A stretch of DNA of 42,222 bases, from positions 1-42,222 of the forward strand of contig JANWJU010000050.1 of assembly GCA_025451775.1 (NCBI GenBank). Direction: 5' to 3'. Below, one piece after another: positions 1 to 42,222 of this stretch; position 1 is the first letter of the stretch; each line of letters starts with the position of its first letter. The notes under the pieces are model-generated. The model was not told the DNA's origin, did not search any database, and worked only from the letters and a program-made list of their open reading frames with translations. The stretch is from Terriglobales bacterium. GTDB taxonomy: Bacteria; Acidobacteriota; Terriglobia; Terriglobales; SCQP01. The position numbers and the translations under genes were made by a program.

Positions 1-27
1 CACCCACCAGATTTCGCCGCGCCGCAT
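1..27 (-). CDS. MazF-type toxin, N-terminal fragment only (truncated by window edge)
   Basis: Reverse strand from 27 reads ATG CGG CGC GGC GAA ATC TGG TGG GTG = MRRGEIWWV, the typical MazF N-terminus; ATG overlaps the TAA of the upstream MazE-like ORF. Confidence 0.75.
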
Positions 28-290
28 TAGATCAGTTCTTTGCCGCACCGCGGACCGCTGGTCCACTCGCGGTCGGCGGATTCGTCCGGAGCGGCGGCGT
101 CGCACTGCGCCAGCAACTCGTCCAAAGCGTAGGCGGGGCGCGTTCGCGGTTCGATCACGAGCCTGCCCTGTTCAACGGCCAACTCGACATGTGCGTCCGG
201 CCCGAGGCGGAGCATCTTGAGCAGCACCGGCGGCACGGCCAGCATGACCGAGCCACCCACGCGCCGCAGGCGGGCGGGGTAGGGTTTCAC
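27..290 (-). CDS. AbrB/MazE-family antitoxin
   Basis: 87 aa with SpoVT/AbrB-like N-terminus (ARLRRVGGSVMLAVPPVLLKMLRLGPDAHVELAVEQGRLVIEP); GTG start; immediately followed by a MazF-like start. Confidence 0.85.
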   Translation of the reverse strand: MKPYPARLRRVGGSVMLAVPPVLLKMLRLGPDAHVELAVEQGRLVIEPRTRPAYALDELLAQCDAAAPDESADREWTSGPRCGKELI

Positions 291-310
291 GGTTATATTT
301 TAATATAACC
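291..310. promoter_or_regulatory. Inverted repeat GGTTATATT-TT-AATATAACC directly upstream of mazE-like gene (putative autoregulatory operator/promoter)
   Basis: 9-bp perfect arms with 2-bp spacer abutting the GTG start; reverse strand contains TAAAAT 6 nt before GTG. Confidence 0.7.
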
Positions 311-358
311 AGCGTCGCAGCGCCGCGCAAGCTGGGCGTGAATTTATCGGCGGAACGT

Positions 359-772
359 TCAGGCGAAGGGGTTGCGCACGGTGACGCCGCGGATGGTCTG
401 GCCGGGCTGCAGGTCCTCGGTTAGCAACTCGGTGCAGTGGGCGCTGGCGGCGGCGGCGATGATCAAGCTGTCCCAAAAGCCGAGGCGACTGAGTGTCATC
501 TCGTCGATGGCGTCGTAGATCACACCGGTCGTGAGCAGGACGGTATCCAACGCTGCCCACGACCGCAGCGCTGCTTTCGCCTGGGTGGGGGAAATCCCGA
601 ATTTGCGGGTGGCGACCGCGGCGAACTCTTGCAGCACCTGGGTGGAGACGACCCCGTTTTGCGATTCCATCAATTGGCGCAGGACGGTCCGGCTGACCGT
701 TCGTTTAATGGGGTCCTCGTCATCGATGGCATAGAGGAGCACATTGCTGTCGATGAAGGTGCGGGCGCTCAA
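359..772 (-). CDS. PIN-domain toxin (VapC-like)
   Basis: TFIDSNVLLYAID N-terminus, LGFWDSLIIAAA acidic motif; overlaps the upstream antitoxin ORF by 4 nt. Confidence 0.88.
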   Translation of the reverse strand: MSARTFIDSNVLLYAIDDEDPIKRTVSRTVLRQLMESQNGVVSTQVLQEFAAVATRKFGISPTQAKAALRSWAALDTVLLTTGVIYDAIDEMTLSRLGFWDSLIIAAAASAHCTELLTEDLQPGQTIRGVTVRNPFA

Positions 773-999
773 CCGCGCCTTTCATGGGCTTCTTCGCGAT
801 TCCATTTCCAGCCGCGGGAGTGACCCGAAATTCCGTTCAATACCCGCAGCATCTCCTCGGCTGCGGCTCGGCGATCGGGCATGACCGTCTTCTCGAGCAG
901 GTCGCGGACGAGCTGGTTGAGGGTGGTGTTGTGCCGGGCCGCGTAGGCGCGACCAGCGGTGATGACCTCCTCCTCGATCGCCAGAGTGATGTTCTTCAT
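769..999 (-). CDS. VapB-like antitoxin (DUF6364/RHH-like)
   Basis: 76 aa, MKNITLAIEEEVITAGRAYAARHNTTLNQLVRDLLEKTV; translationally overlapping PIN ORF. Confidence 0.82.
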   Translation of the reverse strand: MKNITLAIEEEVITAGRAYAARHNTTLNQLVRDLLEKTVMPDRRAAAEEMLRVLNGISGHSRGWKWNREEAHERRG

Positions 1000-1020
1000 G
1001 AGCCATCATAACCCACATAG

Positions 1021-1034
1021 CCTGTGTACGCAGG
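1021..1034. promoter_or_regulatory. Putative vapBC operator: imperfect palindrome CCTGTGTACGCAGG
   Basis: Arms CCTG/CAGG with central GTAC, ~22 bp upstream of vapB; nested within CATAACC...GGTTATG (1007-1013/1033-1039). Confidence 0.45.
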
Positions 1035-2009
1035 TTATGGATGCGTGATGCCCACGAGCTTGACGGTGGCGGTGGAGTCGATGTCGGTATTGGTGGTTTG
1101 GGCCTGGGGGCTGGGGCCGATGAAGCGGATGTCCATGGTGTCGTGGGTGGTGCTGGTGGCTAGATCGAGGATGGCTTGGGGCAAGCGGTACCGCGAAGTG
1201 GCGGTGGTATCGAAGCCGACGGTGGCTTCGGGAATCAGACCTTGGGCGGCCATCTGCTGGGTGCCTGGGAGGGAGCCGGGCGGGAGCTGGCTGGAGCCAT
1301 GGGAGTGGACGACGACGGTGGCGGAGGGCTGGCCCTCGAGCGTGCCGACGGCGGTGAGCTGACACTCGAGCGTGAGGGGCAGGGAGAAGTTGAGGGTGGG
1401 GATCTGCTGGGTGCGGACGCGGGTCCAGCGGGCGCCGACGGTGGTGGGGCCGGTGGGAAGGGTATCCATGCGGGCCAGCTCGGCGAGCATTTGGACGGGT
1501 TGGTCGTAGTCGGCGCCCTGGGGGCGGGAGACGGTGGTGAATTGCGGGCCATTGATGCGGAAATGAACCGCGGGCATGGACTGGGCGGCGTGATCGGTGG
1601 CGGCGGCCTGGGCGGCGACGCTTTGCTGATCGGTGGGGTTGTCGGCTTTGACGGTGGATGTGTATTGGGTGAAGCGCAGCTCGGCGTCAAAGTTGCCAGG
1701 GGTGGCGGCAGCCAGGATGTGCATGGCGATCTCAGCTTTGATATCCATCTGGATGTGGGTGCCGACGTTGGAGTGGATGGCGACCGAGTAGGTCAGCACC
1801 GAGCCGGGTGCGAAGTCGGGCACCAGGGTGACGGCTTTGGAGGGCATTTGCGCGGCGGCGGCCAGGGCCAAGAGTGCGGTCAGCGCGATGCTGCCCACGG
1901 CGTGAGCACGCGCCAACGGCCGGGCTGGGCTGAGGGGCCCCGGCCCGGCCGCTGGCGCGGAGCGGGCGGCGGCAGCCGGGTGCCCGCGATCTATAATCTG
2001 AGAGCGCAT
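1035..2009 (-). CDS. Secreted hypothetical protein
   Basis: 324 aa ORF; signal-like hydrophobic stretch AHAVGSIALTALLALAAAAQ; divergent from pepP-like gene. Confidence 0.65.
   Translation of the reverse strand: MRSQIIDRGHPAAAARSAPAAGPGPLSPARPLARAHAVGSIALTALLALAAAAQMPSKAVTLVPDFAPGSVLTYSVAIHSNVGTHIQMDIKAEIAMHILAAATPGNFDAELRFTQYTSTVKADNPTDQQSVAAQAAATDHAAQSMPAVHFRINGPQFTTVSRPQGADYDQPVQMLAELARMDTLPTGPTTVGARWTRVRTQQIPTLNFSLPLTLECQLTAVGTLEGQPSATVVVHSHGSSQLPPGSLPGTQQMAAQGLIPEATVGFDTTATSRYRLPQAILDLATSTTHDTMDIRFIGPSPQAQTTNTDIDSTATVKLVGITHP
1992..1997 (+). promoter_or_regulatory. Consensus -10 TATAAT upstream of the aminopeptidase gene
   Basis: Perfect TATAAT ending 10 nt before ATG 2008; predicted TSS about 4 nt from the start codon. 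Confidence 0.55.
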
Positions 2010-3474
2010 GCGCCATCATAGCTTGGCCGTCCTGCTTTTGTTGAGCTGGCCCGCGATCTGGATGCGGACGCCTCCGGCGCCGGTGCAGTCGCCGGCCGCG
2101 CACGCGGCCGAGCTGAGCGGGCGCCGGGCGGCGGTGCTGGCGGCGCTCGGTCCGAATGACGCGCTGATCCTGTTCGCCGCGCAGGCGCGGGATTTTTCTG
2201 GCGACGTCGATTACCCCTACCGTCAGGAGAATAACTACTGGTATCTGACCGGTATCAACCAGCCGGGCGGCATCCTGGTGCTGTCGCCGGGGGCGAAGGC
2301 GCGGGTGGTGCTGTATTTGATCAATCCCGATCCCGCGCAGGAGAGCTGGACCGGGCACGAAATCTCCGCCGCCGAGGCGCGCGCGCGCAGCGGGATTGAC
2401 GACATCCGGGATGCCGCCCAGTTTGGCGATGTGCTCAGTGGCGTGCTCGATCATGTGCCGAAGGGCGGCCACCTCTATCTGCTCAGCGGCGATGCGCGCG
2501 AATATCCGGAGGAGATGGCGCTGCGGACGCAACTGGCGGCGAGCGCACCCCAGCTGACGGTTCTGGATCCGGCGCCGATCTTTGCGCGGCTGCGGGCGAT
2601 CAAATCGGCGTGGGAGATCGCGCTGATGCAGCACGCCGACGACATCAGCGCCGAGGCGCACATGCGCGCCTGGGCGATGACCGCGCCGGGACGGTGGGAG
2701 TACCAGGTCCGGGCCGAGTTCGATGCCGTCTTCGGCATGCGGCACGCAGATGGTTGGGGGTACCCCGAGATCGTGGCCAGCGGCGTGAACGCCACCACGC
2801 TGCACTATGAAACCGACCAGGGGCAGATCCCGGCGCAGGGGCTGATGCTGATCGACGCCGCCGCCGAGTACCGGCACATGTCGGCGGACGTGACGCGCAC
2901 ATTTCCCATCAACGGGACGTTCACGCCGCCAGAGGCTGAGATCTACAACCTGGTTTACGCCGCGCAGCAGGCCATGATCGCCTCCATCAAGCCGGGCAGC
3001 CCGGACTTCAACCCGGTTGGCAACGGGATTTTGATCGCCGGGCTGGAGCGGCTGGGGCTGATCACCACCGCGCCGGGCGCGCCGCCCGCGTTCGATCAGA
3101 TGCGGATTTGGTACTTCCACGGCCCCAGCCACGCCATGGGGCTGGACGTCCACGATGTGGGCGGGCTGGAGCGGCGCGCGGGCGTCATCATGTCCATGGA
3201 GCCGGGGCTGTACTTCCGCCCCAACACGTTCACGCAGGATTTGCCCGCGACCGATCCGGCGGCGTGGAAGGTGTTCACTGAAAAAGTGAAACCGGTGTTT
3301 GAGAAGTACAAAGGTATCGGCGTGCGCATCGAAGATGATGTGCTGGTGACGCCGGAGGGCCACCGTGTGCTGACGGCGGCGATTCCCAGCAAGTTGGCGG
3401 ACGTCGAAGCCCGCTGGGCGGCGCTGCACGCCTACGTCGAGCAGCACGGCGGCCCACCGCCGCTCCTGCCCTAG
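2008..3474 (+). CDS. Xaa-Pro aminopeptidase (M24 family), exported
   Basis: Signal-like N-terminus; M24 metal-site motifs (LMLIDAAAEYRHMSADVTRTFPINGTF, FHGPSHAMGLDVHDVGG, MSMEPGLYF, GIGVRIEDDVLVT). Confidence 0.93.
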   Translation: MRHHSLAVLLLLSWPAIWMRTPPAPVQSPAAHAAELSGRRAAVLAALGPNDALILFAAQARDFSGDVDYPYRQENNYWYLTGINQPGGILVLSPGAKARVVLYLINPDPAQESWTGHEISAAEARARSGIDDIRDAAQFGDVLSGVLDHVPKGGHLYLLSGDAREYPEEMALRTQLAASAPQLTVLDPAPIFARLRAIKSAWEIALMQHADDISAEAHMRAWAMTAPGRWEYQVRAEFDAVFGMRHADGWGYPEIVASGVNATTLHYETDQGQIPAQGLMLIDAAAEYRHMSADVTRTFPINGTFTPPEAEIYNLVYAAQQAMIASIKPGSPDFNPVGNGILIAGLERLGLITTAPGAPPAFDQMRIWYFHGPSHAMGLDVHDVGGLERRAGVIMSMEPGLYFRPNTFTQDLPATDPAAWKVFTEKVKPVFEKYKGIGVRIEDDVLVTPEGHRVLTAAIPSKLADVEARWAALHAYVEQHGGPPPLLP

Positions 3475-3484
3475 CCACCGCCGC

Positions 3485-3498
3485 CTCCCATACGGGAG
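3485..3498. promoter_or_regulatory. Palindrome CTCCCATACGGGAG upstream of LuxR-type gene
   Basis: Arms CTCCC/GGGAG; near-identical to the palindrome at 4699-4712. Confidence 0.6.
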
Positions 3499-3534
3499 AG
3501 AGCCGTGTTATTCTGCGCGAGTTTGGGAGTCACT

Positions 3535-4680
3535 ATGGTCCCCACGCGGGTTCCCAGCCGTGTTCGGAAGCGGCCGTCGTTCGACGATTTGCTGGATGTG
3601 CTGTACGGCTCAGCGGTCGATACCGGCATGCGCGCGGAGTTTTTGCGCCGCTGCTCCGCCTATTTCGATTGCCCAACGCTGGCGTTCATCGTGAATTACC
3701 GCCCGGAGCGGGGCGTGCATGCGGGCGTGCACGGTTGGAGCGAGCAGGCGCAGCGGCTATATCAGGACCACTTCGCGCTGCGCGACCCTTGGTACGGCGG
3801 CTATGCGCGCGCGGGCGTGGTGCCGCCGAAGCCGGGCCAGGTGTTCATCGGCCGGGGAAGTTCGGTGACCAGCGCCAGCGAGGTGCGCGCCTCGGAGTAC
3901 TGGAACGATTTCGCCCGCAAGCACGATCCCGATCACTTCTACCAGGGCGGCATCGTGACCGATAAGATTACGCTGACGATGTTGCGCAGCCCGCGCCAGG
4001 GCGATTGGGATGATCGGGCGGTGGACGAGTGGCGGATGCTTTACCCGCATTTCCGCCGGGCGTTCGCCATTCACGAGCAGGTGCTGGACTTGCGCGAGGC
4101 GATGGTGGCGGCCCATCACGCCGTGGACGCGCTGGATGCGGGCTTGATCGGGCTGGACGCGGCCGGGGCGGTGGCGTTCGTGAACCGCACGGGGGAGGCG
4201 ATTTTGAACCGGAACGATGGCCTGGCGGTGCGCGGGGGCCGGCTGATCGTCTCCGAGCCGGTAGCGGCGGGACGATTGGAGCAATGGCTGCGGGCCGCCA
4301 TCGACCCTTTTGGCGTGGGGCCTGGCGGTGACGGCATGACCATCCAGGGCGCGCGCGGGGCGGTGCACCTGTGCCTGCTTCCGGTCGCCCCCGAGCAGGT
4401 GGATATCCCCGCGCGGGCGAAGCTGGTGGTGCTGGTCAGCGATAGGGCATCGGCGCCCAAGAGCCGGGAGGCGGTGCTGTTGTCCCTGTTCGCGCTCACC
4501 CCCGCCGAAGCCCGCGTCGCCATGCTGCTGGCCGGCGGACGGGACCCGAAGGAGATCGCGGACCAAGGCCGCACCACCCCTGCCACGGTGCGGTTCCAGT
4601 TGAAGGCGATCTACCGCAAAACCGGCGTGCGGCGGCAAAGCGAGCTGGTGCGGTTGATCTCGCGCCTGCCGGGTGTCTAG
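3535..4680 (+). CDS. LuxR-family (C-terminal HTH) transcriptional regulator with PAS-like central region
   Basis: C-terminus LTPAEARVAMLLAGGRDPKEIADQGRTTPATVRFQLKAIYRKTGVRRQSELVRLI is a LuxR-type HTH; ATG 3535 preceded by GGGAG (track start is GTG 3505). Confidence 0.85.
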   Translation: MVPTRVPSRVRKRPSFDDLLDVLYGSAVDTGMRAEFLRRCSAYFDCPTLAFIVNYRPERGVHAGVHGWSEQAQRLYQDHFALRDPWYGGYARAGVVPPKPGQVFIGRGSSVTSASEVRASEYWNDFARKHDPDHFYQGGIVTDKITLTMLRSPRQGDWDDRAVDEWRMLYPHFRRAFAIHEQVLDLREAMVAAHHAVDALDAGLIGLDAAGAVAFVNRTGEAILNRNDGLAVRGGRLIVSEPVAAGRLEQWLRAAIDPFGVGPGGDGMTIQGARGAVHLCLLPVAPEQVDIPARAKLVVLVSDRASAPKSREAVLLSLFALTPAEARVAMLLAGGRDPKEIADQGRTTPATVRFQLKAIYRKTGVRRQSELVRLISRLPGV

Positions 4681-4698
4681 CTGTTGTCACATCAAAAA

Positions 4699-4712
4699 CT
4701 CCCATATGGGAG
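4699..4712. promoter_or_regulatory. Perfect 14-bp palindrome CTCCCATATGGGAG upstream of giant gene
   Basis: Self-complementary; shared sequence with 3485-3498. Confidence 0.65.
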
Positions 4713-4780
4713 ATGACATGACGTTCTCGCTGATTTAACAATCATGGCCGGGCGTGAATGACTCGCGCCGAGAGGTTGCC

Positions 4781-7700
4781 ATGATCGCTCACACATTCCG
4801 CCGTTCCCCGGCTGTCGCCATCGCGTTTCTGGGTTTTCTGGGCCTCGCGGCGAACGCGCAGACCCCGGTCGCGACCGTGTCGCCGTCGGCGTTGACGTTT
4901 GTGGCCCGGGATCTGAACGTCACCAGCGCCAGCCAGACGGTGACGCTCCGCAATGGCGGCACGGCCGCGCTCACGATCACCAGTGTGACAGCGAGCGGCG
5001 ACTTCGCCATCGCCTCCAACGCGTGCGGCGCTTCGCTGGCGGCAGGCGCGAACTGCGCGATCACGGTGACCTCGACGCCCACAGCGGTGGGCGTGCGCGC
5101 GGGCGCGCTCTCCATTGCCGATAACGCCAGCAGCAGCACGCAGGTGGTGGCGTTGACCGGGCGCGGTGTTGATCCCGCGGCCGTTGACTCCTACCAGTTG
5201 GTCACCGCCGCCGGACCGGGGCTGGTGCCGGGCCAGAGCTACGCCGCCACGGCGGTGAGCCTGGTCTCCCCTTCTGCGGTAACGGCGGACGTGGCAGGAA
5301 ACCTCTATGTCGTGAATGGTTTCGGTTTCCCAGACGCCGTGCTCAAGGTGACGCCGGGCGGCACGCTGACCTTCTACGCCGGGAACGGAACGAAGGGTTC
5401 CAGCGGCGATGGCGGGCCAGCGGCGCAGGCCGAATTGAACCTCGGCCCAATCGTCTCGAGCGTGGCACTGGACGCTGCCGGCGACCTTTTCATTCCCGAT
5501 TCCAGCAATTGCCGCGTGCGGGAGGTCAACGCCTCGACCGGCACAATTGCGACCGTGGCGGGTAATGGCACCTGCGGCTATAGCGGTGATGGTGGCGCGG
5601 CTAGCAGCGCTGAATTGAACGACCCGCAGGCGGTTGCGGTGGATGCTGCCGGCGATCTATTCATCGCCGATACCGGCAATTACTCCGTGCGGGAGGTAGT
5701 GGCCGGAACGGGTGCGATCAAGACCGTGGCCGGGACGGGCGTGAAAGGGTCATTGAGCGGAGCGAACCCATTGGTGAGAGGTGTGGCCACGACGGTGGCC
5801 CTGGGCAACCCCGGCGGGCTCGCGGTGGCGGTCAATGGCGATCTCTATATCGCCGACACTTTCAACTACGTGGTCTGGAGGGTGGCGGCACAAACTGGCC
5901 AGATCGCGCTCTTCGCCGGTCAGGTTCCGGGCAGCGCGGTGTGCGCGGCGGCGAGCGATGGGGTTGGCGACGGCTGCCCCGCCACGAGCGCCCTCTTCGG
6001 ATTGCCTAACGTTGTGCGCGGATTAGGTTTGGATGCGGCCGGTAATCTGTATATCGCTGCCGCCACCAGTGTCCATGAGGTGCTGGCGTCCAGCGGGGTC
6101 ATGGAGAACATCGCCGGCCAAGTGGGCACGGTCGAGAACGACAAGCTCGCCTCGGCGATCGGCGATGGTGGCCCGGCCACGGCGGCGTTATTCACGCGGG
6201 CCTCGGGGGTTTTTCCGCTGGCGAACGGCGACGTGCTCATCGCCGATGGCGGCCAGAACCGGGTCCGGCGCGTGAGTGGTGGCGTGATCACGACTATCGT
6301 GGGCAACGGCTTCTCCGGCGACACCGGCGACGGCGGCGCACCAACCAGCGCTCAAATTATCCCTGTGCGGTTGGCGGTGGAGGACAACGGCGGCCTGCTC
6401 ATCAGCGATCAGTACGACAACCTGATCCGCGAGGTCAAAGGAGGCGTGATTCGCACCCTCGCCGGCACCGGGGCCTATGACTACAGCGGCGACAATGGCC
6501 CCGCCTCCGCCGCCACGTTCAAGTTCCAAAGAAGCGTAGCCACCGACGCGGACGGCGATATTTTCGTGGCTGACCTCGGCAACGACGCGATTCGCAAAAT
6601 CAGTCTTGCGGGCGTGATCACCACCTTCGCAGGCGGAAATGGACTCGGATATAGCGGTGATGGCGGCGCAGCGACGGCGGCTCAAGTGAGCACCCCGTCT
6701 GGCGTCGCGGTGGATGCCGCGGGTGATGTATTCATCAGTCATAACGCGGTCGTTCGCGAGGTCACGCCCGATGGCATCATCCACACCTACGCCGGTAACG
6801 GGACTGCGGGCTATAGCGGCGATGGCGGCGCGGCGACAGCGGCCGAGCTGCGCGCTCCCGAAGGGTTGGCGGTGGATGCCAGCGGCGATCTTTTCATCGC
6901 TGATGTCGCAAATCACGTCGTGCGAGAGGTGAACGCGGCCACGGGGGTGATCAGCACCGTGGCCGGCAACGGTGTTTCGGGAACCAGCGGTTCCGGCGGC
7001 GCGGCGACCTCGGCCGAGTTGGAGGGCCCCAGCGATATCGCCCTCGATCCGGCGGGAAACCTTTTCATCATCGATTCCACGGCCAACGCCGGCTACGAGG
7101 TTTCAGCCGCCACGGGCATCCTGCAGCAGGCGCTGGGCGCGGCAAACGGCGTGTGCGGCGCCCAAGGCGTGGCCACTGACTCGGTGGGTGACGTGTATGT
7201 CGGAGACGTGTGCGGACAAACCGTGTACGAGGTGCTCACCCAGCCCACCCTCAACGTCTCGGCCTCGAGTCTCGATTTCGGCGGCCAGAACGTGGGCACC
7301 AGCAGCGCCAGTCAGACGGTGACGTTGACCAACCCCAGCGGGTTCCCGGTCGTGATTTCGGCGATCACCGGGACGAACGCCAACGACTTCGCTGTGACCT
7401 CGGCCTGCGGGGCGTCGCTGGCGGCGGGCGCGAGCTGCACGATCACGGTGACGTTCACGCCGGCGGCGACCGGCAGTCTGGCGGGCACGCTGACCATGGC
7501 CGACAACGCGGGCACGGGCACCCAGACGGTGGCGCTGAGCGGAACGGGAACGGCGCCGGGGATAGCCTTCTCGCCCGTCCACCTCACGTTTCCGTCGGCG
7601 CCGGTGGGCGTGGCCAGCGCGCCGCAAACCATCGTCGTGACCAATCCCGGGACCGGGCCGCTGACCATCAGCTCCATCAGCACTCTGCCCTTTAACTCGA

Positions 7701-10700
7701 CCGTCGCCGTCACCGACGACTGCGGCTCGACGCTGGCCGCGGGCGCGCACTGCACGTTGAGCGTGGTGCACACGGTCAACAGCGTGGGCACGGGCGGCGG
7801 CATCGTCCAAGTCACCGATAACGCCAGCGGCAGCCCGCAGATTATCGGCGTGCGCGGCATCGGCTACGACCCCAGCACGCAGCAGGCGAGCATTGCGACC
7901 ATCGCTGGGCCGGGACTGGTGCCAGGGCACAGCTATCAAGCCAGCGCCGTGAGTTTGTCCGATCCACAAGCAACGGCGGCGGACGCGGCCGGCAATCTTT
8001 ACGTCGCCCAAGGTCAGGCCGTGCGGCCTTACACCGTCTTCAAGATCACACCCGCCGGAACGCTGACCTTCTACGCGGGTACGGGTGTCGCCGGGTATAG
8101 CGGCGATGGCGGGCCGGCAAGCCAGGCCCGGCTCGACATCAACAGTGCGGTCACCGGCATGGCGGTGGACGCGGCCGGGAATCTATACATCCCCGACGTG
8201 GGCAACTGCGTCGTGCGCGAGGTGAATGCCGCGACCGGCATCATTTCCACCGTGGCCGGTAACGGCATCTGTGCCTATGCGGGCGACAACGGGCCCGCCC
8301 TGCAGGCCGAACTCAACACCCCGCGTGCGGTGGCGGTTGACGGCGCCGGCGACCTCTACATCGCCGACACGGCCAACTTCACCGTGCGCGAGGTCATGGC
8401 CGGGAGCGGTGTGATCAAGACCGTCGCTGGAACTGGCGCCAACGGTGTGCTGAATGTGGCGGGCGTAGGCACGAGCGGAACGGCCACGGCCGTATCGATC
8501 GGTTTGGTCAACGGCGTGACGTTGGACGCGGCCGGGGATGTCTACATCGCCGATGCGACCAACGGCGTCATCTGGAAAGTCACCGCGCAGACGGGACAAA
8601 TCGCCATCAACGCGGGTGAGCCGCCCACGGGAGCGGGCGCGTGCGCGGCGGCGGCGAATAGGCTGGGCGACGGCTGCCCGGCGACGCAGGCGACGGTGCC
8701 GATCGCGCAGTATGCGGGCGGGCTGGCGCTGGATGCCGCTGGCAACCTGTACGTCGCCACCGGTAACGGCGTGCGTGAAGTCGTGGCGGGCACCGGCATC
8801 ATGCAAGACTTCGCCGGCCAGGACACGGTGACGACCACGGCCAAGATCAACTCGGCCCTGGGCGACGGCGGTCCGGCTGCGCAGGCCATCTTCATGCGGG
8901 CGACTGGCGTCACCGTGCTTTCCAATGGCAACGTTCTGATTACCGATGGCGGCGAGGGCCGCATCCGGCAGGTTGCCGGCGGCGTGATCACCACCGTTGC
9001 GGGCAACGGCTTCGCCGGCGAAACCGGCAATGGAGGCGCGGCCACGCAAGCTCAGGTCTCGGTCGACGGCTTGGTCGTGACGCCCTCCGGAGATCTGCTC
9101 GCGACCTCGAACTACGACAACCTCATCCGCGTGATCACGGCCGATGGCACGATCCACGCGTTCGCCGGCAACGGCAGCACCGGTTATTCGGGTGACCGCG
9201 GCGCGGCCACTGCTGCTTCCTTTTCAATCCCGGCGTTCGCGGCGGTCGACGCGACGGGCGATAAAACCATCGTCGCGGACTGGGGCAACAACGCTGTGCG
9301 CGCGATCACGAGCGCGGGTGCGATCACCACAATTGCGGGCGGCAACGGTGCGGGTTATTCGGGAGATGGGGGCGCAGCCACGGCGGCTCGACTGAACTCG
9401 CCCGGCGGGGTCGCAATCGATGCGACCGGTGACATCTTTATCAGCGATAGCTTGAACAACGTCGTGCGCGAGGTCACGCCCGACGGCGTCATTCACACTT
9501 ATGGGGGCACTGGCGCCGCCGGTTACAGCGGGGATGGCGGCGCGGCCGCCGCAGCCGCGCTGCGCGGGCCCGCTGGTTTGGCCCTCGACGCGAGCGGGGA
9601 TCTCTATGTCGCCGACAGCGGCAACCACGTCGTACGTGAGGTCAACAAGCAGACTGGCACGATTTCGACCGTCGCCGGCAATGGCTCGAGCGGTATGGCC
9701 GGCCTGGAGGGGCCAGCCACTGCGGCGCAGCTCACGACGCCCTACTATCTGGCCTTGGATAGCGCCGGCGATCTCTTCATCAGCGACATCGGCTACCCAG
9801 CCCTGGATGAGGTAGTCAACGGCACGATTCATTACCTTACCGGGCGAGGCACCGAGCTCGATCCGAACTACGCCGGACCCGCCGCCGCGGCAGGCCTCTC
9901 CAGTATGCAGGGCGTGGCCGTGGATGCGGCCGGCGACGTGTACCTGGCCGACCTTAACGGCGGGACCATCCGCGAGATCAAGACGCGAGCGGGCGTAGCG
10001 CTGTCGGCCTCGAGTCTAAACCTCGGCAACCAGAACATCGCCAGCACCTCCGCGCCGCAGACGCTGACCATCACCAACAACGGCGGGGCCGTGCTCACGG
10101 TTTCGAATGCGGCTCTGGCGGGCGCGAACGCGAGCGACTTCGCGCTGACCAACAACTGCACCGCCAGCCTGAACGTGGGCTCAAGCTGCACGATCACGGT
10201 AACGTTCAGCCCGGCGGCGACGGGTGCGCGCACAGCGGCCTTGACGGTCACCGACAACAGCGGCGCCGGCAGCTCGCAAACCGTGAGCCTCAGCGGGACG
10301 GGCACGCAGCCGCAAGCGGTGATGTCGTCCAGCAGTCTGAGCTTCGGCAGCCAGGCGATCGGTTCCACCAGCGCGGCGCAGACCATCACGCTGTCCAATT
10401 CCGGAACCGGCCCACTGAGCCTGCAAAGCATCGCGGCCTCGGGCGCTTTTGCTGAATCCAACGGTTGCGGCGCGACGTTGGCGGCGGGCGCGAGCTGTGC
10501 CATCGCGGTGACGTTCACGCCCACGGCGGCGGGCGCGGCCAGCGGAACGCTGACCGTCAACGACAATGCGGCGAACAGCTCGCAGACGGCAACGCTCGCG
10601 GGCTCGGGTATCGCCATGGGGTTGAGCTTGAGCCCCTCGATCGTGAACTTCGGCAGCGTGCCCGTAGGCACGGCCGTGGCGCAAGGCGTCACCATCGTCA

Positions 10701-13700
10701 ACACCGGCTCGGCGGCGCTGCACGTGAGTGGCGTCACCGCGAGCGGCGACTTCAGCGCCAGCGGCAACTGCGCGACCATTCCCGCCGCCAGCGGTTGCAG
10801 CGTGATCGTGACCTTCACGCCGGCGGCGACCGGCGCCCGCACGGGCACGCTCTCGATTAGCGACGACGCGGCCGGGAGCCCACAAACCGTGCCGCTCGCT
10901 GGTACCGGCATCGCGCCGGGCGTCGCGGTGGCGCCGGCGAGTGTCGCATTTCCGGCGACCGCGGTGGCGGGCGCGAGCTTCCCGATCACGGTGACGGTCA
11001 CCAACTCGGGCACGGCGCCGCTCACCGGACTAGCGCTATCCACGGTGGGGGACTTCACGCAGACCTCCGGGTGCACGACGCTCGCGGCGGGCACGAGCTG
11101 CAGCGCCAGCGTGGTGTTCTCGCCCACGGTGGCGGGGCTCGACGCGGGCACGCTGGTCGTGACCGATAACGCGGGCACGCAAACGGTGGCGCTGGCGGGC
11201 ACGGGCGTGGCGCCCGGGGCGGTGCTCAGCGCCGCGCAACTGCTCTTCGGCGGACAACGGGTTGAGACCACATCGGCGGCGCAGACAGTGGTGCTGTCGA
11301 ATACCGGCGCCAGTGTGCTGGCGATCACTTCCATCACGGCTTCATCCGGGTTTAGCGAGGTCACCGGATGCGGCGCGAGCCTGGCGGCGGGGGCGAGCTG
11401 CGCCATCAATGTCAGCTTCCAGCCCTCGGCCGCCGGGGCGCAGACCGGCGCGGTCACCATCGTGAGCGCGGCGGGCACGCAGACGATCACGCTTTCGGGG
11501 CTGGGAACCGCGGCTGGGCTGACGATCATGCCGGCGGCGGTTTCGTTTGGCGCGGAGATGATCGGGACCACGAGCGCGTCGCAGACGCTCACTGTCACCA
11601 ATAGCGGCACCACCGCGCTCACGCTGGCGCCGGTGGCCGCGAGCGGCGACTTCAGCCAGGTGAACGCGTGCCCCCCGAGTCCGGCCACGCTGGCCGCAGG
11701 CGCCAGCTGCCTGATCAACGTCAGCTTCACGCCGGCGGTGGCGGGCCCGAGCAACGGAACGGTCACCGTCACCGACACCGGCGGGCTTACGGCCACGGCA
11801 GCGGTGCTGAGCGGTACCGGCACACTGCCCGGCATCAGCGCGGCGCCGGCTTCTTTGTTTTTCGGCGGTCAGCCCGTGGGCGCGCTCAGCGCGGCGCAGA
11901 CGGTCACCGTGACCAACTCCGGCACCGCGCCGCTGCAGGTCGCCGCCGTGCTCGTGAGCGGTGATTTCACGCAGGTGAATACGTGTACGACCGCGGCCAT
12001 CGCGCCCAGCCAGAGTTGCATCATCAGCGTAGCCATGGCGCCTACCACGCTGGGCAACGAGACCGGAACGCTGCAGATTCTCGATAACGCCGACGGACTG
12101 CATGCGGTGGCGTTGAGCGGCGTGGGCGTGGGTCCGGGTGCGACGGTCGCACCGGCGGCGCTGGCGTTTGGCAGCCAGCCCATCCCCGGCGCCAACGCCA
12201 GCGGTGTCACGCTCACCGGGGCCTCGCAGACCGTGGTGCTGGCCAATACCGGCAATACCGCGCTCACCATCTCCGGCGTCACCGCCCTCGGGCCGTTCAG
12301 CCAGTCCAGCAACTGCGGTATGACGCTGGCGGCGGGCTCGAGCTGCTCGATCACGGTGAGCTTCACGCCCACGCTACTAGGTCAAATGACGGGCGTGCTC
12401 ATCATCTCGGATAACTCCGCGAGCGGTGTGCAAACCGTATCGCTGAACGGCTACGGCAGTCCCAACGGACTGACGTTGACGCCGCCGTCGTTCAGCTTCG
12501 GTTCGGTGCCGGTGGGCCAGACCAGCCCGCCGCAAACCGCCACACTCACCAACAATACCGGGCAAAGCATCGCCAGCCTGACGATCTCCGCCAGCGGCGA
12601 GTTCGCCCAGACCAACACCTGTGGCACCACGCTGGCCAGCGGCGCGAGTTGCCAGATCAACGTGACACTGACGCCGCTCGTCTCGGGCGCGATCACCGGG
12701 TCGATTGCGATTGCGGGCGCGCTCGCGGGAACGCGGGCCGCGCTCGGCGCCAAGGTGATGGATTCGCGGCGGCTGAGCGCGACTTCCACCGGCGGACTGG
12801 CTGAAATCGCCTTGGGCGGATCGGGCGATACGTCGGGGGTTGAGCTCTCGGCCACGGCGCTGAGCTTTGCGACGCAGACGGTGGGGACCACGAGCGCCGC
12901 CCAGACCGTCACGCTCACCAATCGCGGCGCCAGCGCGCTCAGCGGCATTCAGGTGAGTGCGAACGGCGCCTTTGCCCAAACCAGCACCTGTGGGACAAGT
13001 TTGGCGGCAGGTGCGAGCTGCGCCATCGCGGTGACGTTCACGCCCCTCGTGGCGGGCACGCGCGCCGGGGTGTTGGGCATCGCCGATAGCGCCTCGGGTT
13101 CGCCGCAAACCGTGTCGCTGACGGGCACAGCCGTTCCTCCGGCACCGGCGGTGACGTTTTCGGCTTCAAGCCTGAGTTTCGCCGCCGAGCTGACCGGCAA
13201 CACCAGCGCGGCGCAGAATCTGAAGCTGACCAACAGCGGCACAGCGGCGCTGGCGATCACTTCGGTGGCGGCTTCCGGGGATTTCGCGGAAACCAACGCT
13301 TGTGGTACTTCGCTGGCGGCGGGTGCGAGCTGCACCATCGCGGTGTCGTTCACGCCTACGGTGGCCGGATCGCGCTCCGGCAGCTTGACTTTGGCCGATA
13401 GCGCTGCAAGTTCGCCGCAGACGGTCGTACTCGCGGGCACGGGAGCGGATGTGGCCGTGAGTGGCGGCGGCGCCAGCGCGACCGTGATCGCGGGTGGCAC
13501 GGCCAGCTACGCACTCACGTTCGCAGGTTCGAGCGGATTTTCGGGGGCGTTCACGTTGAGCTGTAGCGGTGCGCCGCAAGGGGCAGTGTGCACGCCCCGC
13601 CCCGGCAGCATCAGCGTGGCGGCCGGAGCGGCGGTGCCGGTAACGGTGACCGTCCAGACGGTCGATGTGACGGCGCTGCCGCCGCCGGCGCCCTCAGCAC

Positions 13701-13948
13701 CGGGCGGACCCATGCTGGCGTGGCTGAGCTTGGGTGCGCTCCTGCTGCTGGCGGGCGGTTACGCGCTCACCCGGCGGCGGCGGAGCTTGGCGCTCGTGCT
13801 GGGGCTGGCAGCGCTGATGTCGGCCTGCGGCGGCATCAACAACCTGCCGCAGCCGGGGAGCACATCGGCGGGCAGCTATGTGCTGACCGTGACCGCCTCG
13901 GGCCCATCGGGCCAACGCTCGGCCACGCTCAATTTGACTGTGCATTAG
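4781..13948 (+). CDS. Giant secreted NHL-repeat/ASH (choice-of-anchor-D) domain protein
   Basis: ~3055 aa; ATG 4781 with GAGAGG SD and signal peptide MIAHTFRRSPAVAIAFLGFLGLAANAQ; repeated YSGDGGxA...VDAAGDLFIAD NHL units; repeated SFGxxxVGTTSAAQTVTLTNSG...CGTSLAAGASCxIxVTFTP ASH units; C-terminal hydrophobic segments. Confidence 0.93.
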   Translation: MIAHTFRRSPAVAIAFLGFLGLAANAQTPVATVSPSALTFVARDLNVTSASQTVTLRNGGTAALTITSVTASGDFAIASNACGASLAAGANCAITVTSTPTAVGVRAGALSIADNASSSTQVVALTGRGVDPAAVDSYQLVTAAGPGLVPGQSYAATAVSLVSPSAVTADVAGNLYVVNGFGFPDAVLKVTPGGTLTFYAGNGTKGSSGDGGPAAQAELNLGPIVSSVALDAAGDLFIPDSSNCRVREVNASTGTIATVAGNGTCGYSGDGGAASSAELNDPQAVAVDAAGDLFIADTGNYSVREVVAGTGAIKTVAGTGVKGSLSGANPLVRGVATTVALGNPGGLAVAVNGDLYIADTFNYVVWRVAAQTGQIALFAGQVPGSAVCAAASDGVGDGCPATSALFGLPNVVRGLGLDAAGNLYIAAATSVHEVLASSGVMENIAGQVGTVENDKLASAIGDGGPATAALFTRASGVFPLANGDVLIADGGQNRVRRVSGGVITTIVGNGFSGDTGDGGAPTSAQIIPVRLAVEDNGGLLISDQYDNLIREVKGGVIRTLAGTGAYDYSGDNGPASAATFKFQRSVATDADGDIFVADLGNDAIRKISLAGVITTFAGGNGLGYSGDGGAATAAQVSTPSGVAVDAAGDVFISHNAVVREVTPDGIIHTYAGNGTAGYSGDGGAATAAELRAPEGLAVDASGDLFIADVANHVVREVNAATGVISTVAGNGVSGTSGSGGAATSAELEGPSDIALDPAGNLFIIDSTANAGYEVSAATGILQQALGAANGVCGAQGVATDSVGDVYVGDVCGQTVYEVLTQPTLNVSASSLDFGGQNVGTSSASQTVTLTNPSGFPVVISAITGTNANDFAVTSACGASLAAGASCTITVTFTPAATGSLAGTLTMADNAGTGTQTVALSGTGTAPGIAFSPVHLTFPSAPVGVASAPQTIVVTNPGTGPLTISSISTLPFNSTVAVTDDCGSTLAAGAHCTLSVVHTVNSVGTGGGIVQVTDNASGSPQIIGVRGIGYDPSTQQASIATIAGPGLVPGHSYQASAVSLSDPQATAADAAGNLYVAQGQAVRPYTVFKITPAGTLTFYAGTGVAGYSGDGGPASQARLDINSAVTGMAVDAAGNLYIPDVGNCVVREVNAATGIISTVAGNGICAYAGDNGPALQAELNTPRAVAVDGAGDLYIADTANFTVREVMAGSGVIKTVAGTGANGVLNVAGVGTSGTATAVSIGLVNGVTLDAAGDVYIADATNGVIWKVTAQTGQIAINAGEPPTGAGACAAAANRLGDGCPATQATVPIAQYAGGLALDAAGNLYVATGNGVREVVAGTGIMQDFAGQDTVTTTAKINSALGDGGPAAQAIFMRATGVTVLSNGNVLITDGGEGRIRQVAGGVITTVAGNGFAGETGNGGAATQAQVSVDGLVVTPSGDLLATSNYDNLIRVITADGTIHAFAGNGSTGYSGDRGAATAASFSIPAFAAVDATGDKTIVADWGNNAVRAITSAGAITTIAGGNGAGYSGDGGAATAARLNSPGGVAIDATGDIFISDSLNNVVREVTPDGVIHTYGGTGAAGYSGDGGAAAAAALRGPAGLALDASGDLYVADSGNHVVREVNKQTGTISTVAGNGSSGMAGLEGPATAAQLTTPYYLALDSAGDLFISDIGYPALDEVVNGTIHYLTGRGTELDPNYAGPAAAAGLSSMQGVAVDAAGDVYLADLNGGTIREIKTRAGVALSASSLNLGNQNIASTSAPQTLTITNNGGAVLTVSNAALAGANASDFALTNNCTASLNVGSSCTITVTFSPAATGARTAALTVTDNSGAGSSQTVSLSGTGTQPQAVMSSSSLSFGSQAIGSTSAAQTITLSNSGTGPLSLQSIAASGAFAESNGCGATLAAGASCAIAVTFTPTAAGAASGTLTVNDNAANSSQTATLAGSGIAMGLSLSPSIVNFGSVPVGTAVAQGVTIVNTGSAALHVSGVTASGDFSASGNCATIPAASGCSVIVTFTPAATGARTGTLSISDDAAGSPQTVPLAGTGIAPGVAVAPASVAFPATAVAGASFPITVTVTNSGTAPLTGLALSTVGDFTQTSGCTTLAAGTSCSASVVFSPTVAGLDAGTLVVTDNAGTQTVALAGTGVAPGAVLSAAQLLFGGQRVETTSAAQTVVLSNTGASVLAITSITASSGFSEVTGCGASLAAGASCAINVSFQPSAAGAQTGAVTIVSAAGTQTITLSGLGTAAGLTIMPAAVSFGAEMIGTTSASQTLTVTNSGTTALTLAPVAASGDFSQVNACPPSPATLAAGASCLINVSFTPAVAGPSNGTVTVTDTGGLTATAAVLSGTGTLPGISAAPASLFFGGQPVGALSAAQTVTVTNSGTAPLQVAAVLVSGDFTQVNTCTTAAIAPSQSCIISVAMAPTTLGNETGTLQILDNADGLHAVALSGVGVGPGATVAPAALAFGSQPIPGANASGVTLTGASQTVVLANTGNTALTISGVTALGPFSQSSNCGMTLAAGSSCSITVSFTPTLLGQMTGVLIISDNSASGVQTVSLNGYGSPNGLTLTPPSFSFGSVPVGQTSPPQTATLTNNTGQSIASLTISASGEFAQTNTCGTTLASGASCQINVTLTPLVSGAITGSIAIAGALAGTRAALGAKVMDSRRLSATSTGGLAEIALGGSGDTSGVELSATALSFATQTVGTTSAAQTVTLTNRGASALSGIQVSANGAFAQTSTCGTSLAAGASCAIAVTFTPLVAGTRAGVLGIADSASGSPQTVSLTGTAVPPAPAVTFSASSLSFAAELTGNTSAAQNLKLTNSGTAALAITSVAASGDFAETNACGTSLAAGASCTIAVSFTPTVAGSRSGSLTLADSAASSPQTVVLAGTGADVAVSGGGASATVIAGGTASYALTFAGSSGFSGAFTLSCSGAPQGAVCTPRPGSISVAAGAAVPVTVTVQTVDVTALPPPAPSAPGGPMLAWLSLGALLLLAGGYALTRRRRSLALVLGLAALMSACGGINNLPQPGSTSAGSYVLTVTASGPSGQRSATLNLTVH
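5189..7236 (+). repeat. NHL beta-propeller block 1 within giant protein
   Basis: Starts SYQLVTAAGPGLVPGQSY; ordered NHL units; paralogous to block 2. Confidence 0.8.
7240..7870 (+). repeat. Two ASH domains between propeller blocks
   Basis: LNVSASSLDFGGQNVGTSSASQTVTL... and IAFSPVHLTFPSAPVGVASAPQTIVV... Confidence 0.8.
7888..9996 (+). repeat. NHL beta-propeller block 2 within giant protein (duplicate of block 1)
   Basis: Starts QASIATIAGPGLVPGHSYQASAVSL; unit-by-unit correspondence with block 1. Confidence 0.8.
9997..13446 (+). repeat. Tandem array of 11 ASH domains
   Basis: Eleven successive ~100-aa units, each with SFG/N-x-G/C...C/TFTP/LSGTG landmarks. Confidence 0.8.
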
Positions 13949-13964
13949 CCGCCGCCGGCCGCGT

Positions 13965-13970
13965 TACCCT
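13965..13970 (+). promoter_or_regulatory. TAnnnT (TACCCT) -10-like hexamer 6 nt before SDR start codon
   Basis: gcgTACCCT... 6-nt spacer tggatc then ATG 13977; no SD. Confidence 0.35.
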
Positions 13971-13976
13971 TGGATC

Positions 13977-14606
13977 ATGCGCAACATTTTGGTTACGGGT
14001 GCTTCCGGCGGGTTGGGCGGGGCGGTGGTGCAGGTGTTCGAGGCGAGTGGCGACCGGGTGATCGGCATCTCGCATCCGGCGTACGATCTGACGCGGCCGG
14101 AGGAGTGCGCGCGGGCGGTGGCGAGCATCGATGGCCCCGCGCATGCGTTGATCCATCTTATGGGCGGCTTTGCCGGCGGCCAGCCGGTGGCCGAGACCGA
14201 GGACGGCACCTGGCGGCGGATGATGGCGATGAACCTGGACGCGGCCTTTTACATGGCGCGGGCGGCGGTGCCGCGCTTGCTGGAGCAGCCGGGGGGGCGA
14301 ATCGTGATGATTGGATCACGCAACGCCGTGCGGCCGGCGGCGAATTTGGCGGCCTACAACGCCTCCAAGGCCGGGCTCGTGGCCCTGGTGCAGACGCTGG
14401 CGCTGGAGGTGGCGGCGGGCGGCGCCACCGCCAACGTGGTTTTGCCGAGCGTGATCGACACCGCCGCCAATCGTGCCGCCATGCCCACGGCGGATCCCGG
14501 CAGGTGGGTGCCGCCGGCGGCGATTGCGGAGTTGATCGTCTGGCTGGCGTCGCCGGCCGCGGCCCAGATCAACGGGGCGGTGGTCCCGATCTACGGCCGG
14601 TCCTAG
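13977..14606 (+). CDS. SDR-family oxidoreductase
   Basis: TGASGGLG nucleotide-binding motif and YNASK catalytic motif. Confidence 0.93.
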   Translation: MRNILVTGASGGLGGAVVQVFEASGDRVIGISHPAYDLTRPEECARAVASIDGPAHALIHLMGGFAGGQPVAETEDGTWRRMMAMNLDAAFYMARAAVPRLLEQPGGRIVMIGSRNAVRPAANLAAYNASKAGLVALVQTLALEVAAGGATANVVLPSVIDTAANRAAMPTADPGRWVPPAAIAELIVWLASPAAAQINGAVVPIYGRS

Positions 14607-14622
14607 GCCGAGATAATGCACT

Positions 14623-14835
14623 ATGGCGGAGGTTTCCAGGGCAAAGTGGCAGGTGCGTACGTTCGCCTCTCACGCCGAGGCGGACGAGCACGAAGCGGAG
14701 TACTGGCTTCAGATCCCGCCGGAGGAGCGCTTGGCGGCGCAATGGGAACTGAGCCTTAGGGTGTACCGTTTGGCAGGGCTTTGCGCCGATGCACCCCGAC
14801 TGGATCGCACTGCTGTCCGCGTTTGTCGCGGCTGA
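14623..14835 (+). CDS. Small hypothetical protein, possible antitoxin-like partner of the nucleotidyltransferase
   Basis: 70 aa, HAEADEHEAEYWLQIPPEERLAAQWELSLRVYRL; resembles small proteins commonly found next to nucleotidyltransferase genes. Confidence 0.55.
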   Translation: MAEVSRAKWQVRTFASHAEADEHEAEYWLQIPPEERLAAQWELSLRVYRLAGLCADAPRLDRTAVRVCRG

Positions 14836-15110
14836 GGTCCGTTTTCTCGTCGTCGGCGCGGCCGCAGTCGCCTGGCACGGGCATTTGCGCTCCACGGCGG
14901 ATGTGGCTCGCCACTTTTCGCTGGGTCGCTGCCGCGATGCTCGCACTGTGAGCATCGCTCGCTTGTGGGCGGGCTTCGACTGGCGGCCGGCACGAGCGGC
15001 ACTGCCGCTCGTCGCCCCGCCCTGCTCGTGGAGCTTCCAAGCTGCCTGGAAAGGATCGGATCGACGTGAAGGCGTTGGAACAGGTTATCCGAACGCTTCG
15101 ATCCCGGTAA
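14789..15110 (+). pseudogene. Nucleotidyltransferase-like gene interrupted by palindromic element
   Basis: N-terminal MHPDWIALLSAFVAAEVRFLVVGAAAVAWHGHLRSTAD in frame from 14789; C-terminal-like PGKDRIDVKALEQVIRTLRSR* in another frame at 15045-15110; intervening 14903-15046 matches elements elsewhere in window. Confidence 0.65.
14903..15046. mobile_element. Dispersed multi-palindrome repeat element, longest copy (MITE/REP-like)
   Basis: Contains GTGGCTCGCCAC, GCGATGCTCGCACTGTGAGCATCGC (14934-14958), ACGAGCGGCACTGCCGCTCGT (14992-15012), AGCTTCCAAGCT; ends match 27583-27605 (reverse) and 35894-35948. Confidence 0.65.
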
Positions 15111-16236
15111 TGGCGTGGCCGAGGATGAGGGTGTGGATGTCGTGCGTGCCCTCGTAGGTCGAAACCGCTTCCAAATTGGCCATGTGGCGGAAGACGGGGT
15201 AGTCGCTGGCAATGCCGTTAGCGCCCAGGATATCGCGGGCGGCGCGGGCGGTGGCGAGCGCCATGGCGACGTTGTCGCGCTTGAACAGCGAGATATGAGC
15301 GGCGGTGGCTTCGCCCCGGTCCTTGAGGCGGGCGACGTGCAGCGCCAGAAGCTGGGCGTGAGCGAGGCCCGAGGCCATCTCGACCAGCTTGGCCTGCACG
15401 AGCTGGTGGCTGGCGATGGGGCGTCCATGGAACTGCTTGCGGGTGAGCGCGTACTCCCGCGCGGCGGTGTAGCAGGCGGAGGCGGCGCCGATGGCGCCCC
15501 ATCCGATGCCGTAACGGGCTTGATCGAGGCATTGCAGGGCGTGCTTCAGGCCCACGGCGCCGGGCAGGGCGTTGCTTGCGGGGATACGGACGGCGTCAAG
15601 GACAAGGTTGGCGGTGACCGACGCGCGCAGCGCGTGTTTTCCATGGATGGTCTCGGCGCGGACGCCGGGGCGGTCAGTCTCGACGAGGTAGCCGGAGACG
15701 GTGTTGGTTTCGCCCTCCTTGGCCCAAATGACGGCCAGGTGGGCGATGGAGCCGTTGGTGATCCAGGCTTTTTCCCCGCTGATCTCGATCTCGCCGTTAC
15801 CGGTGCGGCGGGCGCGGGTGCGCATCGCGCCCGGATTCGAGCCGAAGTCCGGCTCGGTCAGGCCGAAGCAGCCAACCGCCTCGCCAGAGCGCAGCGGAGG
15901 CAGCCAACGCTGCCGCTGGTCGCCGGAACCGAAGGCGTGGATGGGGTACATGACCAGGGCGCTCTGCACGCTGGCGAAGCTGCGCACGGCGCTGTCGCCC
16001 CGTTCCAGCTCCTGCATCATGAGGCCGTACTCGACGCTGCTGGCGCCGTTCAGGCTGCCCCCAAAGAAGCCCATGGCCGCCATGGCGGGCACGAGCTCGA
16101 GGGGAAAGCGGGCTTCGCGGGCGCAGGCGGCGATGATGGGGAGGACGTGTTCGTCCACCCAGCGCCGGGTGGAATCGCGGATCAGGCGTTCGTTGTCAGT
16201 GAGCGTGGCGTCGATACGGAGAAAGTCGTCGTCCAC
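15085..16236 (-). CDS. gcdH: Glutaryl-CoA dehydrogenase-like acyl-CoA dehydrogenase
   Basis: ACAD motifs [56 protein letters not shown]. Confidence 0.88.
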   Translation of the reverse strand: [383 protein letters not shown]

Positions 16237-16249
16237 GGCGCCACCTGCA

Positions 16250-16996
16250 TTAATGCGTCCAGCCGCCCGAAGGGGGACGGCGGTCCCGCTTGTTCATGTA
16301 GACTTCAAACCGCTTTTGCATCTGGCGGCGGCGCCACTTGCCATAGCTGTCGCTGAGGCCGAAGCTGGCGCCCCCCATCTTCAAGAATAGGAAAGCGAAC
16401 AGCATGCCGCCGAGGTGGGCGAAGTGGGCCACGCCGTCGGAGCCTTCGCCGTGCAGCGTGAATAAAAACTCGAGGGCGCCGTAGAACACCACCAGCCACT
16501 TGACCTTGACGGTGACCGGCGGCAGCAGCAAAAACACGGGGCGGTCGGGGAACATCATGCCCACGGCCAGCAGCACGCCGTAGATCGCGGCCGAGGCGCC
16601 GATGGTGTAGCTCATCGCGCCGGGCCGCAACCAGACGTGGGCGAGCACATCCACCACCCCGCCACCGATGCCGCAGACGAAGTAGAGCTGGTACATGCGC
16701 CGCGCGCCCAGCCCCTCTTCCGCCCAGACGCCGAACATCCACAATGCGAACATGTTCCAGAACAGGTGGCTGAGGCTGGCGTGCAGGAACAGGTAGCTGG
16801 CCAGCCGCCAGACCTGGCCGCGCAGAACCAGGCCCGGCACCAAGGCGAACCACTCAATCAGGGTGGTGTTGAGGGACTGATCGACGTACTGCAGCACAAA
16901 AACGGCGCAGGTGAGGATGATCAGCACCTTCACGGCGCGGGTGAACCCGGGGACGCTGAAGGTGTAGTTGGGCGGAGCGGTGGAGCGGGAACCCAT
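16250..16996 (-). CDS. Rhomboid-family intramembrane serine protease
   Basis: HLFWNMFALWMFG, IGASAAIYGVL (Ser), HFAHLGGMLFAF (His), multiple TM segments. Confidence 0.92.
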   Translation of the reverse strand: MGSRSTAPPNYTFSVPGFTRAVKVLIILTCAVFVLQYVDQSLNTTLIEWFALVPGLVLRGQVWRLASYLFLHASLSHLFWNMFALWMFGVWAEEGLGARRMYQLYFVCGIGGGVVDVLAHVWLRPGAMSYTIGASAAIYGVLLAVGMMFPDRPVFLLLPPVTVKVKWLVVFYGALEFLFTLHGEGSDGVAHFAHLGGMLFAFLFLKMGGASFGLSDSYGKWRRRQMQKRFEVYMNKRDRRPPSGGWTH

Positions 16997-17036
16997 GGCA
17001 GCGCGTACTCGTTATCAGTATGGCAGACTGAACTCT

Positions 17037-18086
17037 GTGGAGATCCCCGCCGACGCAGGCCGGTATTCGCGCCAATTGCTGTTCGCCCCGATTGGGCCGG
17101 AAGGCCAGCGCCGGCTGGCGGCGGCGCGGGTGGCCATTGTGGGATGTGGGGCGCTGGGGACGGCACAAGCCGACTTGCTGGCGCGGGCGGGAGTGGGGGC
17201 GGGAACGGGATGGTTGCGGCTCATCGACCGCGATGACGTCGAAGCCAGCAATCTGCAGCGGCAGACGTTGTTTGACGAGGCCGACGCCGCCGCCGGCCTG
17301 CCCAAGGCGGTGGCCGCGCAAGGACGCCTGAGCCGGGTCAATAGCGGCATCAGGATCGAGCCGGCGGTCGCCGACCTCACGCCTGCCAACGCGGAAGAGT
17401 TGTTGGGCGGCAACGACGTTATCCTCGACGGCACCGATAACGCCGAAACCCGCTACCTCCTCAATGATTTCGCGGTGGCACGGGGCGTGCCCTGGGTCTA
17501 TGGCGCGGCGGTGGCGTCGCGCGGGCTGACGTTCACCGTGATCCCGGGGGAAACGGCGTGCCTGGCGTGCGTGTTCCCGGGGGAGCCGGAACTGGCCCCC
17601 ATCACCGACACCTGCGAGACCAGCGGCGTTCTGAGCTGGGTGGTGAGTTGGGTGGCGGCGGTGCAGACAGCGGAAGCGGTGAAGCTGCTGGTGGGTGACC
17701 GGAGCGCGTTGCGGCCTACGGTGTTGAGCTGCGATTTATGGCGGAATCAGTTCCGCGAGTTGGAGCCGGCGCGGGACAGCGAGTGCCGCGCCTGCGCGCG
17801 CCGCGATTTCATCCATCTGCGGGGCGAGGGGCGGGCGGCGGTGACGCTGTGTGGACGCAACGCCGTACAGATCCACGAGCACCGGCAAAAACTGGATTTG
17901 GCCGCCTTGGCCGACCGGCTGCGCGGAGTGGGCGAGGTGCGGGGCAACGCCTGGGCGTTGCGGTTTTTCCCGGCCGCGCCCGCCGGCATGGAAATGACCA
18001 TCTTCCCCGACGGCCGGGCGCTGATTAAAGGCACGGTGGATGCGGGGGTGGCGCGTTCGCTCTACGCCCGCTATATCGGAGCATGA
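17037..18086 (+). CDS. ThiF/MoeB-family adenylyltransferase (E1-like)
   Basis: RYSRQLLFAPIGPEGQRRL, VAIVGCGALGTAQADLLARAGVG, DGTDNAETRYLLND, CLACVF/CRAC Zn ligands. Start uncertain: GTG 17037, ATG 16995 or track start 16968. Confidence 0.9.
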   Translation: MEIPADAGRYSRQLLFAPIGPEGQRRLAAARVAIVGCGALGTAQADLLARAGVGAGTGWLRLIDRDDVEASNLQRQTLFDEADAAAGLPKAVAAQGRLSRVNSGIRIEPAVADLTPANAEELLGGNDVILDGTDNAETRYLLNDFAVARGVPWVYGAAVASRGLTFTVIPGETACLACVFPGEPELAPITDTCETSGVLSWVVSWVAAVQTAEAVKLLVGDRSALRPTVLSCDLWRNQFRELEPARDSECRACARRDFIHLRGEGRAAVTLCGRNAVQIHEHRQKLDLAALADRLRGVGEVRGNAWALRFFPAAPAGMEMTIFPDGRALIKGTVDAGVARSLYARYIGA

Positions 18087-19348
18087 TGAACAAACCGGAA
18101 GCTCACCTCAGCGCGGGAACGCCGCCGGCGCTGCCGCCGGCGTGGGTGGTTGGGGGTGCGGTATTGCCGTTTGGGCTGGTGGTGGGGTTCACGATTACGG
18201 CGCTGCCGTTTCTGCTGACGCGCGCCGGGGTGACGCTGGACACGGTGGCGGGGGTCAGCGCTGCGGTGATGTCGCCCACCTTTTGGGGCTTTCTGCTGCA
18301 GCCGTTGATGGACACTGGACTGACGCGCCGGGCGTACTGCTGGCTAACGGCGGGAGTGGCAGCGGTATGCATTGCGGCGGCCTTGGCGGTGCTCTCGCCG
18401 CATCACTTGGGTCCGGCCACGGCGCTGCTGCTGCTGGCTGAGCTGGCGATCGTGCTCTACTCCGGCGCCTTGACGGGCTGGACGGCCGAGATCACTCCCG
18501 ATGCCCGCCGCGGGGCGGTGAGCGGCTGGACCAACGTCGCCAATCTGGGCGCGGGGGCGCTGGGCGCGATGGCGGTGATGGCGCTCTCGCAGAAAGTGGC
18601 GCTGCACACGCTGGGGCTGGGACTCGGCGCCACCATTGTGCTGGGCGTGGCGCCCACGATCTGGTTTCCTTCGCCGTCGCGCTCGCAATTCCATTTCCGC
18701 CAGATCTTCACCTCGGCGCTGAAAATGGTGTGGCAGGCGGTGCGGACGCCGGAGTGCTTAACTGGATTCGCCCTGTTTTTGGCGCCGGTGAGCGCGGTGG
18801 CGGCGATCAACCTGTTCTCCGGCCTGGGCGACAGTTTTCATGCCCCGGCGGCAACGGTGATTTGGGTGACTGGGGCGGGGGTGGCGATCTTCTCTTCGGT
18901 GGGCGCGCTGCTGGGCGGTTACGCCGCCGACCGCGTCCCGCGTGGGCGCTTGTACCTCGGCGCCGGCATGGCGGCGGGGATCACCGCTTTGGCCATGGCC
19001 TATGCGCCGCGCGATGCGGCCACGTTTGTGGTGGGCGTGCTGGTGTACAACGGGGTGGCCGGCGTGGCCTACGCCGCCTTCAACGCCTTGGGATACGAAA
19101 TCGTCGGCCGCCACAATGCGGTGGCGAGCACGCAGTTGGGTCTGTTCAGCGCCGCTACCAACGGCGCCATCGTCTACATGACGTGGGCGGATGGGCAGGG
19201 ATTCAAGCACTTCGGTGCGCGCGGCTTACTGCTGACCGACGCGCTGGCGGCGCTGATCGCGGGCGCGCTGCTGCTCATCCTGCTGGGGCGGCGGCTGCGG
19301 CGGGTGCCGGGCGCGGAACCGCCGCTCGCCGCCAGCTCAGCGCAATAG
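18083..19348 (+). CDS. MFS-family transporter
   Basis: ~12 hydrophobic segments; 4-nt overlap with upstream gene. Confidence 0.85.
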   Translation: MMNKPEAHLSAGTPPALPPAWVVGGAVLPFGLVVGFTITALPFLLTRAGVTLDTVAGVSAAVMSPTFWGFLLQPLMDTGLTRRAYCWLTAGVAAVCIAAALAVLSPHHLGPATALLLLAELAIVLYSGALTGWTAEITPDARRGAVSGWTNVANLGAGALGAMAVMALSQKVALHTLGLGLGATIVLGVAPTIWFPSPSRSQFHFRQIFTSALKMVWQAVRTPECLTGFALFLAPVSAVAAINLFSGLGDSFHAPAATVIWVTGAGVAIFSSVGALLGGYAADRVPRGRLYLGAGMAAGITALAMAYAPRDAATFVVGVLVYNGVAGVAYAAFNALGYEIVGRHNAVASTQLGLFSAATNGAIVYMTWADGQGFKHFGARGLLLTDALAALIAGALLLILLGRRLRRVPGAEPPLAASSAQ

Positions 19349-19466
19349 TACAGATTCGTCATGGCGAAACATTAGGAAATATATAGGAACTCCTTGACTT
19401 GAGCGGTCGAAAGGAGGGAAGATACCGCCGGTTGGAGTGCTTGACGGCTGGTGTGTGGGAGGTGGT

Positions 19467-20396
19467 GTGTTGCGACTAACGAAATGGACATTTGGCGTGG
19501 CTTTAACCGTGGGCCTGGGCTTGGCGGTTCAACTGGGAGCGCAGGCGCCCGGCCGCGCGGGGCGCGGCCGCGGTGCCGCGGGTGCGGCGCCTGCACGGCC
19601 GGCGCGGCGCGGCAACTACGAACAGAATATGCGGCCGCTGGCGGCGCCCGAGGTCATTGCGCATGGCAAGGAGTTATATGACGCTAACTGCGCCTCCTGC
19701 CACGCCGCGGACATGCTGGGCAGCGACAAAGGCGGCAATTTGGTTGCCTCCCAGAACCTGCTTAACGATCAGAATGGCGAGCTGATTGAGCCCATCGTGG
19801 CGGGATCGCAGGCCTCCTTCGGGATGCCGGCGCAGACGCTGTCGAAAGACGACGTGGACACGATCGCCGCCTACATGCATTCGGTGGCGGCGCAAGTCGG
19901 GTCCCAGGGCCGTCCGCCGGGACCGCAGGAGACGCCCGGGCTGAAGGTGATTGTGGGCGACGCGGTGGCGGGCAAAGCCGACTTTGACACGAACTGCTCC
20001 AGTTGCCACTCGGCGGAGGCGGGAGGCCAGCGTTCGGTGGCTGGCATTGGCGCCAAGTACGAAGATGGCCGCAGCCTGCAGAACGCTTGGGTGAGCGGCA
20101 CAACCGGCTTCAGCTTCGGCGGCCGCGGTGGCGGTGGCGGCACTGGCAACCCGGTTACGGTGACGATGGCCAACGGTGACACCCTCAGCGGCAAGCTGGT
20201 CACCGAGAACGAGTTTGTGGTCGTGCTGACCACCCCGGACGACGTGCGGCACTCCTTCGACCGCGATGCGAACCTGACCGTCAAGGTCACCGATCCGGAC
20301 GCGGCGCACAAGGACCTGGTTCTCAAGCTAAGTCAAGAACCCAACGGCGACACGGTCATGCATAACGTGACCGCCTATCTGGCCACCCTGAAGTAA
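19467..20396 (+). CDS. Secreted c-type cytochrome with two CxxCH motifs
   Basis: CASCH and CSSCH; signal sequence TKWTFGVALTVGLGLAVQLGAQA; GTG 19467 preceded by GGGAGG. Confidence 0.9.
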   Translation: MLRLTKWTFGVALTVGLGLAVQLGAQAPGRAGRGRGAAGAAPARPARRGNYEQNMRPLAAPEVIAHGKELYDANCASCHAADMLGSDKGGNLVASQNLLNDQNGELIEPIVAGSQASFGMPAQTLSKDDVDTIAAYMHSVAAQVGSQGRPPGPQETPGLKVIVGDAVAGKADFDTNCSSCHSAEAGGQRSVAGIGAKYEDGRSLQNAWVSGTTGFSFGGRGGGGGTGNPVTVTMANGDTLSGKLVTENEFVVVLTTPDDVRHSFDRDANLTVKVTDPDAAHKDLVLKLSQEPNGDTVMHNVTAYLATLK

Positions 20397-20408
20397 GGGC
20401 ACACTGAC

Positions 20409-22184
20409 ATGAAACGACTCTCTACTGTTCTCTCCGCGGCGTTGTTTGTCCTGCTGGCGTCCAGTTTCGCCCTGGCGCAATCCGCCCCGGCTGAGGCCCC
20501 GGCCTCCGCGGGCGCGCAGGGCGGCCTCGAACCCACCTCGCTGCTGAAACCGCTGGGCGACAACGGCTGGCCCACCTATTGCGGCGACTACACCTGCAAA
20601 CGTTATAGCTCGTTGGACCTGGTTAATCAGTCCAACGTGAACAATCTGAGCTTGGCCTGGGTATCGGAGGGCTTGGAATCCGGCTCCGGGCCTACCGGCA
20701 CCGGCGCCCCGGCCGGCGGGCGGCGGGGCGGCTTCGGCGGCGGGGGCGGAACGCCCACCATCGTCGGCGGCTTCGGCACGGGCGAGTTGAACAGTGGCGG
20801 TCCGGCGCGGTTCGCCGGCAGCGTGCTGGAGGTGAACGGGACGCTGTATCTGAGCGCGCCCGACAACGCCTGGGCGGTGGACGCGCACGACGGCACCGTC
20901 CTGTGGCACTTCTACTGGAAGACGCGCGGCGGGACGCACACCGGCAACCGCGGCATGGCGATGTGGCACAACAACCTCTACTTCGAGGTGGCCGACGACA
21001 ACCTGATCTGTTTGGATGCGGCCACGGGCAAGGAGAAGTGGTCGGTGCCGTCGGCGAGCTTCGCCGGGCAGTACTTCTCCGATTCCGCGCCGCTGGTGTT
21101 TGGCGATCACCTGATCGTGGGCGCGGGCAACGACGAGAATGCGCCGGGGTTCCTGCAGTCGGTGGATCCGGCAACCGGGAAACGGCAATGGATTCTCTAC
21201 TCGACGCCGATGAAGCAGGGCGATCCGGGGTTGAACACCTGGCCCAGCCTGTACGCGGCCCAGCACGGCGCCGGCTCGACCTGGGTGGCGGGGGCTTATG
21301 ATCCGGAAACGCACCTGTACGTCTACGGCACCGGCAACCCGACCCCGGCCTACACCACCGGGCGCGGCCCGGGGACCATGGACAACCTGTTCACCGATAG
21401 CCTGATTGCGGTCAACGTGGACACCGGCAAGATGGCGTGGTACTACCAGACCTCGCCGCACGACATGCACGATTGGGACTCCACCGAGACCCCGATCTTC
21501 GTCGATGGCAACTTCAACGGCCAGCCCCGCAAGATGGTGCTGCAGGCGCTGCGCAACGGCTACTTCTTCGTGCTCGACCGCACCACCGGCAAGCACTTGG
21601 TGACCTCGAAGTTTGGCAAGGTGGTCAACTTTGCGAATGGGGTCAACGCCAATGGCAACCCGATTCCCAACATGGAGAAGGCGGCGACGATTCCGGGCTC
21701 GATCGTGAACGGCGACGTGACCAACTATCCGCCGCCGAGCTACTCGCCGATCAGCAAGTTGTTCTACGTGGAAGAGAACAACTCGTTGCGCATTCTGTAT
21801 TTGACCGATGCCGATCCGCGTGGATCGATGGGGTTGGGTGGGACGAGCGGGGGTGCGAACTTTTCGTTCGGCTCCAACATCGATGCCATCGATTACAACA
21901 CCGGCAAGGTGGTGTGGCGGCATCCGGTGGAGCGGAACGCGGGCCTGCTGTCGACGGCCGGGAACCTGCTGTTTGGCGGTGACGGCGACTACCTGGTGGC
22001 GTTGAACCCGGAAACCGGTAAAACCCTGTGGCACTCGAAAATCGGGGCCGAGGGCAATGCGCCGGAGACCTACATGCTCGACGGTAAACAGTACGTCCTG
22101 GCGGTGGCCGGTAATCAGCTCTTCGCCTTTGTGTTGAACCAACCCTCCAGCGTGGGAGCCCCGGCAGTCGCCTCGAATCGCTAG
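20409..22184 (+). CDS. PQQ-dependent (quinoprotein) dehydrogenase, exported
   Basis: Signal peptide; YSSLDLVNQSNVNNLSLAW; repeated beta-propeller W motifs (ATGKEKWS, NTGKVVWRHP, ETGKTLWHSK); DMHDWDSTETPIF. Confidence 0.92.
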   Translation: MKRLSTVLSAALFVLLASSFALAQSAPAEAPASAGAQGGLEPTSLLKPLGDNGWPTYCGDYTCKRYSSLDLVNQSNVNNLSLAWVSEGLESGSGPTGTGAPAGGRRGGFGGGGGTPTIVGGFGTGELNSGGPARFAGSVLEVNGTLYLSAPDNAWAVDAHDGTVLWHFYWKTRGGTHTGNRGMAMWHNNLYFEVADDNLICLDAATGKEKWSVPSASFAGQYFSDSAPLVFGDHLIVGAGNDENAPGFLQSVDPATGKRQWILYSTPMKQGDPGLNTWPSLYAAQHGAGSTWVAGAYDPETHLYVYGTGNPTPAYTTGRGPGTMDNLFTDSLIAVNVDTGKMAWYYQTSPHDMHDWDSTETPIFVDGNFNGQPRKMVLQALRNGYFFVLDRTTGKHLVTSKFGKVVNFANGVNANGNPIPNMEKAATIPGSIVNGDVTNYPPPSYSPISKLFYVEENNSLRILYLTDADPRGSMGLGGTSGGANFSFGSNIDAIDYNTGKVVWRHPVERNAGLLSTAGNLLFGGDGDYLVALNPETGKTLWHSKIGAEGNAPETYMLDGKQYVLAVAGNQLFAFVLNQPSSVGAPAVASNR

Positions 22185-22220
22185 GCCGCGCGGTTACATT
22201 ACTTCCTTGACTTAACTCGA

Positions 22221-22251
22221 CGGGGGCTCCATTCCGGAGCCCCCGTTTTTT
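22221..22251 (+). terminator. Rho-independent terminator after PQQ dehydrogenase
   Basis: CGGGGGCTCC-attcc-GGAGCCCCCG stem (10 bp), followed by TTTTTT. Confidence 0.95.
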
Positions 22252-22326
22252 CATTTAAGCTTGCTGCCTGCGGCGCCGGAGTTCACCATGGAGTTTGAGC
22301 TCCGGACCGCGGAGCGGAGGGTGTGA

Positions 22327-23436
22327 TTGAAACTGAGGCAGTTTTTGGGCGGGTTCGCCCGTTTGTTGCACGGGCACCCACTCACGGTCCTGGTCGCGGT
22401 GGTGGTGTTGGCGCTGGCGGTGGGGGTGGGTTGGGTGGTGCATGCGGTGCTGTTTGCCGCCTTGCGCCGGTGGGCATCGAAGCCGGGCCACATCATTGCC
22501 GCCTCGGTGGCGGAGCACGGGCGGAGACCGTCGCAATGGATTTTTCCCCTGGTGGCCGTGTTGGCGGTGTTGCCGGTGGCGCCGATGCCGGCGCTGGCGC
22601 GCGCCGCCTTGCAGCACCTGACCGGCTTGGGGGTGATCGCCGCCGTGGCCTGGGGCGTGATTTTGTTTGCCGACGTGCTCGCCGACGTGATCACCGCCAA
22701 ACACCGCGTCGACATCAGCGACAACCTGGCCGCGCGCCGCATTCAGACGCAGGTGCATGTGCTGCGGCGGGTGCTCACCGTCACGGTGGTGATCGTGACG
22801 CTGGCCATCATGCTGCTGACGTTCCCGGCGGTGCGCACTATCGGCGCCAGCCTGCTCGCCTCTGCCGGACTCGCCGGGTTGGTTTTGGGCATGGCCATGA
22901 AACCCACCTTCGGCAACCTGATCGCCGGCGTTCAGATCGCGCTCACGCAGCCCATCCGGATGGAAGACGCGGTCATCGTGGAGGGGGAGTGGGGATGGAT
23001 CGAGGAGATCACCGCGACCTATGTCGTCGTGCGGATTTGGGATTGGCGGCGCATGGTGTTGCCGCTGACCTACTTCATCGAGCAGCCATTTCAGAACTGG
23101 ACGCGCAACTCGGCCAAGCTGGTGGGCTCGGTGTACCTTTACCTGGACTACTCGATCCCGATCGGCGCCTTGCGGCAGGAGTTGGAGCGCATCGTCCACG
23201 GCACCAACAAGTGGCGCGGCGAGGTGTGTGTGATGCAGGTCTCCGACGCCAAGGAGCACACCATCGAAGTGCGCGCGCTGGCCGACGCCATTGACGCCGG
23301 CGCGGCCTGGGATTTGCGCTGCCTGATCCGCGAGGGGTTGATCACCTACGTGCAGACGAACTATCCGCAATGCCTGCCCAAGACGCGCGCGGCGATCGAG
23401 CCGCCGGCGGGGGTGGCGCAGCCGGCATCATCGTAG
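22327..23436 (+). CDS. MscS-family mechanosensitive channel protein
   Basis: LLASAGLAGLVLGMAMKPTFGNLIAGVQIALTQPIRMEDAVIVEGEWGWIEEITATYVVVRIWD is the MscS TM3/beta-domain signature. Confidence 0.93.
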   Translation: MKLRQFLGGFARLLHGHPLTVLVAVVVLALAVGVGWVVHAVLFAALRRWASKPGHIIAASVAEHGRRPSQWIFPLVAVLAVLPVAPMPALARAALQHLTGLGVIAAVAWGVILFADVLADVITAKHRVDISDNLAARRIQTQVHVLRRVLTVTVVIVTLAIMLLTFPAVRTIGASLLASAGLAGLVLGMAMKPTFGNLIAGVQIALTQPIRMEDAVIVEGEWGWIEEITATYVVVRIWDWRRMVLPLTYFIEQPFQNWTRNSAKLVGSVYLYLDYSIPIGALRQELERIVHGTNKWRGEVCVMQVSDAKEHTIEVRALADAIDAGAAWDLRCLIREGLITYVQTNYPQCLPKTRAAIEPPAGVAQPASS

Positions 23437-23451
23437 AAGAAGGGAGTCGAG

Positions 23452-24282
23452 ATGGATCAGTCTCGTTGGGCGGCGCGGCGTGCGGCGTTCCGGAAACTGC
23501 ATGAGAAGGGATGTTTTCTCATTCCCAATCCGTGGGACGTGGGTACGGCGCGGGCGTTGGCGGGCATGGGTTTCAAGGCCCTGGCTACCACCAGCGCGGG
23601 TTATGCCTGGTCCTGCGGCCAGGCCGACCACGGTCCGGAGCTGGAGGCGGTGCTGGAGCACTGCCGCGTGCTGGCCGCGGCCACCGAACTGCCGGTCAAC
23701 GCCGATTTCGAGAGTGGCTATGCGCGCCACCTGGACGAGTTGGGGGAGAACGTGCGCCGCTGCGCCGCCACCGGGGTGGCGGGCTTGTCGATCGAGGATG
23801 CCACCGGCGACGGGGCGCAGCCGCTTTATGAGCTGAACGCGGCGGTGGCGCGGGTGAGCGCCGCACGCGCCGCGCTCGATGCCAGTGGCGAGGATGTGAT
23901 GCTGATCGCGCGGGCGGAGTGTTTTCTCACCGGGCATCCTGATCCGCTGCCGGAGGCGGTGCGGCGGCTGCAAGCCTACGCCGCCGCTGGCGCCGATTGC
24001 CTCTATGCGCCGGGAGCGCTGACCCGGGCCCAGATCACCACCCTGGTGGGTGCGGTGGCGCCCAAGCCGGTGAACGTGTTGGTAGGCCGGCCGACGCCCC
24101 ATACTTTGGCCGAACTGGCGGGCTTGGGGGTGCGGCGCGTGAGCGTGGGAGGAGCACTGGCGGGAGCGGCATGGGGTGGGTTTCTGCGCGCGGCGCGCGA
24201 TCTCGCCGCCGGCCGCTTCGACGGATTCGCCGCCAATGCGCCGCACGCTGAGATGAACGGCCTGTTCCAGAACGGCGCTTAA
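23452..24282 (+). CDS. Isocitrate lyase/PEP mutase family protein
   Basis: LIPNPWDVGTARALAGMGFKALATTSAG, LPVNADFESGYA, GVAGLSIEDATG, LIARAECFL. Confidence 0.93.
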   Translation: MDQSRWAARRAAFRKLHEKGCFLIPNPWDVGTARALAGMGFKALATTSAGYAWSCGQADHGPELEAVLEHCRVLAAATELPVNADFESGYARHLDELGENVRRCAATGVAGLSIEDATGDGAQPLYELNAAVARVSAARAALDASGEDVMLIARAECFLTGHPDPLPEAVRRLQAYAAAGADCLYAPGALTRAQITTLVGAVAPKPVNVLVGRPTPHTLAELAGLGVRRVSVGGALAGAAWGGFLRAARDLAAGRFDGFAANAPHAEMNGLFQNGA

Positions 24283-24339
24283 GCCCAGAGATGGCTGCCA
24301 GCACGGCCAGCGGCATCCCAACCGGTTTGGAGGTTGGGT

Positions 24340-25320
24340 ATGAAGCCGATGGGATTGGGAATCATCGCCGCCATGCTGCTGCTATGCGGGGCAGGAGCAC
24401 AGAATGCCACGTCGGCGTCGACCGGCACGCCGCCGACCGACCAGCAGCTGCAGGCCATACGCACCGCTGGCTACAACGCCGGGTTTCGCGACGGCGTGAC
24501 CGATTATCGGGATCACGCGGCGTACAACTTCAAGAGCCATCCGGTGTACCAGAACCCCGATCAGAGCTATTCGGCTCAGAACGGGGCGGATCCGCAGGCG
24601 GTGGCCATCGACTTTCGCACCGGCTATGAGGCCGGCTATGATGACGGCTTCTACGGGCGAAGCAGCAACGCCACCGCCAACCGGCAACGCGACTACAGCG
24701 CGCCGGCAACAAACCCCGGCGCTGCCGCCCAACCGGGCGGGAGCGCCGCGGCCGGTACGCTGCCGGTGGGCACCACCATGAACGTCAAGCTGAACAACAC
24801 GCTGAGCACGGAGAGCAGCCAAACAGGCGATAGCTTTGCGGTCACCGTTGCCGCGCCGGTGAACGGACCCAACGGTGAGGTTCTGGTGCCGGTGGGGAGC
24901 ACCATCACCGGTACGGTCGCCTCGGTGCAGCGCAGTGGGAGCGTGTCGGGGACCTCGCAAATCCAGCTCAACTTCCAAAGTCTGCGCCTGCCCAGCGGGT
25001 TGAGCCTGCCGGTGCGCGCCGAGGTGAGCCAAATTACCAGCCAGCAAGGGGTTGGCGGTGCGATCACCGGATCTCCATCGGCGACGAGTGAGGGCGGGGT
25101 GGAGAAGTCCCAGACCCGTAACACCGCGGGGACGGCGGCGGCGGGGGGCGCGGCAGGCTTGATAATTGGGGCCATCGCCGGCGGCGGCAAGGGGGCCGGC
25201 ATCGGCGGCTTAGTGGGCGCGGGCCTGGGCGCCGTGCTGGCGAGCCGGAACGGCAACTTGACCTTGCCGGCGGGCACCGGAATGACGATCAAACTGGACG
25301 ACGCGGTCAATATCCAGTAG
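24340..25320 (+). CDS. Secreted hypothetical protein with C-terminal glycine-zipper-like segment
   Basis: MKPMGLGIIAAMLLLCGAGAQ signal; AAGGAAGLIIGAIAGGGKGAGIGGLVGAGLGAVLASRNG; ATG preceded by GGAGG. Confidence 0.75.
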   Translation: MKPMGLGIIAAMLLLCGAGAQNATSASTGTPPTDQQLQAIRTAGYNAGFRDGVTDYRDHAAYNFKSHPVYQNPDQSYSAQNGADPQAVAIDFRTGYEAGYDDGFYGRSSNATANRQRDYSAPATNPGAAAQPGGSAAAGTLPVGTTMNVKLNNTLSTESSQTGDSFAVTVAAPVNGPNGEVLVPVGSTITGTVASVQRSGSVSGTSQIQLNFQSLRLPSGLSLPVRAEVSQITSQQGVGGAITGSPSATSEGGVEKSQTRNTAGTAAAGGAAGLIIGAIAGGGKGAGIGGLVGAGLGAVLASRNGNLTLPAGTGMTIKLDDAVNIQ

Positions 25321-25358
25321 GACAACGCGGGGGCACCCGGCTGACGCCGCCCGCTTCG

Positions 25359-25406
25359 CCGCAGGCGCGTCACGGGGGCCCCTGAGCCCCGCTCGCGCGC
25401 CTGCGG
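25359..25406. repeat. Large intergenic hairpin (nested inverted repeats)
   Basis: CCGCAGGCGCG (25359-25369) / CGCGCCTGCGG (25396-25406), enclosing GGGGC(CCCTGA)GCCCC. Confidence 0.8.
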
Positions 25407-25454
25407 CAGCATGATCTCTGCAAGCGGTCCAAGCCACTTGCTGTAGCATGAGGG

Positions 25455-25928
25455 ATGCGTGTTCCCCTGCCGCAGATTCGGACGAATGGCCATGCGCCAC
25501 AGCCAGGGCGCGTGTACATGATCAGCGGGATGTGTCAGGATCCCCGCTTCCGGCTCTCGTTTCGCACCGCTAATGCGGAGGATTTCTGCCTGATCTCCAT
25601 GGGAATTCCCGGGGGGACTCTGGGGGGAACCCGGGGGCCGACCCTGGAGGGGACCGCTACGGGGATCGGGGGCGGGGCGGCGGAAGTGACCGGCGCCGAC
25701 GGCGACCCCTATTTCGTGCTGCGCCGATCCTTCGACGAGGGCGCCGCGGTGGTGGCGGCGCGCGTGGATTGGGAGGGCATCTTCACGCTTTTGGCCAACG
25801 ATGACGAACACGCGGAGGCGGTGTTCGCGGAGTTGATTGCGCCCGGCGCCCCTGAAGACACGATCCGGCAATGGAGCGACGACGCCGCCACCATGATGCT
25901 GTACTCCGAGATGCTTCACCTTGCCTGA
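25455..25928 (+). CDS. Hypothetical protein
   Basis: 157 aa ORF; overlaps next gene by 8 nt; TAGCAT 5 nt before ATG. Confidence 0.65.
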   Translation: MRVPLPQIRTNGHAPQPGRVYMISGMCQDPRFRLSFRTANAEDFCLISMGIPGGTLGGTRGPTLEGTATGIGGGAAEVTGADGDPYFVLRRSFDEGAAVVAARVDWEGIFTLLANDDEHAEAVFAELIAPGAPEDTIRQWSDDAATMMLYSEMLHLA

Positions 25929-26673
25929 GCCGCCGTTTTTCGAATTCCGCCACGTTTATAAGAGCTTCGGCGCGCGCGAGGTCCTGCGCGACGTCAGCTT
26001 TGAGGTGGGGCGCGGTGAAGCCGTGTGCATTCTGGGGCGTAGCGGGGTGGGGAAGTCGGTGACCTTGAAGCTGGCCATGGGTTTTTTGCGTGCCGACGCC
26101 GGTCAAGTCATCACCGATGGCATTGACGTGGGCACGCTCCGCGAATCCGCCCTCACCGAGATGCACAAGAAGGTCACCATGGTGTTCCAATCCGGCGCGT
26201 TGTTTGATTCGCTGACGGTGGCCGAGAATATCGCGTTCCCGCTGCAAGAGCGGGCACCGGCGAGTGATGACGAGATCGACGCGGAGGTCGAGCATTGGCT
26301 TGACCTGCTGGAGCTGAAGCCGGTGCGCGATCTGTACCCCGCCAGCTTGTCGACGGGCATGAAGCGGGCGGTGGCGATTGCGCGGGCACTGGCCGCGCAT
26401 CCGCAAGCGATCCTCTATGACGAGCCGACGACGATGGTCGACCCCATGATGTCGCATATGATCGTCGAACTGATCGCCAAAGTGAAGCGGCAGGTGCGGC
26501 TCACGAGCGTGGTGGTGACCCACGACACGCAACTGGCGCGGAAGTTGGCGGACCGGCTGGTCCTGCTGCATGAGGGCGGGGTGAGGTTTTTTGGAACTTT
26601 GGCCGAGATGGATGCCTCGACCGATCCTGCGCTGCGGGAGTTCCTCCAGCATGACAGCTTGGCGTTACCCTAG
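25921..26673 (+). CDS. ABC transporter ATP-binding protein (MlaF-like)
   Basis: Walker A GRSGVGKS, signature LSTGMKRAVAIARAL, Walker B AILYDEP; TTG start. Confidence 0.9.
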   Translation: MPEPPFFEFRHVYKSFGAREVLRDVSFEVGRGEAVCILGRSGVGKSVTLKLAMGFLRADAGQVITDGIDVGTLRESALTEMHKKVTMVFQSGALFDSLTVAENIAFPLQERAPASDDEIDAEVEHWLDLLELKPVRDLYPASLSTGMKRAVAIARALAAHPQAILYDEPTTMVDPMMSHMIVELIAKVKRQVRLTSVVVTHDTQLARKLADRLVLLHEGGVRFFGTLAEMDASTDPALREFLQHDSLALP

Positions 26674-26702
26674 AGGTAGGTGCGTCGTCGAGGGCACAAC
26701 CA

Positions 26703-27608
26703 GTGAGCGCAATTCACCCATATGCATGGCGGAACGGAGAGTTGGTGGCGAACCAGGGCATCTGCTTCTCGCCGTTTCAGACGGGACTCCTGACGGGATG
26801 GGGCCTGTTCAGCACGCTGCGGATCTACGCCGGAGTGCCGTTCGCCCTGGAGGAGCACTGGCGTCGGTTGAGCATGGACGGCGAGCGGTTGCATGTGGAT
26901 CTGAGCGGGTTATGGCCGGAGGTGGAGGCGGGGTTTCAGGCCTTGGTGGAGCACAACCAGGCGCAAGAGGCGGTGGCGCGGGTGTACTGCATCCGGAACC
27001 GGGGCGGGTTTTTGGATACGCCCAACCCGCGGGCAACCGACCTGCTGATGTTGACCCGCGAACTGCACCGCTGGGGTGCGAGCGCACGTCTGCGGCTGCA
27101 GCCGCATGGCCGCCATGCCCAGGCGCCGCTGGCCGGGACCAAGACACTGACCTGGGCGCATAATCTGGTGCTGGTGGAGGAGGCCAACGCCGCCGGCTAC
27201 GATGACGTGCTGCTGCTGAACGAGCGCGGAGAGGTGGCCGAGTGCACCTCCGCCAACGTGTTCGCGGTGCGGGGCGGCGTAATGCAAACGCCTCCACTCG
27301 ATTCCGGCGCCCTGCCGGGCGTAAGCCGCAAGGTGCTGCTGGAGTCGGGATCGCGGTATGGCTTGCGGGTGGAGGAGAAGACGCTCTGGCCCGAGGATCT
27401 GTGGGAAGCCGAGGAGGTCTTCATCACCTCCTCGACGCGCGAGGTGCAGGCGGTGGCGGCGATCGGGGAGCGGGAGCTGCGGCAAGGGCCCTGGACGGGA
27501 CGGGCCGCGGCGGCGTTCCGGCAGGTGGTGCAGGAGTACGTGGCCGCGCACACAGACGCGGCGCCGGCGACCAGCGGGAGTGCCCAGCGAGAAGTGGCGA
27601 GCCACTAA
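26703..27608 (+). CDS. Class IV aminotransferase (BCAT/ADCL-like)
   Basis: GLFSTLRIYAGVPFALEEHWRRL, TKTLTWAHNLVL, EVAECTSANVFAVRGG, LPGVSRKVLLE. Confidence 0.9.
   Translation: MSAIHPYAWRNGELVANQGICFSPFQTGLLTGWGLFSTLRIYAGVPFALEEHWRRLSMDGERLHVDLSGLWPEVEAGFQALVEHNQAQEAVARVYCIRNRGGFLDTPNPRATDLLMLTRELHRWGASARLRLQPHGRHAQAPLAGTKTLTWAHNLVLVEEANAAGYDDVLLLNERGEVAECTSANVFAVRGGVMQTPPLDSGALPGVSRKVLLESGSRYGLRVEEKTLWPEDLWEAEEVFITSSTREVQAVAAIGERELRQGPWTGRAAAAFRQVVQEYVAAHTDAAPATSGSAQREVASH
27583..27605. repeat. Terminal fragment of the dispersed palindromic element
   Basis: CCCAGCGAGAAGTGGCGAGCCAC, 22/23 identical to reverse complement of 14903-14925. Confidence 0.6.
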
Positions 27609-27621
27609 GGAGCGTAGAGCC

Positions 27622-28245
27622 ATGGCAGAGGGACGGCCGATCCTGATTGTAGAAGACGAAGACCTGATCCGGGACACCTATGCGCGGCGGCTCGAGCACG
27701 AGGGGTTCGTCGTGAGCCAGGCTCCGACCGGGCGGGACGCGCTGCGGGTGGCGCGGCTGAGCCCGCCGCAGCTCATCCTGTTGGATGTGATGCTGCCGGA
27801 TCTGAGCGGGCTGGAAGTATTGAAATCGCTGCGTGCCGACCGCCGGTTTTTGACCACCCCGGTGGTCTTGTTCACCAACCTCAGCCAGCACATGGACAAG
27901 CACATGGCGGCGCGCCTGGGGGCTACCGACTATTTGGTGAAATCCGAGGTGGCGCCCGCGGACGTGGTGGCGCGGGTGCGGCAGCTTTTGGCGGCGGCGC
28001 CGGGGCAGCGGCCCATCGCCAGCTTCCAACTGGAGGTGAACCCGGAGCAGGGGGATGCAGCGGCGCTGGCTTCGCTGCTGGGCTATCCCCGCGATTACAC
28101 CTGCGCGCGCTGCGGGCAGCGGCTGCTGCTGCAACTGGATGGGGATTTCTCCGATCCCTGGTCACGGAGCTTCCGGGTGCGGCTGCGGTGCCCGGCGTGC
28201 CGGGAGACGCATGAGGAGACGAAAGGCGAGCCCACGCCCGCCTGA
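27622..28245 (+). CDS. Response regulator with C-terminal zinc-ribbon-like module
   Basis: REC domain ILIVEDEDLIRDTY, LILLDVMLPDLSG, VLFTNLS, K in YLVKSE; C-terminal CARC...CPAC. Confidence 0.9.
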   Translation: MAEGRPILIVEDEDLIRDTYARRLEHEGFVVSQAPTGRDALRVARLSPPQLILLDVMLPDLSGLEVLKSLRADRRFLTTPVVLFTNLSQHMDKHMAARLGATDYLVKSEVAPADVVARVRQLLAAAPGQRPIASFQLEVNPEQGDAAALASLLGYPRDYTCARCGQRLLLQLDGDFSDPWSRSFRVRLRCPACRETHEETKGEPTPA

Positions 28246-28251
28246 GGACGC

Positions 28252-30483
28252 ATGTGGAGTCGCTTACGCAATGCGATCTCGAGCCAGCTTGAAGCGCTGC
28301 TGCGCTGGCTGACGGCGTCGGCGTTGCGCTCGACCGCGATTTTCGTGATCCTGACGTTCGTCCCCATCCTGCTGCTGACCTACTACATCGTGGCCACCAG
28401 CATCCGCAACACCAAAGCGGACGCGGCCAGCGCCGATCAAACGGTCAGCGGCTTTTCAGTGACGCTGCTGCGGGCCGATTTCCGGGGCGAGCGGGAGGTG
28501 CTGGTGGGCGCCGCCGACGAGGGCAGCTTGCAGCGGTTGCTGGGCACCAGCGTGGCGTTGAGTCCGGGCGCGCAACTCAGCCCGGCGGCGCAACGCCAAT
28601 TGAGCCGGGATTTGAGCGCGGAGCGCGCGGCCGCGCAGCAGAGTCTGGCGCGGCTGCAGCGCCGGCGGCCGGAGTTTCTGGCGTTGGCGCTCTACGATGG
28701 CATGGGGGCGCTGGCGGCGTCGGCGCCGACGGCGGTGCCGGTGCCGGTGGAGCAAGCCTCGCTCACCTCGCCCGGCTCGTTGCCGGACTGGTTCCGGGGG
28801 GCGCTCAAGGGCCAGAATATGACCTCGCCCACGCTGGCGGCCACGGCGGCGCTGCCGGCGCGCATCGTGTTCGCGGTGCCGGTGGGTTATCCGCTGCCGG
28901 CGGCCATGCACATGCCGGCCGGCAGCAATGGCGTGGGCGTTTTGGTGGGGCTGTTGCCACGCTCGGTGGTGACCGATTGGGTGCGGCACCTGGCGGTGGG
29001 GCCGAACCAATATTTGTACCTGGTCGATAGCCGGCACCAAGTGGTGAGCGGCTCCCCCGACGGACCGTTCACGGCGGCGCAGGTGGCGGCGCTGCCGGCC
29101 ACCGCCGATGCGCTCGCCGGGCGCAGTGGCAGCGGGGAGTTTGTCACCGCCATCCAGCTTGAAAGCCACGCCATCACCTATGCCGCGCTGCCGGAGGAGT
29201 CGATGGCGCTGTTGGTGGTGCGCCCGGTGCGCTTCGGCTTTTATATCTACCGCGTCTTTTACGACAAGCTGGCCTTCATCGCGGTCATCATCTTTTTGCT
29301 GGCGGTGGCGACCGGGCTGTTGTTGCGTTCGGCGTTCCGCTATTACCAGCGCTACAACAAAGAGGTGGAGAGCGGGCGGGCGAAAACCGAGGCACTGTTG
29401 GGCAGCATTGGTGACGGAGTGTTCGCCGTCAACGGCGAGGGGCAGATCATCGAGTTCAACCGCGCCGCCAGCGATCTGACCGGCACGCCGGCGGCGGAGG
29501 CGCTGGGCCGGCCCTATGGCCAGGTGATCACCGTGGTGGACGAACGCCCCGGGCAGGCCAGCGCCGCCCCCGACCCGGTGCGGCAAGCCATGTTGGAGGG
29601 GCGCACCTTCCGTTTTCTGCGCGATCTATCGCTGGTGCGGCGTGACGGTACGCGGTTGCCGGTGACCGTCAGTGCCGCGCCCGTGCGGGACGAACATGGC
29701 GGGGTCGCAGGCTGCATTGCGATCTTCAGCGATGCCAGCCAGGAGCGGGAGGTGGACCGCATGAAGACCGAGTTCATCAGCATCGCCAGCCACCAGCTCC
29801 GCACCCCGATGTCGGGGGTCAAGGGGGTGCTGTCGCTGCTGCTGGAGGATGTGCTCGGCCCCCTGAATCCGGAACAGCGCAAATACCTGCGCCGCGCCAA
29901 CGATTCCAACGAGCGGCTGATCGCGCTGGTGAACGACCTGCTCAACGTCAGCCGGTTGGAGCAAGGCAGCCTGCAGCTCCGCTCCGAGCCGGTGAATCTG
30001 GCGGAGGTGTTGCAGACGCTGGCCGTCGAGTTCCAGCCGCGCGCGGCGCGGTACCAGCAGACCGTGCAGGTGGAGCGCGACGGCGCCCCGCAGGAGGACA
30101 TGGAGGTGCACGGCGATCCGGTGCGGCTGCGTGAGGTTTTTCTCAACCTGCTCGACAATGCGGTCAAATATACGCCCGAGAACGGCCACATCACGGTGCG
30201 GCTGCAGGCGACGGCGCAGCGGGTCACGGTGGAGGTGCGCGACAGCGGGGTGGGCATCCCCGCCGACAAGCTCCCGGTACTGTTCCAGAAGTTCAACCGC
30301 ATTCAGAACCCGCTGAGTGGACGGGAGTTTGGCACCGGCCTGGGGTTGTACTTCGCGCGCTCAGTGATCGAACTGCACCACGGCACGGTCGAGGTCGAGA
30401 GCCACCTCGGCGAGGGCACGACGTTTCGCGTCTCGCTGCCGCGGCGATATTCGGCGGCGGCCGCGCCGCAAGCCCACTCATGA
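28252..30483 (+). CDS. Membrane sensor histidine kinase (extracytoplasmic sensor, PAS, HisKA, HATPase)
   Basis: Two TM segments; [29 protein letters not shown]-box [16 protein letters not shown]-box [31 protein letters not shown]. Confidence 0.95.
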
Positions 30484-32213
30484 ACCCCAAGCCCTCACCC
30501 CCGGCTTCCACCGCCGCCGCGCTGTGGTTCAAGAACGCGGTAATTTACGAGCTTCCGGTGCGCGCCTTCTCCGATTGGAATGGGGATGGCATCGGCGACT
30601 TCCGCGGCTTGATTGACCGGCTGGACTATCTGCAGTGGCTCGGGGTGGATTGCATCTGGCTGCTGCCGTTTTATCCCTCGCCCCGGCGGGACGACGGCTA
30701 CGACATCGCCGACTTCGCCGGCATCGACCCCGACTACGGCACCCTGGAGGACTTCCGCGAGTTGTTGGACGAGGCCCATGGCCGGGGGATGCGCGTGCTC
30801 GCCGACCTGGTGCTGAACCACACCTCCGACCAGCACACCTGGTTTCAGCAGGCGCGCAGCTCGCCGCAATCCAGCTACCGCAACTGGTACGTGTGGAGCG
30901 ATAACGCGCAGAGGTATCCCGAGGCTCGCATCATTTTCACCGACACCGAAGTCAGCAACTGGACGTTTGATCCGCAGGCGAACGCCTATTTCTGGCACCG
31001 CTTCTACAGCCACCAGCCCGACCTCAACTTCGATGAGCCGGCGGTGCGGGAGGCGATGATCGCGGTGGTGTTTTATTGGCTCGACATGGGCCTGGATGGC
31101 TTCCGCTGTGATGCCGTTCCCTACCTGTTCGAGCGGGAGCAGACGATTTGCGAGAACCTGCCGGAGACCCACGCGTTCCTGCAGGAGCTGCGGCGGCGGG
31201 TGGATGAACGCTATGGCGGCGACCGGGTGCTGCTGGCGGAAGCCAACCAGTGGCCGTCGGATGTGGTGCGTTACTTTGGGCAAGCCGCCAATCCGGCGGG
31301 CCCAGGAGGCGATGCCGCCGGGCCCGAGTTTCACATGGCCTTCCATTTTCCTCTGATGCCGCGCCTGTTCATGGCCGTGCGGCAGGAGGCGCGGCGCCCC
31401 ATCGTGGACATCATGGCGCAGACGCCTCCCATTCCGGAGAACTGCCAGTGGGGATTGTTTCTACGCAACCACGACGAACTGACGCTCGAGATGTGCACCG
31501 ACGAGGAGCGCGACTACATGTACTACGAGTACGCGCGCGATCCCCGCATGAAGCTCAATATCGGCATCCGGCGGCGGCTGGCGCCCATCGTCGATAACAG
31601 CCGGCGGGAGATCGAGCTCATGAACGTGGTGCTGTTCTCCATGCCGGGCACGCCCGTCCTCTACTACGGCGACGAGATGGGCATGGGCGACAACATCTAC
31701 CTCTCGGACCGCAATGGCGTGCGCACCCCCATGCAATGGAATGTGGACCGCAACGGCGGGTTCTCCAAGGCGCCGCCGGAGCAGTTGTACGCCCCGCTGA
31801 TCCAGAACCCGGTGTACAGCTATCAGGCCATCAACATCGAGCGGCAGTTCCAGGATTCCAACTCGCTGCTCAATTGGCAGCGGGCGCTGATCCAGTTGCG
31901 CCATAAGACCCCGCTATTGGGCTGGGGGGAAATCGAGTTTCTGGCGCCGGCAAACGAGCGCGTGCTGGTGTATCTGCGGCGGCTGCCGAAAACGGCGTCG
32001 GCGGCGGCGAAGGCGATCCCCGGTCCACGCTGCGTGCTGATGGTCGGCAATTTGTCGCGCAGCTCTCAGGCGGTCGAGCTGGATTTGTCCCGGTTCATGG
32101 GGCAAGTGCCACGGGAGATGTTCGGTGGGGCAGCATTTCCGCCGATCGGCGCCGGCCTGTATCAACTCAGCCTCGGACCCTACGGCTATTATTGGTTTGA
32201 ACTCGACGCGTGA
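30480..32213 (+). CDS. treS: Maltose alpha-D-glucosyltransferase / trehalose synthase-like GH13
   Basis: [73 protein letters not shown]; 4-nt overlap with kinase. Confidence 0.9.
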
Positions 32214-32911
32214 ACTACTTCAACTACTTCACTGAAATTGAGGAACACTTTCAGCGGCAGCGGGGAGCGCAGATTTATCTCTCGCCGGTGGACTGGGCGC
32301 TGATCGCGGCCTGGCAAGAGGCGGGTATCCCGCTGGCGGCGGTGCTGCGGGGGATTGACCAGGCATTTGAGAAATTCAACTCCGGCCAGCGGCGTGATGC
32401 GCAGCGGCCGCGGGCGCTGGTGTACTGCGCCGCGGCCGTGCTGGCCGCCGCCGAGGCCATGCGCGATGCCGGCGCGGGAGCGGCGGACCAGCCCGCGGCG
32501 GCGGCGAAGGACGCCGGGTTCAGCCGCGAGCGTATTGCGGCGTTTCTGGCCAGCGCCGAGGCGCAGGTGGGCTCCTGTGCGCACTTGGATCCGGCCTCGC
32601 CGCTGGTGCAGGAGGTGCGGGCAACACTCGGGCGGTTGAGCGGGAGCTATGTCCAGGGCGGGGTCCCGGTGGCGCTGGAGGAGTTGGACCGCGTGCTCAC
32701 CGTGCTGGACGACAAGCTGCACGCGGCCCTGCTGCAATCGGCCGCAGTCGAAGCCATGGTGGCCATCCGCGCCGAGATTGCCCGCGAGATCGCCCCCTAC
32801 CGCCGTAAACTTCGCCCCGAGCAGATTGCCATGATCGAGCGCCAGTTCCAGCAGCGCCGACTACTGGAGCGCGCCGGCCTGCCGCGGCTCAGCTTGTTCT
32901 ACATGCCCTGA
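32210..32911 (+). CDS. Conserved hypothetical protein, translationally coupled to TreS-like gene
   Basis: 233 aa; GTGA overlap with treS stop; [19 protein letters not shown]. Confidence 0.75.
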
Positions 32912-32915
32912 ACGG

Positions 32916-33272
32916 TCAGGCGGCGACGTTGTCCCGATCTCCGGTATCCTTGCCCAGCCTCCAAGCGATCACGTAGGCCAGTCCGATGGCCGCGGGGACT
33001 AAGCCGAAGAGGGCGATCTTCCATCCGGCAACCGCCCACAAGCCGGGGATGATGGCGAGGCCCGCCAGCAGCCATACCAACCCCGGTAAGCGGCGGTCGG
33101 TCGGGGGGTCGAGGGTGGCGATGAAACTTGGGTCCGCGCCTTTCTCAATGGCGGCGCGGATGGTCTCCTGCCGGCGGCAATAATTGCGGTGCCGGAATAG
33201 GAGCAGCAGGGCGATCACCGCGCCCGGCACGAAAAATACCCCCAGTAGAGCGATCGGTCCATTAATGCCCAT
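32916..33272 (-). CDS. Small membrane protein (DUF6249-like)
   Basis: 118 aa with three hydrophobic segments; AGGAGG SD upstream of ATG. Confidence 0.7.
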   Translation of the reverse strand: MGINGPIALLGVFFVPGAVIALLLLFRHRNYCRRQETIRAAIEKGADPSFIATLDPPTDRRLPGLVWLLAGLAIIPGLWAVAGWKIALFGLVPAAIGLAYVIAWRLGKDTGDRDNVAA

Positions 33273-33329
33273 ATGTGTCCTCCTGCCAACCTAAGACCCG
33301 GTTTCCGTGGGGCAAGTTTCAGATCGCCA

Positions 33330-33881
33330 ATGAAACAAAACGGTACCGGACCGGGTCTCAAGCAGTGCGTGGGCGAGCCCGTCATCTTCGAGGCGCTGGT
33401 GCGCGAGCAGGGGGCGCGGGTGCACCGGCTCTGTTACGCTCTATTGAGCAACCGGGCGCTGGCGGAGGAGGCGTGCCAGGAGGTGTTTCTGCGCGCCTGG
33501 CGCGGGCTGGGCGATTTTCGCGGCGATGCCAAGCTCTCGACCTGGCTTTACACGATCGCGCGCCACGTCTGCCTCAATCTCAGGGTGCGGCATTCGGAGC
33601 CGCACTCGGCCTCGCTCAGCGAGCGTAATGTGCTGGCAGCAGTGGAGGGCGCCAGCGTGCGCGTGCCGGCGCCGGAGCGCGCGGGCGTCGATGTCATGGC
33701 TCATCTGCAGCGGCTGCCGCCGGACCATCGGGCCGCGGTGATACTGTTTTATCTTGAGGAGAAGCCCTATGAGGAGGCCGCGGCGGCGCTGGGTGTGCCG
33801 TTGGGGACGTTCAAGACCTGGCTCTATCGGGGCAAAAAGGAGTTGGCCGCGCGCTTGGGAGTCGAAGAGGTGAAGCGATGA
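33330..33881 (+). CDS. ECF-type RNA polymerase sigma factor
   Basis: Region 2 LAEEACQEVFLRAWRGLGDFRGDAKLSTWLYTIARHVCLN; region 4 LPPDHRAAVILFYLEEKPYEEAAAALGVPLGTFKTWLYRGKKEL; start 33330 preferred over 33273. Confidence 0.92.
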   Translation: MKQNGTGPGLKQCVGEPVIFEALVREQGARVHRLCYALLSNRALAEEACQEVFLRAWRGLGDFRGDAKLSTWLYTIARHVCLNLRVRHSEPHSASLSERNVLAAVEGASVRVPAPERAGVDVMAHLQRLPPDHRAAVILFYLEEKPYEEAAAALGVPLGTFKTWLYRGKKELAARLGVEEVKR

Positions 33882-34237
33882 TGTTCTCGGAAGAGGATGA
33901 GGCAGTGGCGTTCCTGGACCGGGAGCTGCCGGAGCTGTTGCGGCGCCAGGTGGCGGGCTCGGCGTGGCAGCGCGGGCTGCGGCGCCGGATACGGCGCGAG
34001 CGCTGGGCGAGCCGGGCGGAAGTGGTGGCCGTGAGCCTGCAAGCGGTTCTGGTGGCCGCCGTTGCCCTCGCCTTTCGACCGTGGGCGTGGAATTGGAGCG
34101 CGGGTGTGCCTTGGGGGCGCGCGCTGCCGATGGCGCTGTTGATCACCGCCGTGTTGGGCGGGATGTGCTGGAGTGTGCGGGCGTTTCCATCCCGCGGCGA
34201 TACGGCGGGAGGGGCATGGCGGAAACCCGGGAACTGA
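33878..34237 (+). CDS. Small membrane protein, putative anti-sigma factor
   Basis: ATGA overlap with ECF sigma gene; one to two TM segments. Confidence 0.6.
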   Translation: MMFSEEDEAVAFLDRELPELLRRQVAGSAWQRGLRRRIRRERWASRAEVVAVSLQAVLVAAVALAFRPWAWNWSAGVPWGRALPMALLITAVLGGMCWSVRAFPSRGDTAGGAWRKPGN

Positions 34238-35364
34238 CCATTGAAAAATTGGTGTACGGCGGCGATGGGCTGGCGCGCATCCCGTCGACCGACGGACGGC
34301 AGCAAGCGGTGTTCGTGCCCTTCGTGCTGCCGGGCGAAGTGGTGCGGGTGGAGTTGGAGCCGCCGGCGCGGGGCCGGACCACGGCCCGCGTCATCGAGAT
34401 TCTGCAGCCGGCGCCGGAGCGCATCACGCCGCTGTGCGAGTACTTTGGCCGCTGCGGTGGCTGCCAGCTTCAGCACGCCCCGGCGGAGCTCCAGCTCGAG
34501 CTCAAGCGCGGCATGTTGATCGAGACGCTGCGCCGCACCGGCGGCCTCATACCTGGGGAAGCCTGGACCGGCGATGTCGCGCTGCATGCGGCCGAGCCCT
34601 GGGCCTACCGCAACCGGGTGCGGCTGCAGCGCACGCCCGAAGGCGTGGGCTATTACGAGCGCGACAGCCACCGCGTGCTGCCGGTCACGCATTGCCCCAT
34701 CGCATCGGCCAGCATCGAAGCTGCGATCGGTACCCTGGCGCCGGGCGAGCGCGAGGAGATCGAGCTGGCAGTGGACAACGACGACCATGGGCTGGCGAGC
34801 GATGCGCCGCTGGAGTTCTCCGCGGCCGGCCACCGTTATCGGGTCAGCGCGGGCTCGTTCTTCCAGGTCAACCGGTTTTTGACGGAGGAACTGGTCGAGG
34901 TGGTGACCGGGGGCGTATCCGGCACGGCCGGAAGCACAGCCATCGACCTGTTCAGCGGCGTGGGATTGTTCGCGCTCCCCTTGGTGGACCGTGGCTTTAG
35001 CCGCGTGCATGCCGTCGAGAGCCATCCGGCCGCCTACGAGGCTTTGCGCTTCAATGTGGCCAGTGCGAAGGCGGTACGGGCCTCGCGGCGTCCGGCGCTG
35101 GAGTTTGTGCGCCAGTGGAAGTACGGGCCGCCGGACCTGGTCGTGGCCGATCCGCCGCGTACCGGCCTGGGACGCGAGATGGTGGCCGCCTTACTCGAGG
35201 CCGCGCCGCGCCGGCTGCACTTGGTCTCCTGCGATCCTGCCACGCTGGGCCGCGATCTGCGCGGCTTGCTGGCCGCTGGCTACAGGATCACGGAAATGCA
35301 CCTGCTCGATCTCTTCCCCCAGACCTACCATTTGGAGACGGTCGTGAAACTCAGCTTGGGTTGA
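34216..35364 (+). CDS. 23S rRNA (uracil) methyltransferase, RlmD/TrmA family
   Basis: TRAM-like N-terminus, CEYFGRCGGCQLQH Fe-S cysteines, DLFSGVGLFALPL, ADPPRTGLG, LVSCDPATLGRDL; ATG 34216. Confidence 0.92.
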   Translation: MAETRELTIEKLVYGGDGLARIPSTDGRQQAVFVPFVLPGEVVRVELEPPARGRTTARVIEILQPAPERITPLCEYFGRCGGCQLQHAPAELQLELKRGMLIETLRRTGGLIPGEAWTGDVALHAAEPWAYRNRVRLQRTPEGVGYYERDSHRVLPVTHCPIASASIEAAIGTLAPGEREEIELAVDNDDHGLASDAPLEFSAAGHRYRVSAGSFFQVNRFLTEELVEVVTGGVSGTAGSTAIDLFSGVGLFALPLVDRGFSRVHAVESHPAAYEALRFNVASAKAVRASRRPALEFVRQWKYGPPDLVVADPPRTGLGREMVAALLEAAPRRLHLVSCDPATLGRDLRGLLAAGYRITEMHLLDLFPQTYHLETVVKLSLG

Positions 35365-35749
35365 GCGCCGCCATCACATCGGTGCGGGAGAAATCCCCGC
35401 CTTTGAACAGCAGGGGCTGGGCTGCAGTCTGGGCGAGGGCGTAAGCGATACAGTCGCCAAAGTTCAACCCTGCCGGATGGCGTCCTTTGCCGAATTTCCG
35501 GAACGCCTCCCGTGCCACCTCCGCCTGCTCCGGGGAGAACGCGATCAGTTCCGCCTGCATGCGGTAGATCAGCAGGTCCAGTTCTCGGCCTCTGTCCGGC
35601 CAGCGGCGGGCTTCAATCACCATGGCCGTTTCGAGCAATGTTGCCGCCGAGATGAGCCGTACTGGATCGTTGTGGATGGCGGCGGCCAGCGCAGCAGCCT
35701 CGGTTTCCTGCAGCAAGATGGCTAACAGGGCTGATGAGGCGATGACCAT
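35351..35749 (-). pseudogene. VapC-like PIN protein with first catalytic Asp replaced by Ala (probably inactive)
   Basis: MVIASSALLAILLQE instead of MVID[ST]SALLAIL; other PIN acidic positions retained (LLETAMVIEAR, NFGDCIAYALA, GGDFSRTD). Confidence 0.75.
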
Positions 35750-35761
35750 CGCCGAATGCGC

Positions 35762-35953
35762 CTAGCGAGACACCCCGAATCGGTCATAGCCGATTATTTC
35801 GCCGGCGCTGCGTGCGTCGGTCTCGGGCAAAGCGGCGCAGCGCCGGCCAATTGCCATCAGTTCATCCTGCAAGCGCGCCGGGCGATTGGCTGCGCACGAG
35901 CGGCACTGCCTCGTTGCCCCGCTCGGCTCGTGGCATCTCCAAGCTGCCTCCAT
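35762..35953 (-). pseudogene. VapB antitoxin remnant fused to palindromic element
   Basis: C-terminal LQDELMAIGRRCAALPETDARSAGEIIGYDRFGVSR* is VapB-like; N-terminal part MEAAWRCHEPSGATRQCRSCAA is encoded by the repeat element. Confidence 0.7.
35894..35948. mobile_element. Partial copy of dispersed palindromic element
   Basis: 48/55 aligned bases identical to 14990-15046 with one 2-bp gap. Confidence 0.7.
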
Positions 35954-35969
35954 TGGTGCATCTGGGATG

Positions 35970-37841
35970 CTAATAGGCGGGTTCGGAGACGGTGGCGGCT
36001 TCGGTGCGGAACAGCTGGGTGTAATCCTTGACGGTGACGTCGAGGGTGCGCTCGCGGGACTTGCGCTGGATCTCATCGATGACGGCAGCGCGCGAGAGGC
36101 TGCCGCGGTCCTTCTCCTGGTAGGTGCGGACCGAGACTGTGCCATCGGCGGCCTCGCGCTTGCCGAGCACCAGCATGTAAGGGATCTTGTGCATCTCGGC
36201 GTCGCGGATGCGGTAGCCGATTTTGCTCTCGGCGGCGGCCGCCTCAGCGCGGATGCCGGCCGCGCGCAGTTGGGCCGCAAGCTCACGGGCGCTCTCGTTC
36301 TGCGCCTCGGCGATGGGCAGGACGATGGCCTGCACCGGCGCCAGCCAAGTCGGCATCGCGCCGGCGAAGTGCTCGAGCACGATACCCAGGAAGCGCTCGA
36401 GCGAGCCAAACAAGGCGCGGTGAATGGCGATGGGGGTATGGGGCTCGTTGTCGGCGCCGGTGAACTCCAGCTCGAAGCGGCGAGGCAGGTTGAAATCGAG
36501 TTGGAAGGTGCCGCACTGCCACTGCCGACCCATGCTGTCGTGCACCATGACGTCGATCTTGGGTCCGTAGAAGGCGCCGCCGCCGGCATCGACGGCGAAG
36601 GCGAGGCCTTGCGCGTCGAGCGCTTGCCGGAGGGCGGCTTCGGCTTTCTCCCACAGTTCGGGCTCACCCATGGCTTTGTCCGGCTTGGTCGAAAGCGTGA
36701 CCGTGTAACGGAGGCCGAAGATGGCGTAGATGGTTTTCAGCAGCTCCAGGATGCGGACGATTTCCTCCTGGATCTGATCCTCGTGCACGAAGATATGGGC
36801 GTCATCCTGGCTGAAGACGCGTGCGCGCATGAGCCCGTGCAGGGTGCCCACAGCTTCGTTGCGGTGCAGGAGCTGGCGCTCGGCGATGCGTAGCGGCAGG
36901 TCGCGGTAGGAGTGTTGCCGCGACTTGAAGTACAGCATGGTGTCGGGGCAGTTCATGGGTTTGAGCGCCATCTCCGGCTGGGCGCCAGGCTTGGCGTCCT
37001 CGTCTTGGATGAGGAACATGTTTTCGCGGAAGTGGTCCCAGTGGCCGGAGGTCTCGAACATCTCCTTGCGGTAGATCACCGGGTTCAGGATCTCGACATA
37101 GCCGGCGTCGCGGTGCAGTTGGCGCGACATCTCGATCAGCGTGTCGCGCAAAATGACGCCGCGCGGATGCCAGAAGGCGCAACCCGCCGACCAGGGATGG
37201 AAGCTGAACAGATCGAGCTGCGTGCCCAGGCGGCGGTGATCGCGGGCTTTCGAATCTTCCAGAAACTGCAGGTACTCGGCCAGCTCTTCTTCCGTCTCCC
37301 ACGCGGTGCCGTAGATGCGCTGCAGCATGGCGTTGTGTTCGTCGCCGCGCCAATAGGCGCCGGCGAGCGAGAGCAGCTTGAAGTGTCCGCAGACGCCGCC
37401 GCGGGCGACGTGGGGGCCGGCGCAGAGGTCGATGAAGCGGTCCTGTTTATAAAGCGAGACCTCGGCGTCGTGGATGCCGGCGATCAGTTCGAGCTTGTAG
37501 GCTTGGTTCCACTCTTCGAACAACGCCGCGGCGCGCGGACGGTCGAGGTGGGCGCGGAAGAATTGGGGATCGCGGGCGGCGATCTTGCGCATGCGCTTCT
37601 CGATCTCGGGCAGGTCGGCGTCGGTGAGACTGCGCGGCAGCTCCATGTCGTAGTAGAAGCCGTTGTCGATGGGGGGGCCGATGGCGAGTTGGACGGTGGG
37701 GAACAGCTCGCGCACGGCCTGGGCCATGATGTGGCTGGCAGAGTGGCGGATGCGGCGCAGCCGTTCCTGGCGGGGCAGCGCCGGCGGTGGTTGGTTGGGT
37801 TCCCAGGTGAGGCTTGCGAGGATCTCGTCGGCAACGGGCAT
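35970..37841 (-). CDS. thrS: Threonyl-tRNA synthetase
   Basis: HSASHIMAQAV editing-site HxxxH, RFIDLCAGPHV, class II motifs (MFETSGHWDHFRENMF, ALKPMNCPDTMLYF, FGSLERFLGIVLEHFAG), anticodon-binding C-terminus. Confidence 0.96.
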   Translation of the reverse strand: MPVADEILASLTWEPNQPPPALPRQERLRRIRHSASHIMAQAVRELFPTVQLAIGPPIDNGFYYDMELPRSLTDADLPEIEKRMRKIAARDPQFFRAHLDRPRAAALFEEWNQAYKLELIAGIHDAEVSLYKQDRFIDLCAGPHVARGGVCGHFKLLSLAGAYWRGDEHNAMLQRIYGTAWETEEELAEYLQFLEDSKARDHRRLGTQLDLFSFHPWSAGCAFWHPRGVILRDTLIEMSRQLHRDAGYVEILNPVIYRKEMFETSGHWDHFRENMFLIQDEDAKPGAQPEMALKPMNCPDTMLYFKSRQHSYRDLPLRIAERQLLHRNEAVGTLHGLMRARVFSQDDAHIFVHEDQIQEEIVRILELLKTIYAIFGLRYTVTLSTKPDKAMGEPELWEKAEAALRQALDAQGLAFAVDAGGGAFYGPKIDVMVHDSMGRQWQCGTFQLDFNLPRRFELEFTGADNEPHTPIAIHRALFGSLERFLGIVLEHFAGAMPTWLAPVQAIVLPIAEAQNESARELAAQLRAAGIRAEAAAAESKIGYRIRDAEMHKIPYMLVLGKREAADGTVSVRTYQEKDRGSLSRAAVIDEIQRKSRERTLDVTVKDYTQLFRTEAATVSEPAY

Positions 37842-38028
37842 GAGGCTTACATTTTAGCGCGGGCGCCCGGCTGAGGTCGGTGGGCGGGGGGCCAGCGGCG
37901 GTATCGGCTGAAAAAAGGAAAAGAATCAGCCCCGAGGCCAGCCCCAGGCGGGTGGGGATCGGTGCGAGCCGCATCGGGGCGGGGATGCGCGGTCGGGCGG
38001 ACGGGTAATCTCCTGTAAAATCTAAGGC

Positions 38029-38814
38029 ATGACCATTGAGGAGATGCTGCGCTCGGGACGGGTGCAAACGGCGGACAACGGGTTGATGTACGCCGTGATC
38101 CCGGAGGCGGCCTCCGACGGCTCGGAAACGGGCGGGGGAAGTGGGAGCAGCGACCGCAGTCTGGCGCACATGGTGGCGGCGGTGCCACGGGCGTTGGTGC
38201 CGCGGCTGGGGCGTTCGGTGTGCTACTTTGTGCCCTGGCTGATGAAACAGCGCCGGACGGTCGCCATCGCCCTTGAACCTGCACCGGAAGGCGAGACGCG
38301 CAAAGAGTTGTGCCATCACCTGGACGTCAAGCCGAACGGCAACCTGCTCCTGGTCAGCCTGCGTTTTTACGAGCACGACTCCTACGGCTTGGCGATGGAG
38401 TTTTTTGACAAGGTCGCCTACCTGGCAGCGCTGGAACCGGCGGCGAATGGGAATGGGGCTGATCTCGATACGCTGCTCCGCCGCCAACTCGAGGCCAAGA
38501 CGGGGGAACTCACGCCCGAGGCGTGGGATTGGCGCAGCGGGCTGGCCGAGGCCGGGCCCACGGCGGCCGCAGAGGCCTGGCTCAACTACCGCCGCGCGGC
38601 CGAAACCGATGCGCTGGGCTTGTACATGGCCGCGCTCCATACCGATATTTTTTACGAGGACCTGTTTGAACCAGAGTCGGAGTTCCCGCCGCTCGACCCC
38701 GAGCTGGTGTGCGAGCGCGTGCGCGCGGTGGAGCGGCTCTATCCGCCCAACCGCGGCTTCAGCCTGCAGGTGGTGCGGCCGCGGCGGCGGCGCCGGACGT
38801 CGGGCCAGAAATAG
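38029..38814 (+). CDS. Hypothetical protein
   Basis: 261 aa ORF with sustained coding character; TAAAAT 7 nt before ATG. Confidence 0.7.
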   Translation: MTIEEMLRSGRVQTADNGLMYAVIPEAASDGSETGGGSGSSDRSLAHMVAAVPRALVPRLGRSVCYFVPWLMKQRRTVAIALEPAPEGETRKELCHHLDVKPNGNLLLVSLRFYEHDSYGLAMEFFDKVAYLAALEPAANGNGADLDTLLRRQLEAKTGELTPEAWDWRSGLAEAGPTAAAEAWLNYRRAAETDALGLYMAALHTDIFYEDLFEPESEFPPLDPELVCERVRAVERLYPPNRGFSLQVVRPRRRRRTSGQK

Positions 38815-38845
38815 CCGCCAAACCATTGTCGAGCGAGGAGACTTC

Positions 38846-39934
38846 GTGAGCGAACGTAAAACCATCCACGTGCCGGGCGCGGGCACCGTTGATGCCCAAG
38901 CCAAGGCCGAGTATCTGCATACGCGGGTGCAGCCCATCGACTACAGCCGCATCTCGACGGTGGCCGACCTGGTGGGCGCCATGCGCGGCGCCTCCATCCA
39001 GGCCCGTAACCTGGGCCTGTGCGCCGAGGTGCTCGACAACCTCTACGCCGACGCCGACCGCCCCACCGTGATGCTGGGCTTGGCCGGACCGTTGATCGCC
39101 GCCGGGCTGCGCCAGGTCATCCGCGACTTGGTGGCGGGCGGGTTCGTCGATGTCATCGTCTCCACCGGGGCGATTCTCTATCAGGACATCTATCAGGCGC
39201 GCGGCTACGGCCACTACGCCGGCGACCCCAACGCCGACGATTCGCAACTCCGGGATCTGCTCATCGACCGCATTTACGACACTTATGTGGACGAGGAGAA
39301 GTTCATGGAGACCGACACCTGGCTGGGCTACCTCGCCGACGAGCTGCGGCCGGGCAACATCTCCTCCCGCGCGTACATGGAGTTCGTGGGCAGCAAGCTT
39401 GACGACGAAAACTCGATCGTCCGCACCGCCTGCCAGCGTGGCGTGCCGATGTTCGTGCCGGCGCTGAACGATTCCTCCATCGGGATAGGCCTCACCCACC
39501 ATTACCACCGGGCAACGCTGGCGGGCCGGCCCAAGATCGCCATCGACTCCATCCGCGACAACTACGAGTTGACGCAGATCGTGGTGAAATCGAAAAAGAC
39601 GGCGGCGATCTACATCGCCGGCGGGGTGCCCAAGAACTACATCAACGACTCGGTCGTGATGGCCTATATCTTCGAGGAGGAGAAGGGCCACAGCTACGCG
39701 CTGCAGCTCACCGCTGACGTGCCCCACTGGGGCGGGCTCTCGGGCAGCACGCTGAAAGAGGCGATGAGCTGGGGCAAGATCCAGCCCAAGGCGACCACGG
39801 CGATGTGCTTTGTCGAGCCGTCGGTGTCGCTGCCGATGCTGGCCGGCTACGCCTTCCAGCGCAAGCTGGCCGCTGGACGGCCGCCGCTCAAGCTGGAGTG
39901 GGACAACGACATCCTGCGCTCCCTGAGCCGTTGA
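38846..39934 (+). CDS. Deoxyhypusine synthase-family protein
   Basis: GLAGPLIAAGLRQVIRDLVAGGFVDVIVSTGA, GGVPKNYINDSV, SWGKI near C-terminus (DHS active-site Lys motif); GTG 38846 with GAGGAG SD. Confidence 0.88.
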   Translation: MSERKTIHVPGAGTVDAQAKAEYLHTRVQPIDYSRISTVADLVGAMRGASIQARNLGLCAEVLDNLYADADRPTVMLGLAGPLIAAGLRQVIRDLVAGGFVDVIVSTGAILYQDIYQARGYGHYAGDPNADDSQLRDLLIDRIYDTYVDEEKFMETDTWLGYLADELRPGNISSRAYMEFVGSKLDDENSIVRTACQRGVPMFVPALNDSSIGIGLTHHYHRATLAGRPKIAIDSIRDNYELTQIVVKSKKTAAIYIAGGVPKNYINDSVVMAYIFEEEKGHSYALQLTADVPHWGGLSGSTLKEAMSWGKIQPKATTAMCFVEPSVSLPMLAGYAFQRKLAAGRPPLKLEWDNDILRSLSR

Positions 39935-39943
39935 AGGATCGTT

Positions 39944-40636
39944 GTGGCCCGGGAGTTCCAACTCACCGATGCCGTCCCCTGGGGGCGATCCGAGCAGGAG
40001 TACAGGCTGTTTTTTGCGCTCGACGAGTTGCCGGCGGGCAGCCGGATTCTAGATTGCGCCGCCGGTCCTTCCTCGTTCGCTGCCGAGCGGGCGGCTTCGG
40101 GAAGACCGGTGATTGCCGCCGATCCTCTCTATGCCGGCTCCGCTGAGGAGATATGGGCGCGGATTGACGGCGCTGCGGCTGCGATGGCGGCGGGGCTGGA
40201 GCGCGCCTGCGAGCGTTTCGTCTGGGATTTCAGCCCTACAATTGAGGCCCACATGCAGCACCGGTTGCGGACGGCACGGCAGTGGCGCGAAGATTTCCGC
40301 GCGACCGGCAACAGCAGCCGGTACATAGCCGGAGCGCTGCCGCACTTGCCGTTCGCGGACGGCGCTTTTGGCGTTGCCCTCTGCTCGCATTTCTTATTTC
40401 TCTATGATGAGCGCTTGGGCGAAGCCTTCCATCATAGGGCGGTGCGGGAGATGCTGCGTGTGGCTGGTGAGGTGCGACTATTTCCGCTTTTGGATTTGCA
40501 TGGCCGGCCTTCGGAGATGGTGAGTCCGGTGATGGCGGCGCTTCGCGAGCAGGGGTATGCGGTGGAACTCCGGCGTGTTCCTTACGAGTTCCAGAAGGGC
40601 GGCCACACGTTGCTGCGTATCGCACGCCGCGCTTAA
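39944..40636 (+). CDS. SAM-dependent methyltransferase-like protein
   Basis: ILDCAAGPSSFAAERA motif I-like, LPFADGAFGVALCSHFLFLY motif IV-like. Confidence 0.7.
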   Translation: MAREFQLTDAVPWGRSEQEYRLFFALDELPAGSRILDCAAGPSSFAAERAASGRPVIAADPLYAGSAEEIWARIDGAAAAMAAGLERACERFVWDFSPTIEAHMQHRLRTARQWREDFRATGNSSRYIAGALPHLPFADGAFGVALCSHFLFLYDERLGEAFHHRAVREMLRVAGEVRLFPLLDLHGRPSEMVSPVMAALREQGYAVELRRVPYEFQKGGHTLLRIARRA

Positions 40637-40685
40637 GGGGTGGAGATTACTCGACTGCGCGCCAAACTGCCTCCACCGCATGATG

Positions 40686-40691
40686 TATACT
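40686..40691 (+). promoter_or_regulatory. Possible -10 TATACT upstream of YncE-like gene
   Basis: gatgTATACTgg, 23 nt before ATG, followed by G-run. Confidence 0.35.
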
Positions 40692-40714
40692 GGCGCGGTC
40701 GAGGGGGGGGCAAA

Positions 40715-41797
40715 ATGATTCTGCCGAACGGACCGATCGCTGTGTTTCGTAAATTGCGACGAGGGGCCGTGGGCATCGGGGTCGCGGTCATGTTCCTCGC
40801 GGGCGTCCTCCCGGTGGGCGCAAGCGGCCAGAGCAGCCCGTTGGTCCTGAAGGCCGTGATCCCGCTGCCCCAGGCCCGGGGCCGCATGGATCACCTGAGC
40901 GTGGATCTGAGGGGGAAGCGGTTGTTCGTCTCGGAGATCGGCAATGGCGGCGTCGGGGTCGTCAGCCTCGCCACCGGCGGGCCCGTGCATCTGCTCACTG
41001 GCTTTGGGGAGCCCCAAGGCACTTATTTCGATGACGCCAGCGGCCGCCTGTTCGTGGCGAGCGGCGATGACGGCACCGTGAAGGTTTTCGATGGCGCTTC
41101 CTATAAGCTCGTGGACACGGCCAAGTTCACGAGCGACGCTGATGACTTACGCTTTGATCCACGCACCCGCGGGGTCATCGTCGGCTACAGCGGGCAGAAA
41201 TTTGTCGGCGGCCAACCCGTTCGCGGGCCGGGCGGGGAGGGTGACGGCGCGCTCGGGTACGTGACTTCCAACGGAAATCAAGGGAGCTTGCTGCCGGTGG
41301 ATGCGCATCCGGAGGGCTTTTCCATCGAGAGCGACGGCGCGCGCGTGTATATCAATGTCCCCGACCGCCATGAGATCGAAGTGGGCGATCTCGCCGCGCA
41401 TCGAGTGATCGCGCGCTGGCACGTGTCGTGCACCGACAACTTTCCCATGGCGCTCGATGAAGCCGGCCATCGCTTGTTCATTGGCTGCCGCGCTCCCCAA
41501 GAGATGCTGGTGATCGATACCGGGACGGGCAAGAGCGTGGCCACGATCGCGACCCCGGCCACGACCGATGACATTTTCTACGACGCCGCGCGCCGGCGGA
41601 TCTATGTCCTCGGCGGCCAAGGCTTCGTGGATGTGGTCCAGCAAAGATCGCCCGACGCCTACACCCGCCTCGCCAGGGTTCGAGCGCGCGTGGGTTCCCG
41701 CACGGGGTTGTTCGTCCCCGAACTCAAGGAGTTGTTCGTGGCCATCTCGGAAAGCGCCGGCCAGCGCCCGGAGCTGTTGGTCTACGAAGTCCGCTGA
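40715..41797 (+). CDS. Exported YncE-like beta-propeller protein
   Basis: Signal-like N-terminus from ATG 40715; repeated blades (VDLRGKRLFVSEIGNGGVGVVSL, DDASGRLFVASGDDGTVKVFD, DEAGHRLFIGCRAP). Confidence 0.82.
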   Translation: MILPNGPIAVFRKLRRGAVGIGVAVMFLAGVLPVGASGQSSPLVLKAVIPLPQARGRMDHLSVDLRGKRLFVSEIGNGGVGVVSLATGGPVHLLTGFGEPQGTYFDDASGRLFVASGDDGTVKVFDGASYKLVDTAKFTSDADDLRFDPRTRGVIVGYSGQKFVGGQPVRGPGGEGDGALGYVTSNGNQGSLLPVDAHPEGFSIESDGARVYINVPDRHEIEVGDLAAHRVIARWHVSCTDNFPMALDEAGHRLFIGCRAPQEMLVIDTGTGKSVATIATPATTDDIFYDAARRRIYVLGGQGFVDVVQQRSPDAYTRLARVRARVGSRTGLFVPELKELFVAISESAGQRPELLVYEVR

Positions 41798-41820
41798 GTT
41801 CGAGAAAAATGGCGGCCAGG

Positions 41821-42135
41821 CTAGTCGACGGGCTGAGGGCCGCGGGCGGCGTCGTCGGCCTCGTCCAATAAGCGGCGGGCCTCGACGGCGTTGGGGCGGC
41901 GCACCCAGAGCGCAATCTCATACTGCAGGCCGGGGATCATCATTTTGCCGACCTCGGCGGCGATGCCGTTGGCGCGCAGGTATCCGGCGGCGAGTTCGGC
42001 CTCGGACCCATCCTCAAAGCTGCGCACGGCCTCGCGCAGTTGGGGCGGCACGAAGGCGAGCTCCAGATCGGCCGGCGTCTCGCCCATGATGGTGCGTTCA
42101 CTGGTAGGTTCTCGATCGTGGTGGTTGGGGCTCAT
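41821..42135 (-). CDS. DUF2007-like small protein
   Basis: SEAELAAGYLRANGIAAEV...LWVRRPNAVEARRLLDEAD; start 42135 or upstream to 42180. Confidence 0.65.
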   Translation of the reverse strand: MSPNHHDREPTSERTIMGETPADLELAFVPPQLREAVRSFEDGSEAELAAGYLRANGIAAEVGKMMIPGLQYEIALWVRRPNAVEARRLLDEADDAARGPQPVD

Positions 42136-42222
42136 GGCGGACTCCTTAGATATCGGGATCGGCGGCGGTCGGGAAGGCATCGTCGAGTGAATCGTCGAGC
42201 CACTCTGCTGGTAGATGCCACA

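Follow-up and report, generated by a model that had tools for sequence, protein, structure and literature searches.

Small repeats that carry no transposase are common in bacteria, and the way in which they move is an open question. The BOX elements of Streptococcus pneumoniae (boxA-boxB-boxC) combine constant ends with internal structured modules that vary in number, and the short dispersed repeats of cyanobacteria and the double-hairpin elements of fungal mitochondria are small structured sequences described as inserting into each other, with no enzyme known for it. CGTC-tagged repeats and Rickettsia palindromic elements are dispersed palindromes that sometimes lie within genes and have no dedicated transposase (PMC3733652). 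In the IS608/ISDra2 model of IS200/IS605 transposition the element moves as a single strand, and hairpin ends, no inverted repeats, no target duplication and a strand bias go with this mode of movement (PMC6006769).

The locus described here lies in a window of 42,222 nucleotides (the whole stretch of DNA that was analysed) from a Terriglobales bacterium whose genome (G000; 2.86 Mb in 161 contigs) is 82% complete; a near-complete relative of the same genus (G004) is 98% complete. A preliminary description had taken positions 14903-15046 for a non-autonomous, palindrome-rich, dispersed REP/MITE-like element, which is broadly right, as the segment belongs to a high-copy family. The window holds one full copy of this dispersed modular element at 14903-15050 (148 bp, cassette type m1a + m2a; 105-210 bp across the family). 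Comparison within the family shows the left boundary to be exact as first drawn, whereas the right boundary, set by the family consensus and by a conserved G at position +4 beyond it, lies four bases further than had been proposed. The features of the locus and of the related sites in the window are:

14903 to 15050, plus strand: full element copy, 80-92% identical to several copies in the same genome, with many more copies carrying other cassettes.
14903 to 14933, plus strand: fixed head, comprising the 5'-terminal hairpin GTGGC-TC-GCCAC, then TTTT and GGGTCGCT(C/G)CC; nearly invariant in G000 and G004 copies.
14934 to 14958, plus strand: cassette site 1, here hairpin m1a (GCGATGCTCGCACTGTGAGCATCGC); m1b or nothing in other copies.
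14959 to 14988, plus strand: fixed middle segment, TCGCTTG(A/T)GGGCGGGCTTCGA(C/T)TGGCGGC.
14989 to 15017, plus strand: cassette site 2, here hairpin m2a (GCACGAGCGGCACTGCCGCTCGT); elsewhere AGGGGATGCC, or m2b in one to three tandem copies.
15018 to 15050, plus strand: fixed tail with the terminus CCAAGCTGCCT(C/G)(C/G)A; pairs with an upstream segment in copies that have no m2 hairpin.
15051 to 15054, plus strand: right target flank AAGG (rule NNNG, with G at +4).
14623 to 14835, plus strand: conserved small ORF that overlaps the nucleotidyltransferase-like gene at its start; homologues in six relatives (G001, G003, G004, G006, G018 and G038).
14789 to 14902, plus strand: 38-codon N-terminal stub of the nucleotidyltransferase-like gene, with a homologous stretch in relatives.
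15051 to 15110, plus strand: putative remnant of the C-terminal part of this gene, which continues the frame of the stub when the element is omitted.
27567 to 27605, minus strand: truncated, head-only family copy, recognised by sequence match within the window.
35883 to 35949, plus strand: 5'-truncated copy consisting of a degenerate m2a and the tail; the TTGG that comes next conforms to the +4 G rule.

The last two entries bear out the earlier observation that both ends match other loci in the window, the head at 27605-27567 on the minus strand and the tail at 35883-35949 on the plus strand. Further copies, as expected of a dispersed repeat, were found both in the same genome and in relatives. 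A search of the window's own genome returned dozens of matches, several of them full-length, and with up to two mismatches allowed the 19-base head is present at 177 sites in G000 and at 137 in G004, against 0-1 for the reversed pattern used as a control. At the same threshold there are 6 matches in G002, 3 in G003 and 1 in G001, and 0-1 in each of five genomes from other genera of the family; out of 298 genomes in the order, G000, G002 and G004 alone have the head with at most one mismatch. When GTDB-220 contigs were scanned it appeared in 'Acidobacteriales bacterium CRAIB_MAG124', which matches G002 in its contigs and coordinates, and once each in three further, unrelated genomes, a number close to that expected by chance; plasmid and phage collections held no match to the element. 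We parsed 43 full copies in 0.79 Mb of G000 and obtained 116 profile matches in 1.97 Mb of G004, where the median divergence from the consensus is 3.6% and the spread was therefore recent. Copies are mostly intergenic, and 18 of the 43 full G000 copies are flanked by convergent genes against only 2 by divergent genes, as expected if insertions into promoters are removed. This genus-restricted family of modular mobile hairpin elements is real and, as far as our searches show, has not been described before.

The family is built from fixed segments into which variable hairpins are set. The core in G004 measures 111 bp (GTGGCTCGCCACTTTT...CCAAGCTGCCGCCA), and the G000 core resembles it but has two cassette sites, with site 1 either empty or occupied by hairpin m1a or m1b. 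Site 2 is occupied by a short stem arm, by hairpin m2a, or by one to three copies of m2b (a 33-bp unit) with or without m2a. Ten cassette combinations are present among the 43 full G000 copies, giving a BOX-like plan of constant ends and variable internal modules, with m2b in one to three tandem copies. A second family in G004 (family B) follows the same plan with a different sequence and has an m1b-like hairpin at the equivalent place. No intact cassette was found outside the element, and we rejected the idea that the cassettes are free mobile hairpins. Since exchange of the internal hairpins does not stop the element from spreading, the head, middle and tail are likely to be what movement needs, with the cassettes as passengers.

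All of the palindromes first reported are present, among them one at 14934-14958, whose 12-bp arms are 92% complementary, and one at 14992-15012, whose 10-bp arms match perfectly. In the whole 42-kb window only about six sites have perfectly paired 9-bp arms separated by a loop of no more than 8, and the element contains two of them. Folding likewise agrees with the structured character proposed for the segment, since on either strand the 144 nt fold more stably than dinucleotide-shuffled sequences (z -2.8 and -3.3). In copies without m2a, the tail stem has two central pairs with compensatory changes, each in 8 of 22 sequences; none of 500 shuffles reached this covariation score, whose signal comes mostly from two subfamilies. 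RNAalifold on whole elements gave no single convincing consensus fold because the copies are too similar. Rfam returned no match, its only hit over the element lying below threshold (20 bits against a gathering score of 38). A tRNA-like origin, considered for a D-arm/T-arm-like motif in G004 copies, was rejected, with the T-arm pairing lost in G000 copies and no tRNA match in Rfam. Elsewhere in G004, a stretch of contig C16 (L033, 1894-2258) resembles the cspA thermoregulator below threshold, scoring 35 bits where the gathering score is 78.

Insertion of the element is exact. At G004 C14:136695 a family B copy sits within the head of a family A copy. Joining its two flanks restores a sequence that is 100% identical over 42 nt to intact copies of family A, which shows that no base was duplicated or lost. 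Paralogous empty sites at G004 C7:176406, G004 C1:522729 and G000 C88:10081 are less perfect but consistent with exact insertion. On the right of the element G stands at +4 in 67 of the 76 copies from G004 and 37 of the 40 from G000 (p about 1e-23 and 1e-14), a rule that by inspection family B obeys too. The left flank has only a mild purine preference at -1, and the conserved tetranucleotide that directly precedes IS200/IS605 elements was not found there. Terminal inverted repeats are absent, the head GTGGCTCGCCAC and the tail GCTGCCGCCA not matching as inverted ends; the ends are asymmetric and carry subterminal hairpins.

Two other dispersed repeats of G004 came to light at these sites. One has the ends AGAGCAGAATC...GATTCTGCTCT and a central GCGGCTTTTCCTGGTGGAAAAGCCGC palindrome and is present in several copies, among them those at C7 about 176406 (L147) and at 12943-13057 of the joined sequence of C5 (L182); one copy holds the present element in its loop. 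The other, GCTAAGTGTGCCACTTTGCAATGCAAAGTGGC..., is represented by several diverged copies (C1:522729, C1:78420, C7:38084, C16:222921 and C1:284159), one of which bears the present element.

In the window the element shifts the reading frame of a nucleotidyltransferase-like gene that forms, with the small ORF upstream, a conserved pair in relatives. Judged by open-frame length, its orthologues reach 161-164 aa in G018 and G038 and 148 in G001, only 76 aa in G004, and are interrupted by a stop in G006. The nucleotidyltransferase-like N-terminus seen earlier is conserved beside the small ORF, although none of the Pfam and NCBIfam profiles recognises the 38-residue stub. With the right end placed at 15050 the flanks join in frame, MHPDW...RSTAD-KDRIDVKALEQVIRTLRSR*, an outcome that has a one-in-three chance of being accidental; the proposed C-terminal-like tail is plausible, though it has no independent match. 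The convergent overlap with gcdH is real (an acyl-CoA dehydrogenase gene, 15085-16236, minus strand). The suggestion that the element replaced the middle of the gene does not hold, as insertions of the family are exact and the flanks join in frame once the right end is corrected. If the tail is a true remnant, the approximately 100 missing residues would, given this exactness, have been lost for a reason other than insertion of the element, through a separate deletion or in a locus that had already decayed. Further upstream, positions 4754-13948 (plus strand) are a single ORF of 3,064 aa made of long repeated blocks, with motifs such as AGNGTxGYSGDGGAA and GASCTITVTFTP.

The orientation of the copies bears on how they arrive. 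In G004 it matches the regional GC skew in 81 of 93 copies (81:12, p about 1e-13), where target-site density alone would yield 56% agreement, and in a regression skew was the main predictor of orientation and gene direction was not. Gene direction was assigned by a simple caller based on codon usage, whose calls agreed with paralogues in 388 of 389 comparisons, and we rejected gene direction as the cause of the orientation in G004. The bias suggests that the element inserts into single-stranded DNA at replication forks. Within G000 contigs, copies are concordant in orientation (57 of 69 same-contig pairs, p about 1e-4), and local GC skew is no significant predictor (37 of 63). The skew flips sign several times inside G004 contigs C1, C7, C14 and C16, on both gene strands alike, which suggests recent inversions; because of these repeated changes, it is by inference that we equate GC skew with the replication strand.

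The copy in the window is thus one of a dispersed, structured, non-autonomous mobile element, and the balance of this evidence leans slightly towards its recent, independent amplification in several species of a single Terriglobales genus and its insertion as a single strand at the replication fork. The element would move as a folded single strand, with a trans-acting enzyme recognising the hairpins at both of its ends, and the top strand would be inserted into the single-stranded lagging-strand template, as by IS200/IS605 transposases. Strand bias, subterminal hairpins and the lack of duplication argue for such a lagging-strand mechanism, after the IS608/ISDra2 model (PMC6006769). Cassettes would be swapped among copies by recombination or gene conversion, and the enzyme would be either unrecognised or lost from the copy-rich genomes. 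The copy in the window would have landed, at GGCGGAT^AAGG, in a nucleotidyltransferase-like gene that was already shortened. Several observations count against this explanation: two models found no Y1/RAYT in G000 or G004, though G004 is 98% complete; orientation is not significantly predicted by skew in G000; the skew through which the replication strand would be identified changes sign within G004 contigs; the 5' flank has no tetranucleotide of the IS200/IS605 type; and the covariation is dominated by two subfamilies. It is possible, if doubtful, that this modular hairpin element is put into single-stranded fork DNA by an unrecognised transposase family, or by host replication and repair enzymes alone, with cassettes exchanged at two fixed sites.

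If the family were instead of the REP/RAYT type, it would have been amplified by a REP-associated tyrosine transposase since lost from G000 and G004. The hairpins, the lack of duplication and the strand bias all fit, the GTGG left end resembles the REP tag GT[AG]G (PMC6006769), and repeats of the TIR type with tyrosine transposases are known in Acidobacteria (PMC3733652). The genus, too, once had such an enzyme, as G002 contains a split RAYT-like gene (L186, about 1450-1975) and G003 one RAYT match. However, the Y1/RAYT models PF01797 and NF047646 have no match in G000 or G004, the two copy-rich genomes, contrary to the RAYT/TnpA gene that the preliminary description had predicted; young, abundant copies thus occupy genomes without the enzyme, and the enzyme-bearing genomes are nearly copy-free. 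No family copy lies beside the split gene of the copy-poor G002. The unit itself is asymmetric and reaches 105-210 bp with its cassettes, in contrast to a REP of 20-65 nt or an inverted doublet, and its GTGG is the 5' arm of a 4-5 bp hairpin, so that it is paired and not an unpaired tag; a REP-type tag (GTAG or GTGG, 0-2 nt 5' of a 7-20 bp stem) is not present. With neither tag nor enzyme the element therefore falls outside the REPs, and this origin is rather unlikely.

The hairpins might also be not mobile themselves, but copied through replication slippage or template switching by host enzymes only. Such copying would account for the negative searches for RAYT, reverse transcriptase and IS110, has parallels in CGTC repeats and Rickettsia palindromic elements, which are likewise without transposase (PMC3733652), and would fit the strand bias through fork errors. 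It is nonetheless improbable, for the full-length ends are precisely conserved, the +4 G rule holds and the element enters unrelated targets exactly, all of which points to enzymatic recognition of the ends. A derivative of a bridge-RNA (IS110-type) or retro-element would share the structured, asymmetric build without inverted repeats or duplication, but neither IS110 transposase nor reverse transcriptase was found in G000 or G004 and the target rule is essentially a single base, as opposed to a long guided sequence; we consider it highly improbable. A classical MITE, derived by deletion from a DDE insertion sequence, would fit a short, non-autonomous, high-copy and mostly intergenic element. 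It is hardly credible here, since inverted repeats and, at exact paralogous empty sites, target duplications are lacking, and inspection of 2,080 proteins predicted from the sampled parts brought no evident multi-copy transposase to light.

RAYT, IS110 and reverse transcriptase were accordingly rejected as drivers in G000 and G004. A search for Y2 (IS91-type) transposases gave no match, but control genomes gave none either. Among the head-only copies inspected, none had a transposase gene beside it as an autonomous copy with the same ends would, and these copies look like truncations or older, divergent copies. The absence of an enzyme is well founded only within the families searched, and the G000 genome is incomplete. 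Negative searches for REP transposase, IS110 and reverse transcriptase in two genomes narrow the hunt for the enzyme, and with young copies, exact empty sites, a sharp target rule and a strong strand bias in one genome the family provides unusually clear data, on which single-strand movement becomes testable.

Among known systems, the family resembles REP, BIME and REPIN sequences, which are high-copy palindromic repeats, mostly intergenic, with GT(A/G)G at one end and thought to move as single strands; it differs in being larger, asymmetric and modular, in not forming inverted doublets, in having its GTGG within a stem and in the lack of RAYT from copy-rich genomes. From CGTC-tagged repeats and Rickettsia elements it is set apart by its larger size, the lack of a CGTC tag and its restriction to one Acidobacteriota genus. 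The cyanobacterial and fungal mitochondrial repeats, to which the likeness is by description alone, are shorter and simpler. With IS200/IS605 and their non-autonomous derivatives it shares hairpins at both ends, the lack of inverted repeats and of duplication and, in G004 but without significance for GC skew in G000, a strand bias of the sort expected from lagging-strand insertion, whereas it has no left tetranucleotide, a conserved base at +4 on the right and no TnpA gene that we could find; lacking the tetranucleotide and the transposase, it is therefore not filed under IS200/IS605, although by analogy it may work like them. BOX, compared by plan alone, belongs to an unrelated organism, and the present element differs from it in having two separate cassette sites with different hairpins. 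The kind of element is thus a known one, and the combination of its features is unusual.
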